From assembly GCF_003862495.1 (NCBI RefSeq), contig NZ_RRCH01000002.1:1-64000 (forward strand): a stretch of 64,000 nt of DNA, read 5' to 3'. Positions 1 through 64,000 of the stretch are shown piece by piece. Origin of the DNA: Halocatena pleomorpha. Its GTDB lineage: Archaea > Halobacteriota > Halobacteria > Halobacteriales > Haloarculaceae. The translations under genes were made by a program, and so were the position numbers. Numbering within the stretch: position 1 is the first letter of the stretch; each line of letters opens with the position of its first letter. The notes under the pieces are model-generated. The model was given only the letters and a program-made list of their open reading frames with translations, searched no databases and was not told where the DNA came from.

Positions 1-297
1 GTTACAGCAGGACCCTAGACGGGTTGAAGGAGTCATCGGCTAGTCGATCGACTCCACGAAGACGGGTTACAGCAGGACCCTAGACGGGTTGAAGGTCCGT
101 CTGGCTGGCAAACAATTGATGTCTATGATCCGGTTACAGCAGGACCCTAGACGGGTTGAAGGGCAAACTCGACTGCATAGGACAGCCCGACTCATCGTGG
201 TTACAGCAGGACCCTAGACGGGTTGAAGCCGACAGAACAACACCACCCGCCGGACGGTGTCTCGGGAGTTACAGCAGGCCAATTAGGCCGTGCTGCC
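1..297 (+). CRISPR. Leader-distal end of a CRISPR array
   Basis: Four near-identical 29-30 nt repeats start at 1, 66, 133 and 200. Each begins GTTACAGCAGGACC and ends GACGGGTTGAAG, with a final G in three of the four. A fifth unit at 268 keeps only the first 11 bases and then diverges. Spacers are unique and 35-38 nt long. A decayed last repeat marks the leader-distal end, and a repeat ending TTGAAG is the usual 3' end of haloarchaeal type I-B repeats, so transcription probably runs rightward from a leader outside the window. No cas gene is visible in the window, so any interference machinery must be encoded elsewhere. Confidence 0.95.
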
Positions 298-351
298 TCA
301 CAGCTAGTTGATTAGGTAGAGGAGGTAATAGGCATCGTTTCTAATCATGAA

Positions 352-543
352 ATGAAAAGAACACTTTCAGCAGCCCGTGAGCGACTGGAAGCGGACATGT
401 ACACGGTTCCTCAACGAAACACCTTGGAAGACAGCTTATCGTCGATTCAAGCGGAGGACTACAGTTGGATGTCGAACCCAGACAACGAGATCCAAAACTC
501 ACCAGAATGGCAAACAATTATTCAAATGTCGAAAAAGGGATGA
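352..543 (+). CDS. Small protein translationally coupled to the restriction-modification gene
   Basis: This 63-residue ORF is acidic in its centre and I do not recognise it. Its support is positional: its TGA at 541-543 overlaps the ATG at 540 of the next gene in an ATGA arrangement, the usual coupling signal in haloarchaea. A purine-rich GGAGGT lies at 321-326, but 26 bases before the ATG, too far for a normal ribosome site, so the message may be leaderless or the start may differ. It has no membrane segment, no cysteine pair and no obvious helix-turn-helix. It could be a regulator or partner of the downstream enzyme; that is inference from position only. Confidence 0.5.
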   Translation: MKRTLSAARERLEADMYTVPQRNTLEDSLSSIQAEDYSWMSNPDNEIQNSPEWQTIIQMSKKG

Positions 544-3500
544 ACAAGTCCGGAGAAAGTGAAGTAAAGGCAGTACCAAATACCAAAATAATGACTAATA
601 CTACGAACTACCCAAGGATGTTGGACGCTATGCAGCAGAGAAATGAAACCGACGGTTATGGCTATGAGTACTTGGTCAACGCTGGGTACTTTGAAGATCC
701 TACGTCGGACACAGTAACATACGACTCGGACCGCGAGATCAAGTATCGATTTAGTATCGAAGGGTCCGTGCGGATTGCGTACTTCGAATTCCCGATGGCA
801 GATGTGCCACAGGACACGCCGAAGAAGATTACTCAGGAGTTGAAGCGGAGAACCCGTTTGCAGTACTTCTGGTTCTTCGACCCAGAAACCCACCGGGTTC
901 ACGTATTCCGTGCGTCCCGTGGGAATTTCCAGTTCATCTATAACCCCAATATTCACACAGGTACGACAGAGGAAAGCAAGCTCGATAAACTGGAACAAGT
1001 CTCCAAAGACATCAACGCCCTCTTTGACTACAAAGATGTCGTTGATCGCTTTTACCGGGAACTATGGGACCACCGCTCTGATCTCGCGAGTGCCCTTACC
1101 ACTGAGAGCGGATACACGCTCAGCAAGCGAGAAGAGCTCCTATCTGCTCAGCGAATTATCGATCGCCTGACTTTCCTCTATTTCCTCGTTGAACGTGGTG
1201 TCGTTATCCCGGTGAATGACGCCAAGGAGATGGTACCGGGCAAAACGGATCACGTGTTCAATACGCTCGTGAACGAGCACGATGACTTCTGGATGCTTCT
1301 TCAAACCGTCTTTTTCGACCGGCTAAACTCCCGAGACGCCGATGACGTCAAATTCACCGGGGCTTACTGGCTCCACATCCCATACCTGAACGGAGGACTC
1401 TTCCAGTCGGCGGATCTCACTACGACGGACGGAACTATCGTCTCCGAGGACGAGGAACTCGTCGTTGAGGACTTTGACTGGGAAGCACTAATCAGCGAAC
1501 TTAACGAGTACAACTGGCTTCTAGACGGCCTGGAGAGAACAGACGAAGACGAAGTAGACACTGTCGGAAACCTCACCCCGACCGTCTTGGGGTACATCTA
1601 CGAAAAGTTCGTCATTTCGGTGAGTAAAGTCGGCGACGACATCCGGCTTAGTGATTTAGATGCTTCCGAACGAAACGACCTGCTTTCCGAAGGCAACAGT
1701 GAGGTCGGTGCGTACTACACTGGCGAAGACATAACCGATTTCAAGGCTCGCCGTGCATTGTGGGAAGGCCTACTGGAGAAGATCGACGAAGAGGAAGCTC
1801 CCATAGCCCTAAGTCCCGATGATCTGTACAAGCCTGGTGAGGATCAAATTGAAGCTATCGAATCCGATCAGAAAGGAGGATTTGATGTCCTTTACGAGGA
1901 GTACGAAGCATCTTCGGAAGTCTTGGAGTACCTTGATTCGAAGCTACAGGAGTTGAGAATCTGTGACCCTGCAGTCGGGAGCGGTTCATTCGCCCTTGCA
2001 GTAGCGAACACACTGTTCGAATGGCGATCGATGTGCCGGCCAGACACCGATGAGTACGTACTCCGTCGGCAGATCATCGCCCAGAACATCTTTGGTGTAG
2101 ATATTCTGGAAGGAGCAACAGAAATCTGTAAACTGCGGCTGTGGCTGTGGCTGATCAGCGCAACCCCAGTAGATACGACCGAAGGTGCTCCTGTAGACGA
2201 ACGTGATGAGATCCCGCCTCTACCGGACATCACGTTCAATATCCGAACTGGAAACAGCCTCCTCGGGTTTACCGAAACCGCTGTTGCGACTGGTCAGCAG
2301 CACACTTTGGGTTTTTCGACGATGAAGGACCAATTGCGACAGTATGGGGAGGATGTTCATGACTACAGAGAATCCACCGACTCCAAGAAAGAGGCGAAGC
2401 GTGAACTCGAACATCGGAACGACGATCTGAAAGAGGACCTCAACGAGTGGTACGCAAAAACTCAAAGCGATTCGAACAACAATCGTCTCACGATTGCTGA
2501 TCACGTCGATAACGTTAGTGCAGCGTGGGAGAGTCTGACTGCGACTCCGCAATCCTCGACAACGCTCAGCGTCAAAATCTCGGACGGAATACCCGAATCG
2601 GTTGATGAGTATTTAGAAAATCAAGGATTTACCACCTACAAATACAAGGCACGGCTGGACCAGCCAACACTCGATAAGCACGGTGTCGAGAAGATCTTCG
2701 ATCGGATCCGAGAACACTTCTCGGATCCTGACGATTGGAGTGTCCTCATCGAACGAGAGTACGCCGGACAGGACTTCCGAGAAGACAAACTCAACGCATG
2801 CCATTGGCCACTGGAATTCCCACTCGTGTTCATGAAAAACGGTGGGTTCGATGTCGTCATCAGCAACCCTCCTTACGGGGCGTCCCTCAGTCCGGAAGAA
2901 GAGCCGTTGTTGAAAAGCGAGAGTAACTATGAGTGTCAAGGGACAAATGACTCTTGTGAGTGGTTCTATGAGCGGGCACTTGATCTTGTTCACGACCAAG
3001 GAGTCGTCTCTTACATCGTCAATAAGAGCATAGCCTTCTACAGCTCGTGGGCCGACATCCGGGAACGGCTGCTAGCTGAAACCGAATTCAAGCACATCCT
3101 CGACGTTGGACTGGGATTCGTCGGGGTAAATCTCGAAACCATCGCGATGATCAACACTCTCAGTAATGACGGTCAATCAACTGTTCCGACAGTCCACCGA
3201 AGCAAGGATCTTCGGAGTACAACTGCAAACCAACCAACACATCTTGGTTGGGTTGACCAAGCGGTCATGATGGACTCGAAGACCATCATTTTCCGACCAA
3301 TAGCTGACGATCAGAGCGATGTCTTAGAATGCCTCCGCTCTCATGACCGCCGTCTTGGTGACGTGATGTCTACTGAGAGTACAACGAGGCAGTTGTACAT
3401 CCCAGACAGCAAAAAGAAAAGGCTTGACGACGGGGATGACCAGTACATCAACAAGAACCCGTGGGTGCAAGAATTCTATCTGAAAGAAATATGTCATAAA

Positions 3501-4196
3501 GACCTCAGTGACTACCGCGACTCCGTTGCCGAATACGCAGTTCCCCGCGTGATGCTGAAAGTGCTCCGGGGGACCCGACTCCGAGCGTGGATTGACGCAG
3601 CTGGTGAAGTCGTGGGTACAGAGAAGCTCGTTAATGTGCCACTCGAAGAGAGTAGTCCAGAAGAGATCGCGTTCGTGTACGCGGCGCTGAACCATCCCTG
3701 TGTGTCCTACTACCTCCAGAAAGCGATTTTCTCCGAAACAACAGAAAGTGCACGAGTGATGGACGGGCAGTACTCGAAGCCGATCCCCATCCCAGAGGTT
3801 TCCTCGACTATCGAAACACCGGTAGCACAGCTTGCATGGGCGCTCACGCTGGCCAAGCAGATGAACCACGACTCCAACCGAGACCTGTCGGATCAGGTAT
3901 CGACCCTCCAGTCCGGTCTGAATGCAATCCTCAGTGCCCTGTATTTAGATGTACAACCAGAGACGGTCAGCCGATGGTGCGCAACTGTGGGCAAAGAAAG
4001 AAAAGAGACCGCATCGGTTCAGGAGTTGTTCAGTGAGTTCTACACCGAGCGGTTCGCTACTCGGAACGGAAGTCCGGAACGGTACTGGGACGACATTGAG
4101 GCAGTAGTGGACGCAGCCACGGAGACAGTCTCACAGTGGGATGTTCAACAAATCTCGGACTCACACGAGATGGAGGTTGTTACAGGAGTCCTATAG
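540..4196 (+). CDS. Eco57I/type IIG-like restriction-modification methyltransferase
   Basis: This is a protein of about 1218 residues with an N6-adenine methyltransferase core. Motif I reads DPAVGSGSF near residue 475, and the catalytic motif reads NPPYG near residue 775 within a DVVISNPPYG context. Size and layout match single-chain restriction-modification enzymes of the Eco57I/type IIG class, in which an N-terminal nuclease region, a methylase core and a C-terminal target-recognition region share one polypeptide. I could not point to a certain PD-(D/E)XK nuclease motif, so cleavage activity is inferred. A BREX PglX-like enzyme is the main alternative, but no other BREX genes are nearby. 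The start at 540 is preferred over 465 because it overlaps the stop of the small upstream gene and follows a purine-rich AAAAAGGG. It lies beside the CRISPR array, so two defence functions adjoin. Confidence 0.85.
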   Translation: MNKSGESEVKAVPNTKIMTNTTNYPRMLDAMQQRNETDGYGYEYLVNAGYFEDPTSDTVTYDSDREIKYRFSIEGSVRIAYFEFPMADVPQDTPKKITQELKRRTRLQYFWFFDPETHRVHVFRASRGNFQFIYNPNIHTGTTEESKLDKLEQVSKDINALFDYKDVVDRFYRELWDHRSDLASALTTESGYTLSKREELLSAQRIIDRLTFLYFLVERGVVIPVNDAKEMVPGKTDHVFNTLVNEHDDFWMLLQTVFFDRLNSRDADDVKFTGAYWLHIPYLNGGLFQSADLTTTDGTIVSEDEELVVEDFDWEALISELNEYNWLLDGLERTDEDEVDTVGNLTPTVLGYIYEKFVISVSKVGDDIRLSDLDASERNDLLSEGNSEVGAYYTGEDITDFKARRALWEGLLEKIDEEEAPIALSPDDLYKPGEDQIEAIESDQKGGFDVLYEEYEASSEVLEYLDSKLQELRICDPAVGSGSFALAVANTLFEWRSMCRPDTDEYVLRRQIIAQNIFGVDILEGATEICKLRLWLWLISATPVDTTEGAPVDERDEIPPLPDITFNIRTGNSLLGFTETAVATGQQHTLGFSTMKDQLRQYGEDVHDYRESTDSKKEAKRELEHRNDDLKEDLNEWYAKTQSDSNNNRLTIADHVDNVSAAWESLTATPQSSTTLSVKISDGIPESVDEYLENQGFTTYKYKARLDQPTLDKHGVEKIFDRIREHFSDPDDWSVLIEREYAGQDFREDKLNACHWPLEFPLVFMKNGGFDVVISNPPYGASLSPEEEPLLKSESNYECQGTNDSCEWFYERALDLVHDQGVVSYIVNKSIAFYSSWADIRERLLAETEFKHILDVGLGFVGVNLETIAMINTLSNDGQSTVPTVHRSKDLRSTTANQPTHLGWVDQAVMMDSKTIIFRPIADDQSDVLECLRSHDRRLGDVMSTESTTRQLYIPDSKKKRLDDGDDQYINKNPWVQEFYLKEICHKDLSDYRDSVAEYAVPRVMLKVLRGTRLRAWIDAAGEVVGTEKLVNVPLEESSPEEIAFVYAALNHPCVSYYLQKAIFSETTESARVMDGQYSKPIPIPEVSSTIETPVAQLAWALTLAKQMNHDSNRDLSDQVSTLQSGLNAILSALYLDVQPETVSRWCATVGKERKETASVQELFSEFYTERFATRNGSPERYWDDIEAVVDAATETVSQWDVQQISDSHEMEVVTGVL

Positions 4197-4269
4197 TCCT
4201 ATACCTGTTATTGAGATATCCTTAAGTCTCACATTCGTCGTGTATATTCATAGACGGAGAAACAGGAGC

Positions 4270-4482
4270 TTCACATGCAAGAGTGGTGTGTAGCCAGAAT
4301 CAGCTGGATAGTTTGACGGCGCCGCTTGGAGAGAAACCCTTGTCTACTATAGACATGAAGGCCTCACATCTATAATACACACCACTGTTACAAGTGAAGC
4401 TGCTCAGGGTACACACCACCGTTGCAAGTGAAGCTACGTCTTCACCCTGTTATCAATACCTTCACTTGCAACGGTGGTGTGT
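4270..4482. repeat. Origin-recognition repeats on the 3' side of orc1/cdc6
   Basis: Four copies of a 22-bp element lie here. Written on one strand, it is TTCACTTGCAAC followed by GGTGGTGTGT. Copies are at 4270-4291 (+, diverged), 4377-4398 (-), 4411-4432 (-) and 4461-4482 (+). The G-rich GTGGTGTGT half is the most conserved, as in archaeal origin recognition boxes bound by Orc1/Cdc6. Copies of the same element lie upstream of the adjacent initiator gene. Direct initiator binding is expected from known archaeal origins; here it is inferred from repeat position. Confidence 0.8.
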
Positions 4483-4487
4483 GGCCA

Positions 4488-5714
4488 TCAAGAAACGTCA
4501 TTCTTCACAGCGAGTCTCTCGATTCGCTGAATTGCTTCATCTACACGAAGAACATCAGCCATAGCATCAATTGCACTGGTAAACGGCACGTTCAGTTCGT
4601 AGCTATAGTAGTTTCCCCGTGATCCACTCCGATTTTCAGATGCTGAGAGAATTCCGAGCATACGTAGTTCGGAAAGGTGATTGTGCATCGATCGCTGCGC
4701 AAGTGAGTCGGTTCCTGCCCGTTCACAGAGATCTGTGTAGTCGTCATACAGCTCACGGGACCGGCATGGAGTTTCGTCTTTTGCTGCTTTCGAGACGACT
4801 GCCAACAAGGCGAGGCGGCCGTGCGTTGTGAGTTCCCGCATTCCCTCTTCAATGCGTTCTTGTTCTAACTTCGCTCGCGCCCGTTCGACGTGAGATTCTT
4901 CGATCTGGTCAGCGTTGTTATTCTCAGCGAGCTCTCCCGCTAAGCGCAGAAGATCGAGCGCCTGTCGAGCACTTCCACTATCTCTCGCAGCAAGTGCAGA
5001 ACAATACTTCAATACTCCTTGACCCACAGCACCTTCTGCGATAGCAATGTCAGCACGTGTTTGCAGAATACTTTCCAATTCAGTGGCGTCATACGGTGAA
5101 AACTGAAGTTCTCGCTCACACAGGGTATCCTGTGCCCGTGGATCCAACTGCTCTCGAAATTTAAAGTCGTTACTAATACCGATCATGCCGACCTTTGTTT
5201 GATCGAGGTAATCGTTTGCTCGTGCTCGTGGAAGTTCGTAGAGTAAGTCATCTCGGCTCCCGATCGAGTCGATTTCGTCGAGGACAACAAGAATAGTTCC
5301 ACCAAGAGTCTCAAGCTCGCGGTAGAGCTTTTTGAAAACGGTTTGCTGGGGATATCCAGTAGAACTGATTTCCCCGCCTGTCGGCCGCAGTTTATTGACA
5401 AGCTCGACAGCAACCTGGTAGGAGGAATTGAGCGATTTGCAGTTGACCGAGATAACGGACAAATCAACATCGTCGTATTCTTTGACATCTCTTTGAAGAA
5501 GGGTAAGAAGATACTCTGTGACAGCAGTTTTTCCGACACCAGGGTGACCGTAGATAAAAATATTGTTCGGTTCCCATCCGTCCATCACGGGTTGGAGAGC
5601 AGTCATATATTCCTCGATTTCAGCATCTCGTTCTTCGATCTGTTCAGGATGATAGGATTCACCAAGAACATCTTTATTTCGAAAGATGTTTTGCTTCCGT
5701 GTGAAGCGGGGCAT
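4488..5714 (-). CDS. orc1/cdc6: Orc1/Cdc6 replication initiator
   Basis: This 408-residue AAA+ ATPase has a Walker A motif (GHPGVGKT, near residue 57) and a Walker B motif (VVLDEID, near residue 140). A C-terminal winged-helix region follows, starting around residue 300. Length and layout are those of haloarchaeal Orc1/Cdc6 proteins, which bind origin recognition boxes and load the replicative helicase. The gene sits between two clusters of 22-bp repeats, the usual initiator-origin linkage in archaea, so it very likely fires the adjacent origin. One box (5781-5802) lies just upstream of the start, so the protein may also repress its own gene; that is inference. Haloarchaea encode many paralogues, so I give no numbered symbol. 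Confidence 0.95.
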   Translation of the reverse strand: MPRFTRKQNIFRNKDVLGESYHPEQIEERDAEIEEYMTALQPVMDGWEPNNIFIYGHPGVGKTAVTEYLLTLLQRDVKEYDDVDLSVISVNCKSLNSSYQVAVELVNKLRPTGGEISSTGYPQQTVFKKLYRELETLGGTILVVLDEIDSIGSRDDLLYELPRARANDYLDQTKVGMIGISNDFKFREQLDPRAQDTLCERELQFSPYDATELESILQTRADIAIAEGAVGQGVLKYCSALAARDSGSARQALDLLRLAGELAENNNADQIEESHVERARAKLEQERIEEGMRELTTHGRLALLAVVSKAAKDETPCRSRELYDDYTDLCERAGTDSLAQRSMHNHLSELRMLGILSASENRSGSRGNYYSYELNVPFTSAIDAMADVLRVDEAIQRIERLAVKNDVS

Positions 5715-5766
5715 GCCTCAGTCATCTTATCCATCCCTTATAAAACCACCCATACATCTGTTTCAA

Positions 5767-6020
5767 GTGAACCAACAGTCACACACCACTGTTGCAAGTG
5801 AAGCCGCATCTAGGTAAGGGACGAGTAGGGCTGTAAATTCCATAATTAATATTAAGAATAATACAGAAAGTGTCAATGCTTTAGTTGAAACGGTGGTGTG
5901 TTACCCTACTAGCTTACTGTAGTAGTGTTCACTTGCAACAGTGGTGTGTGACTGTTGGTTCACTAAAACCCTAGTGAAGAATATTTAATATAATATAAAA
6001 ATACTATAATAAAATATAAA
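5767..6020. other. Predicted replication origin with perfect 36-bp inverted repeat and AT-rich DNA
   Basis: A perfect 36-bp inverted repeat has arms at 5767-5802 and 5928-5963. Each arm starts GTGAACCAACAGTCAC and contains one origin recognition box. A third, diverged box lies at 5880-5901. The spacer holds an AT-rich stretch around 5835-5870, and a second, stronger one (5971-6020, almost only A and T) follows the right arm. Boxes flanking easily melted DNA next to orc1/cdc6 is the standard architecture of haloarchaeal origins. Which AT-rich stretch unwinds first cannot be told from sequence. Confidence 0.85.
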
Positions 6021-6144
6021 TCAAAATGATGTGTAGAACACACTCCATCGTCCCCAATTTACGTATAGACCTCAACGTTGCTTTGTCGCTGTACCAATAT
6101 AAGATAGTAAAATAGTTATCGATAAATTAACTAAATATATCGGG

Positions 6145-9100
6145 TCATACCAGAAGTTGTGACTGGGTCGTCTCTGGCTCGGTGCCAAGTTGAGTTATGA
6201 GTTCATACGGTCCATCGATCCACTCACCCGGTCCCCGAAGTGAAACCCTTCCCTCGTAGCCGAACAGCCAGTCGATCGTGTCGATCCACGGCCGGAGCCA
6301 CGGCCACCGCTCGACGGCTGGCTGGAGATCCGGCGGCCAGCCCATGAGTCCCTCATTTATTGCCGCCTCACCAAAGGCGTCATCGAGGAGGTCGCGTGCG
6401 TCCAACAGGTCATACACGACATCTCGAGTGTTGTGCGTCGACTCTCCCCCCTCACCGTCAGGAAGGTGTAACGGTTTCAGCGCGTCTGAATCCCCACGCT
6501 CGTCACGGAACGGCAGTGTCAACCGGTAATATGTTGCTTTTCCGACGCCCCGGTCATCGATGGCTACTAGGCCGATCGCTGCCAGATCATCCCGGTGATT
6601 CCGAATCGATTGCGTCGAAACGCTCGCTCGCTCGGCTAATTCACCGGTTGTGAGCGGGGCACTCGCCGTCAAGAGTGTATGCACGATCTTCGACCGAGCA
6701 CTCTTCCGCCCGGCATCATCACCATCCATGTCGAGATTCGGAAGCACCGTCGCCGGATCAAGTGTACTCAACGCGAATCGCACCTCATCCAGAGTGATCT
6801 CCCGATCGAAATCACGGGCTGTCGCTAACCCAGCTAATGCCTCAGCAGTGTTGAACACACTGTCGGTGAACGCCGCCAACAACGCCGCTGCCGACCGAGT
6901 CAGCCGGAGATCTTTCAGCTCACACATCCGGGTCGCAGCCGCCTCGACAGTTGCTTTGCGGGTCGCCTGGCCGATCTGTAACTCCACGAGAAACGGCGTG
7001 TAGTTTTGCGCTTCGTCTTGTAGTTCGAGCTCGCCAGCTGCTTCCAGATCGGTTAAATCAGCGGCCATTCGATCGATGCCCGGGCCTCGGAGGACCCAGT
7101 TGCCAAAGCACTCCCCGGTCGGATCGACACCGTCGACGTTCGGACAGCCAAGCGAGTCTGCCCGGAGGTCATCGTCTTCCTCGTAGAGGATGCGATGAGC
7201 GGGATACCCACCGTATCGGCTGACGATAGCGATGTGTTTCGCCAGCGTTTGGTGATAGATGTGCCGACGCTTGTGCTCACTGTAGCGGTAGTCCGGAAAC
7301 GTCCACTCTTGGGTCACCTCCCACCCCAGTAGTTCGTAAATCCGCATCACGGTCCCAGCAAAACCATGAGCACGCTGGCACACCGACCGAGCGAGTGAGC
7401 CATCGAAACCTTCCTCAGTCTGGATCTGGGGCACGTCCTCGATGATCCCGACATACTCCTCGGTGAGTTCTTCACGGTAATCAGTGCCGTTGGCACTTCG
7501 ATCTGGGAGACAGCCCAGTTGGTGGATGTTCCGTAACGCTGCCGTCGAGACACCAGTGTCGAGCAGTTTCCCAAGCTCCTCGCCGTCCGCACCATCAAGA
7601 TCGGCAGCGGTGAGGATCGTATTCCGAAGCAGCGGGCTCAGTAAGCCAGCACAAACCCGCGTCATTGTATACGCAGCCACCGGCGACGGTTGGAGGGAGA
7701 CCACGACCTCTTTCCGATTCTCATCGTATCCAACCCAGCAGTCACGGGGCTGTTCACGGGTGGGGGCCGGCTCATCAGCCAAGGCAATGTCAGGACCAGC
7801 ATCTTCACCGGTACAAGACGCGACAATCGCGTGTTGCTGGGCCGGCGGCAACCAGAAACACCGCGACGTGGGAGCTGAACCGTCCATAGCGGTCGCGGGG
7901 GCGGTGCCGGCAGCGGTGCTGTCAGCGGAGGCAGCCGATCCGGGGTCCCCCTTCCGTGCTCGCGCTGAACACACGGTCTTGTTGGGGGGTTTTGGGGGGT
8001 CAGTCACATCGGCTTCAGTCGCGTTTTCGGAAGTCGGCTCTGCGTCCGGAACCGTCGCATACTCGTCCAAGCGGGCTTGTGCCAGCCGTTCTTTGGCGCG
8101 GAGAGCGAGCAGTTCCTCGCCCGCTGGGAGGAGTTGGACGAACGCATCAGCGTTCAGTTGGTCGACACTCACGAGCTTCAATTCACGCAGGCGATCGACT
8201 CGTTTTTGCATCCCATTGGCTGTAACGTCGAACGTCGGATCATCCCGGAGCGCCGCGAACTGGCGGCGATTCGACGGAGTCGCCGCGAGCGCATCGAGGA
8301 CGTCATAGTAGGCGTGCTCGACCCCAAGCTCATCGAGCGCACATGCTGCTACCTCCTCCGGTGTGCCTGGTAACTGATTCGTATTGAGATGGTACGAATC
8401 TGGGGCGTCAGTCAGACAGCGTTCTGGCAGTTCCTCATTGTGCTGCGTAGCGAGCTTTTTCGGGAGGATCCGTCCGGCGCACTCGATTCGGATATCGAAC
8501 GCCATACTCAGATCTGTCAGGAACCGTAGGAAGGTCTCGCGTTGGTTGCGCTGGTAGTCCGCGAAAAACGCGTGTGAGAGGCGGATCGTCACCTGTGGAA
8601 CAACGTCACACGCTACAAACAACGCGACTGCGCCAGTGATGATGTCCGCACGGGTCGTCTGGCCGATCGCTGTCATCCCACCGAGCTGGCGCGTGAGTCG
8701 AACGATCGCCGTCCACTTCTCCTCTGTCGGCTTGTGTTTGAGCGCGTCGAGAAGGTACTCAGCGTAGGCAGGGTGCTCTGCGGTAGCGGGGGCCGTCACA
8801 CCGGCTTGGGTGAGTGTCGCCCACGCCTCGCGGTAGGTAGCTCCACGAAGCGTGTCGAGCGCGTCACGAAGTCGAGCGACGAGATCACCCGTCTGCCACA
8901 GCTGTTTCCACAGCTTCGTCGGCGCGATCGGTGGACCGTCGAGCCGAACATCAGTCGTTTCAGGCAACGTTTCCGGCGTCGTAAGTGTGATCCCTGTCCC
9001 GGCTGGCAGGCTCGGATCTGCCTGTTCGGTAAATGGCGTCAGATCGGTGTCGGTGCTCGGTGTCTCGGCCGTCGAGACGCTCTCGTTGACCCAGTCGTTG

Positions 9101-9528
9101 AGTTCCTGCTCTCGCCGGTCGAGATATGCCTTGGCTTGCTCCTCGTACAGCGATTCTTGGCGATCGAGGTAGTCCTCGGCTGCCGTCTTGAACCGTGTGT
9201 CCTGTTCGTTGAGGTATGCCTCGGCGCGCTCTTGGGCGATGTGATCGTAGCGCGCAAGATACTCGTTGGCTTGCTCTTCGAGTACCGCATAGTCGTCCAC
9301 CGCTTCATAGCGATCTTCGTACCCCGCCTGCTGTGCGAGCAGTCGTGAGCGAACCTCACAGACGACATCTCTATCGTTGTGCTGAAAGCGCGGCCGGAGC
9401 TTTTCAACAGTGTGGGTGGTGCTACACAGCGGGCAGTGGGCCGTCTCTCGGTGGTGGCGGTCTCCGATGATCCACAGCGATTCACAGACCGAACAGCCAA
9501 CGATCGCAAAGCGGGCCGGAGTGGTCAT
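6145..9528 (-). CDS. Large origin-linked protein with N-terminal zinc ribbon (DUF5817-like)
   Basis: This 1127-residue protein has a zinc ribbon at its N-terminus (Cys12, Cys15, Cys32, Cys35) resembling the haloarchaeal DUF5817 domain. Residues about 75-150 form a Glu/Gln-rich helical region with repeated AYLxRxE-type units, probably a coiled coil. Near residues 975-1025 there is a winged-helix segment (LTTGELAERASVSTQSIRNH). A proline- and alanine-rich linker lies near residue 500. It is the last gene of a five-gene leftward operon and overlaps the gene before it by four bases. Its place directly behind the origin suggests a role in replication or partition of this replicon. I do not recognise a catalytic motif, and a named function would be a guess. 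Confidence 0.8.
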   Translation of the reverse strand: MTTPARFAIVGCSVCESLWIIGDRHHRETAHCPLCSTTHTVEKLRPRFQHNDRDVVCEVRSRLLAQQAGYEDRYEAVDDYAVLEEQANEYLARYDHIAQERAEAYLNEQDTRFKTAAEDYLDRQESLYEEQAKAYLDRREQELNDWVNESVSTAETPSTDTDLTPFTEQADPSLPAGTGITLTTPETLPETTDVRLDGPPIAPTKLWKQLWQTGDLVARLRDALDTLRGATYREAWATLTQAGVTAPATAEHPAYAEYLLDALKHKPTEEKWTAIVRLTRQLGGMTAIGQTTRADIITGAVALFVACDVVPQVTIRLSHAFFADYQRNQRETFLRFLTDLSMAFDIRIECAGRILPKKLATQHNEELPERCLTDAPDSYHLNTNQLPGTPEEVAACALDELGVEHAYYDVLDALAATPSNRRQFAALRDDPTFDVTANGMQKRVDRLRELKLVSVDQLNADAFVQLLPAGEELLALRAKERLAQARLDEYATVPDAEPTSENATEADVTDPPKPPNKTVCSARARKGDPGSAASADSTAAGTAPATAMDGSAPTSRCFWLPPAQQHAIVASCTGEDAGPDIALADEPAPTREQPRDCWVGYDENRKEVVVSLQPSPVAAYTMTRVCAGLLSPLLRNTILTAADLDGADGEELGKLLDTGVSTAALRNIHQLGCLPDRSANGTDYREELTEEYVGIIEDVPQIQTEEGFDGSLARSVCQRAHGFAGTVMRIYELLGWEVTQEWTFPDYRYSEHKRRHIYHQTLAKHIAIVSRYGGYPAHRILYEEDDDLRADSLGCPNVDGVDPTGECFGNWVLRGPGIDRMAADLTDLEAAGELELQDEAQNYTPFLVELQIGQATRKATVEAAATRMCELKDLRLTRSAAALLAAFTDSVFNTAEALAGLATARDFDREITLDEVRFALSTLDPATVLPNLDMDGDDAGRKSARSKIVHTLLTASAPLTTGELAERASVSTQSIRNHRDDLAAIGLVAIDDRGVGKATYYRLTLPFRDERGDSDALKPLHLPDGEGGESTHNTRDVVYDLLDARDLLDDAFGEAAINEGLMGWPPDLQPAVERWPWLRPWIDTIDWLFGYEGRVSLRGPGEWIDGPYELITQLGTEPETTQSQLLV

Positions 9529-9782
9529 AGGTGTCCTCCGACCGAACTCGGCGGTACATGGATTATCCGTGAGGTCTGATCGACCGGGGACAGTTCTGCT
9601 GGCTCCGGCTTGTCACCAGGGACCGAGCTGTCCGTGCTCTCGGCCCTTTCTGGAGCATCGCCCGCCATGCTGCCCATTACCATTCCTCGCCAGCGGTCGC
9701 TACTTGCACGGTGACTATGTGCCGTGTGGTCATCTATCACTGCGCCGGTCGTTAGATGGGCATTCCTTGTTACTGTGGTCAT
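9525..9782 (-). CDS. Small hypothetical protein in the origin-linked operon
   Basis: This 85-residue protein is rich in Ser, Pro, Asp and Glu, probably largely disordered, with no recognised domain. It is accepted as a gene because its start overlaps the stop of the upstream gene and its stop overlaps the start of the large zinc-ribbon protein, both by ATGA. Such a chain of exact four-base overlaps is very unlikely by chance. Function unknown. Confidence 0.6.
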   Translation of the reverse strand: MTTVTRNAHLTTGAVIDDHTAHSHRASSDRWRGMVMGSMAGDAPERAESTDSSVPGDKPEPAELSPVDQTSRIIHVPPSSVGGHL

Positions 9783-10099
9783 ATACCGCGCTGCTGGCGC
9801 GCCGACCCACTCTCAGAGCCACTCAGACGGTTAATAACTGGGTTGTAACATGAGTGACAGCGATAGATGTCACTGACTAAACCCAAGCCCTTAAGCCGTC
9901 GGAGCAAGAAACCACAGGTACAGCGTTTGGACCACCGAGGGTATTGGGTGTGCCACCACCCTTCGAACCTCGGCGGCCTTTCCTGCGGCCCCTTGACGAT
10001 GAGTTCCTTCTGTGTGTTTCCGCCTAGCTTTCCTATCCGGAGGGTTATAAAACACAGGGACCGTCCGCTGTGCGTCTGACGATTTTTCCAACCGGTCAT
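9779..10099 (-). CDS. Small protein with possible zinc-binding cysteines
   Basis: This 106-residue, basic protein has a CTC and a CHSC cysteine pair about 25 residues apart, which could form a small zinc ribbon for nucleic-acid binding. It overlaps both neighbours by four bases (stop with the 85-residue gene, start with the 74-residue gene), which is the main reason to accept it. No family is recognised. A DNA-binding role beside the origin is inference. Confidence 0.55.
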   Translation of the reverse strand: MTGWKNRQTHSGRSLCFITLRIGKLGGNTQKELIVKGPQERPPRFEGWWHTQYPRWSKRCTCGFLLRRLKGLGLVSDIYRCHSCYNPVINRLSGSESGSARQQRGI

Positions 10100-10320
10100 T
10101 GTGTGTCGTTGACAGGCCAGATCGAATTATTCTGATAACTGCTCCACAGGTTGACAGCATCACCCATGTCGAGAGGACTTCCTTCTGTTGAGACGAACAC
10201 GATGCTCTCTGGGGTGAAGATGTTGAGTCGCACGTGCCCGGCTCGAACATCTTCACGCCACCGGCCTTCAGCAAAGCCAGCGGCTCGGCAGGCATCGAGG
10301 ACATCTTCGGGGTCGGTCAT
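10096..10320 (-). CDS. Small acidic protein in the origin-linked operon
   Basis: This 74-residue protein begins MTDPEDVL and has a compact predicted fold with alternating helix and strand. The ATG at 10320 is chosen over an in-frame start two codons earlier because it forms an exact ATGA overlap with the stop of the gene before it. Its own stop overlaps the next gene in the same way. It is not recognised as a known family, and its function is unknown. Confidence 0.6.
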   Translation of the reverse strand: MTDPEDVLDACRAAGFAEGRWREDVRAGHVRLNIFTPESIVFVSTEGSPLDMGDAVNLWSSYQNNSIWPVNDTQ

Positions 10321-10568
10321 ACACATCCTCCGCCATCCGTGGAATGGTCAGCTACTGCCGCCTTGAACTCTTCGGGAGATAGTTCCTTGAGGGTCGTCGC
10401 AAGCTGCGATCCGCTCCCGCCGGTCGTGATCGTCTCATCGCCGTAACACCCGTGATATAGTCCGGTTTTCCAACAATCTCCGACACGAGAGCGCGTACGG
10501 ACAGCTGAAAGCAGGTGTTCAGAGCACGATGATGCTCGTCGTGCGTGCCGCGCTCGCCATAGTATCAT
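10317..10568 (-). CDS. First small gene of the origin-linked operon
   Basis: An ORF of up to 83 residues whose stop overlaps the next start (ATGA). The C-terminal half (GGSGSQLATTLKELSPEEFKA region) looks protein-like. The N-terminal half is Arg- and Cys-rich and may be untranslated sequence, so the true start may be internal. No domain is recognised. The operon promoter must lie inside or just right of this gene, since a decayed toxin gene ends at 10571. Confidence 0.45.
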   Translation of the reverse strand: MILWRARHARRASSCSEHLLSAVRTRSRVGDCWKTGLYHGCYGDETITTGGSGSQLATTLKELSPEEFKAAVADHSTDGGGCV

Positions 10569-10570
10569 AC

Positions 10571-10902
10571 CTAAACTTTATGAATAAAAATAACCATCTC
10601 GGTGAGGTCCGCGTTCATGTTGGCGACACAGCGCACAGCGGTGGCGATCTCGCCGGATCAGGCGTTGCACCGCAGGCGAAGATACCGGGATTATCGGTCA
10701 GATCCAGACCGGGATCAGTGCCACGAAAGTCGGAATCCTCACTGAGACCAACACGGTTCCCCTCACGGGTATAATCAAGAATAGTATCGTCCTCCGATCC
10801 AAGGTCGACCGCGCTGCCGACAGCCGTCACGTCGTATCCCTCCCCACGCAAGGCCGTGACGAACGCGGGCGGGATGTGTTCGTCAGCAACGAGTCTCACG
10901 TC
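10571..10902 (-). pseudogene. DUF5615 PIN-like toxin with C-terminal frameshift
   Basis: From a GTG start at 10902 the product reads VRLVADEHIPPAFV, then YDVTAVG, DDTILDY and LSEDSDF, which is the DUF5615 PIN-like fold with its acidic residues. Such proteins are usually toxins paired with a DUF433-type antitoxin. Near 10665 the reading frame breaks: the expected ending (GEIATAVRCVANMN) is present in the neighbouring frame and runs to a TAG at 10571. The current frame instead ends early at 10615 with unrelated residues. No antitoxin gene is seen upstream, where a recombinase remnant lies. The core acidic residues are intact, so the shortened product might still fold, but a decayed orphan is more likely. 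Confidence 0.65.
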
Positions 10903-11009
10903 TGTTTCTGTGTTGTCTCGCGCTGTTCGCACTCTCGGGGCTACGAAAGACGCGCAGCTCTCCGGGGGGTATGGTTTGTCGCTGTCTGATTTCACGGATC
11001 TCGTCGGGG

Positions 11010-11171
11010 TGGTCGTAGTAATGAAATCTCACCCATACAGATGCAATCGTACTGTCCATCTTTCACCGCCTCACGCAGGTTCTGTAGCCCTTCCCGGTCG
11101 CCGTCGGAGCCAGATCCCCGCTCAGAGTAGATGTCGATGTCGTCGATCCCTGCGTCTTCGAGCCGTTCCCG
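11010..11171 (-). pseudogene. N-terminal fragment of a serine recombinase
   Basis: Reading leftward from 11171, about 50 codons give a resolvase-type segment including RERLEDAGIDDIDIY, then SERGSGSDGDREG and LREAVKDGQYD. This matches the catalytic domain region after the active-site serine of haloarchaeal resolvases. The start codon, the nucleophile-bearing first residues and everything after this segment are missing. Its upstream edge coincides exactly with an isolated CRISPR repeat. Confidence 0.7.
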
Positions 11172-11201
11172 GTTACAGCAGGACCCTAGACGGGTTGAAG
11201 G
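11172..11201 (+). repeat. Isolated CRISPR repeat
   Basis: A 30-base sequence identical to the array repeat at 1-30, including the final G, stands alone here in the same orientation, 11 kb from the array. No second copy lies within several hundred bases on either side. One side abuts the serine recombinase fragment exactly. Confidence 0.95.
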
Positions 11202-11299
11202 AGTGGCGCGAATCGTTAGGTGCGAGGTCTCAAGTGGATCCAGCAGCAGATCAACTACTCAGTGAAGTAATTGAAATGGCGAAGCAAGTTACTCACTTG

Positions 11300-13012
11300 T
11301 TACTCTGTCCTATTTTCGTTTTGCCATCCCTCGATGACCGTTATTACACGCTCGTTGAGGGCTGTCTCGCAGAGCGGATGATCGGGACGTGCTGCAGTGA
11401 GAACATCTCGAACAGTACCGTCTGCTTCGGCGAGTCGGAAATCGATATCGCGCATTGCGAGGTCCTCATAGAGGGTCAACAACATATCAGCGGCAGTCAA
11501 ATCTACCGTTGGCGACGATCGGAGGTCGAAGACGACGAGATCGATAGGTGACGGATGATCGTTGATTTTGGCGATGAGATCGCTTCGTACAGTTGGCACA
11601 TTGGCAAAGAACAGTTCAGCATTGACGCGATAAACGAGAACACCTGAGATCCTGCTATTCGACGGACGGCGTGACAGATCACTAAACGCATCAGAATCAG
11701 GAACCCGTCCCAATTCAGCCGTGTGTGGATATGTGGCGCGTCCGACAACCGCGAGCAGCGATACGAGAACACCGATGAAGAGACCATAGAGGATACCGAA
11801 GACGAGAACACCGCCGAGTGCAGCGATGGCCGTAGTAAATTCGAGTATGTCGACGCGATAGAGACGCTGAAGTGCCGACACGTCGATGAGATCAGTTACT
11901 GCGACGATTACAATGGCTGCTAATATTGTTTTGGGGAGATTCGTAAACACCTCCGTCAGAAACACCAGCACCACAACAAGAATGACTGCGACGATACCAT
12001 TTGTGAGTGGAGTTCTTGCGCCGACAGCATCGTTTAACGCCGACCGAGACATACTCCCACCAACGGTGAACCCCTGCCCGAGACCTGCGGCGATGTTCAT
12101 CACGCCAGTTGCCAGCAACTCTTGATTTGCGTCCGCTCGATAGCGATTTCGCTGTGCAAACGTTTCGACAGCCCCCATTCCTTCGACGTATGACAGCAAG
12201 AATAGAGCGAGTGCAACGGGGAGCAATCGTAGTACGAGGGACGGAGCGAGCGGTGGAACTACTGGTGATGGAAGTCCACTCGGAATCGGACCGACAACAC
12301 CGACACCGCGGCTTCCGAGGTTCACCATAGGAACAAAAACAATGGAAAGTAGGACAACGACGATCGCGGTAGGAACACGGGGAAGATATCGTTTTCCGAG
12401 CAAGAGGAGGACAATCCCACCAACACCAACGGCCGCCGTGAGAGGATGAATAGAGGTGAGATGGGTTAGTACAAACCAAAGGCGTTCATAGAACGGTCCA
12501 GTGGCTCCCGTGATGCCAACCAATGCTTCCAACTGTGTCGAGATAATGAACAACGCTGCGCCCGTCGAGAATCCGGTCAAAACCGATTCCGAGATAAAGT
12601 TCACGACGAAGCCGAGACGAAAGAGCCACGCCACGATTGCGATCCCACCGACGAGCAGCGTCGTCAGAGCGATGAGTGCGGCATAGCGAGATGGCGAAGC
12701 ACTTGCTGTGATGCCGCCGATCTGTGTGGCGAGGAGGATTGCGAGTGCGGAGGTTGGACCGTAGATAACTTGCCTCGACGTTCCAACGAAGAGATAGGTA
12801 GAGACGGCGAAGAAACTCGCGTAGAGACCGGTTTCGGCAGGGAGCCCGGCGAGCGATGCGTATGCCATCCCTTCTGGGATGATTACAGCAGCGACTGTGA
12901 TTCCGGCAAGCAAATCTGGCCGTAACCATGAACGGTCGTATCGTCGTATCCAATTGCTAATTGGGAGATAGGTACTGGTTGATTCGTTCTGGTGTGAGGG
13001 TTTGGGTCCCAT
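11300..13012 (-). CDS. SulP-family anion permease with STAS domain
   Basis: This 570-residue membrane protein of the SulP (SLC26-like) family transports sulfate, bicarbonate or a related anion across the cell membrane. The N-terminal signature (PDLLAGITVAAVIIPEGMAY, about residues 32-51) and some twelve hydrophobic segments to about residue 420 match the family. A C-terminal STAS domain follows, about residues 450-560, with the VFDLRSSPTVDLTAADML segment. Length is normal. It is a single gene without obvious operon partners; the substrate cannot be told from sequence. A small decayed stretch separates it from the recombinase fragment on the left. Confidence 0.93.
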   Translation of the reverse strand: MGPKPSHQNESTSTYLPISNWIRRYDRSWLRPDLLAGITVAAVIIPEGMAYASLAGLPAETGLYASFFAVSTYLFVGTSRQVIYGPTSALAILLATQIGGITASASPSRYAALIALTTLLVGGIAIVAWLFRLGFVVNFISESVLTGFSTGAALFIISTQLEALVGITGATGPFYERLWFVLTHLTSIHPLTAAVGVGGIVLLLLGKRYLPRVPTAIVVVLLSIVFVPMVNLGSRGVGVVGPIPSGLPSPVVPPLAPSLVLRLLPVALALFLLSYVEGMGAVETFAQRNRYRADANQELLATGVMNIAAGLGQGFTVGGSMSRSALNDAVGARTPLTNGIVAVILVVVLVFLTEVFTNLPKTILAAIVIVAVTDLIDVSALQRLYRVDILEFTTAIAALGGVLVFGILYGLFIGVLVSLLAVVGRATYPHTAELGRVPDSDAFSDLSRRPSNSRISGVLVYRVNAELFFANVPTVRSDLIAKINDHPSPIDLVVFDLRSSPTVDLTAADMLLTLYEDLAMRDIDFRLAEADGTVRDVLTAARPDHPLCETALNERVITVIEGWQNENRTE

Positions 13013-13129
13013 TGCGAGGCGGTATCAGTATATTCACGCCGACACCTTGCAAGCAGTAGTTAGATCCCTTCAGTCCATACGGTCTGTGAAATCGGATCTT
13101 TTGGATAATTCAATAGATCACCGTAATTT

Positions 13130-13324
13130 TCAAACGAGTGTATAGAGAGCGCCAGCGAGTATACCCGCTATCGTGGTAACACCCCCGTTGCCACCTAGTA
13201 CATAACTTGTAAGAGAACTTCCAAGGATAAACGCAAGAATAAGCGAGAGAACGTACCTCTCCCTATGTTTGTTCAAAAGCACGTTAATTTGTCTCCCGCA
13301 GTGAGTAAGTCGACGCTGCCACAT
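13130..13324 (-). CDS. Small membrane protein
   Basis: The ATG at 13324 opens a 64-residue product with a basic N-terminus and two hydrophobic helices (LSLILAFILGSSLTSYVL and GVTTIAGILAGALYTLV). The frame stays open upstream to 13507, but that part overlaps a transposase remnant and is unlikely to be translated. Not recognised; probably a small integral membrane protein. Confidence 0.4.
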   Translation of the reverse strand: MWQRRLTHCGRQINVLLNKHRERYVLSLILAFILGSSLTSYVLGGNGGVTTIAGILAGALYTLV

Positions 13325-13370
13325 TATCCGGTTAGCGTTACCGCTCGTCACAGCTAAAGATTTTGCTAGT

Positions 13371-13660
13371 ATGAAGCGAATGTCGGTTTCTTCGCGTGGT
13401 AGATATGAGACGGGTTTTGTCGTATTCCAAACCAACCATCCAGATATCTCGAGACACGGCACTACTAGCAGTCCATCCGACGAGATTGAGCAGATACACA
13501 CGGTCACGCGGTTCGTTCGGTGGTATCGTCGCCGGCAAGAGATCGAGAACGGCTACAAGAAAGTCAAGAGGTTCATGGCCGACATCACCTCGGAACGATT
13601 CGGGCTCCGGTTTTTCTATTTCGCGTTCGCGTGCCTGTTGTACTCTAAACAAATCTATCT
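13371..13660 (+). pseudogene. 3' fragment of an IS4-superfamily transposase
   Basis: The translated segment includes YRRRQEIENGYKKVKRFMA, then SERFGLRFFYFAFACLLYS. This is the region around the last catalytic glutamate of the transposase family seen intact at 35647-37323, whose matching text is YRWEIESGYRSIKRFMA. The rest of the gene is absent on both sides, so this is a remnant of a related but different element. Confidence 0.75.
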
Positions 13661-13973
13661 ATTCTGGACTACCAATCCGAATATCGAATCGCAAGTCGGT
13701 ATCAACAAAGTAGTGAATATTTCTGGGACCCAAAGATGGAAAATAACTGAATGTTATATAGATAGTGGCACAGTCGTTACAAGTCAACGTACAATCTCTA
13801 GTGAGGAGCTTCTAAATCAGAGACAAATCACGCCAAGGGGTGTCCTCGACTGTAACGTCAATTGGGGATGTGTGTTGTCGACTGCTGGTGCCTACGCGGG
13901 GACTATGCAAGTGGTAGATGGCTTGTCCCTGCGTGCGCTAGCTGTGTTGGCACGATTCTGGGTTCTGCTGGGC
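13661..13973. other. Interval without a supportable gene
   Basis: Open frames here have no domain signal. The sequence is AT-richer on the left (near 13740) and looks like decayed mobile DNA between the transposase fragment and a possible small gene. Confidence 0.4.
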
Positions 13974-14141
13974 TCACCATCTCGTGTGACGGGGAGCTTT
14001 TCGAAGGTGGATGTTCACTGACGAACACTCGTTGTCCCATTCTTCGACAAGATTATCAGCTACACTTTCTGAAGGGCCTTCGATTTTTTCATGGACATCT
14101 GCCGAGACTACCTTTGCTGCTTTCCGTGAAATTCTCAGCAC
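13974..14141 (-). CDS. Possible small DNA-binding/antitoxin-like protein
   Basis: A GTG at 14141, four bases after a GGGAG ribosome-site-like motif, opens 55 codons beginning MLRISRKAAKVVSADV and continuing ESVADNLVEEWDNE. A short basic strand followed by helices is reminiscent of ribbon-helix-helix antitoxins, but no family match is certain and no toxin partner follows. Treat as tentative. Confidence 0.3.
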   Translation of the reverse strand: MLRISRKAAKVVSADVHEKIEGPSESVADNLVEEWDNECSSVNIHLRKAPRHTRW

Positions 14142-14332
14142 AACGCTCCCACGACGTGAACATTGGACTTCTCGTCTGGCCTGCAAATCTTCTCTACTCA
14201 ACGTTTTTATTCGTTACGGTTTCTAATGTCATTTTTATATTTCACATCCACTCACGAATTGGTAAGTGGAGTGCTGCCAGATTGAACCTCTCGACTAAGT
14301 GTCTAATTCAGGAAAATGATAGATATATCTTA

Positions 14333-14788
14333 TTAACTACTATCTTCAAGGATGAGAAATCCAGCAAGTGTTCCGAGACCGATTGCACCGAGGAGCGGTC
14401 CCAATCGAAGCATGACCGTCCCAAAGGATGGCGCTGGTACATCCCAAGTTAAATAAACACCATATATTTTTCCATTTTTCCGAACGTATCTCTCGTTCGT
14501 CTCTGCCGTCTCCGAGACGAGTGTCGCCCACGACGTTGGAGCATCATCTATCGGGACAGCAGCACTATTGGGCCCGTTGTTGTTCGCCTTGTCGAATAGC
14601 TGCTGGGCGTCCGTCGAGAGATTCCGATACGCTACCGTTGGTGTCTCCTCATTCAGGTTACCGTCCGGTTGGTGATAGACACTTGTCTCAAGCTGTGGTC
14701 CATAATCAGGAACCGGTGAGATAAGTCCGATCGTGAACAGTGGGACGGCGATAACCACCGCGAGCACAGCGAGGTGACGCCGGTTCAT
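14333..14788 (-). CDS. Membrane-anchored protein of an ABC-2 operon
   Basis: This 151-residue protein has a hydrophobic segment at each end (residues about 7-25 and 125-145). The acidic middle region should face outside. It overlaps the permease gene by ATGA and is the last gene of a three-gene transporter operon (ATPase, permease, this protein). Small two-TM proteins follow many haloarchaeal ABC-2 cassettes. Its role, perhaps an accessory or sensing subunit, is not known. Confidence 0.75.
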   Translation of the reverse strand: MNRRHLAVLAVVIAVPLFTIGLISPVPDYGPQLETSVYHQPDGNLNEETPTVAYRNLSTDAQQLFDKANNNGPNSAAVPIDDAPTSWATLVSETAETNERYVRKNGKIYGVYLTWDVPAPSFGTVMLRLGPLLGAIGLGTLAGFLILEDSS

Positions 14789-15564
14789 GCCAGATCACTC
14801 CGTTCGAACAGCAGATACGCAAGACCGAGTGGGATGAGCAACCACCCAGCCACAATGACTCCCCCGAACCATGGTTCCAGATAGAATGGTGCTGCATTCC
14901 CGAGTTCGAGCGTCTGTGCATCCAGATAGAAGTATTTCGGGTTGAACCGGGTGATAAGGCGAAACCAGTTCGGGATCCCCGCATCGGGAGGAAGCATGAA
15001 CGACTCGATAACATTGCGAACCATATCCCACGCGAACGCGAACACGATCGCCAGTACGATCGCGCCCCACATCGCCACTGTCGTAGAGCGGCTCGCTGCT
15101 GAAAGCGCGAGCGCGACTGCGACGAACACCACGCCAGGCACCAGCAATCGTCCAATCAGGCCGACATACGCCGTCACTGAGGGTGACGCGGCCAGCATGA
15201 CGTAGTGAGGACTCACCACGACGAAACCGATGACCACTGTGACGACGACAACAGCTACTCGGCCGAGGAATTTCCCAAGAACCACGTCGCGCCGGGTATG
15301 GGGCGCTCCAAGCAGGAACTTCAGACTCCCTGATTCGCGCTCCCCAGCGATCGATTTGTAGCCCAATAACGTGCCAATCACGACGACAGCGTTGGCCGTC
15401 GACTGGTACAGGTCGAATGCCGTGGTTGTTGTCAACGGTGTCATCGTGAACTCGTAGTAGGTGTAGAACGCCAGAAACGCTGTGAATATCCCCACAACAG
15501 CTACCAAGGTAAGCGACCGGATCGCGTCTTGGAAGTCCTTTTTTGCGACCAGCAGGATACTCAT
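14785..15564 (-). CDS. ABC-2 type transporter permease
   Basis: This 259-residue integral membrane protein has about six hydrophobic segments and the ABC-2 family hallmark SGSLKFLLGAPHTRRDVVLGK between the second and third. It follows the ATPase gene with a four-base overlap and precedes a two-TM protein with another, so the three are one operon. The NosY/GldG-like layout (first segment right after MSILLVAKKDFQDAI) suggests export or membrane-protein maturation. The substrate is unknown. Confidence 0.88.
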   Translation of the reverse strand: MSILLVAKKDFQDAIRSLTLVAVVGIFTAFLAFYTYYEFTMTPLTTTTAFDLYQSTANAVVVIGTLLGYKSIAGERESGSLKFLLGAPHTRRDVVLGKFLGRVAVVVVTVVIGFVVVSPHYVMLAASPSVTAYVGLIGRLLVPGVVFVAVALALSAASRSTTVAMWGAIVLAIVFAFAWDMVRNVIESFMLPPDAGIPNWFRLITRFNPKYFYLDAQTLELGNAAPFYLEPWFGGVIVAGWLLIPLGLAYLLFERSDLA

Positions 15565-16511
15565 TGGGTAAGCACCTCACCGGGCCGATCGTGATCGGAT
15601 GTATCAGTCTCATCGTCCGTGTACGTGAGAAACAGCTCTTCGAGTGAGGTTTCCGTCAGCTCGAAATCCTCGACCGTCGCTCCTGCTGTTTCCAGTTCCC
15701 GGAGCACCGTCATTTTCGCAGCATCAGCACACTGTACCGTCACCGTCGTGTCGGTTGCACTCACTGAAGAGACGTCGGCCAGCGCGCGGACGGCTGCGAG
15801 TGCTGCGTCTGGTAGCTGCTCGACTGCAGCTGTGAGGGTCGTTTCGGCTTCGATTGCGTTCCGAAGCCCGTCGACGGTGTCCTCGGCAACGAGTGACCCG
15901 TTCTGGAGAATTCCGACCTCGTCACAGACAGCTTCGACCTGTCCGAGAATGTGACTCGAAAAGAACACCGTCGCACCCCGATCTGCTTCAGCGCGAACGA
16001 TTTCGCGCATTTCGTGGGCGCCTTCCGGATCGAGTCCTGTCGAGGGTTCATCAAGAATCAACAGGTCGGGCTGGCCGACGAGGGCAGTCCCCAGAATGAG
16101 TCGCTGGGTCATCCCTCGCGAATAGCCCCCGACCTGTCGGTCGATCGCGTCACCGATGCCAACACGCTCAGCGATCGCCTCCGGATCGTCGGCTGCGCCG
16201 GTCGAGTCAATCATGAACTCCAAATGGTGGCGGCCAGTGAGCCGATCGTACAGATCAAATCCTTGGGGAAGCACCCCCGTGCGTTCGCGCACCGCAAGGG
16301 TCTCCTCTTGTGCATCGTGGCCGAGCACGGAAATCTGGCCCTCTGTCGGTCGAATATAATCGAGCAAACAGTTGATGACAGTCGACTTGCCCGCACCGTT
16401 CGGCCCTAAAAAACCAAAGATGGACCCTTCCTCTACAACGAGATCAAGATCAGCAACAGCAGTCACGTCGCCGTACTGCTTCGTCACTCCTCTCAGTTCA
16501 ATTGCAGTCAT
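15561..16511 (-). CDS. ABC transporter ATP-binding protein
   Basis: This 316-residue ATPase has Walker A GPNGAGKST (near residue 37), signature YSRGMTQRL and Walker B LLILDEPSTGLDP. A C-terminal extension of about 90 residues follows, as in CcmA/DrrA-type ABC-2 ATPases. It powers the permease encoded immediately downstream. It is the first gene of the operon. The promoter should lie within 16512-16620, next to a cluster of inverted TATAC-containing repeats, which could control this operon or the divergent small gene. Confidence 0.92.
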   Translation of the reverse strand: MTAIELRGVTKQYGDVTAVADLDLVVEEGSIFGFLGPNGAGKSTVINCLLDYIRPTEGQISVLGHDAQEETLAVRERTGVLPQGFDLYDRLTGRHHLEFMIDSTGAADDPEAIAERVGIGDAIDRQVGGYSRGMTQRLILGTALVGQPDLLILDEPSTGLDPEGAHEMREIVRAEADRGATVFFSSHILGQVEAVCDEVGILQNGSLVAEDTVDGLRNAIEAETTLTAAVEQLPDAALAAVRALADVSSVSATDTTVTVQCADAAKMTVLRELETAGATVEDFELTETSLEELFLTYTDDETDTSDHDRPGEVLTQ

Positions 16512-16626
16512 CCATCCAGTTGTCCTGATGGCACTCTATTAAAAGGTCAGGACTGTTTTCGCCATATCTCGTCAGTATATGGCTGTACACCGCTAATTTA
16601 GCCCTCTCTGAGCGGTGTGAATTGAT

Positions 16627-16727
16627 GGTATACCGTGGCAGCCCGCTGAGCTCCCCAATTCGGGCCTGTGAATCGAGATATACCCATCGGTATACTGCGA
16701 GTGTAGGGGGGTATACTGTGATATACC
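16627..16727. promoter_or_regulatory. Cluster of operator-like inverted repeats
   Basis: Five half-sites related to GGTATAC/GTATACC lie within 101 bp. GGTATACC (a perfect palindrome) is at 16627-16634. GATATACC and GGTATAC, separated by four bases, lie in 16677-16695. GGTATAC and ATATACC, also separated by four bases, lie in 16710-16727. Repeated palindromic half-sites between two divergent genes suggest binding of a dimeric regulator. The regulator is unknown. Confidence 0.5.
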
Positions 16728-16778
16728 ATACTCCAGTACGTCGATGCAGATATATTCTGTCGTGAATAGAGTTGCTGT

Positions 16779-16967
16779 ATGGATGAGAGACCGGTGTCGC
16801 TGCTCACGAAAACCCAGCGACAACGGCTTCAAAACGAGTTCGCGGATGTTGACACCGATGCGAAACAGCGTGATCAGCGGTTGATCCGACAGCGAGTCCA
16901 AGCCGGAGTACTCGATTTTCGGCTGCTCGCCACCTATCCCGATAGGCAGTACTCTCTCACTCGGTGA
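16779..16967 (+). CDS. Small basic protein downstream of the operator-like repeats
   Basis: This 62-residue protein has the segments LLTKTQRQRL and RQRVQAGVLDFRLLATYPDR. The charged helix followed by an LDFxLL-YPDxQ motif resembles short haloarchaeal proteins of unknown function that I recall only loosely. The product stops at LTR and may have lost a C-terminal tail. It is divergent from the ABC operon, and the inverted repeats at 16627-16727 lie directly upstream, so it could be regulated by them or could itself be a regulator. Confidence 0.5.
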   Translation: MDERPVSLLTKTQRQRLQNEFADVDTDAKQRDQRLIRQRVQAGVLDFRLLATYPDRQYSLTR

Positions 16968-17070
16968 ACACGCTCTCCAGTCGAAAACTCTGTGAGTGAC
17001 GAGCAACGGATCCACGGATGGCCTCGGTCTCGACCGCCCCTCCGACCGTGCAACAGCCTCAAAGAAAGAG

Positions 17071-17500
17071 CTACTGGGCAGTGTATCGCTTGCTGTTCTC
17101 CGCGATCGTCCGCACCGTCGAGCGTGCAATCCTAAGCAACCGGGCGAGTTGCCGCTTGCTTGCCTCTTTATCGAGCACCACGACCGCTTTCTCGTAGTTG
17201 TCGTTCAGTGTAAGATACCCTTCGGATCCAACATCGAAGCCAAACGGTGGCCGACCGTGCCATTTGCCCTGCTCGCGCGCTGCAGTAATCTCTTCGCGGA
17301 CGTTCTCACGTTTGATCTCAGCCTCCAACTCGGCAAACGTCGTAGCCACCGTCAAGAACGCGCGTGTGTAGGTATACAGAGTCGTTGGGATCGAGCGCAA
17401 TCCTCATGTCGAGGATGTGCAGCCCGACGCCGTGCTCGTCAACGATCCGCTCGACCGTCACGGAGAAATCCCGTACTGACCTCCGAGGCGATCGGTAGCG
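17071..17500 (-). pseudogene. Serine recombinase, C-terminal two thirds, frameshifted
   Basis: Reading leftward, one frame gives RSVRDFSVTVERIVDEHGVG and ends in the ALDPNDS region. The adjacent frame continues with YTRAFLTVATTFAELEAEI, then KRENVREE, HGRPPFGFD and the helix-turn-helix ASKRQLARLLRIARSTV. This is the linker, E-helix and DNA-binding end of a haloarchaeal resolvase. A frameshift near 17385 separates the two parts and the N-terminal catalytic domain is missing. It is not the other half of the fragment at 11010-11171 in any contiguous sense. Confidence 0.8.
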
Positions 17501-18058
17501 TACTCGCTGGTGACCTGGCGCTGGCGAGAAACTATACCTTCCCACCATGTGAATAAGTCGTGTTACAGGACTCTCCGACATCCACTGAGGGATCATTGCA
17601 TCAGATATTCTGTACAGAGACGCTCGATAGCTGTGCAACGTGTCAAGCGGTTTCTCAGAATCCTTTGATCTGTTCGCCACGATTATCAGGGGAAAGTAGT
17701 GTGAATTCCTCGCGGACTGACGGCGAGGGATGTCCGCGTACATCGTCCTCTCTGTAATTACTCGCACACCGGCTGTCAACAAGTCCGCTAGAACTCTGTA
17801 CTTATCGAGAAGAATTCACGCCCCTCTATCGCTAAAAAATATAACTATATAACATGAAATTTTGGCCGTCATCCCTAAACTCATAGAGATCGAAAACAAT
17901 CGATAAATGCTTACCAGCCGGACGACGAATCACGACGCAACGATGCTTGAATCCGTTTCTGGGTCGCCAATGGTGAAATCGTCTGCACGATATTAGCGGC
18001 TCGCCCTCACAATTTAACAACAGAATAAGATAATATATTTATAATCTAATTATCATAT
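17501..18058. other. Interval without a supportable gene
   Basis: No frame shows domain signal. The last 60 bases before 18059 are very AT-rich (long A/T runs around 18030-18058) and probably hold the promoter of the antiporter gene. Confidence 0.4.
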
Positions 18059-20098
18059 ATGTCATTTAGTTTTCCTATAGAAAATCCGATCCTCATCTTC
18101 GGGCTTGCGATGCTGATCTTTCTCACGGCTCCGCTCCTCTTAGAGCGGTACAGACTTCCCGGGATCATCGGGATCATCGTGGCTGGGGCCGCGCTCGGCC
18201 CGAACGGTTTTGGGATCCTCCAGCGCGGTGAGACGTTCACCCTATTGGGTGAAGTCGGGCTGGTATACCTAATGTTCGTTGCTGGACTGGAGATCAACCT
18301 GAACCAGTTCATCGAGTATAAGGATCGGAGCCTCGTTTTCGGATTGCTCTCGTTCATCATCCCACAGACAGCCGGAACACTCGCCGGGAGCTACGTGCTG
18401 GACCTGACGTTAGAAGCGGCGCTGTTGTTCGCCGCGATCTTCTCCTCGCACACGCTCTTGGCGTACCCGGTGGTCAACCGCCTCGGGATCGCCAAAAACG
18501 AGGCGATAACGTCGACGATCGGGGGAACGATCCTGACCGATACGCTGGCGCTGCTGGTGCTCGCAATCGTGATAGCCTCCGTCGGTGGTACGCTCGATGC
18601 GACGTTCTGGCTCCGGTTGACCGTTGGACTCGCGGCCTTTTTCGTCGGTGTATGGCTGATCGTGCCTCGGGTAGGGCGGTGGTTCTTCCGATCGGTTGAC
18701 CAAGAGAGCTACTTCGAGTTCCTCTTCGTGATGACTATCTTGTTCACCAGTGCGTTCCTCGCGGAAGCGATTGGGGTCAAACACATCATCGGTGCCTTCC
18801 TCGCTGGACTCGCGCTGAATCAGCTCATCCCCGAAACCGGAATCTTAATGAACCGCATCGAGTTCGTCGGCAACGCCCTATTCATCCCCTTTTTCCTCCT
18901 CTCGGTCGGAATGCTCGTGGACGTCTGGGTTCTCCTCGAAGGGATTGAAACGATCCTCATCGCGGGGTCACTGCTCGTACTCGTCGTGGTGACGAAATCG
19001 GCCGCCGCTTGGATGACCGGCCGGATCTACCGATACGACAACACCGAAATCCTCGGCATGTTTGGTCTCTCGGTCGGCCAAGCCGCTGCTGCGCTCGCTA
19101 TCGTACTCATCGGGTTCGATGCTGGGGTCCCCGGGTTCGACCGGAACATGATCAACGGCGTTGTCGTCATGATCTTGGTGGTAAGCCTTATCAGTCCCAT
19201 GCTCGTCGAACGGGCTGGTCAGGGGATCCGGCGGGCTAGCGAGCAAGAACCGTACGATCCTGTTGGTGCGGCCCAGCGAATCATCATCCCGTTTTCGAAG
19301 CGATCACAGCACAAAGAAGCACTGCTCGACTTCGCACTCCTCCTCAGGGGTACCCAATCCGACGAACCGTTGTATACGCTGTCGGTCGTTCCCCCCGGCG
19401 AGGAAGTCGATGCCGAAGTGGCGGAGGTCGAGGAGACACTCGAAGTTACGGAGGAGTACGCCTCAGGGGCCGAGGTGCCGGTCGAATCGAGGGTTCAGGT
19501 GGATCACAATCCCGCATCGGGGATCATCCGTGCCGTTCTCGAAAACCGGATCACGACGCTCGTAATCGGGTGGGACGGCGCAGAATCTCGCCAACGAAGT
19601 ATCTTCGGCTCGATCATCGATCAGGTGCTCCACCGGACCGACCAGGTCGTCTTCGTCTCTCACGTCCGAGAGCCGGTGAGCACGACACGACGGTTGGTCG
19701 TGATTCTGCCACCGGGAATCGACCACAACGATGGATTCTACGAGGCCGTCCACCAGATCAAGGTGCTTTCCGAACACACTGGCGCGTCGATTCGCGGACT
19801 TGTTGTCGAGGGCAATGCCGATCAGTTCGAACGGCTCTTCACGCTGGTCGAACTGGACGTGCCCCTGCAGTTCGAGCGGATCGACGGCTGGAAACCGCTA
19901 TTAGAGATTCTCAGTGACGCTATTCGCCCAAACGATCTGCTCGTTTGCGTGAGTGCCCGTCGAGGGACGATCGGCTGGCACGAGGAACTACAGACACTCC
20001 CGAAGAACATCTCGACACTGATCGAGGGAAACTTCGTCATCGTGTATCCCGCAACCGTGGATCGGACCGACGATCGGCAGTTCCTTCGATTCACATGA
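18059..20098 (+). CDS. CPA2-family cation:proton antiporter with C-terminal universal-stress-like domain
   Basis: This is a 679-residue protein. Residues 1 to about 385 form some twelve membrane segments of the monovalent cation:proton antiporter-2 (KefB/GerN-like) type. Motifs include [20 protein letters not shown] near residue 27, LYP-like [11 protein letters not shown] near residue 138 and [11 protein letters not shown] near residue 160. The soluble C-terminus (about 405-660) resembles two UspA-type nucleotide-binding folds rather than the RCK/TrkA-N domain of Kef channels. Similar antiporter-UspA fusions are common in haloarchaea and are thought to couple Na+ or K+ exchange to energy state. 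The ATG at 18059 follows an AT-rich promoter region. It stands alone, with no operon partner. Confidence 0.9.
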
Positions 20099-20776
20099 AT
20101 GATGAATCGGGCCGACACACTTGTGATCGTTCCACGTCTGTCCTTCGGTTGTCGTATATTCATCGCCCAGATAATCGTGCTCTTCGGCGGTCAGAGCGGA
20201 TGTTGACATCCTTCCCAACATAGTCGTGAGATGACTCCGACATCATATCGTAACACCGATGATATTGTAGTCTTTATGAAGGTATGGAGGATTTACCATT
20301 AGAGGTAAGAGAGATAACGTCTCTTTGAATACGTACGGGGGGCTATTCCTTCCCACGCTGTCGATTGCGATCGACACTACCGAGCACCGCATGGTGACAT
20401 CCGACAGCGACGGGTTCGGAACTGGCTCAGGATATAGATCGCACGCACTTTGAGATACGACGATACGATGCAGCTCCAACCGTTCAGGTCCTGTTCTGTC
20501 GCGAGTTGGGGAAGTCGGCTGCAGAATCAAAGGCTCTCACTGATGCTGTTTTCATGGCTAGCCGTATCACTGCTTCGTCAGCCTCTATGAGGCTTAAATA
20601 TAGTCGTCCAGCGGTTTTTGGCCATGCATGTTTGCGTCTATCATTCGGGCTTGTTTGGCATCAGTAGAATCCATGATCTAACCTTTGTCACGGGAGATAG
20701 CTATTGTTCAACACCTACTGTCGCCCACGTCTGTAGCAACGCTTGACGACCTGTTTAGCATATGGCGTGAACTCCG
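20099..20776. other. Interval without a supportable gene
   Basis: Several short open frames exist, none with recognisable domains or good start signals. I see no RNA gene or clear repeat here. Confidence 0.4.
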
Positions 20777-21124
20777 TCACAAAGGTGGCCTGCTCCTCCT
20801 GAGAACGCGTGCGGAGCTCACAGGTAAGTCTGAAACCACAGTCCATGAACCCTCCCCACACCGGCGAACAGATGATCGAATCCTCGGCTCTCCGTCTACA
20901 TTCGGTTTGAGCGCATCAACTGGATCTTCAGTGGCACTACTGTTCGGTCCCTCAGCGTGGAATTCGTTCATCGTCTCGAATTCATGTCGTACTACATTGA
21001 TAACAGCAGTGTCTATTTCCGATGGCGTCACCGTAGCCTTGCTGCTGTGCAGCGCCAATTGTTGACCAAGTTTGATAAAGTGGTGACCGATGAGTTTCAT
21101 GAGCCGCTGGACCACCCGAGTCAA
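20777..21124 (-). CDS. Uncertain hypothetical protein
   Basis: An open frame of 115 codons. Its first 60 residues (LMKLIGHHFIKLGQQLAL, then KATVTPSEIDTAVINVVRHE) look like amphipathic helices of a real protein, while the last third is Arg-rich and may be read-through. No family recognised. It lies just upstream of, and on the same strand as, a small membrane-protein gene. Confidence 0.3.
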   Translation of the reverse strand: MTRVVQRLMKLIGHHFIKLGQQLALHSSKATVTPSEIDTAVINVVRHEFETMNEFHAEGPNSSATEDPVDALKPNVDGEPRIRSSVRRCGEGSWTVVSDLPVSSARVLRRSRPPL

Positions 21125-21132
21125 CTCACCTT

Positions 21133-21378
21133 CTAACTGTCGTTACGTTTCCCCTCACGATAGCCAATTACCCCTGCCTCTGCCGCCGTTTTGAAGATTC
21201 TCACGGCAGCGACGAGGACTCTGATCAGAAGAATTCCTGCACCAATCCAAATCAGAATCCCTGAAGGCTCAATTTCCCCGAGAAAGGGGATTTCAGGAGT
21301 AATTCCCCCGAGAAGAATGAGAACCAAACTAATCCAGAACGCTTCATTTCGTTGGGAGAGGGCTATGAGCGTTGCCAT
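21133..21378 (-). CDS. Small two-TM membrane protein
   Basis: From the ATG at 21378 (another lies one codon upstream) the product has 81 residues. It has two hydrophobic helices (FWISLVLILLGGI and GILIWIGAGILLIRVLVAAV) and a charged tail ending GYREGKRNDS. The open frame extends upstream to 21594, but that part has no protein character. Not recognised; probably a small membrane protein of unknown role. Confidence 0.5.
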   Translation of the reverse strand: MATLIALSQRNEAFWISLVLILLGGITPEIPFLGEIEPSGILIWIGAGILLIRVLVAAVRIFKTAAEAGVIGYREGKRNDS

Positions 21379-21506
21379 CATATTATTGGATACGTTATTG
21401 TAAGAATAAGAATTTTCCTCTGGTGAACGTGCACGTTGTCCGCAGCAGCCGATATGAGAAGTATGTATCATCGGACATCTGAATAAGGAACTACGAACTC
21501 CGCAAC

Positions 21507-21728
21507 CTACAGCTGACAGCCCATTAGACGGTCGGACGCGTTCAACCCACTCGTGCCGAAGTACTGGCAGTAGGACGCGATTCCACAGGCCCAATTGTCG
21601 TCTTCGATGTATACGAGAAGACGATGGTCGCTCACTTCTCCACGATTCTCTTCACAGCAGAAGCAATACAGTGATGGTGATTCACTTTCTGTGTATACAC
21701 AGCTGTGTAAGGTCTCAGCAATCGTCAC
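21507..21728 (-). CDS. Possible small cysteine-containing protein
   Basis: A 73-residue open frame with a YCFCCEE segment and further cysteines (NWACGIASYC), which could bind a metal. Overall composition is plausible for a haloarchaeal protein, but no start signal, operon or family supports it. Tentative. Confidence 0.3.
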   Translation of the reverse strand: MTIAETLHSCVYTESESPSLYCFCCEENRGEVSDHRLLVYIEDDNWACGIASYCQYFGTSGLNASDRLMGCQL

Positions 21729-22211
21729 AGTCGTTGCTCCTCACAGTATTCAACCGGATCGGCATGCCTTTGCGATCTGATTACTACCCACCGATAGCGT
21801 CCTTGAACCAACTTTACGATTAAGACAGTTCTGATTGTGAGGCTGGTTGAGTAGTTCTCTGTTGGCATACAACGCATGAGTGCCTTCGCTGTTCTATTGA
21901 CGAATGGGTGTCCCGAACATCGTCGTCGATCGTGCCTTGCGGTCGGGTCGTCCACGTATCGTTTCCCCTTTCGTGGTAGGCGTGGCCAGGGCTGTGCTGG
22001 AGACAACACATTACAGGCCAAGGAGGCCTCCATCGAGAAGTTGATCGACCCAGTACTCAACCGAGCCGGGGTGGATGGGAGACGCCGTGTTCTGGGTCTG
22101 TCCCGCGTCGAATATGGTTTCCCGGACGCTGGCGTGATCACGTGACGCGGGGGTAACTCCCGGACGAGGATACCGCCAAACCGTTATTCAGCTCCTCCGA
22201 AAAGGACACTC
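21729..22211. other. Interval without a supportable gene
   Basis: Open frames occur on both strands between 21730 and 22145, but none has a domain signal and they shadow one another. The last 60 bases should contain the promoter of the rightward pair at 22212. Confidence 0.35.
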
Positions 22212-22403
22212 ATGACCTGTCCGTATCTGGAGTACCGGGGCGAGTCGGGCGGAAAGCAATTCGATCACGAACGGGCGTACTGTAGCGCCGCTGAGCGGTT
22301 CGTTCAGCCAATGCGAGCAGACATCTGCAACGACCGCTACGACCTCAACCACGAGGAACACTGCGAGATCTACCGTGAGCACACCGGAGAGGTAGAATCG
22401 TGA
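22212..22403 (+). CDS. Small conserved Cys-containing protein coupled to the BKACE gene
   Basis: This 63-residue protein has four cysteines ([35 protein letters not shown]) spaced as in a small metal-binding protein. I recognise the general form as conserved in haloarchaea, without a named function. Its TGA at 22401-22403 overlaps the GTG start of the next gene, so the two are co-translated. A link to the following enzyme, for example as a metal- or redox-related helper, is inference. Confidence 0.75.
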
Positions 22404-23248
22404 GCTACGAGGACTACCTCGCCGGCGACCCGCTGATCGTCACGGCTGCACTGACCGGTGGTGTCCACGGAAAGGAGGCGAATCCGAATCTCCCGGAGAT
22501 GCCAGAAGAGATCGGCCGAGCTGCCGCGGCAGTGGAGAAAGCTGGAGCCGCCGTAGTTCACCTCCACGCGCGCCAACCCAACGGTGAGCGCAGCTTCGCT
22601 GCTGAACGGTTTCAGGAGATCGACGACGCCGTGCGCCAGCACGCCGCCGACGTGATTATCCAGCACTCGACAGGAGGGACGGGCGCCCCCGATGAGGACC
22701 GACACCTCCCCCTGCGCACTGATCCACCGCCGGAAATGGCGTCATTGGACATGGGTCCACTCAACCGGTACGACCGCTTGACCAGCGAGAACACGCGTGG
22801 CATGGTTGATGCACTCCATGAGGAGATGCGTGACAACGGGATCAAACCGGAAATGGAAGTGTTCAACGACGGTCACCTCAACGAGGTTCACGGCCTCCTA
22901 AAGCGGCGTGAGCTCGCCCACCCGGTGTACGCCACACTCATTTTCGGTGGCGGTACACTCACGCGGCCTCGACCGCGAAACCTGCTGAACGCCATTTCCA
23001 ATCTCCCTGACGGTACGCTTTTCAACACACTCGCGTTCGGCCGTCATCAGCTACCGCTGACAACGATGGGTATCTTGCTAGGTGGACACATCCGTGTCGG
23101 CCTAGAGGACAACGTCTACTATCGCAAAGGAGAGCTTGCGGTGAGCAACGCGCAGTTGGTCGAACGAGTCGTTCGCATAGCCAGCGAACTCGGGCGGGAG
23201 GTTGCGACTCCTGATCAAGCACGTGACATCCTCAATCTCCAGTCCTGA
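22400..23248 (+). CDS. BKACE-family beta-keto acid cleavage enzyme (DUF849)
   Basis: This 282-residue protein of the beta-keto acid cleavage enzyme family, founded by 3-keto-5-aminohexanoate cleavage enzyme (Kce), is a zinc-dependent TIM barrel that condenses a beta-keto acid with acetyl-CoA. Family features seen are ITAALTGG-like [16 protein letters not shown] near the start, the HLHAR metal motif (about residue 55), a Q-H-S-TGG strand, and the GMEDN-like GLEDNVYY close to the C-terminus. Length matches. The start is a GTG at 22400 overlapping the preceding stop. The actual beta-keto acid cannot be predicted, since family members differ in substrate. Confidence 0.88.
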
Positions 23249-23479
23249 TAGCGATTCATCGAGACCTCGTTGACGTTAACGTGACAGTGGAGATGCGTAT
23301 TGAAAACACCTACGCGACGGGGACGACGGTGCGCACCAAGGAACAACAGGCCGCATCTCCACCATGACGGCCAGCTGCTGCGCTCAACATCCTCACCAAG
23401 AAGGAGGGTGAGCACTTCCACGATTTCGACCCCTGCGGACGCTGAGTGACCGCAGGTCACTCCGGCAGGTGGCTTCGAA

Positions 23480-23821
23480 TTATAGGTGCTTGTCAGCCCA
23501 GTTTTCGAGTTCGTTAAATACGGGACACAACGACGCCCCGCTCTCGGTGAGCGAGTAGTAGGTGGCGATCGGTTTATCCTCGACACGTCGATTCACGAGC
23601 CCTGCCTCTTCGAGATCGTCGAGTACGCGCGAAAGCGTTCGAGAGCTGGCATCCGTCGATCGCTTGAGTTCGTTAAAGCGCTTCTCCTCCGCGTCGACGA
23701 GATCGTGGAGGACGAGAAGACGCCACTCAGAACCAATCTCGTTTACGGCTTCGACGACCGAACACGCGTTCGGGTTCTGGTCCTCGGAGGATCGCTCAGT
23801 CTGTGAGTCTATCGATGACAT
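23480..23821 (-). CDS. HxlR-family transcriptional regulator
   Basis: This 113-residue winged-helix protein has the HxlR pattern: Cys near the N-terminus (NACSVVEAVNEIGSEWRLLVL), then RFNELKRSTDASSRTLSRVL and the wing TYYSLTESG. Haloarchaeal members often respond to redox or electrophile stress through that cysteine. It is divergent from an alpha/beta hydrolase gene at 23964, and the 142-bp gap between them probably contains shared control sites. That pairing suggests it regulates the hydrolase. Confidence 0.9.
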   Translation of the reverse strand: MSSIDSQTERSSEDQNPNACSVVEAVNEIGSEWRLLVLHDLVDAEEKRFNELKRSTDASSRTLSRVLDDLEEAGLVNRRVEDKPIATYYSLTESGASLCPVFNELENWADKHL

Positions 23822-23963
23822 CGGTGTTATCTACTATCATCTATGTTGCCGAGGATACATATAAGTTCCGTATCGAAGTAAGTAACGTAATGAAATCAGA
23901 TATCCAAGAAAAATCGAAGACGACTTCCCGAAATAAATGCTTCCAGCACCATTGTGAGCTAAG

Positions 23964-24602
23964 ATGACCGGTCCACACCAAGATCAGCCCCTCGTGACGG
24001 CAGGCGCTCCCCTCGACGCGGCTGAGGCTGCGCTCGTCCTCGTCCACAGACGAGGAGCGACCGCCCAGAGTATCGTCCAGATGGCCGACGAGTTCCATAA
24101 GCATGGGGTCGCGTATCTCGCGCCTCAGGCAGCTCGGTACACATGGTATCCGAACGCGTTCACCGCACCAGTCGAATCGAACGAACCCGGTCGATCCTCG
24201 GGATTACAAGCCATCGACGACGCCGTGACCGAGGCCAATGACGCAGGGATCCCGACCGAGCGGGTTATGATCTTGGGGTTCTCTCAGGGTGCGTGTCTGG
24301 CCAGCGAGTACGTCGCGCGCAATCCCCGACGGTATGGCGGGCTTGCGGTGCTCAGCGGTGGTCTCATCGGTGAATCCGTCGATCCCAGCGACTACGAGGG
24401 CGACCTCGACGGGACGCCTGTATTCCTCGGGTGTAGCGATGTCGATCCACACATTCCCGAGGAACGGGTCAACGAGTCGACAGAGATATTCGAGCAGTCG
24501 AACGCCGACACGACCAAGCGCCTCTACGAGGGCATGGGGCACGGCATCAACCAAGACGAGATCGACTACGTCTCAGGGATGGTCGCCAGTCTCGTGGAGT
24601 AA
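23964..24602 (+). CDS. Phospholipase/carboxylesterase-type alpha/beta hydrolase
   Basis: This 212-residue cytoplasmic esterase has the nucleophile elbow GFSQG (about residue 110), a downstream aspartate in the SDVDPHIP segment and the catalytic histidine in GMGHGIN. An oxyanion strand LVHRRGA lies near residue 29. Length and motifs match the phospholipase/carboxylesterase (YpfH-like) group. In other haloarchaea similar hydrolases sit beside HxlR regulators and ring-cleavage or glyoxalase enzymes; here only the regulator is present. Substrate unknown. Confidence 0.88.
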   Translation: MTGPHQDQPLVTAGAPLDAAEAALVLVHRRGATAQSIVQMADEFHKHGVAYLAPQAARYTWYPNAFTAPVESNEPGRSSGLQAIDDAVTEANDAGIPTERVMILGFSQGACLASEYVARNPRRYGGLAVLSGGLIGESVDPSDYEGDLDGTPVFLGCSDVDPHIPEERVNESTEIFEQSNADTTKRLYEGMGHGINQDEIDYVSGMVASLVE

Positions 24603-25907
24603 GAAGACCACTATCTGCCTTGATCTGGTATCCCGCTGTCCTTCAGGAAAAAATCCACTCGCTGCTGCATCCTCTGTCATCGCATCTATACCCTCGGGTT
24701 TGTAGATAGAGATAGGAACGTGGATATCGGACTTATCTAACACAGCGTTCGAGACAACTGACTACAGCAGATCTCGGAAAATCGGATGACCTCTTCCGAC
24801 CCTAACTCAGTGATATCCGAATCCGTAAGCTCAAAACCTTCAGCAATATTATTTTTCAAGGAGGGAATATTACATTCTTTCGGGCGATTGTCGTTCATGC
24901 AGGCCGACAAGTACAGTTTCCAGTAGCCGGGTCAGCCACTCAACGGCCGTACTCTCGTCCAAGAGGTGACCGATACAGTCTCGTTCTTCATTTGACTTTA
25001 ATTGGTATGGTAAATCGAAGGACTGTAGCGGGATTGATGAATTGTTCTAGTCAGATGGCCCTGCATCCGTTCTAGATTAACTTGGGAACAGTCGAAGAAC
25101 GCTAGCCGTTAGCGGCGTGGGAACTAATGCAGAGGTGAATGGAGCCCCCACCGGATTCGGTGACGGAAAAGTGACTGACTAAGACGTTCCCAAATACCCC
25201 GTTGCGCGAGATTAGCGCGCTCACTCGGTATCGCCGTACGAGCGCGGTCCTGTTTTCGTGAGCTCCGAGAAACTTCTCTGGAAATTAGAGGTGAGCTATT
25301 GGCACATATAGGTGCCTGGCCGGAGGTGGAAATTTTCGAGAATCTTATTGGGATGGAATTTCATGACTCTAACCCAGCAGATATTGAAATCACTCCCGAC
25401 TCTCCAGATTCGACATAGATTCTGAATATATTTGTTATATTTATAATATTATACAAGAAGTGATGTCAGATATAGATTAAAAGAATTCTGTTGAATCACT
25501 AGACGGCAGCGGGATAGGTCGCTACATCAGAGGAACTGAAGCGGGGGACTGCAAGAGTCCAGGACGCAAATCCCCGTTCCATTGGTGACGTTGTGTCTGT
25601 TGCTCAAAGCGTTACTGGCGATTCACCACGACTCTCACTTGGGCGGGGTAATCACACTCCCAGCCTTCCTCCTTCTTCATCACGCCAATCGAAAATCAAA
25701 GAAATATGCACTCATAATCACTTGATCTTCAATCGATAATGATATACAGTGTAGATAGACTAAAAACGGCAGTTTAATATAATGTTACTACGAATACCAA
25801 TTCTAAGAATGAAATTAGATTATCATGATGGACTGTGTTTTGGTAGCTGTCAACTGGGGCTATGGTCGAATGGCCACTTGTTAACAGTTAAATATTAATT
25901 TAATATA
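24603..25907. other. Long interval with an orphan gene end and a structured element
   Basis: No full gene is visible in 1.3 kb. On the minus strand, 24870 to about 25054 encodes some 55 sensible residues (SFDLPYQLKSNEERDC, then HLLDESTAVEWLTRLLETVL) ending in TAA but without any start codon, probably the 3' end of a lost gene. A strong hairpin cluster lies at 25532-25580. The 100 bases before 25908 are AT-rich and should hold a promoter. Confidence 0.4.
25532..25580 (+). ncRNA. Possible structured RNA or decayed tRNA-like element
   Basis: GGAAC (25532) can pair with GTTCC (25576-25580), GGG (25543) with CCC (25573), and an inner perfect stem GGACT/AGTCC closes the loop GCAAG (25546-25560). 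A GGACGCAAATCC segment recalls a degenerated tRNA T-arm, but the canonical GTTCAAAT is absent and no complete cloverleaf can be drawn. It may be a decayed tRNA, a small RNA or chance. Confidence 0.25.
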
Positions 25908-27755
25908 ATGACTGATCAATTCACTCAATCGTCTATTGGGAGACGCTCCATCCTCAAAACCATCGGAACGACAGGTATACTAGCTGGAGTCGGTGGAGTT
26001 GAGGCAAGCACGAGTTCTACTAGCACCCAGCGCACTGATTCGTTGAGTGCAGTCAATGCTTCGGCACGGTCACTCACGGTCGATGATCCGTGGCAGACCT
26101 ACGAACTCACAGGCCAGTACAGTTCGCCGGTCGTTATCGCCATGCCGCTGTCGTACACTGGTCCAGATCCATGCCACATCCGGCTACAGAACGTTTCCAG
26201 TGAACACTTCGACGCTCGTGTCGAAGAGTGGCGGTATCTAAACGGCGTTCATTACGAAGAAACTGTTGGCAGTTTAGCAATAGAGCCCGGAGAGTACAGC
26301 CTTGACGGTGGGAGCGCTGTCGAGGTGGGGCGTACTGTTGCCAATCACACGTGGTCGACGGTGTCGTTCGATCAGACGTTTGCGACACCACCACTCGTGT
26401 TCTGTCAGGCCGAAACCGTCCAAGGGCCCCAGCCAATGATCACCCGCGTCTCTGACGTTTCGACCGACGGATTTGCCGTGAGAGTGCAGGAAGAAGAAGC
26501 AATCGGGGGCTATCACCGCACCGAGTCGCTCGGTTACGTCGCTATCGAACCCGGTAGTGGCACTCTCAACGGGATGACGTTCGAGGCAGGACGGATGGAT
26601 CTCGAAGAGCAGTGGCGCCAGTTGTCCTTCGACAACACGTACACGAACCCTGTCTTCCTCGCCGGGATGCAGTCGTTCAATGGCCCGAATACTGCCAGTC
26701 TCCGCCACCGAAATCTCTCGACGACCGGTGTTGAGGTGATCGTCCAAGAAGAGCAGAGTCAGGACGATGAGATAAGCCACGTGACCGAGCAGGTGGGCTA
26801 TCTGGTGCTTGAAGCGACCCCCGATGCGGAGTCACCGCACCAGGGTGAGACGATCCCGACCATTCCACACGCGCCGAGCGGAGTGACCCCTCCGACGGGA
26901 CGCAACTTCCGGCCGTCGGCTGCAACGCCCGTGTTGCGTGGAAGCGATGTGACCGACTATGGTGCGGTGGACTACGTGGCTGACCCGTTCCTGTTCGTTG
27001 AGGACGGCACGTGGCACATGTTCTTCGAAATCCTCAACGCGAGTCGGGATGATGACGCGCCGATCGGCCACGCCACCAGCCAGGACGGGATAGACTGGAC
27101 GTACGATCAGGTCGTGATGGCAAACCGGTACCACCAGTCGTTCCCGTTGACGTGGAAACACCGCGGGAGCTACTACATGACGATCTCGTATGGCAAGCGC
27201 GTAGAGCTGTACAAGTCTCGTCAATTCCCAACCAGTTGGCGCTACATCGGCAACGCGATCGACGTCGATTATTACTGTCACGATCCGACGTTCATTCGAT
27301 ACAATGGGCGGTGGTGGCTATTCACCGACCGTGGCAGTCGGAACGTAATGGTGTATCATTCCACAGATCTCGAACGCGAGGGGTGGACGCCACACGAGCA
27401 GAATCCTGTCGTTACTGATCGATTGCAGGCAGGCCGACAGGGTGGCCGACCGATCGTCGTTGACGGTCAGTTGTTCCTCTACTTCCAGGACTGCGTCGAC
27501 AACTACGGCGACGCCATCCGGTGTTATGAGGTGACCGAACTGTCCCCGTCTACGTACGCCGATCAAGAGGTTGCTGGCTCACCTGTGCTCCACGAATTCG
27601 GTACCGGGTGGGCGAACAACGGGATGCACACGTTCGATCCGTGGTGGCGCGGCCCGGAGAAGGGCTGGCGCTGTGCGGTTGATGGCGTCCGTGCACAGGA
27701 ATCGACCGAGGATCTGTGGACAATCGGTATTGTCGATATCCCTCCCACTGGATAG
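25908..27755 (+). CDS. Tat-exported protein: lectin-like repeats plus GH43-like five-bladed propeller
   Basis: This 615-residue protein starts with a Tat signal (GRRSILKTIG, residues 11-20). Residues about 52-303 contain three related beta modules of roughly 80 residues (RSLTVDDPWQTYELTG, then TWSTVSFDQTF and QWRQLSFDNTY starts), resembling H-type lectin folds. Residues about 335-605 form a five-bladed propeller of the GH43/glucosamine inositolphosphorylceramide transferase N-domain type (YVADPFLFVEDGTWHMFFE, CHDPTFIRYNGRWWLF). It probably binds or trims a surface or environmental polysaccharide outside the cell. The lectin-like part recurs at the C-terminus of the 28153 gene product. No partner in the same operon; an AT-rich promoter region precedes it. 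Confidence 0.8.
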   Translation: MTDQFTQSSIGRRSILKTIGTTGILAGVGGVEASTSSTSTQRTDSLSAVNASARSLTVDDPWQTYELTGQYSSPVVIAMPLSYTGPDPCHIRLQNVSSEHFDARVEEWRYLNGVHYEETVGSLAIEPGEYSLDGGSAVEVGRTVANHTWSTVSFDQTFATPPLVFCQAETVQGPQPMITRVSDVSTDGFAVRVQEEEAIGGYHRTESLGYVAIEPGSGTLNGMTFEAGRMDLEEQWRQLSFDNTYTNPVFLAGMQSFNGPNTASLRHRNLSTTGVEVIVQEEQSQDDEISHVTEQVGYLVLEATPDAESPHQGETIPTIPHAPSGVTPPTGRNFRPSAATPVLRGSDVTDYGAVDYVADPFLFVEDGTWHMFFEILNASRDDDAPIGHATSQDGIDWTYDQVVMANRYHQSFPLTWKHRGSYYMTISYGKRVELYKSRQFPTSWRYIGNAIDVDYYCHDPTFIRYNGRWWLFTDRGSRNVMVYHSTDLEREGWTPHEQNPVVTDRLQAGRQGGRPIVVDGQLFLYFQDCVDNYGDAIRCYEVTELSPSTYADQEVAGSPVLHEFGTGWANNGMHTFDPWWRGPEKGWRCAVDGVRAQESTEDLWTIGIVDIPPTG

Positions 27756-28152
27756 TCTCATCGAGTAGTTCGGGACGCCATACGCGGGGATCATTCGTAT
27801 ACTGGTGACCAACGTCGATGTCTTCCGCTTCGATAGGCCGAAGTATCGCTCTCGTTGGCGACAGTGGACGTAGCAGCCGTCTCCATCTCGCTCAGTGAGT
27901 GAAAACGCTGCTGGGGGAGTGAGGATGGGGTCATTCAATACGCGATGTCCTAACTGCTGATTGGTCTGTCGTAGTATTAATGTATATTATATAGTATGAA
28001 AACAACATACTGATATAGAATAGTTTCAAAAATGTTGTAGTACATGAGTGTAGGATGCTGTGATACGTGTGGGATCAAAGAGCGCCATCGGTCTCATTCT
28101 AGCTTGGATATTTCATTACCCCCAGCGTCTCTCGATACAGGGGTCTTATAGC
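27756..28152. other. Intergenic region
   Basis: No gene seen. The frame of the next gene stays open upstream to a GTG at 28060, but the Tat signal begins only at 28153, so I treat this stretch as untranslated. An A/T-rich stretch at 27975-28010 could be its promoter. Confidence 0.45.
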
Positions 28153-30762
28153 ATGTCGGAGTGGACGCAGCCGTATCCGATCGAGCGACGGTCGATTATC
28201 AAGGCTATCGCGGGGAGCGTCGCTACCGGGCTCGGTGCAGGTGAGGCACGCGCCGACTCCACGGGAACACAGCGCACTCGCACGTTGATGGACGGCACCG
28301 ACCAGGAGACGGCTCTCTACATCAACGACTCCGGGATCGACGGCATGACAACGTTCGTCATCGGAGGAATGCACGGCAATGAGGAGGCGGGCTACCTCGC
28401 GGGCGGTGACATCAAAAACTGGGTCCCGTCGGCTGGCACTCTGCTCGTGCTTCCCCGGGCAAACATCGTCGGGGTCAGGGATGGGACGAGAGGCGGACCA
28501 ACCGGCGATCTGAACCGGCAGTTTCCGCTCGAAGAGCACCCGACCACCGACCTGGCGCGAGAGATATGGAACAGCATCACCGAGTACGATCCGGATCTCC
28601 TCATCGATCTGCACGAGTCGGTGGGACGGTACATCGACGGTAGACTCGGCCAGTCGATCGGCTACTCTCCGCTCCGCAACCTCCGCGGTGCAGCTCAGGT
28701 GTCGATCGACGCCATCAACGAATCGATCGATACCCAGAAGAACCACTTCCACCCGCGCTTTCTGCCGAGTCCCGCAGAACCCCCCGACGGCGTGCTCGTC
28801 CAACGGACAGCCTTCGAGTTAGGAATTCCGACGTACATCATCGAAACCTATGATGGTCTCACCCTCTCTGCGCGCGTGCGATGGCAGAAGTCCCTCGTCA
28901 AGCGGCTGCTGGACCTTCGAGGGGCTGAATACGATGCTGACGATCCACGCCACGTGCTTGCTATTGAGGGGTCAGGTACCTTGACGAGTTACACTATCGA
29001 CGTGAGTGGGTCGATCGAAGCGACGGACACTATCGACACCAACGACACAGTCACAGAGACCCACACCGACGGTACCGTGAGTACCAGCATCGACTACTAC
29101 CACTACACTGGCCGGATTACCGCCTTCAATATGACTGACGGCACGTTTGACGACATTACGGTGTACATCGACGGGGTGGAGAAAACCATTACCGAACTCA
29201 CGCCAGAGGCCACGAGTGAGTTGCGGATCACCGGGACAGGTCCCGAGGTAGCGTACCAACTTAGTGTCGACGAACCGTTCACCGCGACGGCCTCGATGGA
29301 GGACAACGATCGTGTCTTCGGGGACCGGGCCTACGGCGTCGTCACAACCGGGACGGACATCTACGAGTACACCCGCGCCGTCGATCGTTTCGACGTGACG
29401 GCGGGTGATGCCGACGACCTCACCCTCGAAGTCGACGGCGACCCAGTAACAGTCGACGACCTCGATGAGAACCCGACGCACGATCTCTGGATTATTGGCA
29501 CTGGCTCCGACGTGCGCTATCGGGTTGCAGTGAGTGGGACCGTCTCCGGCACCGATTCACTCGAATCACACGACGAAGTCACGGATTACACTGTCTCCGG
29601 GAAGGTGGGCAGCCTGAACGACCACGTCCGATTCACCGGAGACATCCTTTCGTTCGAACTCATTGAGGGGAGTGCTGACGATGTCGAGATTCTAGTCGAT
29701 GGGAACGAACAGACGGTTTCGGACCTGAATCCATCCGACGTGCACGAACTGCGCGTATCCGGAACCGGCCCTCGAACGGAGTATACCGTCGGGGTGACTG
29801 ATATCGTGTACCCGACAGCGACGAACGAGGAGTCCGACCGTATTGGGATCGACCGTATCGAGGGAATTGTTCGTGATAAGGATGACACTTACCTGTTCCG
29901 AGGGGAGGTGACCTCGTTCAGAGTCGAAGAGGGATCGGTCAGCGATATCGATGTCTTCATCGACGGACAGCAACAGTCACTCGACGCGTTACATCCCAGC
30001 CAGTCCGAGGTACGAACACTCACTGTCGATGATCCAGGGCAGACCTACGATCTCGCGGGGGACTACCAGGCCCCGGTCGTCATCGCCAACCCACCATCCT
30101 CCAACGGCGATCAACCGTGCCACGTGCGGTTGCGGAACGTCTCCCGTCAGAGCTTCGATGCCCGCATCGAGGAGTGGCTCTACATGAACGATGTCCATTA
30201 CGATGAGACGGTCGGCAGTCTAGCCATGGAAACTGGGAGGCACGAACTGGATGATGGGCGCAGTGCTTCCGCCGGACGGGCCACTGTCGACACTGACTGG
30301 CGGAGCGTCTCGTTCGAGCAACCATTCGAAACGACACCAGTTGTGCTCTGCCAGACGGAAACCGAACAAGGCTGGCACCCCATCGTCACGCGAGTGAGAA
30401 ACGTCTCGCCGGAGGGGTTCGACGTGAGAATTCAGGAAGAAGAGGCCCACGGAACACACTACACGGAGGCACTCGGCTATATCGCCCTCGAATCAGGTGT
30501 AGGCACGCTAGACGGGACGGCGTTTGAGGCGGGACACACAATGTTGGACCACACGTGGAATCGCCTCGCCTTCGATCGAGAGTATTCGAATCCCGTCTTC
30601 CTGGCGGGAATACAGTCTTTTGCCGGGTACAATACGTGTAATCTCCGCCATCGGAACCTGTCGGAGACGGGTGTTGAAGTGACGGTCGAAGAAGAACAAA
30701 GCAGTGACGAAGAGCAAACGCATGTGAACGAGAAGGTGGCGTATCTCGTACTCGAAGAGTAA
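28153..30762 (+). CDS. Tat-exported M14-like zinc peptidase with beta repeats and lectin-like module
   Basis: Starting at ATG 28153, the 869-residue product opens with a Tat signal (IERRSIIKAIAG). Residues about 65-255 form a succinylglutamate desuccinylase/M14-type zinc hydrolase: GGMHGNEE (His74, Glu77), DLNRQFP, DLHES (His154) and a likely catalytic Glu231 in YIIETYDG. Residues about 270-620 carry four copies of a roughly 90-residue beta repeat (TGTGPEVAYQLSV, FRGEV, VFIDG types). Residues about 625-869 match the lectin-like module of the 25908 protein. It may release amino acids from a peptide or glycan conjugate at the cell surface. The target is unknown. Confidence 0.82.
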   Translation: MSEWTQPYPIERRSIIKAIAGSVATGLGAGEARADSTGTQRTRTLMDGTDQETALYINDSGIDGMTTFVIGGMHGNEEAGYLAGGDIKNWVPSAGTLLVLPRANIVGVRDGTRGGPTGDLNRQFPLEEHPTTDLAREIWNSITEYDPDLLIDLHESVGRYIDGRLGQSIGYSPLRNLRGAAQVSIDAINESIDTQKNHFHPRFLPSPAEPPDGVLVQRTAFELGIPTYIIETYDGLTLSARVRWQKSLVKRLLDLRGAEYDADDPRHVLAIEGSGTLTSYTIDVSGSIEATDTIDTNDTVTETHTDGTVSTSIDYYHYTGRITAFNMTDGTFDDITVYIDGVEKTITELTPEATSELRITGTGPEVAYQLSVDEPFTATASMEDNDRVFGDRAYGVVTTGTDIYEYTRAVDRFDVTAGDADDLTLEVDGDPVTVDDLDENPTHDLWIIGTGSDVRYRVAVSGTVSGTDSLESHDEVTDYTVSGKVGSLNDHVRFTGDILSFELIEGSADDVEILVDGNEQTVSDLNPSDVHELRVSGTGPRTEYTVGVTDIVYPTATNEESDRIGIDRIEGIVRDKDDTYLFRGEVTSFRVEEGSVSDIDVFIDGQQQSLDALHPSQSEVRTLTVDDPGQTYDLAGDYQAPVVIANPPSSNGDQPCHVRLRNVSRQSFDARIEEWLYMNDVHYDETVGSLAMETGRHELDDGRSASAGRATVDTDWRSVSFEQPFETTPVVLCQTETEQGWHPIVTRVRNVSPEGFDVRIQEEEAHGTHYTEALGYIALESGVGTLDGTAFEAGHTMLDHTWNRLAFDREYSNPVFLAGIQSFAGYNTCNLRHRNLSETGVEVTVEEEQSSDEEQTHVNEKVAYLVLEE

Positions 30763-31317
30763 TTCACCATTGATCAGGCCGGTGAAGATTGGCAAACGTG
30801 ACCGTGTTTCCTCACCGCCTCGACGTTGATGAGATCACACTTCCAGAGCTCTCTGAACTTCGCCACGAACTGGAGCTGTTCGAATACGTTAATCAGTTGG
30901 CGTGCGATCGAAGTATTCGCCGTGACGGATGGGACATCCACCAGATTGGCGTACATCTTCGTCCTAGTGATCGTCGGCTGTCTAAGGTATGACTGCGGCT
31001 ACCGAGAATCACTCACAACTATAGAAGAACACCTGCGCTATTGATCAGCTGTTACTCCCTACTGAATACTGTATCTGTCAGTCGTTCCTAGCCGTATCCT
31101 TGGGAAGATTGATTTATCAATTTCTGATCAGGACAGGTAGTATGATCGGCACATTCTGTACAGTCACTATCGCTATTGTGTGTCTTCATTTCTGTAACAA
31201 CATTCAATGTTCTTTGTGTAATATACTTAACAGTATCATGCATAGATTGCCTCAAAGACATATAGAAAACAAAACTATTATAATAGTGGACAAAATAATT
31301 GGATTTGGTGTTGTCAA
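30763..31317. other. Intergenic region, AT-rich on the right
   Basis: A frame at 30789-30992 (beginning MANVTVFPHRL, 67 codons) could be a small or decayed gene but has no other support. From about 31100 the DNA becomes AT-rich, as does most of the following 3.6 kb. Confidence 0.35.
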
Positions 31318-32994
31318 TTGCAACCAACAGATAAGGAAAAGGAAACTAAACAAGACACACATTGCAATGATAGTGTGAATCGCCGTTCGTATCTGAAGTT
31401 GATCGGTGGAGCAGCTGTTGCGGGAATTGGCGGTGTACCAGCCGTGCGTGGTGCTGATGGATTGCATCGAACACTCACGATCGAAGGGCCGGGAGCAAGC
31501 ACAAATTACGAATTCACGGTTGAGGGAGATTTGGCCAAAAGTACAGCATTCGGTGGCACGATCCATGGTCATGACGAGATTTCGGGGAGTACAGCGTCAG
31601 GCCACGTCGGTGGGGGACGTGACAGCTACACGTTCAGCGGGGAGATCACGTCGTGGTCCGGCGACTACGACGCGCTGACACTCTATCTGAACGGAGAGGA
31701 GCTCAAAAATCTCATCACCATCAAAGGGCGCCCGGACCAGTCGGTCTCCTACCGATTGCGTGTGGATGGAGAGGTGTTGAAAAGCACCGAGTTCGCCGGC
31801 TCGATCAACGACTCCGATGAGATCTCCGGCCGAACCAAAGACTACGGGCTCGATACGAGTATCCGTACTGAGGACGATCTCCGTGGGGAGACCGTCGTGG
31901 AAGGGTCGGTGAGCGGCGGTACGGATAGCTTTCTGTATTCTGGCGATGTTAGCGACCTCACTACCGATGCCGAGCTCGAGGTGTACATCAACAGTGAGTT
32001 AGTGAAATACGAGGAGTTCGAGCGCGATACGATCACGATCGACGGCTGTGGCTGTGAGATCGCCCGTGAGTATTCCTTTACCGTCGAAACCGATGTCGCC
32101 AAAACCGACGCCTACAACGCCTCGATCAACAGTGGCGATACGATCGACGGCAGCGAGGTAACTGGCTCCGTGGTGAGCGGGCGCGACAGCTATGTTTACA
32201 CCGGCGAAATCCAAGCCATCGACATCCCGTCCAGCATCCAAGTGCTCAAAAACGGGACAGAGGTTACCCCCGGTTCGTTACTCGGTGAGAAGAGGTTCCA
32301 ATCAAGGAAGCTTCCGCACACGCTGACGATTAGTATCGATAGACAAGAGCGGGTGGACTACGGCTTTAGCGTCACTGGTGATCTTGCGACCGGCCCGCTC
32401 GGCAATTCAAGCAGTGGTGATCGGGCTGCCAACGGCTACGGCCGCGGTTACGGTGCCAACACCGGTGCGGACGAGTATCTATACTCTGGCGAGCTAGCGA
32501 GCCTCAGCGACTTCACTTGTCTCCAACTGGACGTCGACCATGACTATCAGCAGCTCATCGTTCGGGATCTCACCAACAGTGCGAATCCGCCGTATGGCTA
32601 CGAGATTACGGTCAGCGGGGCACTCTCGAAAGCAGACTCGAACAACAACGCAACGATCGATGGAGGAACTGTCTCTGGGAAGGTGGCTGGAAAGACAGAT
32701 GTTTTCGACTTTACTGGAGAATTGATTGAGGTTATTTTCCCGACCTCGATCAAGGTCAAATTCGAAAGGGACATCAATCAAGCGATTGGTTACAAAAGCT
32801 ATTCCTTAAGATGTCAATATGGAAGCTATCATTACGAAGTGGATATAGATGCATGTACTGAGACGATCGAACGCGGTCACTTCGTATTCAGTGACGGCAC
32901 GAGGATTCCAGTAGCAGCAGAGTTCGTTTCTGAAAACAAAGTTCGATATACCATCGATGGAGAGGAATTCAAACTTGGAGGTGGATGGCCATGA
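31318..32994 (+). CDS. Tat-exported beta-repeat protein
   Basis: This protein of up to 558 residues has a Tat motif (NRRSYLKLIGG). No ATG precedes the signal: TTG at 31318 or GTG about 19 codons later are the possible starts. The mature part has about five repeats of a 90-residue beta unit with the recurring pattern Y-F-V-GDLAKS, GDEISG, SGxVxGGxDSY and YSGEI. This pattern also underlies the middle of the 28153 protein. A GYGRGYG segment interrupts the fourth unit. No catalytic motif is seen; probably a surface or secreted structural or binding protein. It ends in an ATGA overlap with the next gene, suggesting the two products act together. Confidence 0.75.
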   Translation: MQPTDKEKETKQDTHCNDSVNRRSYLKLIGGAAVAGIGGVPAVRGADGLHRTLTIEGPGASTNYEFTVEGDLAKSTAFGGTIHGHDEISGSTASGHVGGGRDSYTFSGEITSWSGDYDALTLYLNGEELKNLITIKGRPDQSVSYRLRVDGEVLKSTEFAGSINDSDEISGRTKDYGLDTSIRTEDDLRGETVVEGSVSGGTDSFLYSGDVSDLTTDAELEVYINSELVKYEEFERDTITIDGCGCEIAREYSFTVETDVAKTDAYNASINSGDTIDGSEVTGSVVSGRDSYVYTGEIQAIDIPSSIQVLKNGTEVTPGSLLGEKRFQSRKLPHTLTISIDRQERVDYGFSVTGDLATGPLGNSSSGDRAANGYGRGYGANTGADEYLYSGELASLSDFTCLQLDVDHDYQQLIVRDLTNSANPPYGYEITVSGALSKADSNNNATIDGGTVSGKVAGKTDVFDFTGELIEVIFPTSIKVKFERDINQAIGYKSYSLRCQYGSYHYEVDIDACTETIERGHFVFSDGTRIPVAAEFVSENKVRYTIDGEEFKLGGGWP

Positions 32995-34190
32995 GTACTA
33001 ACACAGGAAAAGAAACGAAGGGTGTTGGAGGTGGCGGAGACAGTTCAGTCAAGTCAGCCTCAGCAGCTGTACTGGTGTTTGTTGGCGGAAAAGATGAGAA
33101 CGTTGACGACCGGAACAGCGTATTTCCAGATACTTCTCCACCAGTGCTAGGTATGGAGTTGCCTATCGACGACACGATGTTCTACGGCGATGGAATTGGA
33201 GAACTCCCAGAGACGTTGACAGAAGCGGTCGCCGCAGAGAAGAATGTTGATGGTCTTGACGGAACATACAACAAATTTAGGTTCAAGAATTCAGTCCAAA
33301 TATACTACGATACAACGGAAGAAGGGGAAATTAAAAATGGCACGGTCAGAATAACTGTGAATTCCCAAAAAGATGGGGATACAGTGGAAGTTGCTGACAA
33401 CACAAGCGAATCCATAAGAAGCAGCTTCACATCACCGCAAGATCTGTTCTTACCAAACAGCCCAGAACAACCATCCTATACAATACTAGCTGACGATTGG
33501 AAAGACTCGGACATATTCGATCTTCTATTTGGTAGTCAAAAGAAGCGCGCGGCTCCATATCCCCGACATATGGATGCAGAGAAGGATAAATTCCAGTCCC
33601 CAAATAGTGGTTTAGTTGAGGGAATTCGCGTTGCTACTATCTGGGGATCTGCAAATCCGTACACTAAAAAGATGACAAATCCTTCAGAGATACCGTTCCT
33701 TGACGGAGAGGTCCCTGATAACCCTATCATCTATAACTGGATAGAGCTAACGCTACTGACTGACGGAACGACATATGTACGAGTTCCAGACGCAAGCGTA
33801 TTCCCAAAGCATGTTGGCTATCTTCGAAGCCCTCTATCAAATGGTAGAAGCACGAAGCGCACCACAAGCGGTCTTCGGTACATCCTTGATGAGACTGTAA
33901 CGACAGCCGATGATACATACGATGCCGCTATCCGTGAAGATTCCAATAACGTCTGGGATCGATTCAAACAGGAAACTGAACAGAGCTATGTTGTTCCATA
34001 CAAGTCAATAAACAGTATATATCGCTGGTCGTATGACTCAGTCGATTCACCGCTTTATGATCATCCAGTGATGGCATATGGCGAAGCTGATGACGGAAGC
34101 GAACTCGGTCGGGAAGAAGTTCTTGACAAACTTCCAGATAACCCACTGTTCCCAATGCCGAACGATTTCCTTGTTGATACTAGACCCTGA
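32991..34190 (+). CDS. Unknown protein coupled to the exported repeat protein
   Basis: This 399-residue protein matches no family I know. The ATG at 32991 is chosen because a GGAGGTG lies seven bases upstream and because it forms an ATGA overlap with the preceding stop; an in-frame ATG at 32985 is too close to that site. There is no signal peptide, although the first 35 residues are Gly/Ser-rich (GVGGGGDSSVKSAS) followed by AAVLVFVGG. Composition is polar with many Asp, Thr and Asn and few cysteines. The gene is AT-richer than most of the window, a sign of separate origin. Coupling implies a fixed dose relative to the exported partner. Confidence 0.7.
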   Translation: MSTNTGKETKGVGGGGDSSVKSASAAVLVFVGGKDENVDDRNSVFPDTSPPVLGMELPIDDTMFYGDGIGELPETLTEAVAAEKNVDGLDGTYNKFRFKNSVQIYYDTTEEGEIKNGTVRITVNSQKDGDTVEVADNTSESIRSSFTSPQDLFLPNSPEQPSYTILADDWKDSDIFDLLFGSQKKRAAPYPRHMDAEKDKFQSPNSGLVEGIRVATIWGSANPYTKKMTNPSEIPFLDGEVPDNPIIYNWIELTLLTDGTTYVRVPDASVFPKHVGYLRSPLSNGRSTKRTTSGLRYILDETVTTADDTYDAAIREDSNNVWDRFKQETEQSYVVPYKSINSIYRWSYDSVDSPLYDHPVMAYGEADDGSELGREEVLDKLPDNPLFPMPNDFLVDTRP

Positions 34191-34234
34191 AGATCTGTAG
34201 AGGAGGACATATTCAGATCGTTGTAGTACAAAGA

Positions 34235-34768
34235 TTACGATCGGATTTTCTGAACAGACCAGTAGAGTATAAGTGAACTCCAGGTACCTAGAACTGCAGC
34301 GATAGCTGTAGCTACCATAATGAGCCCAAAGAGAATGCTTGGGCTTAGTTTTCCCAACTTCACCACTTCCCCAACAATTGGCACTGACGACAATGGAGAG
34401 GCGAGTTTCGCAAGATGAACTATACCGATTTCCGTAAGAATCGCCAAAGGCGGGAAAACGAATAGTCCTACTAATGCTTGTAGGAGGATAGCCTTTCGAG
34501 ATAGTGGCTGTCGAAATTTTAACTCTACTATTGGAATGATGAGTATTGGATAGACTATAATGATGAAGATAGATGGAATGATAATAGGTGCAGGTAGACG
34601 TATCCCATAGTTTTCAATGATTGGTATATATACAACACCCAGGATGGCACTAATAGTTAGGTTCATCATAGAAAATAGAATTAGTGTTACTATGACCTGG
34701 ATAATGGGGTGCCACTGGGTAGCAAACGTCCTATTTTTCATTAGGAGTAGTTTGTGCTGAGGGATCAT
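34235..34768 (-). CDS. Four-TM membrane protein
   Basis: This protein of up to 177 residues has four strong hydrophobic segments (about residues 23-48, 60-85, 95-118 and 145-170) joined by short loops. An internal ATG ten codons in (MKNRTF) may be the real start. AT-rich like the two genes before it, and convergent with them. No family recognised. Confidence 0.6.
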   Translation of the reverse strand: MIPQHKLLLMKNRTFATQWHPIIQVIVTLILFSMMNLTISAILGVVYIPIIENYGIRLPAPIIIPSIFIIIVYPILIIPIVELKFRQPLSRKAILLQALVGLFVFPPLAILTEIGIVHLAKLASPLSSVPIVGEVVKLGKLSPSILFGLIMVATAIAAVLGTWSSLILYWSVQKIRS

Positions 34769-35646
34769 GTAACTTTATACAGATAGATTCCCTCACCATT
34801 GATCTGTGGCATTTCATCACTCTATCGATAAATAAGAACGTCCCATGTTCCTATCGGTCAACGGTACCAGTTAGACATATAGCTGCCGTGTGCCAACATC
34901 GCCAGCCCACTGTTCATGAATCCATCAGCAAAGCGTGGGACAACGGTACAGCGACACTAAATGATAGTCTCGGCTGAGCCGTTGGAATTACCGAACGCAC
35001 TGAAATACCGCGGATTGCTATCGACCACCTGAATGAAGCCGGGCCCATCCTTGCGCTTGCGGATCGTTGAGCGGGGATGTACGCCAATCCGGTGAGTGTC
35101 CATCCGTCGCGTGAGCACTTCAATTGCACACTAGCTGATGAACTCGTAGTCGGCCCGACTTGCCACGTTGATTCATCGCCAAACCAGAACGCTTCAGCGA
35201 CGTCGCACTGACGCTCGTCCGGCGTATCGACACCAGAGTGAGCGACGATCTCGAAGCAAGAGCTGGCGACGTTACGCATTTTCGAAATACTACCTTGGCG
35301 AGGGTAGTGTTCAGTTTGATGAGCTGCACCAGTTGATGAGGCGGATATGGGGGCTGATCGCGCGGCTTTGATTGGTATCGTTGAACGTGTTGCTGGCAAG
35401 CAGTTGGTTCTCTGTAGTCTTTTGGGTCGTTAATTTGTGAAACAACTCCTTGTAGGGGAAGTTGAGACTACACCGGGTTTAGCGAGGCTGTGATGCGTGA
35501 TTTCAGCCGAATTAGTGAACAGAAACTGCTTCAGACCGAGTTCAAACGACCATTCTTATCTGACCTCCAACTGTTTCAGGAGATTTCCGCGACTGCTACC
35601 AGTGTTGCCACTCAAAGCTTCGGCGCTCCCTCGGACTGAGTAGCCT
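34769..35646. other. Decayed mobile DNA
   Basis: Both strands have broken open frames between 34914 and 35399, with protein-like stretches changing frame (for example PRFADGFMNSGLAMLAHG on the minus strand near 34920). This looks like a degenerate insertion sequence of a family I cannot name, lying beside an intact transposase gene. Confidence 0.35.
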
Positions 35647-37323
35647 TTAGCCGATTCCTGTTTCCTCCTTCAACAGCGTCAGCGTGTTGTCGGCCGTCAC
35701 GATTGGCGAGTACTCGTACTCACCGGTCAACTCGACCTGTACGAGCAGGTCCACCGCTCGCCAGATCGAATACAGCAGACAGGCGAACGCGAAGTAGAAG
35801 AACCGCAGCCCGAAATTCTTGGAAGTCGTCGCCGCCATGAAGCGTTTGATCGACCTGTACCCACTCTCGATTTCCCACCTGTAGCCATACTCACTGAGGA
35901 AGCCACTGCCGCGGTTGGACATGAACACCGAGTACTGCCGATGATCGTCGTGCTCTGAGTCCTCTTTCCGGCGATAGATCAGCGTCGTCTCGTGCCATTT
36001 GTTCTTGCCGAGGTGGAGCTTCCGGTCGGTCTCGTAGCGGTCCTGACCCCGTTGGAGCAACCGTTTGGCCTGGGCTTTCTCACTGGTCTGCATCCGCTTC
36101 GGAACGACGTAGAAAAGCCCACGCTGGCTGATCATCTCCAGAAGGTGCTGGCTATCGAACTCCCGGTCCATCAGCACGTTATCGACGTGAACGAGGTCCT
36201 CAGCAGAGTTGAGCAAATCCTCGACGATCTCCTTGCATGACTCTCCTTTCCGTACCGGACGGGCATCAAGGACGAGCGGGACGGCGTTCCCGACCAACTG
36301 GACTGTCGCCCACTGGTAGGCGTACTCGTCGGTCTGTTCTTTCGTCCCGATGATCTCGTCCTCGTGGCCCGTCCTATCGCCCGTGAAGGGGTCGGCTTCA
36401 GTGATGTCGATAGCGACGATGCCTGCGCGGAAGAATTCCTCTGTCTCTGCGACCTCGTCGATGAGTTGCCGGATCGCCTGTCGGTACATCTCGCGAATCT
36501 GCTCGATAGAGAGGTCGCGGATGTGGTCGCGATGAGCGTGTCCGAGTGGTGTTCGCTTCCGTGTTGACTCGTGGATGAAGCTGCGAGCGCCATCGTTGGC
36601 GGCCAAGTTCTCACGAAGGCCGAGATAGGTCTGTAAGCCCCAGTAGGCATTCTCGTGAATCTCACAGTTCTCATCCTGGTCGAGCGAGAACGCGGGAAAG
36701 ACGACACGACTGACATGATCAGTGATCGTCTTAGCATTGTCGAGGATGGCTCGGTTATCCGGCTTCGATTCGTCTACGTCGTTACCCCGAAGCGGAAGGC
36801 TCTGTTCTGGTTCGCGCGGGACAGCGACATCCGCGTTTTGTGCTTTGACGAGGATCGTTCGAGCAGCTTTCTCGACTGTCTCACGCAGGTCTCTCGTGAA
36901 ACGCTTGTTCCAGCTACGCCACAGTGTCGATTGGTCAGGAACGGTCTCCAACCCCAAGCACTCACGAAGCGCGGGGTGGCTCTCGAGGTACTCGATGAGT
37001 GCTGTCTCGTGCACCCACCCGTGGAGCTCTTTCAGCAAGAACACCCGGAAGAGGGTGTCTATTTTGTAGCGTGTCGAACCCCCGTAGCGGTCATGGGCTT
37101 CGAATCGGAAGTAGGTCAGCGGAAGTTCGCAGACGAACTGCTCAACCGAGTCGTGACTCGGATGGGTGAACCAGACTCCCGAGACGACTCGAACGTCCGA
37201 TTCTAATCCACCAAGTGAGGTGCAATCGTACAGCGGTGTTGAATTATATATGGGCCATTCGATATGCGACTGGTATGCAATCTGGCGAAAGACACTACGC
37301 TTGGATTCACACGTTGTAGTCAC
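35647..37323 (-). CDS. IS4-superfamily DDE transposase
   Basis: This 558-residue transposase is apparently intact. The DDE triad is visible as VAIDITEADP, VLMDREFDSQ and YRWEIESGYRSIKRF, the last followed by the hydrophobic FFYFAFACLLYS segment. Cut-and-paste transposition is the family activity. Fragments of relatives occur at 13371 and 42646, and more distant relatives at 39374 and 61943. I could not fix the terminal inverted repeats by eye, so element ends are not given. Confidence 0.88.
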   Translation of the reverse strand: MTTTCESKRSVFRQIAYQSHIEWPIYNSTPLYDCTSLGGLESDVRVVSGVWFTHPSHDSVEQFVCELPLTYFRFEAHDRYGGSTRYKIDTLFRVFLLKELHGWVHETALIEYLESHPALRECLGLETVPDQSTLWRSWNKRFTRDLRETVEKAARTILVKAQNADVAVPREPEQSLPLRGNDVDESKPDNRAILDNAKTITDHVSRVVFPAFSLDQDENCEIHENAYWGLQTYLGLRENLAANDGARSFIHESTRKRTPLGHAHRDHIRDLSIEQIREMYRQAIRQLIDEVAETEEFFRAGIVAIDITEADPFTGDRTGHEDEIIGTKEQTDEYAYQWATVQLVGNAVPLVLDARPVRKGESCKEIVEDLLNSAEDLVHVDNVLMDREFDSQHLLEMISQRGLFYVVPKRMQTSEKAQAKRLLQRGQDRYETDRKLHLGKNKWHETTLIYRRKEDSEHDDHRQYSVFMSNRGSGFLSEYGYRWEIESGYRSIKRFMAATTSKNFGLRFFYFAFACLLYSIWRAVDLLVQVELTGEYEYSPIVTADNTLTLLKEETGIG

Positions 37324-37405
37324 TACGAGATTGTGGCCGTGACACGCGCAAGAGTCCGTCTAACTGCACAACAGAAGGACTCTAGTTTGCAGTATCGGGA
37401 ATAGT

Positions 37406-38260
37406 TCATGCAGGCGAGGTTACTGAATCATCAGCTTCTTTCCATTCACCGAGTCCAGCGGGATCAAGATGGACGTGGACGTCTGAAACTGATTCGACCT
37501 CGCGGACGCGTTGGCGAAGATCTGATTCGAGATCGTGTGCCTCAACCACAGTTAGATCTTGGTCTACTTCAGCATGGAACTCAACCTCGACCATGTGCCC
37601 GGAGTAGTACGCGACGAAATCGTGAATCCCGTGAACGGCAGAGTGCTCTCGAATCTGCTGTTTGATTGCTTCCTGTTCTGATGCGGGAGGTGCACTATCG
37701 GCAAGGTACTGAATATTCTCACGAGAGATGTCTACTCCTTGGTGGATGACGAGCAGACTCACAATGCCGCCCGCAATCGGGTCGAAAATAGGGTAGCCGA
37801 CGGCCATACCCAGGACGCCCACAAGGGCTGCACCTGTGGTATAGAGATCATTGAGGCTGTCGGCGGCAAGCGCTCGGAGACTCGGTAGCTGGAGTTCTTG
37901 ATTCTTGTATTGCGTATACCAGTAACAGAGATACATATCACCGAGTGCGAACAGGAGTCCGAGTACGAGCCAAATACTGTACTCGGCAGAGACACCAGTA
38001 AGAATCGAGTGAGCTGCATCGTACAACAGTTTGAGTCCGAGAAGAACGAGAACCCCACCAACGAAGAGCGCAGAGAGCGGTTCGAACCGATTGTGTCCGT
38101 GTGGATGTGAGTCATTAGCATCATCGAAGGCGGATCGGCCCCAGATCAAGACGACACCGCTTGCGAGAAGGTCAGCGACGGAGTGCGCTGCGTCAGCGGT
38201 GAGTGCGAGGCTCCCGGTGAGCAGTCCGAGTGTGCCCTCGACACCGATTTTGAGGGCATT
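37406..38260 (-). pseudogene. CDF metal transporter truncated at its N-terminus by an IS
   Basis: The frame reads NALKIGVEGTLGLLTGSLAL, then TADAAHSVADLL, HPHGHNRFEPLSALFVGG and a cytoplasmic C-terminal domain ending VHVHLDPAGLGEW. This is a cation diffusion facilitator (zinc/cadmium/iron exporter family). The TADAAHS-ADL metal site and the HxHGHxR motif are present. The first 20-30 residues, including the start codon and the beginning of the first membrane segment, are missing because an IS630-type element begins at 38261. The first in-frame ATG (38149) lies after the first metal-site motif, so a functional product is unlikely. Confidence 0.85.
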
Positions 38261-39334
38261 TATACTCAGAGACAGAGATATTGATAGACTCCTGGTGGAC
38301 TGATTGATTCAAGCGCTGTCCAGACTGCTGATCGGATCTCAGCACAACTGCCGAAGTAGCGGTTTCCTAAGGCAAGTTTGAGCCGCCGCCAGTACTCTTC
38401 GGTTGGGTTCAGATCCGGCGATCCAGTCGGAAAATACACCAACTCGATCGGTTCATCGGCGACGAAGTCCTTCACCGCCGCAGCGGTGAAGTACGTCGCC
38501 TGATCCAACAGGACGACCAGCTTCTCGCCGAACTCCGCTTGGAGATACTCCAGAAAGCGGATCGTCACCTCACCGGTGAACGATCCGCCACACTCCAGCA
38601 CCGTCGTTTCCCCGTACTCAGTGATTGCTCCCAGCAGATTGACGCCCTCGCGAGAGGCCGACACGCCCACGGTCGGCCTCTCGCCAACCGGATACCATGC
38701 CGCATAGAGATCCGCTCCAACCGCTTTCCGCGTCTGGTCGATCGTGACGACCGTGGCGTCCTCGTCACGGCGGCCTCCTTTTTTTCGACTGTCTCTTCGA
38801 ACTCTTCGCGTTCGTCTTCATCGGCAGAGGCCGGCTCCGGCCGGGGTCTCTGCGGCGAGACCCCGGCCTTGTGCATGAGTCGGCGAGTGTGACGGCGGGA
38901 GAAGGCGATGTCGAACGCCTCAATGAGGTAGTACTGAGCGAGAGCTATACTCCACGCTGGGTCGTCGTATCCAACGTCTTCAGGAGGTTCATGGAGTACA
39001 GCCCGAAACGCCTCGAACTGTTCGTCGCTGAGTTGGGACGGTCGTCCGGGGCGAGGTTTGTCGTAGAGCGCGGCGTCGAAGCCGCGCTCTTCGAAGCGGT
39101 TCAACCAGTTGTAGACGGTCTGGCGGTCCCATCCGTATTTGGCTTCAATATCGGCCGGCGAGAGACCTTCCAGATACTCGCGAGCAGCAGTGAGCCGTTT
39201 GATCGCCTTCGATCTGTCTCGTCCGCGAGTTGCTCGCGGACTCGACGTTTCGTGAGGCCAGGAATCTTGTTCCCTTCCTTGGCCATATCGGCGACTAGTT
39301 CGCTGGCGTATCAAAACTTCCGGCCTACAGTATA
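38261..39334 (-). mobile_element. IS630-type insertion sequence
   Basis: The ends are imperfect inverted repeats: TATACT, then 14 bases, then TTGATA reading in from each side (38261 on the left, 39334 on the right). TA dinucleotides at the edges match the TA target duplication of the IS630/Tc1 group, giving an element of about 1.07 kb. It interrupts the CDF transporter gene on its left. Confidence 0.75.
38266..39286 (-). CDS. IS630-type transposase in two frames with -1 frameshift signal
   Basis: The first frame carries helix-turn-helix segments (SPADIEAKYGWDRQTVYNWL, then RPGRPSQLSDEQFEAF). The second holds the DDE domain (VVTIDQTRKAV, VVLLDQATYF, FPTGSPDLNPTEEYW). They join at 38778-38784, where the coding strand reads A AAA AAG in frame, followed after eight bases by a perfect 7-bp hairpin (38763-38769 with 38743-38749), a classic -1 frameshift signal. 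A second discontinuity near 39207 separates the ATG at 39286 (MAKEGNKIPGLTKRRV) from the helix-turn-helix frame. That one has no slippery site and is probably a disabling mutation, unless a different start is used. Confidence 0.75.
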
Positions 39335-39373
39335 GTCAAAATCAGATATGCCAAGTACAGATACAGAGTTACC

Positions 39374-40979
39374 ATGTATTCTGTAGATGCTTGGGATCCG
39401 ATACTTAATGAAGCATGCGACCGACTTGAAACGGCTCCAACGCTCGTCGACTTTGTGCGAGGGGTGAACGTTGCTCGACTGCTCCGCAACACAGACGATA
39501 AGCGCTTTGAGGCGTTTACGTACGACGCTGTGCCAACCGTTCATGCCTTGTTCTGCCGCGAGCTCGTTGGGCTCTCATGGAACGGCCTCTACGAGTTTCT
39601 CTCCACCGAGGACCGAGCAGTTCGCCTTGGGTTCGATCCCACGAAATTCGGTCCCTACAATACGGCCCCAACCCGCCAAACACTCACGAAGCTCTGGGAT
39701 CATGACCTCTCAGATGACGCCAAGCGAGCACTCCTCTCACTAAGCGAGCGACTCGTCGATGCCGCCTACGAGAACGATGACGCTCTCGATCTGCGCCCAC
39801 CACGGCATGTCGACGAGACGAAGTCAGATCTCCGGGAACGACACGTCGGTGAGTTCTCCGATGAGCAGATTCGGAGACACGTCCGGCACGCTCGGAACAC
39901 TATCCTCGGAGCATTCGACTCCGGGCGCGCAGCGAATACGACGTATCCCGATAGCCGATTCGATGAACTCCAGGCACTGATGGCGCTGGGTGGCTGTGGC
40001 ACGCCACAGGGCCAATCACGAATGGAGAATTTCTTCGGCGACGGCTACACACCCCATGGCGATACCCACCTTCGAACGGTCAAGAACTATTCCAAGAAAC
40101 AGATTCAAGCGGGCTTCGAGCAGTCGATCGAGAATCTCCTTGATACGGTGAATCACCTCCAGATCCTCCAACCGCCCGTCACTGTGGCCATCGACATTAC
40201 GACGTGGCCCTACTACGCTGAGGATGAGCTTCCCAGAGAGGTCAGCGGGACCGATGACTCGGGAGAAAGGGCCTACAAATTCGCCACCCTGTCACTGGTG
40301 GGCAAAAGCATGCCCATCGTCCTGGCGGTCGAGCCGGTGATAGAAAGCTCAGCGTGGGACGAGAATCTCCCCCATCAGTACCACCGAACGGTCCGACGGC
40401 TCATACGACGCGCCCAAGCGTTCGTGGCGATTGATCTCGTCCTCGCAGACCGTGGGTTCGAATCATTGCAGGTCTACCAAACCCTGAACAACCTGGGTGT
40501 CACTTATCTGTTTCCCAAGACCGAACGGGAGCCCGAAGCAGCGTACATCGAGCAGATGGAACAGGAGGACGAAGACGTCGCTGTCGAACAGGTGACGGTG
40601 AAAGCGAGAAATGGGAGCCATGACTGTCGAGGACTCTTCGTCCCGAATGAAAACGGAGACATAGGTGTTCATCACGAACGAGCGGATCAACGACCCCGAA
40701 CACGCACAGCAGTGGGTAAAGTGCTACGCGGCTCGCTGGTGGATCGAAGCCGAATACCGCTCGATCAAACAGGAGTTCCTCGCAAAAACATCTCCGAAGG
40801 ATCATACGCTGCGGTTCTACTATTTCGTGTTTGCCATTCTGATGTACAACGTCTGGCGGCTCACCGATGTCCTCCTGAAAGCGTCGGTCTTACGGAAACT
40901 GACGACCACTCCACTAGTCCTTACTGCTGGGGAACTCGCTGACTGGGTTACCATTCACCTCCAGTTGGGCCCTGGCTAG
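39374..40979 (+). pseudogene. IS4-superfamily transposase with a frameshift
   Basis: From ATG 39374 the product has VAIDITTWPYY and VLADRGFESL, the first two DDE motifs. Near 40660 the frame changes and the remainder (FITNERINDPEHAQQW, then RWWIEAEYRSIKQEF and YYFVFAILMYNVWRL) is in the next frame, ending at 40979. No slippery sequence is seen at the break, so this is probably a recent inactivating mutation. A closely related copy with heavier damage lies at 61943-63274 in the opposite orientation. Confidence 0.85.
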
Positions 40980-41154
40980 GCGGCCACTCTCCCAGTCGGG
41001 AAAGAGGTAGATGGAGCGACAGCTTTCTCTAACTATCTCCAATATGGAGATTGACACCGGAAACTGTTTGGGTACTAACTCAATTCCTGATGCATCTATT
41101 CTGACTGCTTTATCTCTACGATTGAAAAGAGAACAAAAGTTGCTGAGGTCCTTG

Positions 41155-41325
41155 TCGCGTTTACACTCCGAAGTTGGGGTACCTCAACTTCGGAGGGTGG
41201 ATTTCTGTAAACTCCTTTGTATCGATGCGATCGATGTGAAATTTGTACGATTATGCCACGAGAAGACTTCTATCAGTATGCTACCCGATCAACAGTACTA
41301 TGACGAGAATTCCTGAGTAATCAAT
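41155..41325 (+). repeat. Hairpin-bearing segment, copy 1 of a duplicated module
   Basis: This segment is about 80 percent alike, by eye, to the reverse complement of 61597-61765. It contains a hairpin with a perfect 11-bp stem (41166-41176 with 41185-41195, CTCCGAAGTTG and its complement, 8-base loop). In both places one side is the 3' end of a serine recombinase and the other side leads to the 3' end of the same type of transposase. The translated text (FVRLCHEKTSISML) is kept in both copies but probably is not coding. Confidence 0.7.
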
Positions 41326-41583
41326 CTACTCGATGGTCCAGTCAGCAAGTGCTGCAAGCGGCTTCTCGCCAGCTTTGACCTTCGCACGTTCGATCTGCCA
41401 CTGATCGTTATCGAACGAGACATCATAGTTCGCTTGGGTTCGATCGAGGATGCTCCGCATCTTCGAGGGCGGGATCTCGAAGAAGTCAGCCGTTGCTCGT
41501 TTCTCACGGCCCTTCCGGACTTCACGAATGAAATTCTGCGCCCGGACGGGTACAGGACGACTGGATCGCCTTCGCAGCCGCAC
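41326..41583 (-). pseudogene. C-terminal fragment of a serine recombinase
   Basis: The text NFIREVRKGREKRATADFFE, then IPPSKMRSIL, is the C-terminal helix-turn-helix end of a haloarchaeal resolvase, nearly the same as the copy at 61137-61596. The catalytic and dimerisation regions are lost. Upstream (41584-41700) only unrelated or decayed sequence is found. Confidence 0.75.
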
Positions 41584-41814
41584 TACTCATGTCGCTCAAG
41601 ACGGAGTACCGCTGATGATTTACGGAAGGACAAACGCTTCGAGACGAGGTTGAAGATGACATTGCACAGCTCAACAACGCCCAATTAGGTCGATTGGATC
41701 GGTTGTAAAGCATTAGTCACTGCTTGGAAACTACTCGCTTTGTCCTTGCCTCTCACAATCCTACCGGAATCTTGGTTTCGGACTCAATATAATGGGTCCG
41801 GCCGTTTCGTCGGT

Positions 41815-42372
41815 ATGGATCACCATCATGAAGCTGTCGAACAGGCTTTTCCTGAACTGGCAACAATCGAGAGTGATGATCTTCGTACAGGTGTCCGCGA
41901 GGCGTGGGCTATTGCGATGGCTGACAACGATATCGACGATTTAGAAACTGTCGCGTGGTTCCCGCCAGTCCAACGAGGCCTCGGTTTAGCGGATGAGCTA
42001 CTGGTTCCGCACATTCGAGACGTGACCCAAGGAGCAATCACATTTGCAGAAATCCTCCAAGAGCGACGCTCCATTGACCTCTCTGTCGATACTCTCGTGG
42101 CAGGTGCGTTGGTTCATGATGTGAGCAAACTCTATGAGTTCGACGGCATGGAACCGACCAGTGTTGGAGATTTGCTCGGCCACCCTTACTACGGAGTGTA
42201 CGTCGTCGCGGCAGTTGGGCTGCCGGTTGAACTCGCACATATCGTGTTGTCACACACTCACCGAACGAGTGTTGAGCCGGCAACACTCGAAGCTGCGATC
42301 ATCCGACAAGTCGACAATGCAGCGGCTACTGCCATCCGTTCGCAAGCCGTCACCGATCTCAGAAAGGTGTAG
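41815..42372 (+). CDS. HD-domain phosphohydrolase-like protein
   Basis: This 185-residue protein starts at MDHHHEAVEQAF. An HD motif is visible in VAGALVHDVSKLYEF, with upstream histidine in LLVPHIRDV and downstream LSHTH and QVDNAAA elements. HD proteins are metal-dependent phosphohydrolases, often acting on nucleotides. A longer frame opens at 41740, but the first 25 residues have no character. It is flanked by recombinase and transposase remnants, so it may be cargo or a host gene caught among them. Substrate unknown. Confidence 0.75.
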   Translation: MDHHHEAVEQAFPELATIESDDLRTGVREAWAIAMADNDIDDLETVAWFPPVQRGLGLADELLVPHIRDVTQGAITFAEILQERRSIDLSVDTLVAGALVHDVSKLYEFDGMEPTSVGDLLGHPYYGVYVVAAVGLPVELAHIVLSHTHRTSVEPATLEAAIIRQVDNAAATAIRSQAVTDLRKV

Positions 42373-42645
42373 ACTGGCCAACGACACGAAACTATTGCTG
42401 TTTACCCTTCAACGCTGCTCGCTTCGAAAAGCTCGTCATGTTGATAACAGATCGCTTGTGACTGTCTTGTCTGATGAGGACCATATCGTCACTGACCTCC
42501 CTATCGAATCTCAACCGTCTGCTGTCAATTCTGATGGGTTCGCCGTTTTCTGATGAGCTCGACGAGGCTAAATCCATGAAGGAGGTCACAGAGATCGCTG
42601 GACAGTTTATCGTCGAACAGTAACTCCACTCAAGCCGTTCTACAG
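42373..42645. other. Decayed coding sequence
   Basis: Protein-like text in changing frames (DEAKSMKEVTEIAGQFIVEQ ending at a TAA near 42622) suggests the 3' end of a lost gene. No intact gene is visible. Confidence 0.35.
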
Positions 42646-43482
42646 TTGAGTATCAAGCAGTCATGCAACCGTGACATGTATCATGAGGCCATGCAGCGCT
42701 TGCTTGCGTCAGATGAAGATCTTATCCGGATCGGTCGGGTGTTGATGGATCGGGAGTTCGACAGGCAGCACGTCCTCGAAGCGATCAGCGAGCGTGGGCA
42801 CGATTATCTCGTGCCGGAGCGCAAACGGACCAGCAAGAAGGCAGTTGCCAGCCGCATGGAACAGCACAATGTCAAGACAGCGGTGAACGAGCGCGGACTG
42901 CATCTCGGCAACAATGAATGGCACGACACCATACTGCTGCATCTGCCGAAACGGAACTTTAACGGAGACATCGAAGAGGGGCACGAACGCTACGTCGTCT
43001 TCATGTCGTCGGAGCCTATCCATGGGTTGGTCGGCGCGCACATCGGCCTCTACAATGACCGCCAAGAGATCGAAGCTGGGTACAAACAGGTCGAGCGCTT
43101 CATGGCGAAAACGAGGACATCATTCCCGAGCAGTCCTTCAGCATCGGTTTCCTGCAGGGTTTTCTCTGCAAGCGGGGCCGTTCGTACGCCGGTCGTCGAG
43201 GCGAAAGCCCGGCCGAACCAAGCCGATCTCGCGGTCACGCTGATTCACGAGTACGCTCACGCACTGCTCCATTTCGATGTCGACGACGAGGCCGAACGGT
43301 CGAAACGTGAGGTCGAAGCAGAAGCCGTCGCGTACATCGTCGGTCGGTTCCTCGGCTTGGATACGAGCGGGTTGGCGTTCTATCTCGCCGCGTGGCAGGA
43401 CGACGATCCCGGGATGATTCAGGATCGTCTGGGCCGGATCAGTTCGACCGCTCAGGAGATCATCGACGTCGTCGACAACTAG
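42646..43482 (+). pseudogene. Chimeric ORF: transposase fragment joined to a zinc metallopeptidase C-terminus
   Basis: Codons to about 43125 encode a transposase piece (VLMDREFDRQHVLEAISE, then DRQEIEAGYKQVERFMAKT) of the 35647 family. From about 43185 the same frame encodes VTLIHEYAHALLHFDV and EVEAEAVAYIVGRFLGLD, the HExxH plus downstream Glu of ImmA/IrrE- or ArdC-type plasmid metallopeptidases. The link region is low in protein character. The peptidase has lost its N-terminal half. The chimera is open for 278 codons, but its translation start and any function are doubtful. Confidence 0.75.
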
Positions 43483-43610
43483 GTCGGATTCCCCCAACTT
43501 AACCAACAACCGGAGCCTCCGCTCCACCGCTGTTGGATAACTCATTCAGCACTAGCCGTCCAGCACAGGCGAAACCAATCCATTTCACATTCTATGTAGA
43601 AAACGCAGGT

Positions 43611-44441
43611 ATGAGTGCCATAGACAAGACACAACGTAAGCGGACAGGGCTTTCAACCCGGGAGAGTCGCCTGTTATCGCGATTGGCTTCGGAGGACCGC
43701 CAGATCATCGCGATCGACGACACCGAAACGACACTAAACGTCGTCCCGAACGCGGCCTGAGAGATCGCCTCACGACTGGCCGAGAAGGGCTGACTCGACC
43801 GACTCCTCCCCAGACGGTATCTCATCATCCCGTTGGCCGCTGGCGAGAACGCTGTGTACACAGCGCACGAATACCTCATTGCCGCGCACGTCGCCAACCC
43901 GATGTACATCGGCTACTACAGCGCGCTCAGCCATCACGGGTTGACTGAGCAAGTCCCCCGAACGGTCTACGTCGTCACGCCGACCCGGGCCCAGAACCGC
44001 GACATTCACGGCGTGCCGTATCGCGTCACGACGGTCACCGAGCGGAAGTTCTTCGGCTACGAGCCAACCTCTATCGAGGGAACGACGGTCCACGTCAGCG
44101 ACTTGGAGAAGACGCTCGTCGACTGTGCCGACCACCCCGAATTCTGTGGCGGGATACAGGAACTCGCGACCGCGATGGTCGCCGCCGATGAGCAGGGCTG
44201 CTCGTGGCCGACGGTCGGGGAGTCTCTCGAGCGCCTCGACAACGGTGCCGCAACCAAGCGCATCGTCTACCTCGCCGACCAGATCGGCATCGACCTCCCG
44301 ACCCGCGAGACCCTTGTCGACTCGTTCACGAGCGGCTACTCCCTGCTCGATCCAACGCGTCCCGAGACAGGACCCACCACCAGTGAATATCGCCTCCGAA
44401 TCAACATCGAGCCAGACACGCTCGGGCCGACGGAGTCCTGA
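43611..44441 (+). pseudogene. AbiEi-type antitoxin with two internal stops
   Basis: From ATG 43611 the text LSTRESRLLSRLASEDRQII, then (after stops) YLIIPLAAGE, YYSALSHHGLTEQVP and VHVSDLEKTLVDCADHPEF, is a type IV antitoxin of the AbiEi family with its N-terminal winged helix. TGA codons at 43758-43760 and 43788-43790 interrupt one otherwise continuous frame. Alignment with the family from memory suggests the first replaces Arg (CGA) and the second Trp (TGG). A rest of 200 codons after the stops is otherwise well preserved, so inactivation seems recent. Confidence 0.8.
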
Positions 44442-44446
44442 TCGCA

Positions 44447-44672
44447 ATGCTCAGCCGGAATCGACTTCGCGTCCTCGCCCGAGAGCTGGGCGTCCGGCAG
44501 GGATACGCCGAAAAGGATTATGTCAATTTGTGGCTCCTCTGGGGCATTTACGCGAGCGACTACGGCGACAATCTGCTGTTCAAGGGCGGCACTGCGCTCA
44601 GTAAGCTGTACTTCCCACGATCGTGGCGGTTCTCCGAGGACCTCGATTTCAGTGTTGAGGGGCAGTATCAGG
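44447..44672 (+). pseudogene. AbiEii-type toxin, N-terminal fragment
   Basis: It begins five bases after the antitoxin stop, in the normal AbiE gene order. LLFKGGTALSKLYF and FSEDLDFSVEG are the nucleotidyltransferase motifs (GG-T-L-SK and the DxD acidic pair) of AbiEii toxins. After about 75 codons homology stops abruptly and methyltransferase text begins in another frame, so about three quarters of the toxin has been deleted. Confidence 0.8.
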
Positions 44673-44972
44673 GGTCGAGCCGCGCTCTCCGAGGTGGCCC
44701 GGGTACTGAAGCTAGGAGGCGAGTTCCGGTTTCTCGAACACGTCCACGGCGAGGGTGCGATCGGAGTCGTCCACGACGTACTCGTACCAGCGTGACACAC
44801 CGTCGCCGGTGGTTGTCACCTGAACCGCCAAACAGACGAGTTGTTTCGAGACGACGATCGATTCGAACTCGTAGATTATACACGGCTGAAGGACATCACG
44901 CAGGTCGTTCCAATCGTCCGTGGGACGCTCAAACTCCGACGTGAGGGTTTGATGCTTTCTCGTTTCGTGTGA
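44673..44972 (+). pseudogene. C-terminal fragment of a SAM methyltransferase
   Basis: The frame reads LSEVARVLKLGGEFRFLEHV, then GVVHDVLVPA, a TGA at 44793-44795, and HTVAGGCHLNRQTDELFRD to a stop at 44972. This is the end of a class I methyltransferase of the UbiE/MenG-like type. The internal TGA stands where a tryptophan is expected (PAW). It starts exactly where the toxin fragment ends, marking a deletion or rearrangement joint. Confidence 0.7.
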
Positions 44973-44981
44973 GCAGCGAAA

Positions 44982-45860
44982 TCAGAGCGCCTCCGTTTTC
45001 GCAACGAGGATGACGTGCTGTAGGAACGGCAACGCGCGGTGCGCGGCCTTCACCTGCTCGGTAATCGTTGGATCGAGGTCATACGCTCCTAACAGTCGTT
45101 CGAGGAGCGATCGGATAGGACTCCTGAGTAGCTGAAGGTACAGCGAGGTCCACTTCCGGAACCGCCCGACGCTGTGTCCCGTGATGTTCTCGACCGTCTC
45201 TAGTTCGAGATTCGAATTATCGAGAGCCGCCTTGTACTGCTCGACGGTCCCAATCGACGGCATATCCCACGCGTCTGCAAACGAGTCGACGACCCTTCGT
45301 TCCGTCTCGCTCACGTCGGACTGCATCACAAGATCGGAGAGGACGAAGACCCCCTTGGGTTCGAGAACATCCGCGACTCTAGCGAAGACGCTGTTCCGGT
45401 CGGGGAGATAGACGAGGGCGTCGATGGCTGTGCACGCGGTGAACGAATCTGCCCTGAAAGGGAATTGCGTGGCGTCGCCGACAACGAACTCGGTCGCGAC
45501 GTGCTTTCCGTGTGCGTTCTCGGTTGCCCGCTCGATGTTGTACGGAACGAGATCCAATCCGGTAACCCGGAAGCCGAACCGATCGGCGAGGTAGAGCGCT
45601 GGACCACCCCGACCACAGCCAATATCGAGAAGTCGCATTCCGTTCGTTGCGGGTAGGTACGACGCGACCCTCGAGCCGACTTCCGTGACGAGCCGGCGCT
45701 GACTCGCTCCAAAGACGTGTGGTTGATACCACTCCGAGTAGCCGAGATTGAGAAACTCGTCGGTCTCGAGCAGGAGGTCGAACGCCCGCCAGATGTCGGC
45801 TCGTTCGCCGCGGTAGGAGAACTGATCGATGATCCGCTCGCGGAGGGGGTTCTGATCCAT
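44982..45860 (-). CDS. Class I SAM-dependent methyltransferase
   Basis: This 292-residue enzyme starts at MDQNPLRERI; an upstream in-frame ATG at 45932 would add residues without character. SAM-binding motif I is LLDIGCGRGGPALYLA (about residue 78), followed by an acidic strand end (TGLDLVPYN) and FRADSFTACTAIDAL. The YSEWYQPHVFGASQR segment and C-terminal helices recall sterol/cyclopropane-type small-molecule methyltransferases. It lies seven bases after a cysteine-rich gene on the same strand, so the two form an operon and may share a pathway. The acceptor is unknown. Confidence 0.87.
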   Translation of the reverse strand: MDQNPLRERIIDQFSYRGERADIWRAFDLLLETDEFLNLGYSEWYQPHVFGASQRRLVTEVGSRVASYLPATNGMRLLDIGCGRGGPALYLADRFGFRVTGLDLVPYNIERATENAHGKHVATEFVVGDATQFPFRADSFTACTAIDALVYLPDRNSVFARVADVLEPKGVFVLSDLVMQSDVSETERRVVDSFADAWDMPSIGTVEQYKAALDNSNLELETVENITGHSVGRFRKWTSLYLQLLRSPIRSLLERLLGAYDLDPTITEQVKAAHRALPFLQHVILVAKTEAL

Positions 45861-45867
45861 AGAAGAC

Positions 45868-46239
45868 CTACTCGAGTTCGGAGACCTCCGAATAGCAGTA
45901 CTCGGATTCGTCGCAGTACGCAAGGTCGGCACACCCGCGGGGGCGTTGGTAGTTAATTCCCTTGTGTCGTCGGAGATACGTTACGTAGCCGTCGTCAACG
46001 CGGTCCAAGATGTCGTGACAGATCCACATTTCCCCGAACCAAGTGACGCCTAGATTCCGGTATGGGCACAAAAAGATCGTCCGTTCGACTGAATCGACCT
46101 GCGGCATCTCGACGATCCGGACGCCGACGAGGCGGTACGCGACACGAAGTCGCTTGACGATCGATTCCGGTGTATTTGCGCCGACGAAGAGAACATACGC
46201 GATTGCGTATCCGAGGTCGTGGAGGAGTCGTCTAATCAT
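45868..46239 (-). CDS. Cysteine-rich protein co-transcribed with a methyltransferase
   Basis: This 123-residue protein has five cysteines clustered in its second half: FLCPYRN, WICHDIL, GCADLAYCDES and YCYSE. The pattern suggests an iron-sulfur cluster or zinc site. A vague resemblance to the ATC-hydrolase/DUF6125 fold (CPY and C-terminal C-C motifs) is not strong enough to name it. It lies just upstream of the methyltransferase gene, seven bases apart, so they are probably co-expressed. Confidence 0.65.
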   Translation of the reverse strand: MIRRLLHDLGYAIAYVLFVGANTPESIVKRLRVAYRLVGVRIVEMPQVDSVERTIFLCPYRNLGVTWFGEMWICHDILDRVDDGYVTYLRRHKGINYQRPRGCADLAYCDESEYCYSEVSELE

Positions 46240-46301
46240 CGTTCAGACCGTCGTCTGCCGTCCCAAAGAATCTTGACCAGTTGCTCACTCGAGTCAGGAT
46301 C

Positions 46302-46658
46302 CTATATTTCGGCATACACGTCACCCGTCTTCCCGCCACTGAGTGCGTAGACGATGAACGAGTCGGACTTCATCCCGCCCATTCTCAGCGACACGGCCGG
46401 CATCCCGGGCAGCGCGATGCCGTCGATAGCCGACTCTTCCTCAAGCATCGTCGCGATGACCTCGGCCGGAACGTGTCCTTCGACGATGTACTCGTCGAGA
46501 ACGAGCGTGTGACAGCTTTGTAGTTCCGAGGGAATGTTGTGTCGCTGCTTGAGGGCAGTCACGTCCTCGGCCTCGGTTTCTCGGAGCGTCGTGTCGAGAT
46601 ACTCCCGCAGGTACGACGCGTACAGACTGCAACAGTTACAGCCCGGCGAGCTGAATTG
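46302..46658 (-). pseudogene. DUF411-type metal-binding protein lacking a start
   Basis: The text GCNCCSLYASYLREYL, then HNIPSELQSCHTLVLDEYIV and EGHVPAEVI, is a DUF411 copper-associated protein, with Cys-x-Cys-Cys and a C-H pair as likely ligands. The frame is closed upstream by the TAG of the hydrolase fragment (46659-46661), and no start codon lies before the CNCC motif. The first possible start (GTG at 46562) would remove that motif. It appears fused end-to-end with another truncated gene. Confidence 0.7.
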
Positions 46659-47150
46659 CTAGGCGTTCGTTACTGATAGCGTCTCTTCGTGGAAGCCGAC
46701 GTTGTAGGCTAACTGCCGAATGAGCGCGTTGTTCGCGAGTATCTTATAGCGTCGGAGTGGGAGAAATATCCGCAAGAGCGGTTTCTCCCACGCAGGAGTG
46801 AGGTCATGGTTGCCCCCAGCGTGTAACACGAGCCCAGCCGTCGGATGGCGCTTCGCGTACTCGATAGCGAGGGCGATACCGTAACTGTGGCCGTGGATGA
46901 TCGGATTTGTGATGCCGAGTTCATCAAGGAGATTCACGAGGTCGACCACGTGCCCAGAGAGGGACTGCTCTTGCCGCGTCGTCGAGTATCCGTTGCTGGC
47001 GAGCGCATACGTGGCCAACTCGTGGTTCCCCTCAAACGTATCTAGTTGTAGATACGGGTTCAAAAGCGACCCGAGACCACCGTGGACGAACACGATCGCC
47101 GGGGCCGGCCCGGAGAGGTGAAGTGTCTCCAATTCGACTGATTCCGGCAC
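46659..47150 (-). pseudogene. Alpha/beta hydrolase, C-terminally truncated
   Basis: This 163-residue product has the oxyanion segment VFVHGGLGS and the nucleophile elbow GHSYG. It ends soon after the cap-domain region, so the catalytic Asp and His are missing. The end coincides with the start of the DUF411 fragment, implying a deletion joint. Upstream text in other frames (47150-47230) may be the remainder of its N-terminus. Confidence 0.65.
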
Positions 47151-47363
47151 CGGAACGGGTGTCGGTTCAGGGAACGTTTTGCGAACGTCGTCTCTCCGTC
47201 CTCACGCGTCTCGAAAAAGTGCTGGTAGATGCTGGCGAGGCGAGTCAGCTAGCGATATTCCCTCTATGTTATCAACTATTATATTTATACATACCAATTA
47301 CCACTATTTATCGAAATAATTATCATTGCTCAAATCCCAAATACAATTGCTGATTAGTTACCC

Positions 47364-48017
47364 ATGATAAACGATTCCGGGAATTCTCCTAACGGTAACG
47401 TAGCACAGCCCCCCACGCTGGAAACAACCGAGTCTGACAGTTCGATGACCCAGCCATTGAGCCGGCGGCGATTTGTGAAGACAGTGTCGGCTGGAGTGCT
47501 CGGCGTGAGTGGGGTGGCTGTGAGCACTGACACTGCGCGCGCAGCGACCAATGTTGTACGCGTTGAAGGACAGACTGACGGCGAATGGCACAACTACGAA
47601 CTTGTGTTCGCTGGCAAGGTTTGGGAAGATTCTTCCTCGAACGACGTGGAAAACGGTGATAGTGTTGATTATGACGACGGATACGTCTCTGGCTCTGTCT
47701 TTGGAGCGAGGAACTTCGATTCGTATGCCCACACGGGATATTTAATCTATGTGAAAGTTGACGGACACATCCGGTTTCACAGCACCGATCCCACCGCCAA
47801 CGGTTTTATGTCGGTAACTGGTCTGACTGGGTGGTCAGACTATGATATCGATTCGAATGGGCTTATCACGCCGGATGGCAATCTTGAGCAAGGGCAGGAC
47901 GGCGCGACCTACGGGGGCGCATACGGTTCGGTCTTCGAGGGAGGGGAGGATTACTACTCTCGCGAAGGCGATATCATTGGCATCGAAATCAACGGGCACG
48001 CAGAGATGAGTCTGTAG
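47364..48017 (+). CDS. Tat-exported protein of unknown function
   Basis: This 217-residue protein has a Tat signal (SRRRFVKTVSAGVLGVSGVA, about residues 33-52) preceded by a long polar leader. MTQPLSRRRF at codon 29 could be the real start. The mature domain is acidic and aromatic-rich (NYELVFAGKVWED, HIRFHSTDPT, GIEINGHAEMSL) with predicted beta strands, similar in style to the single beta units of the 31318 protein but not clearly homologous. AT-rich DNA upstream suggests its own promoter. No operon partners. Confidence 0.75.
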   Translation: MINDSGNSPNGNVAQPPTLETTESDSSMTQPLSRRRFVKTVSAGVLGVSGVAVSTDTARAATNVVRVEGQTDGEWHNYELVFAGKVWEDSSSNDVENGDSVDYDDGYVSGSVFGARNFDSYAHTGYLIYVKVDGHIRFHSTDPTANGFMSVTGLTGWSDYDIDSNGLITPDGNLEQGQDGATYGGAYGSVFEGGEDYYSREGDIIGIEINGHAEMSL

Positions 48018-48099
48018 CGCTGTAGCCGCGGATTACCGCTGTCGGGTGTAATTGGTGGCCCAACCAGCATTGAGTCTCGGTTCACCACGGAAAACGTCA

Positions 48100-48830
48100 G
48101 CCAAGAGGTCGCGTATTTCGACGGAGCACGAGATGTTCGAGAAGCCATACAGCTGGGCATGTCTCCTGCATCTCGCATCGGAACTCCACCTCTGGGACGA
48201 CGAGCGTGCCGACGAGTGGAAATCGATTCTTCAGCCTCTCGAATCCAGGATACGAGAACTCGTCACCTCCGAATTTCTGCCACAGGACCGCCCGTTCAGG
48301 GTCGCCACGCACCACAACTCCGCTTTTGCGTTGCACTGTATTCTTGACTACGCCGAACAATAGGCCAGTCGGAGCTTGAGTCAGCTGTTATCGACACGGC
48401 CAGACGGTTCTACGGGGATGATAGGGACTATCTGGTCGAGTACAAGCCAATCGGGTGGGATTTCATCTCACCGGCACTGACCGAGGCAGACTTGATGCAG
48501 TGGGTGCTCAACCCCGATGAATTGTGGATGTGGACCAATGCGTTTTTCCCAGATATGACTACTTTACCGTACGACTCGCGCTTCTTCGTCCCGCTCAAGT
48601 GGATACAAGCTCTAAGGGGATGTTGCACTTCATCTGGTAGGGTTGAACGTGTCGAAGGCGTGATTACTGGCAGGACTCGCCTCTGCCCTCAATGACTACC
48701 CATTCGTTGATATCTTCGAAAAGTGCTGAGACACACGCTGAACGCGGTATCGTGCAGGCGTTTACTGATGACTACGCAGGAACGCATTGGCTGACTTCAC
48801 ATGAACTATATTGTTGACAAAATCGAAGAT
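48100..48830 (+). pseudogene. DUF2891 protein, frameshifted and interrupted
   Basis: Pieces in successive frames give FEKPYSWACLLHLASELHLW (to 48363), RFYGDDRDYLVEYKPIGWDF then LTEADLMQWVL (48370-48620), LLAGLASALNDYP and HAERGIVQAFTDDYAGTHWL (to about 48825). Together these are the C-terminal two thirds of a DUF2891 alpha-toroid-like protein. At least three frame changes and a TGA at 48661-48663, at a position where Trp is expected, make it nonfunctional. The N-terminus is absent. Confidence 0.75.
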
Positions 48831-49009
48831 GGCATTGCGCCTGAGTGACAGACCTACGCTCTGTGTCTATCGTTCTGTACTCTCTCTAAATGGCGACCCA
48901 CAAGAGACCGATGCACGCTGTGTATTTATCACGTCTTCGTGAACTATCCTCAGTTTTGGCAGGGTTAAAACAGTATATTAACATATCTATTTATTATATA
49001 ATATTAGTA

Positions 49010-49209
49010 CTACAGAAATGAAATAAAGGCACGCAACAGTTCCGTCCTCCGAGATCGTGGCCACCCCTCCATCTTCAGCAGTCTCGCTACCCGATCCGAC
49101 ACGGCCGGTGCCGAGAGACCGACGGCACCAGTGATGTCACTGCACGGGCGACGAGCGTTCGACATCAGGAGTAGGAGGTCTCGAGATCGGTTTCGTCGAG
49201 GTCGCGCAT
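49010..49209 (-). pseudogene. Lrp/AsnC-type regulator, frameshifted and truncated
   Basis: From ATG 49209 the text MRDLDETDLE shifts frame within 12 codons to LLLLMSNARRPCSDITGAVG and LSAPAVSDRVARL, an Lrp-type helix-turn-helix. The rest, including any metal-sensing TRASH domain, is lost. In haloarchaea such HTH-TRASH regulators stand divergent from copper ATPase operons, which is the arrangement here, so it is probably the remains of the local copper regulator. Confidence 0.7.
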
Positions 49210-49341
49210 AGTGGTACAAACGGCGGCGAATGACTAAACCATCCCGGCGGGATACGCTTAGCTTCTAAACTTTGGGATGTCTACGACCCACTAGTTCAAA
49301 GGGAGAATCCGCATAAGAAAGGGGAGCGTATGTATTCATGG

Positions 49342-49539
49342 ATGTCAACTACCATCACCGTCGAGGGAATGACCTGTGGCCACTGCAAGCAGACAGTCGA
49401 AGAAGCGCTACGGGAGGTAAGCGGTGTGACCGACGCGACTGCCGATCGAGAGGCCGAACAGGCGAACGTCGATGGAGCCGCTGACACCACAGCACTCGTT
49501 CAGGCCGTCGAGGACGCTGGATACACGGCCCACGCCTGA
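49342..49539 (+). CDS. CopZ-like heavy-metal-associated (HMA) chaperone
   Basis: This 65-residue single HMA domain has the metal site GMTCGHCKQTVEEAL, typical of copper chaperones that hand Cu(I) to P-type ATPases. ATG 49342 (MSTTITVEGM) is preferred over 49330. It lies 87 bases before the ATPase gene on the same strand and is probably co-transcribed. The Cys-GH-Cys site and a C-terminal DAGYTAHA are normal for the family. Confidence 0.92.
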   Translation: MSTTITVEGMTCGHCKQTVEEALREVSGVTDATADREAEQANVDGAADTTALVQAVEDAGYTAHA

Positions 49540-49625
49540 AGCCCTGTAGCCGCAAGTTACACCTGACTCCCTGTCCCTTACATCCATCACTATCCGACGC
49601 ATACGTTCAGAGACAACGATGAGCT

Positions 49626-51875
49626 ATGGACGACCACGAACACTCAAACGATGGCGACCACTTCCATCGCTCCGAACCCGACGTGAGTGACGAACCGAAC
49701 GAGATAGCCGACGATCGGGATGTCGACCGAGTCGAACAGAGAATGCTTGAGGAGGAGGAAGCCGCGGAAGAAGCCGAACAGGAAATCCACGAGCGAACCG
49801 AGCACGAGATGGGTCACGGAACGGACGGTCACGAAGACGATCACGACGGCCACGGCGGAATGCACGAAGGCCACGAACAGATGTTCCGGCGGCGCTTCTT
49901 CGTCTCGACGCTCCTCTCGATTCCCGTCCTGCTCTACAGTCCGACTCTACAGGAGTGGCTGGGCTTCTTCGTCCCGGCGTTCCCCGGCAGCGAATGGATC
50001 AACCCCGTCTTCGCGGTCGTCGTCTTCGCATACGGTGGCGTTCCCTTCCTGCAGATGGCCGTCCCCGAAGTGCGGGACCGTTTACCGGGGATGATGACGT
50101 TGATCTCGATGGCCATCTCTGTCGCGTTCGTCTACAGTTTGGCCACCGTCGTCTTCCCCGCACAGTCGGCGTTCTTCTGGGAACTCGTGACGCTGATTGA
50201 CATCATGCTGCTAGGTCACTGGGTCGAGATGCGGTCGGTTCGCCGGGCCTCTAGCGCCCTCGATGAACTGGCAAAACTGATGCCGGACACCGCAGAACGA
50301 ATCACCGATGATGGTGAAACTGAAGAAGTTCCAGTGAGTGACCTTGAGGAGGGTGATCTCGTCCTAGTGCGGCCGGGTGCGAGCGTCCCGGCCGACGGCG
50401 TCGTTGAGGAGGGCGACTCCGACGTGAACGAGGCGATGATTACCGGCGAATCCAAACCCGTCTCGAAGGAGCCTGGTAACAAGGTCATCGGCGGGACGGT
50501 CAACGGTGACGGAAGTCTCCGCATTCGCGTCGGTGCGACGGGTGAGGAAACGACCCTTGCCGGCATCGTGCGACTCGTTGAGGAAGCCCAGCAGAGTAAG
50601 TCAAAGACGCAGGTGCTGGCCGACCGAGCGGCCGGCTGGCTGTTCTACGTCGCCGTCGCCGCGGCGGGCGTGACAGCGATCGCGTGGACGATAGCGATTT
50701 CGATCGACGCGACCGTCATCGAGCGCGTCGTCACGGTACTCGTTATTGCCTGCCCGCATGCGCTCGGACTCGCGATCCCACTGGTCGTCGCGATTAACAC
50801 GTCACTCGCCGCTCGTAACGGAATGCTCGTTCGTGACCGGATTGCGATGGAGGAAGCACGGAATCTGGACGCTATCATCTTCGACAAAACAGGGACGCTC
50901 ACCGAAGGCGAGCACGGTGTCGTCGATATGGCGACCGTCGACAGCGTCAACGAGGATGATGCGTTCGCGCTGGCGGCGGCCGTTGAGAGCGATTCCGAGC
51001 ACATGATTGCGCGAGCCATCTGCGAAGCTGCCGATGAGCGAGATCTGACCTCTCTTGACACATCCGGGTTCGAGGCTATCAAAGGGAGGGGCGTCCGGGC
51101 GAGCGTCGACGGGGATGAAGTGTACGTCGGCGGCCCGAATATGCTGACCCAACTAGATAGCGAGGTTCCTGATTCTCTCCAGCGCTTTGCTGACGAAGCC
51201 AGCCAGAACGCACAGACTGTAGTGCATCTCGTTCGCGAGGGCGAGCTGATCGCCGCCTTCGCTATGGCTGATGTGATTCGCGAGGAGAGTTACCAGGTCG
51301 TCGACTCCCTCCACAAGCTCGGCATCGAAGTGGCAATGCTCACCGGCGACTCCCAAGACGTCGCCGACGCCGTCGCTGACGAACTGGGCATCGACACCGT
51401 GTTCGCTGAGGTCCTTCCCGAGGACAAGGACAAGAAAGTGCAGGAACTTCACGATCAGGGCAAGCTCGTTGGGATGGTTGGTGACGGCGTGAATGACGCG
51501 CCGGCGCTGACACGGGCCGACGTCGGCATCGCCATCGGGAGCGGCACCGACGTCGCGGTCCAGTCGGCCGACGTCATCCTCGTTCAGAACAACCCAATGG
51601 ACGTGGTTCGACTCGTCAAACTGAGCAAGGCGAGCTACCGGAAGATGCAGGAGAATATCGTCTGGGCAGCCGGGTACAACGTCTTTGCGATTCCGCTGGC
51701 AGCAGGCGTGTTGGCTCCGATCGGGATTCTTCTGTCGCCAGCAGTCGGCGCACTGCTGATGTCGCTGAGTACGGTCATCGTCGCCATCAACGCGCAACTG
51801 CTCCGGCGAATAGACCTCTCCGTGCCGAGTCTCCCAGGCGCATCGGCTCCAGGGCAGGCGCGGTCAGCAGACTAA
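49626..51875 (+). CDS. copB: P1B-type copper/heavy-metal ATPase with CPH motif (CopB-like)
   Basis: A 749-residue P-type ATPase that pumps copper, or a related soft metal, out of the cell. The N-terminus is His- and Glu-rich ([20 protein letters not shown]) instead of HMA domains. [11 protein letters not shown] (near residue 378) is the CPH transmembrane metal site of the P1B-3/CopB group. [16 protein letters not shown] (phosphorylated Asp near residue 420), the HMIARAI-type nucleotide-domain segment (equivalent of the HP motif) and [10 protein letters not shown] (near residue 618) complete the machinery. It follows the CopZ-like gene. The C-terminal residues ([20 protein letters not shown]) recur in a remnant at 60979. 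Confidence 0.95.
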
Positions 51876-52340
51876 CGATCAGGTCTCTTCTATTGGTCAC
51901 ACATGGCACCATCTCAGGTGGCAAGCTGCCATTTTTCGTGCCAGAGATCGGGGTTGCCTATGGGATCGAAACGCTTCGACTTCCCGATGCGGATCAAGAA
52001 ACTCGTCAGAGAGGACGTGGATCTGCAATTTCGGACGCGACTATCTGGGAACTCACGGAGATCAGGCTCACGCCAGACGGATCCCTGTCGTCAACGGTGC
52101 GCTTACGGGGATCCTCGAATTGGATGACGTGGTGATCCACTTGGCCGGCGAGAGTGCTCACGTTTCGGCCCAATTCGACAACATTGCTAGTATCATTCGC
52201 TCTGAGTCCACCGAGCGGTAACCTGCAATGGTGTCACCGAACGGGCGTAATCGACTGCCCGGTTCATCTTCCCCCGTTGACAAAGGCGCCGTTTTCGGTC
52301 GCTGATTCGTTATTTTCTTGCTTTAATTATATGAACTAAT
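51876..52340 (+). other. Decayed small gene(s), not recognised
   Basis: Protein-like text in two frames (FDFPMRIKKLVREDVDLQF near 51985, then ILELDDVVIHLAGESAHVSA near 52120 ending at a TAA about 52220) suggests one short gene with a frameshift. No family is recognised and no intact start is clear. Confidence 0.35.
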
Positions 52341-52363
52341 GTTGGCGATACAACCGTCACTTG

Positions 52364-52495
52364 ATGAACGAAACCGTCTTCTCAAGCATCAAGCGCACGT
52401 TCGGCACTACCGTGCTGGGCGACCCTAGTAGCTAGAATTCCGTGAAATGCTGCTCAAAGCGACTGTCTACAACCTTCGCATAGTTGTAATTATAT
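52364..52495 (+). pseudogene. C-terminal remnant of an IS5-like transposase
   Basis: Text including NETVFSSIKRTFGTTVLG and, after a frame change, REMLLKATVYNLRIVV corresponds to the last helix region (E-x-x-x-S-x-K-R-x-F-G) of haloarchaeal IS5-type transposases. Everything else of the element is lost. Confidence 0.55.
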
Positions 52496-52566
52496 TTAAA
52501 ATAAAGTACTGTATACTGAAACTACAGGGCTGCCGGTACCTATCCTCATTGCTTTGGGAAGTCCAA

Positions 52567-53446
52567 TCATCCGTTCAAATATGTCGATAAGGAGAGTAAA
52601 TCTGCTTCGTTCATTCCGAATGCATCGATGTCATTGCTGTCAGCGACATTCGTCATGTCGAGGGCATGGGCCTGATTAATGCCAAACGGTATCGACGGGA
52701 CTGGATCAACCGCGTACAAACTAATCTTTGCGAATGACTTCGGTACGGAGATTATTTTGACCGACTTCCCCTCCGCTTTGTAGAGCATTTGTGTCACCTC
52801 ACCGAACGTCAGTACGTCCGGTCCACCGAGATTGTACGAGTTGCCACGTGGTCTTCATCTTCGAGCGCGTCTGCGGTGATCAACGCCATATCCTCGACCC
52901 AGATTGGCTCGAAAGTTGGATGCGTTCCACCAGCGGGAAGGACCGTCACATATGGTGTTGAATACTTCTTGATGAACGCGAACGTCTCGCTGCCCTCCCC
53001 GAAGATGAACGACGGGCGGAGCACCACCCAGTCTAGATTGGAGTACTCAACGACCGTATCGCCGGGTCACTGAGTGCGCCAGTAGGCGATAGGGCTGTGC
53101 ATCTCTGCGCCCAGCGAACTCATCTCGACGTACCGATCGACGTCATGCTCGCTGCATGGGCACTGTTGACCGCGCCGCCGATGCAGACGGTGTCGTGAAA
53201 CGTTCCGGGACGCGGTTCGTGTAGTGGCGGGAGCGCAGTGAGATTCACGCTGGCGTCCATTCCTTCGTAGGCACCCGTGATGGAGTCGTAGTCCGTCACG
53301 TCACCCGTCGTTGTTTCGACAGTGTCGGGAAGAACCCCAGGATCTGGCGACCGGGAAAGCGAGGTGACTTCGTGCCCACGGTCAACGAGTTCGGCACAAA
53401 GGTGACGACCGACGAAAGCGTCCCCACCCATCAGAAGTATCTTCAT
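52567..53446 (-). pseudogene. NAD(P)-binding epimerase (NDUFA9-like) with frameshifts
   Basis: Frames in order give MKILLMGGDAFVGRHLCAEL (Rossmann GGxxxxGxxL variant), YVEMSSLGAEMHSP, VVLRPSFIFGEGSE, PIWVEDMALITADALED and a C-terminus ending LLSLSTYLNG. This is an atypical SDR of the complex I NDUFA9/NmrA-like type common in haloarchaea. At least three breaks (near 53150, 53070 and 52800) inactivate it. Its start overlaps the SDR gene stop (ATGA), so it was the last gene of the GH15-VKOR-SDR operon. Confidence 0.8.
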
Positions 53447-54543
53447 CCGTCACGCCCTTCAGTCGCCGGCGGTCTCCGATCGTGTCTCAACGCGGTTTCG
53501 TCGGCTGTCGAGCTATCATCGCAAGCCACGCCGGAGCGTCGTGCTCGCGCGATTACAGCCCCGACGAGAGTCACTAGCGCGAATCCAGCGGAGAGCAATT
53601 GTATGGGATGGGTAGACGCCCAGAGCTGATAGCTCCGACTCCGCGCACGTCCATCGAATGCACCGTGAGCGCCGTGGTCGGCGTCGTCGTCAGCTGGCTC
53701 CCGGAGGTTATGTTTCCTGTCGGGGTCTTCGGGTTTGTCGGTCATCTGCGAGTCCCACCCAGACCGCGCCAGCAGGTGATCAAGACGGCGAGGAATCACC
53801 CGATTTCCGAGTATTGCCTTCACGGTCGAGCGTCCAACCCATAGTTCATCGCGATCGTGGTGTGCTGCCCAAACGATGGCGTCGGCAGCAACTTCGGGCT
53901 GATAGATGGGCGGCACGGGCTGTGCCTTGTTCGGGAGCCGACTCTTCACCCACTCAAACTGCGGTGTGTTCAGCGCCGGCATCTGCACCATCGATAGCTG
54001 GACGTCACTGTCTTCATGGATGAGCTCGGTCCGGATTGACTCGGTGAAGCCCTGAATCGCGTGCTTCGACCCGCAGTATGCCGACTGAAGCGGAATACCG
54101 CGATACGCAAGGGCAGATCCGACCTGAATGATTGTCCCCTCGTCCCGGGGAAGCATACGGTCAAGGGCAGTCTGTGTGCCGTACACACAGCCGAGATAGG
54201 TAACCTCGGTGACGTGCCGGTACTCGTCAGCTTCCATCTCCCATGCTGGAGAGAACACCGATGTCATCGCGTTGTTCACCCAGATGTCGATCGCCCCGAA
54301 CTCCTCTTCGATGGCATCTGCGGCCGCTTCGACTTGGTCTGCATCGGCAACGTCTGTCGGAATAACGAGCGCCTCTCCGCCGTTGGCTTCGACATCTTGG
54401 CGTGCGCCCTCCAGTCCAGCTTCGCCACGCGCGAGGAGCCCAACTTTAGCCCCGTGCTTGGCGAACGCTCGTGCTGTCGCGCGTCCGACACCAGCCGATG
54501 CACCTGTTATTACCACGACCTCGTGTTGCATTGTTGTATTCAT
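53443..54543 (-). CDS. Short-chain dehydrogenase/reductase with C-terminal membrane tail
   Basis: This 366-residue protein starts at MNTTMQHEVVVITG; another ATG lies four codons later. Motifs are TGASAGVGRATA, WVNNAM (NNAG variant), the serine in VGSALAYRG and YCGSK (catalytic Tyr and Lys). Beyond residue 300, an acidic linker and a hydrophobic helix (LLSAGFALVTLVGAVIA) form an unusual tail that may anchor it to the membrane. It lies 20 bases after the VKOR/SPW gene and overlaps the following epimerase start. Its substrate is unknown; co-occurrence with VKOR and GH15 genes suggests an envelope or redox-related cluster. Confidence 0.9.
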   Translation of the reverse strand: MNTTMQHEVVVITGASAGVGRATARAFAKHGAKVGLLARGEAGLEGARQDVEANGGEALVIPTDVADADQVEAAADAIEEEFGAIDIWVNNAMTSVFSPAWEMEADEYRHVTEVTYLGCVYGTQTALDRMLPRDEGTIIQVGSALAYRGIPLQSAYCGSKHAIQGFTESIRTELIHEDSDVQLSMVQMPALNTPQFEWVKSRLPNKAQPVPPIYQPEVAADAIVWAAHHDRDELWVGRSTVKAILGNRVIPRRLDHLLARSGWDSQMTDKPEDPDRKHNLREPADDDADHGAHGAFDGRARSRSYQLWASTHPIQLLSAGFALVTLVGAVIARARRSGVACDDSSTADETALRHDRRPPATEGRDG

Positions 54544-54563
54544 TGTTGATATGATGTTATTGA

Positions 54564-55946
54564 TTAGACTATGTACTGTGGCCACCAGTGGCCGTACTCG
54601 TCGCGGATCGTCCCTTGTGGGATACTGGCGAGTATCACTAGGACACCGATAGCGACGCCATTCGCCGCGGCGAGCGTCGGCGCACCAAATATCAATGGTG
54701 CGATTACTATCCACGTGCCAAGTGGGATATTGAGGAACCGGACGGCCCGCGCCGGTTCGCCTGTCGCGATCACAGTGAACGAGACGATGAGTGCGCCGAC
54801 GAGGTGACTGCTATCCGCAAGCGGTCCCTGTGTCCCGAAAACGGCCGGCGAGAGCATCAGCCAGAAGCCAAGCGCCATCGTCCCGAGGAGATGCCACGGT
54901 ATCGAGACGCCCCAGAACATGCCTGCAGGCCGATCGCGGTCCGACCGCGTCTCTCCGTTCAGGCCAGCGTCCTCCTCAGAGAGATTCCCCCCCATCCAGA
55001 ACGCGTGCCAGAGACCGACGCCCTCACTCATCCGGCGCTTGAGGAGTTGCATCATCGCAACGACCTCGTCGACAGTGAGCGAGATCATCCAGAGCATTCC
55101 GAATGCCGACAGCAGACACAGGGTACACCACGTGCCCACGAGCAGTGGTTGAGAGATGACGAGAAGTACCTGAACAAATCCGAGCGGGATGACGACGATG
55201 CCGAAGAACGACACCATCCACGGCATCGTCCGCCAGCGGCTCTTGTCGCCCATGAAGCCCATCAGCCCCTCAATGGCGTACGCGACCGCGCCGAGGCCAG
55301 CGTCCGATACGGGAAACGCTTCCGAGACGCGCGAATTGAGAATCTGGGCTGTACCGGTCCCGAAGAACGGATCCCAGACGGCGTTAATGTGGCCGAGCTG
55401 GTAAGCAGCCATGTACCGCGAGACGAAAAAGCCGAAGAGGCCGAGTGCGATGAGTGGCGCGCGCTGGGCCGCTGTCGACGGGTTATACGACCAGCCCCCG
55501 GGAACGGTCGCACCGTCCATCTCCATGCGCATCATGATGATGACCGTGAAGGTGATCACCAGAACGCCGACGAGCGTGTCGTTCAGGTATCCGGCGGCCG
55601 TCGGCGCGTGAAAGACGAGTGGGGCCACCAGTAGCCAGAGTCCAACAAAGGCATTGGCGTACGACGCCCAGGGGTTCTCCTGCACGAGCGTTACGGTACT
55701 TAAACCGATGAGAACGAAACCGGTGATCACGTCGCTCCACGATAATAGCGTGCTCTCGTAGCCGAGCGTGAACGGACTGAACAACAGCCAGAGGCCCAGC
55801 GAGATGACGCCGTACTGTATCCACGGTTCCTTTAGCGGATGATTGAGCATCATCTCGCCCGGCTCTTGCATCTCACCGCCCGACAAGTTGTCTTGGTGGT
55901 CCTGTTCGTCCGCTTCCGACGATTGCGTGGAATTGTTTTCAGTCAT
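54564..55946 (-). CDS. VKOR-like/SPW-repeat membrane protein
   Basis: This is a 460-residue polytopic protein. The N- and C-terminal parts contain SPW-type repeats (LGLWLLFSPFTLGY, LWLLVAPLVFHAP, LGFWLMLSPAVFG). The centre has a vitamin K epoxide reductase-like four-helix core with GTWCTLCLLSAFGML, the CxxC redox pair that reoxidises thiol-disulfide partners or quinones. Such fusions are found in haloarchaea. The start overlaps the stop of the GH15 gene (ATGA). A role in disulfide formation at the membrane is inferred from the family. Confidence 0.85.
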   Translation of the reverse strand: MTENNSTQSSEADEQDHQDNLSGGEMQEPGEMMLNHPLKEPWIQYGVISLGLWLLFSPFTLGYESTLLSWSDVITGFVLIGLSTVTLVQENPWASYANAFVGLWLLVAPLVFHAPTAAGYLNDTLVGVLVITFTVIIMMRMEMDGATVPGGWSYNPSTAAQRAPLIALGLFGFFVSRYMAAYQLGHINAVWDPFFGTGTAQILNSRVSEAFPVSDAGLGAVAYAIEGLMGFMGDKSRWRTMPWMVSFFGIVVIPLGFVQVLLVISQPLLVGTWCTLCLLSAFGMLWMISLTVDEVVAMMQLLKRRMSEGVGLWHAFWMGGNLSEEDAGLNGETRSDRDRPAGMFWGVSIPWHLLGTMALGFWLMLSPAVFGTQGPLADSSHLVGALIVSFTVIATGEPARAVRFLNIPLGTWIVIAPLIFGAPTLAAANGVAIGVLVILASIPQGTIRDEYGHWWPQYIV

Positions 55947-57865
55947 TGGTTCTCACTCTCGGATTGGGATTGTGTCGCGTACTCGGGCGCTTCACTGCTC
56001 TCCAGGTCTTTCGTCACATCGTTCTCGGCGGATGTATACGCGTTCGCTTCGTCTAGGGAGAGCCCACTATTGGGGCCATCTGACAGAGCGAGTGCACCGT
56101 TAATGAGCCCAATGTGACTGAATGCCTGAGGAACGTTGCCAAGTTGGATGCCCTTTTCGGGGTCGATCTCTTCAGAAAGGAGACTGAGCGGACTCGCATG
56201 CTGTCTCGCGTCCTCGAATATGGCCTCCGCCTCGTTCACACGCCCGGACTGAGCCAGCGCGGAGACGAGCCAGAACGAACAGAGGAGGAACGCCCCCTCC
56301 TCACCCGGAAGTCCATCGTCGCCCTCGTAGCGCATGACCAGTCCATTATCGACAAGCAATCGGTCGAGGACTGCGTCGATCGTGGATTGGACACGACTGT
56401 CGTCAACTGGGAGGAAGCCAACGAGTGGAATCAGTAAACTTGTCGCGTCGAGTCTGTCGTCGTCACCAAACGCACTGACGAAGCTGTTGGCCGTTTCACT
56501 GTAGCCCTTCTTGAGGACGGTCTCCTTGATCTCGCGGCGGCACGTCTCCCAGCGATCAGTTGACGCGTCGAAGCCGGTCTTCGCGGCGATTTTGAGTCCG
56601 CGGTCCAAGGTGAGCCAGCACATCACCTTCGAGTGAACAAAGTGCCGACGGTCCGCTCGCGTCTCCCAGATTCCTGCGTCAGGTTCCTTCCACGTCTCAC
56701 ACACATAGTCGATGAGCGGTCGCATCGCCGCCCAATCATCCTCGTCGATGGATTCGCCGTAGCGCATCGTCTCGTAGATACCATGAATCAACTCGCCGTA
56801 GACGTCGACCTGGTGTTGGTCCGTCGCAGCGTTGCCGACACGGACCGGGACTGAGCCGCGATATCCCGAGAGGTGGTCGAGCGTTCGCTCCTCCGGGACG
56901 GGGTTGCCGTGTACGCCATAGACCGGGCTAACGTCGGACGGTGGTCCACGCGAGCAGTGGGCCAAACACAGGTCGAAGTAGTCTCTTGCCTCCGCGCTGT
57001 GTCCCAGTTCGCTGAGCGCCCGGACGGTGAACGCGGAGTCGCGGATCCAGTTATACCGATAGTCCCAGTTTCGCACGCCACCAATGTCCTCAGGAAGCGA
57101 CGTCGTGGGTGCCGCACAGATTGCTCCCGTCTCGCGGTTGATAAGCAGTTTGAGAGTGAGGGCCGACCGCACGACACTCTTATGCCACGGCCCACCGACG
57201 GGACATGTTTGCGTGTCCGGACAGGTGTGAGCCCAGTCTTGCCAGTAGTCGACGACGTCGTCGAGAATTTCCCGATAGCGGTCCGGTTCCAGGGTCGGTG
57301 TGTGGTCGTACCCCAGGACGAGCCAGTGGGTGTCTCCCTCTTCGAGGGTGATCGTCGTCCCCGCGCTGTGTGTCGAGACGGACAGTGGGATCGAACTCGA
57401 GAGAAACATCTGTTCGTTGGCTCCCTGAGTGACGACTCCGTCCTGAGTCGGCTCGACGGTCGGCATCGTCTGGGCGTACTCGAAGCGAGGGGCGAAATCA
57501 ACGTGGAGTTCGACTTGCCCGCGTACGCTCGTAACACGCCGGAATATCGTCTCCATCGGCGTTCGGCCGTCTCGAGCGAGCGACGGGACGGGCATGAAAT
57601 CAGTGACCGTCGCTTGCCCCGAAGCCGTTCGAAACCGCGTCTCAAGAATGTTCGTCCGATCGACGTACTCCTGGAACGACTCGAACGACGCCGTTGGTTG
57701 AACAGTGAATCGTCCGCCTCGCTGATCGTCCAAAATAGCGGCAAATACGCTCGGAGAGTCAACTGACGGCAGACAACACCAGTCGATGGCACCGTCACGA
57801 CCGACAAGCGCGACGGTCTCCTGATTTCCGATAATTCCGTAGTCCTCCAGAGGTGTGTAGCCCAT
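55943..57865 (-). CDS. Glycoside hydrolase family 15 protein (glucoamylase/trehalase-like)
   Basis: This 640-residue enzyme has an N-terminal beta-sandwich opening with GYTPLEDYGIIGNQETVALV and IDWCCLPSVDSPSVFA. The (alpha/alpha)6 barrel includes GVRNWDYRYNWIRDSAF, GIWETRADRRHFVHSKVM (likely acid Glu) and EEGAFLLCSFWLV (likely base Glu). There is no signal peptide, so it probably acts in the cytoplasm on trehalose, maltodextrin or glycogen-like substrates. It is the first gene of the operon with the VKOR/SPW, SDR and broken epimerase genes. Confidence 0.92.
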   Translation of the reverse strand: MGYTPLEDYGIIGNQETVALVGRDGAIDWCCLPSVDSPSVFAAILDDQRGGRFTVQPTASFESFQEYVDRTNILETRFRTASGQATVTDFMPVPSLARDGRTPMETIFRRVTSVRGQVELHVDFAPRFEYAQTMPTVEPTQDGVVTQGANEQMFLSSSIPLSVSTHSAGTTITLEEGDTHWLVLGYDHTPTLEPDRYREILDDVVDYWQDWAHTCPDTQTCPVGGPWHKSVVRSALTLKLLINRETGAICAAPTTSLPEDIGGVRNWDYRYNWIRDSAFTVRALSELGHSAEARDYFDLCLAHCSRGPPSDVSPVYGVHGNPVPEERTLDHLSGYRGSVPVRVGNAATDQHQVDVYGELIHGIYETMRYGESIDEDDWAAMRPLIDYVCETWKEPDAGIWETRADRRHFVHSKVMCWLTLDRGLKIAAKTGFDASTDRWETCRREIKETVLKKGYSETANSFVSAFGDDDRLDATSLLIPLVGFLPVDDSRVQSTIDAVLDRLLVDNGLVMRYEGDDGLPGEEGAFLLCSFWLVSALAQSGRVNEAEAIFEDARQHASPLSLLSEEIDPEKGIQLGNVPQAFSHIGLINGALALSDGPNSGLSLDEANAYTSAENDVTKDLESSEAPEYATQSQSESENQ

Positions 57866-57977
57866 CTATCAGTTGATGTCGTGTAGGCGTGGTTAGCCCT
57901 GTTTTCGTTCTCGGGGCTTCGCCGTCGGCGAGCGTAGACCCTGAGAAGGATCAGTTCGCCTCCGTGAACGACCCGCG

Positions 57978-58331
57978 TTATGCGACCATATTACGACAGC
58001 TCTCCACGCAATCTTCCAGAACATCGGCGCAGAGTTGGCAATGGTCGTCGTCGTGCCGTTCGCATTCCTCAGAACACTCCTCGCTCACACCCGCACACAC
58101 TTCCGCCAGTTGGGTACTGTAGTTGGAATCACGAGCCATGAACCGAGCGTTCAGCGAGGCGACGTCTGCAACGTCGCGACAGAGGCGGGCACACTTTTCC
58201 ATACCCTCGTCGCCGAGACACTCGTCGGCACACCACTCACATACCTCGACTGCCCGTACACAGTTCTCGATACATTCGCGTTCGTCGGTATCCAAGTGAT
58301 CAATCTCGGACAGCGTCTCTGAGAGTTCCAT
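57978..58331 (-). CDS. DUF326 four-helix copper-binding/storage-like protein
   Basis: This 117-residue protein has about 13 cysteines in CxxxC and CxxC patterns along four helices (ECIENCVRAVEVCEWCADEC, then HCQLCADVLEDCVESC). That is the DUF326/Csp-type copper-storage bundle, in which inward cysteines hold many Cu(I) ions. No signal is present, so it would be cytosolic. Position within the copper island (CopZ, CopB, multicopper oxidase) supports a copper role. It has its own transcription unit, divergent from the DNA to its right. Confidence 0.9.
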   Translation of the reverse strand: MELSETLSEIDHLDTDERECIENCVRAVEVCEWCADECLGDEGMEKCARLCRDVADVASLNARFMARDSNYSTQLAEVCAGVSEECSEECERHDDDHCQLCADVLEDCVESCRNMVA

Positions 58332-58524
58332 TGTACCCTAATACTATCGGCGGGGTCACTTTACTGAATTGTGGCTACTACTGCAGGCATGGCTTTGGTG
58401 AAATCGGTGCTCAACGAAAACCAGCAGAAAAGCTATTCCATCGGCTTCCTCGATCGGATTGGGTCATGAATAACGTGCTTATAAGCAGATCCCCACCCTC
58501 AACGGCTTGCAAACCAAAATAATT

Positions 58525-58850
58525 GGTGTTCATAGTCGTGATTTGAAAAGTTAAGGTGGTGTTCAAGATTCTGCTGCAACTCGTCACTTGGATAGGTGCG
58601 ATACGTCCGGCCCTGCTGTTCGCAGTACAGTAGGCTGTGCTTCTTGAGGGCGCTAACTGTCTGACTTACTTCGCTCTTCGAGGAGTCCGGACGATCTCAC
58701 AGTCCGATCTGTGTGATTTCAGGTGAGGAAAGGACTGATTCGAGAATCTGGCGTTCATCGTCTGGCAGGAGATCAAGGAACGGGCCAGAGGCCGTTCTTC
58801 CGGCTTGATCGAACCTGTTCGAAGATATTCTCAGGGAGCGTCAGACGGAC
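58525..58850 (-). pseudogene. Winged-helix regulator remnant
   Basis: Minus-strand text LLPDDERQILESVLSSPEIT, an internal stop, then SSKSEVSQTVSALKKHSLLY and GRTYRTYPSDEL fits the C-terminal winged helix of an archaeal regulator. Frame changes and a TGA within it make it nonfunctional. Family not certain. Confidence 0.45.
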
Positions 58851-58889
58851 GAGCAGGGCCATGAGGCGATGGAGATGAGTCCACTCGGA

Positions 58890-59049
58890 TCCGATCCTCC
58901 AGAACACGTGTCATCCACTCTTTCGAGACGCAGACTTGCACGAGACTCGTGATGATAAGTCTTGCAATAGTTGCCCACGCAGCTGTCCATAAGAACCCGA
59001 TGCCGATCCGCAACGACTCAAGAACGCCGTTAACGAGGACAGATTGCAT
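58890..59049 (-). pseudogene. YraQ/ArsP-type permease, N-terminal remnant
   Basis: From ATG 59049 about 53 codons read MQSVLVNGVLESLRIGIGFL, then WTAAWATIARLIITSLVQV and SKEWMTRVLED. This is the start of a DUF318/YraQ permease, often linked to heavy-metal resistance. After RVLED the homology ends and the rest of the gene is gone. Confidence 0.6.
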
Positions 59050-59218
59050 AGAAAACCCATGACTGCCGCTGGTTTACCAGCTTTTCTTACAAACCTTGAC
59101 ATACGAGAGAGCAGGACGGACAACCTGTTGTCCATCGGAACGTAGACTATCGATTGAATATTCGCTGCCAGCAATCACACGCACAACAGTCATTAGCACT
59201 TGAGAATTGTTCTCCAGT

Positions 59219-59488
59219 ATGGGATACACACTGCAAAAACAGATCGACGGATCGTTCGACGATGTCGTCAAGCGGACGATGAGCGCTCTCGAAGACGGAA
59301 AATTCGGGGTTCTCTGTGATATCGACATGCAGGCAACGCTCGCAACGAAACTCGATACAGCGTTCAGGCAGTACCGAATCCTCGGTGCGCACAACCCACA
59401 GCAGGCATATGAAGGTCTCGAAACGGAACTCGACGCTACTGCTGGGGATGTCTCTGATCGGTTCGAACGAATTATTGATTCGTTGTGA
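59219..59488 (+). CDS. DUF302 protein with an internal deletion
   Basis: This 89-residue product has a DUF302 start (FDDVVKRTMSALEDGKFGVL, DIDMQATLATKL) and the YRILGAHNPQQAYEGLE motif. It then jumps from ETELD directly to the family C-terminus ATAGDVSDRFERIIDSL. Usual members have about 125-130 residues, so about 40 residues, including the central LLPCNVVV strand, are missing in frame. It overlaps the multicopper oxidase start (GTGA), so expression is coupled. Whether the short form folds is doubtful. Confidence 0.75.
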   Translation: MGYTLQKQIDGSFDDVVKRTMSALEDGKFGVLCDIDMQATLATKLDTAFRQYRILGAHNPQQAYEGLETELDATAGDVSDRFERIIDSL

Positions 59489-60915
59489 CTGAACAATCGT
59501 CACTCGCACGGCGCCGGTTCCTTCAGTTAGTGAGTGGGATCGGTGTCAGTGCGCTTGCAGGGTGTTCTCTGTTCGACGGTCCAGACAGCACCGATCCGAC
59601 TGCAACGCCACGTCCGGCTCCATCTGGGCCAGCTGACGCGACAGCGACGTTGCGAGCTGCATCCAGAACGGTTCAGCTAAGCCAGAAGGAATCCACCGAG
59701 AACTGGCTCTATAACGGTGCATTTCCGGGGCCAGAGATTCGAGTAGCTGAAGGAAATGTCTTCGAAGCCACGGTGACGAACGAACTCCCAGAAGGAACAA
59801 CGATTCACTGGCACGGCATCCCCGTGGCGAACGCGATGGACGGTGTTCCAAACGTCACACAGCAGCCGGTCGATCCCGGGCGTTCATTCACGTACACGTT
59901 CCGGGCCGAGCCACCGGGCACGTACTTTTTCCACAGTCACGTCGGCCTCCAACTCGATCGCGGGCTGCTCGCACCGCTGATAATCGAGGAGTCCGACCCC
60001 CACGTCGAGTACGACCGGGAGTACACGGTCGTCGTCGACGATTTCCTCGACAGAGCACCGCAGCCACTCTCCAGTGGCGGTTCTGGTGGCGGGCCAATGG
60101 GTGGCGGTGGTCCTGGGGGCAGGGGTGGTATGATGGGTGGGAGGCGACCTCCATATGCTGGTCTTCTTATCAACGGCCACCTGCCGGCCGATCCGCAGCG
60201 GTTCGACGTTCAGGAAGGAGAGCGTATCCGCTTCCGGTTCATCAATGCGAGCAGTGCGACACTCTTTCGGGTGCAACTAGGGGGACACCCGATGACCATC
60301 ACGCATGCCGACGGTCGTCCGGTCGAACCGGTGACTGCTAATTCGTTCAGCTTCGGATCAGGTGAGCGATACGACGCGATCGTCGAGGCTACGAACCCAG
60401 GAACGTGGGAGATGCGTGCGACCGCCGTCGACGGGAACGAACCGCCAGCGAAAGCTATCATCGCGTACGATGGGAGTACGTCAGCCACTCCAACGGCTCC
60501 ATCGAAGAGTGGAAGCCAGCTCTCGTACGATGACCTCGTTGCCGTCTCACCGCTCGACGGTATTGATGGTAATCCGGATCGAACGTTCGACCTGACGCTC
60601 TCGGCAGGTGGCCAGTCGGGCGAATGGTTGATCGATGGGCAAGCGTATCCCGACGCGGACTCACTCCACATTCGGGAAGGAGAGCACGTCCGGGTTAGCA
60701 TGACGAACCGAAGCCCGGTCATCCATCCGATGCACCTCCATGGGCACTTCTTCCAAGTCAAGAACGCGGTCAAAGACACCGTCGTCGTCCCGGGACACAT
60801 GGGACAGGTGACGTTTGATTTCGTCGCCGACAACCCCGGAAGCTGGCTGTTCCACTGTCATAACCTCTATCACCTCGAAGCGGGGATGGCCCGTGTTGTG
60901 CAGTACGTCAAATGA
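59485..60915 (+). CDS. Exported multicopper oxidase
   Basis: This 476-residue protein has a Tat motif (ARRRFLQLVSG) and a lipobox-like SALAGC (Cys27), so it is probably a lipid-anchored surface enzyme. Copper ligands are visible as TIHWHG (His108, His110), FFHSHVG (His150, His152), HPMHLHGHFF and HCHNLYHLEAGM, covering the type 1 and trinuclear sites of three-domain laccase-like oxidases. It may oxidise Cu(I) or phenolics. A Gly/Met/Arg-rich loop (about residues 196-222) is unusual. The start is the GTG at 59485 overlapping the DUF302 stop. Confidence 0.92.
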   Translation: MTEQSSLARRRFLQLVSGIGVSALAGCSLFDGPDSTDPTATPRPAPSGPADATATLRAASRTVQLSQKESTENWLYNGAFPGPEIRVAEGNVFEATVTNELPEGTTIHWHGIPVANAMDGVPNVTQQPVDPGRSFTYTFRAEPPGTYFFHSHVGLQLDRGLLAPLIIEESDPHVEYDREYTVVVDDFLDRAPQPLSSGGSGGGPMGGGGPGGRGGMMGGRRPPYAGLLINGHLPADPQRFDVQEGERIRFRFINASSATLFRVQLGGHPMTITHADGRPVEPVTANSFSFGSGERYDAIVEATNPGTWEMRATAVDGNEPPAKAIIAYDGSTSATPTAPSKSGSQLSYDDLVAVSPLDGIDGNPDRTFDLTLSAGGQSGEWLIDGQAYPDADSLHIREGEHVRVSMTNRSPVIHPMHLHGHFFQVKNAVKDTVVVPGHMGQVTFDFVADNPGSWLFHCHNLYHLEAGMARVVQYVK

Positions 60916-60978
60916 ACTGGCTTGGGGCACGCTAGGCACTCGCCTTCTGTTTCTGTAAAAAGGAGGACCTGATCTCCA

Positions 60979-61140
60979 TCAGTCGGCAGGTTGTGCCTCT
61001 CGCGGTGCGGATACGCATGAGAACTCCGGCAGATCGAGGTCGACTCGGCGGAGAAACTGAGCATTGATGGCGACGATGACTGTCGACAGCGACATCAAGA
61101 GTGCGCCGATCTTGCCGGCTTCGGCGAGAATCCCCGTGTA
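60979..61140 (-). pseudogene. C-terminal remnant of a P1B-type ATPase
   Basis: The text LYTGILAEAGKIGALLMS, then [20 protein letters not shown] and ending AQPAD-stop, closely matches the C-terminus of the CopB-like ATPase at 49626. About 50 codons remain. The upstream end abuts a serine recombinase fragment, so the bulk of this second copper ATPase was removed by a rearrangement. Confidence 0.75.
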
Positions 61141-61596
61141 AAGGGTATCGATATCGATCTTGTGAATCAGCTGATTGGAATCGTCGGTGAGGACGACTGG
61201 ATGGCCGAGATGATGTTGAATATGATGATGGTGTTTGCCGACGCTGAGCGCAAAATGATCCGTTCACGGGTCCAGGAGGGTATCGACGCCGTCGCCGACG
61301 GGAAGCGTGTTGGCCGACCACCGTTCGGCTACACCGTCGAGGACGGCTTTCTCCAGCAGATTCCCACTGAGTATGTTCGCGCCTAGACCTTCATCCGCGA
61401 AGTGCGCAAGGGTCGCGAGAAGCATGCGACCGCCGCGTTCTTCGAGATTCCCGATTCTGCAGTCCAGAGCATCCTCACACGGGCCGAAGCGAACTACGAC
61501 ATCCCATTCAACAGTGATCAGTGGTGGCTCGAACGCGCGAAGGTCAAAGCTGGCGAGAAGCCGCTTGTACCGCTTGCTAACCGAGCCACCGAGTAG
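61137..61596 (+). pseudogene. Serine recombinase, middle and C-terminus, with a stop
   Basis: The text VGEDDWMAEMMLNMMMVFAD, then AERKMIRSRVQEGID and GRPPFGYTVEDGFL, a TAG at 61384-61386, then TFIREVRKGREKHATAAFFE, is the E-helix and DNA-binding end of a resolvase. The TAG probably replaces a glutamine codon, since the copy at 41326 reads QNFIREV. The N-terminal catalytic domain is missing. Confidence 0.8.
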
Positions 61597-61765
61597 ATCA
61601 CGCTGCCTAGAAATTCTCGTCATAGTAGTGTGGATCGAGTAGCATGCTGATAGAAGCCTTCTCGTGGCGCGATGGTACAAATTCCACTTCGATCACATCG
61701 AGACAAAGCCGTTTCCAGGAAATCATCCTCCGAAGTTGGGGGAACCTGACTTCGGAGTGTAAACG
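61597..61765 (-). repeat. Hairpin-bearing segment, copy 2 of a duplicated module
   Basis: This is the reverse-oriented counterpart of 41155-41325, with a conserved hairpin (61728-61736 with 61749-61757, 9-bp stem CTCCGAAGT). It links the recombinase 3' end on its left to a decayed transposase on its right, as in copy 1. The similarity stops near GTTTACACTCC; DNA between this point and the transposase differs in the two copies. Confidence 0.7.
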
Positions 61766-61942
61766 AAACATGGACGCCCTCGGTTTTAATTCATTATTAT
61801 ATATGAAAATATTCCTTCGCACAATCCGCATCGAGCATGTGACTGGAAATCTGTGTGGACCGCAGTACTGTCGTCGATATTCGTGGGTAGTGATGAGAGC
61901 AGTTGCTCCGTGCGACGCTCTCATCACGGTAGCACAGTGCGT

Positions 61943-63274
61943 TCAGCCAGCGTTGAGTTGAAGATGAATCGTAATCCAGTCAGCCAACTCGCCAGCTGTG
62001 AGGACTGGCGTATAGTCCGTGATCTCGTGCGAGCCCGTCTCGACCGAGATATTTGCGCGTTCAACCGCGACGTCTTCACCATCCTGCCCATCCGGTCGAT
62101 ACGTTCCAATTCAGGAGAACGCTCGATCTTCGGCAGGAGGTACCGAACGCCAAGATTATCCAACGTCTGGTAGACGTGCATTGATTCAAACCCACGGTCA
62201 GCGAGGACGAGATCGATCGTCACGAATTCCTGCGCGTGCCGAACCAGCCGTCTAACGGTTCGATGATATCGGTGGGGTGGATTGTCGTCCCACTCGGAGC
62301 TTTCAATGACCGGAGCATATGCCAAGACGATGGGCATACTCTTGCCAACCAGCGAGAGCGTGGCAAACTTGTACGCCATCTCGTCAGATCGTTTCGTTCC
62401 ACTCACTTCGGATGGGAGATCGCTCTCGGCATGGTAGGGCCATGTCGTGATATCGATCGCGGCCGTGACTGGGGGCTGGAGGATCTGGAACTGGTTCACT
62501 GCTCCAGGAGATTCTCGATCGACTGGTCGAAGCCAGCTTGAATCGTCGCTTCCGAGTACTGTTGGATCGCTCGGAGATGCGTATCACCGTGTGTGGGGTG
62601 TATTCATTCCCGAAGAAGTTCGCCATTCGGGACTGGCCCTGAGGTGTTCCACATTCGAACAGCGACATCAGCGCTTGGAGTTCGTCAAACCGGCTGTCGG
62701 GATAGATCACGTTCGCTGCTCGGCCAGAGTCGAACGCACCGAACATCGTGTCGCGGGCGAGGCGAATTGTCTGTCGGATCTGATCGTCTGAGAAGTCGCC
62801 GACCTGCCGCTCCCGGAGATCCGAATCGTTCTCCTCGACGTGCCGCGGTTGTCGAAAATCAAGCGCATTGTCGTTTTCGTGAGCGATATCGACGAGTCGC
62901 TCACTCACCGCGAGAATAGCTCGTTTCGCGTCATCCGAGAGTTCCGTCTCCCATGCAGCGGTGAGTATTTGGCGGATCGGTGCTGTGTTGTACGGGCAAA
63001 ACTTTGCGGGATCGAAGCCCAATCGGATGGCTCGTCCATCAGTTGAGAGATACTCATACAGACCATTCCAGGAGAGCCCAGCGAGTTCGCAGCAGAACAG
63101 CGCACGAACGATTGGAGCTGCGTCGTACGTGAGGACCGCGAAGCGCTCGTTGTCTGCATCGTGGAGAATCAGATTAATATTCATGTGCTGAACGAAGTCA
63201 ACAAGTGTTGGAGATGTGTTAATTCGTTCATATACGCCATCAAGCAACGGCACAAGAGGGGCCACATCGCTCAT
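61943..63274 (-). pseudogene. IS4-superfamily transposase with frameshifts and internal deletion
   Basis: The N-terminal part (from 63274, MSDVAPLVPLLDGVYE) shifts frame near 62540. The central part has VTAAIDITTWPYHAE and VLADRGFESM. Another shift near 62090 is followed by EDVAVERANISVETGSHE and then directly TPVLTAGELADWITIHLQL. Compared with the relative at 39374, about 110-120 codons carrying the catalytic Glu motif (RWWIEAEYRSIKQEF) are deleted. Inactive. Confidence 0.85.
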
Positions 63275-63622
63275 TGTGGAATTCGTTGATAATATAAAAC
63301 ATCCAATTCTGGACTAGGCAACACGGTATATGGATTAAAAAGTTATTATACTAATCGATCCATCATGATCATATTTATGATATCAAACCATTTGTTAGCG
63401 CTATTAAATGCGGCCAGATTGTAGAACGAGAAGTCTATCCATCCGTGTCAGCAATAGGATACACACTGTCACACAACTCTGTGCTGAAGCGTGTCCTAGG
63501 GGTGCTGTATGGGTGCGTTAGCGATTCAAGAGTGGAAGTGTCTATGAATGGCGTTCCAAGCCTGTCTTTCACTACGGCACTTTCGTAGCGTGTTCGTAGT
63601 GATAAGTTCGACATCGATTTAT
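63275..63622. other. Interval without a supportable gene
   Basis: AT-rich near 63330-63390, with no open frame of interest. I see no repeat or RNA gene. Confidence 0.4.
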
Positions 63623-63943
63623 TTATATAGTATCTGATGGGTGTGCTGTGTCCCGCCCTTTGGTATGCTCCATGCCTTGATAGCTGGCGTTGGTCTTAAA
63701 CGTCGTAAACAGAGGAATACTTCGGTGTCCATCGTACACGAGGCACTGTGATGTTCCAGCACTACTACAATCATTGCCACTACCTAAATACAATTGGTTC
63801 TGTTCATAGTATCTCCATCTAGTCCCCTTGTCTTGTTCCTGAACAATCATGTTGATGGCGGTATGATCACTATACTTAGTAAAAGCGTGTGAATGTTCAT
63901 CGTCGCGCTTGTCGAATGTGAGATCTACTATCCTCATACTCAT
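63623..63943 (-). CDS. Uncertain hypothetical protein
   Basis: A 106-residue open frame with a possible ribosome site (GGTGGAGG) just before the ATG at 63943. The first half (MSMRIVDLTFDKRDDEHSHA) looks protein-like. Cysteines and aromatic residues are scattered later. No family or operon supports it. Confidence 0.35.
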   Translation of the reverse strand: MSMRIVDLTFDKRDDEHSHAFTKYSDHTAINMIVQEQDKGTRWRYYEQNQLYLGSGNDCSSAGTSQCLVYDGHRSIPLFTTFKTNASYQGMEHTKGRDTAHPSDTI

Positions 63944-64000
63944 TCCTCCACCAGTTCGATGCTAATCGATTCGCATATCCTGAACAGCGTATCTCCTCAA

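Follow-up and report, generated by a model that had tools for sequence, protein, structure and literature searches.

H-type lectins (Pfam PF09458), which include Helix pomatia agglutinin, discoidin I/II, and SLL-2, carry a single lectin domain per chain and are assembled from separate chains. In the Helix agglutinin, GalNAc is bound by an Arg of one chain together with a Trp/His loop of the next. Jelly rolls also form the R-pyocin foot, the gp53-type tail fibres, and the C-terminal domain of the LKA1 tailspike, all of which are trimeric and sited on surface-seeking fibres. PMC6116203 and PMC6363177 present folds of this kind as trimeric, with surface polysaccharide as their known or presumed ligand, and the former gives the pyocin relatives a negatively charged, metal-holding groove. 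PMC5701251 pairs the jelly roll of the LKA1 tailspike with a beta-helix lyase, and it assigns a jelly roll of the same fold in Tk-SP to stability, not to sugar binding. Finally, the C-terminal domain of PCSK9 is described in PMC10772138 as a one-chain body with three beta modules behind a subtilase.

The module examined here belongs to the H-type lectin family, which is already known; what is new is its three-unit, single-chain build. Among the open-access papers listed in our literature searches, none has a title or abstract opening that describes such a module in archaea or bacteria. Whereas H-type lectins are separate chains, this module comprises three diverged unit types on one chain and in a fixed cyclic order. 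Its units resemble the jelly rolls of the R-pyocin foot, gp53, and the LKA1 tailspike, but those are homotrimers of chains, unlike the three units on one chain found here.

Two adjacent genes that share a lectin module

Two copies of the module are encoded in a stretch of 64,000 nucleotides from Halocatena pleomorpha (hereafter “the window”). They lie in proteins A and B, the products of adjacent genes on the + strand that both carry Tat-type signals. The features of this region are as follows.

25908..27755, + strand: protein A, 615 aa, with a Tat-type signal, a three-unit H-type lectin module, and a GH32/GINT1-like beta-propeller (ORF, Pfam)
26061..26816, + strand: module in A, residues 52-303 (BLASTP to B; AF2 model)
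26076..26312, + strand: unit 1 of A's module, with the EEWRYLNGVH loop (unit profile)
26328..26576, + strand: unit 2 of A's module (unit profile; Pfam H_lectin match at residues 150-195)
26586..26819, + strand: unit 3 of A's module (unit profile)
26922..27581, + strand: propeller of A, GINT1_N/GH32-like (Pfam PF24793, residues 339-558, E 2.4e-33)
28153..30762, + strand: protein B, 869 aa, with a Tat-type signal, an AstE/AspA hydrolase, four repeats, and the module (ORF, start region, Pfam)
28342..28617, + strand: Pfam-matched catalytic core of B's AstE/AspA (M14-clan) enzyme (PF24827, 30.1 bits, cut-off 25)
28951..30003, + strand: four repeats between B's enzyme and module (BLASTP E 3.8e-10 to the 31318-32994 protein; number by eye)
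30001..30759, + strand: module in B, residues 648-899 in the 900-aa numbering (BLASTP, unit profile, Pfam H_lectin 34.8 bits)
30016-30258, 30271-30519, and 30532-30759, + strand: units of B's module (unit profile, whose row for unit 3 overruns the stop codon, to 30768)
31318..32994, + strand: adjoining Tat-type protein with repeats resembling B's middle part (BLASTP to B, E 3.8e-10)

By BLASTP, residues 41-302 of A and 639-899 of B are identical at 153/262 positions (58%, E 3e-94). An earlier reading of the sequence alone had placed a shared block at opposite ends of the two proteins. The places it gave are right, N-terminal in A and C-terminal in B, and the block itself stands, with its size corrected from about 245 to about 252 residues. 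That reading had also divided the block into three units, and these units are homologous, as an offset match (A 162-303 versus B 672-812, E 4e-18, BLASTP) reveals; a unit profile places three of them in each protein. The description “lectin-like” is borne out as well, given that both copies exceed the cut-off of 24 bits for the Pfam H-type lectin domain (30.9 bits in A and 34.8 bits in B), with the best-matching stretch being one of the three units. Likewise, the expectation that A and B are exported agrees with the Tat-type motifs that can be read by eye in both, GRRSILK in A, where the module follows next, and ERRSIIK in B.

We aligned 87 modules (A and B plus 85 start-to-end profile copies above 100 bits, a selection that omits permuted, partial, and weaker copies). 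A strand-4 Arg is kept in 83, 86, and 86 of the 87 rows in units 1, 2, and 3, respectively, and the loop that joins strands 5 and 6 keeps a His in 87, 85, and 84 rows. Both residues are present in all three units of 78/87 modules. By analogy with the agglutinin, these per-unit Arg and His residues would fit the binding of Gal/GalNAc in clefts between units. The loop Trp, in contrast to H-type lectins, is confined to unit 1 (87/87), and the same position is mostly Glu in unit 2 and Gln in unit 3.

The propeller of A scores 115.9 bits against GINT1_N (PF24793; cut-off 27), and the PDB hits of its family profile include GH32 chains (E 7.1e-5) and a 1,2-beta-oligomannan phosphorylase (E 8.5e-4). 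These matches sustain the earlier impression of a sugar-active-looking propeller. The likeness to GH32/GINT1_N-type propellers has its bounds, however: the Glyco_hydro_32N score of A (21.3 bits) lies under the cut-off of 22.1. An AF2 model of the propeller alone is poor (pLDDT 51.5). Relatives of the propeller occur in 66/392 genomes of the order, and among the best 20 propeller loci, including that of the window, five carry the module. A second A-like propeller (L177:4020-6929, G000:C61) lacks the module. It adjoins a protein that resembles a NodB-type deacetylase by eye and that has no Pfam match up to E 0.001.

Protein B most likely starts at the ATG at 28153 rather than at the GTG at 28060, which would give 900 aa. 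The sequence-only reading had called its enzyme M14-like; the M14 clan is confirmed, and the type is more exactly AstE/AspA. Residues H74, E77, N121, R122, H154, and E231 (869-aa numbering) are invariant in 7/7 aligned sequences, and by analogy they correspond to the H/E/H zinc ligands, the Arg, and the catalytic Glu of an AstE/AspA hydrolase of the M14 clan. A conserved IET motif lies beyond the core that Pfam matches. In the PDB, the hydrolase profile finds chains 4wcm (E 3.2e-12) and 4q6m (E 7.2e-11), which we take to be Helicobacter Csd proteins. The M99 family (PF17033) is above cut-off in three relatives (L054, L063, and L067) and was not reported for B. Thus, B has PF24827 and the HxxE, NR, H, and E motifs of AstE/AspA and M99 zinc hydrolases, but it differs from them in bearing a Tat-type signal, fused repeats, and a lectin. 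The repeat region matches RodZ_C (PF13464) at 25 bits, with a cut-off of 23.9.

The adjoining repeat protein (31318-32994) has no match to the lectin module or to any Pfam or NCBIfam family. Its 3' end is overlapped by a gene for a 401-aa protein (32985-34190) that likewise matched no Pfam or NCBIfam family. Over its first 2054 bases, the A-B stretch matches a Halocatena salina plasmid at 93% DNA identity. The H. salina orthologue of A is already annotated as an H-type lectin domain-containing protein, and its annotated neighbours differ from those in the window. Elsewhere in the window are an Eco57I-type DNA methylase and a Cdc6/Orc1 gene (465-5714) and a transposase (35647-37323). With such genes, this contig could belong to a plasmid or another accessory replicon; the H. 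salina orthologue of A is itself on a plasmid. The genome carries five copies of the module. Aside from those in A and B, one adjoins a beta-helix (L009), another belongs to a protein that matched no Pfam family up to E 0.01 (L008), and the last stands alone after a Tat-type signal (L010).

Fold of the module and the number of its units

Structure prediction and a fold search, which the sequence-only reading had proposed as a check, returned a confident model and a lectin-type jelly-roll unit. The AF2 model, built from the 87-module alignment, has a pLDDT of 95.9 and a pTM of 0.93 and implies that the module is one compact body; units 1 and 2 have 7 strands each, and unit 3 has 6. A fold search with the model found counterparts of a single unit in Helix agglutinins, discoidin I/II, SLL-2, R-pyocin feet, gp53, and the LKA1 tailspike end. 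Their Z scores of 4.6-6.1 should be read with the tool's caution that Z < 8 may reflect no more than a common arrangement. The rmsd of these matches is 2.0-3.4 A, and the jelly-roll fold occupies about the first 14-15 rows of the result. Entries 2ccv, 2ce6, 2cgy, 4q56, 2vm9, and 2w94 match over 76-84 residues at Z 4.8-5.6 and rmsd 2.0-2.9 A. As modeled, then, the unit is a jelly-roll beta-sandwich like that of Helix agglutinin and discoidin. PDB sequence searches with A's module, the module profile, and the unit profile found no H-type lectin chain (up to E 10 for the profiles), and kinship to the solved lectins thus rests on Pfam and on folds.

The whole module was also compared with larger bodies. 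A separately predicted viral model of 784 residues, which from its length and content is probably the first half of gp7 of HRTV-25, superimposes on it with E 8.7e-14, TM 0.86, rmsd 2.7 A, and 22% identity. By comparison, the PCSK9 C-terminal domain matches weakly, at Z 2.8-4.1 over 130-186 residues with an rmsd of 4.8-5.5 A. This match alone proves little, because 7byf_F, another kind of chain from a Rae1 complex, covers model residues 3-252 at Z 3.8. Moreover, PCSK9 is Cys-rich and is absent from the matches of the module and unit profiles up to E 10. Our searches turned up no H-type lectin with three units on one chain among solved structures. A coupling analysis of contacts between units, on 87 rows (effective number 73), gave no clear result.

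Because the relatives of this fold act as trimers, the module is best read as a single-chain pseudo-trimer, and the number of units per protein bears on this reading. By scanning for the unit-1 motif in one genome per species, we found 118 hits, the best 80 of which correspond to 78 loci that span haloarchaea, other archaea, and several bacterial phyla. The 81 proteins at these loci contain three units (63 proteins), six (15), or nine (3), and never any other number. All 225 successive pairs of units (225/225) follow the cycle 1-2-3-1, with the first unit being unit 1 in 71 proteins and unit 3 in 10. Unit types were assigned with a margin of at least 19.8 bits over 306 units. This sample favours complete modules, because hits were found by a motif and limited to the best 80 of 118, the unit profiles were derived from the same modules that were counted, and related proteins are not independent.

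A second, overlapping set was collected by unit profile. It comprises 30 loci and 31 frames with a unit above 25 bits, nine of which run off the stretch. Among the 22 complete frames, 20 have three or six units, and the other two, with one and two units, share a single locus and sum to three. Haladaptatus caseinilyticus has two complete frames of six units each and a third frame, ended by the stretch, that shows two. One of the nine frames that run off, a metalloprotease of genome G209, was initially read as 2-3-1-2, but in its full frame the last part of its unit 2 (8.9 bits) precedes units 3 and 1 and the first part (63.5 bits) follows them, with the break at model position 63. Since unit 2 is split between both ends, this protein has three units in all. 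The permuted module lies within a 1495-aa frame (L212, G209:C1:1323500-1333000) whose HEYAH motif marks it as a metalloprotease by eye.

Per genome, the number of matches is a multiple of three in 41/48 genomes with fewer than 13 matches, the other 7 having 1, 1, 2, 4, 8, 10, and 10; a further seven genomes reached the scoring limit of 13 and were left out of this count. Searches within the genus revealed incomplete copies, namely, a frame of 192 aa that encodes roughly two units, a copy spread over two frames, and two short remnants. These and the genome-level exceptions may be copies that have decayed or that score weakly. A closed ring of three would explain why intact proteins carry units in threes, and a linear string does not predict such counts. 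We infer an exact three-fold symmetry from two structure predictions, the weak PCSK9 match, and this counting rule.

Single units also exist. In two genomes of another family (L015:2-1692 and L019:1-1692), a zinc carboxypeptidase M14 gene is immediately followed by a gene with one H-type lectin-like unit. These units score 23.5 and 22.4 bits, under the cut-off of 24, although the genome search gave them 26 and 24 bits. A trimer of such units would require separate chains.

Partner proteins and the pairing of A and B

Partners were surveyed in the flanks of the 81 proteins (from the best 80 of 118 hits), which gave 88 segments of at least 90 aa that were grouped into BLAST clusters; cluster members without a Pfam scan were assigned by their cluster. 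The commonest enzyme partner is a protease of the subtilase type rather than a carbohydrase (cluster 0, 17 proteins; all 5 of the 17 scanned by Pfam are subtilases). Next is a beta-helix-type cluster of 15 proteins, of which Pfam was run on two and identified Beta_helix in one (L058) and not in the other. AstE-type partners number five within a cluster of eight, and Pfam was run on all five. Three partners are GINT1_N-type propellers, assigned without Pfam from alignments to A at 78-84%. There are also a CAP cluster (Pfam on 2/3) and a Hint cluster (Pfam on 1/4), along with single or paired partners that include a polysaccharide deacetylase (L066), GH9 (L125), CBM6, CBM60, zincin-type metalloproteases, an endonuclease/exonuclease/phosphatase domain, and G8/CEMIP. 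A GH26 partner at a separate locus (L017) is barely above its cut-off (20.4 versus 20.2 bits). In the sense of CAZy, the module is thus a non-catalytic module fused to carbohydrate-active enzymes (GH9, GH26, and polysaccharide deacetylase), and it is fused to proteases, CAP, and Hint as well. Units of any kind were matched in 55/392 genomes of the order.

No relative emerged from two viral-contig scans. Searching phage records with tblastn identified one virus, Halorubrum tailed virus 25 (HRTV-25), in two records. Its gp7 (L213:2605-7314; 1569 aa) is annotated as a laminin G domain protein and is encoded beside a BppU-type gene. The N-terminal part of gp7 has the same kind of units, two by profile and a third by eye, and their place beside a BppU-type gene fits recognition of a haloarchaeal surface.

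These partners bear on whether the fold is used for sugar binding at all. The module could instead be a protein-protein, metal, or stability module with a lectin fold, like the PCSK9 C-terminal domain or the Tk-SP jelly roll. Its commonest partners are subtilases, and the 17 cluster-0 proteins recall PCSK9 in placing three beta modules with a subtilase. The weak whole-module match to PCSK9 points the same way, as do several of the most conserved residues, which are acidic or His, and the negative, metal-holding groove of the pyocin relatives (PMC6116203). However, the Pfam family is a lectin family, the module is joined to carbohydrate-active partners and CBMs (CBM6, CBM60, GH9, GH26, and polysaccharide deacetylase), and its units occur in a protein of a haloarchaeal virus, next to a gene annotated as BppU-type. 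We consider this alternative unlikely. The 15-protein beta-helix cluster (Beta_helix by Pfam in L058) provides a further likeness, in this case to the LKA1 tailspike.

The sequence-only reading had proposed that the module marks A and B as one undescribed system, in which two dedicated enzymes with one module act on one glycan or glycopeptide target. The genes are adjacent, on the same strand, and both Tat-type, and their modules are closely related: a tree of 49 chosen module rows (midpoint root for drawing only) places A, B, and their nearest kin in a supported group of six rows (98/88). But the pairing is not conserved, since A-type genes with the module are present in 6/7 genomes of the genus (two of which have hits at the same contig C1 coordinates and may share one chromosome) and a B-like enzyme with the module is present in 2 (G000 and G227) of the 6 searched for the enzyme. 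In addition, the module is present on many other proteins. Actinarchaeum has its relatives of A and B on different chromosomes (L052 and L053), and the nearest relative of B's catalytic domain elsewhere (G336, L128; 72% identical) keeps the repeats and lacks the module. A dedicated system is therefore quite improbable. A trio of genes, for which that reading had suggested a search, is not conserved where examined and was rejected as a unit, given the different neighbours in H. salina, the separate Actinarchaeum replicons, and the G336 relative without the module.

What stands in place of that proposal is a module of a known family (PF09458) on many unrelated exported partners in haloarchaea and bacteria. 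The breadth across unrelated proteins that had been named beforehand as evidence against the proposal was thus found in part. Because the partners are varied and exported, A and B are not a private pair. Both enzyme kinds also occur without the module, and relatives of B's enzyme are present in 101/392 genomes of the order. Conversely, a copy in YIM A00010 (L051) keeps the repeats and the module, and its catalytic domain was not found in frames of at least 120 aa. A common target of A and B is nevertheless possible, judging from how closely their modules are related.

The tree also suggests where A's module came from. The four modules linked to propellers group together in a clade (96/83) nested in an otherwise AstE-linked set of 12 rows (8 AstE and 4 propeller) whose outermost node is weak (81/58); the row for L051 is labelled AstE even though its frame is without the catalytic domain. 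If the root lies outside the 12-row set, as drawn by midpoint, A's module derives from an AstE-type protein.

A probable targeting role for the module

We consider it probable that the module is a single-chain, pseudo-trimeric H-type lectin that serves as a targeting module. In this reading, three jelly-roll units like those of Helix pomatia agglutinin and discoidin would be fused head to tail and closed into a three-fold body. After leaving the cell by the Tat route, as the signal sequences suggest, the protein would bind a surface or extracellular glycan in multivalent fashion through up to three clefts between units. The fused enzyme would thereby be held at its substrate or at the surface of a cell, and its local concentration at the substrate would be raised. 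Both sugar binding and this surface-holding purpose are presumptive, and any particular ligand, such as the galacto-type or N-acetylated sugar suggested by analogy, is tentative at best. Because the module is common to unlike proteins and is found at either end of them, it appears to be a cassette and not the signature of a single pathway. Targeting, the role offered by the sequence-only reading, is still the most likely one.

As a special case, the module might anchor proteins to the S-layer or exopolysaccharide of the producer itself, and it would then be uninformative about the substrate. A simple hydropathy scan of A and B revealed no strong membrane segment (their best means over 19 residues are 1.1 and 1.3), and position relative to the enzyme seems indifferent, because the module precedes the enzyme in A and follows it in B. 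On the other hand, the module is also found in bacteria, which have different envelopes, and other haloarchaeal anchors exist, such as the lipobox and PGF-CTERM. We regard self-anchoring as possible but somewhat doubtful.

A broader extension of the targeting reading, which we consider distinctly unlikely, is that permutable one-chain lectin heterotrimers are a general aiming device, with which haloarchaeal hydrolases are directed at the envelopes of other cells and a tailed virus at its host, and to which PCSK9 is convergent or very remote kin. The arsenal would cover subtilases, the AstE/M99-like carboxypeptidase, the deacetylase, the beta-helix lyase, and the propeller enzyme. A link to the archaeal peptidoglycan hydrolases that kill bacteria is speculation; the main text of PMC12352652, on archaeal peptidoglycan hydrolases, does not contain “M14” or “lectin”.

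Known H-type lectins, like their phage relatives, assemble from separate chains. The module would exemplify a homotrimer turned into a one-chain heterotrimer, in which units come in multiples of three (in the 81 proteins counted) and circular permutation is tolerated, once even in the middle of a unit. As a scaffold, it would offer three sites, each of which could be tuned separately. Finally, the sugar it binds would name the surface that is targeted by secreted haloarchaeal enzymes.
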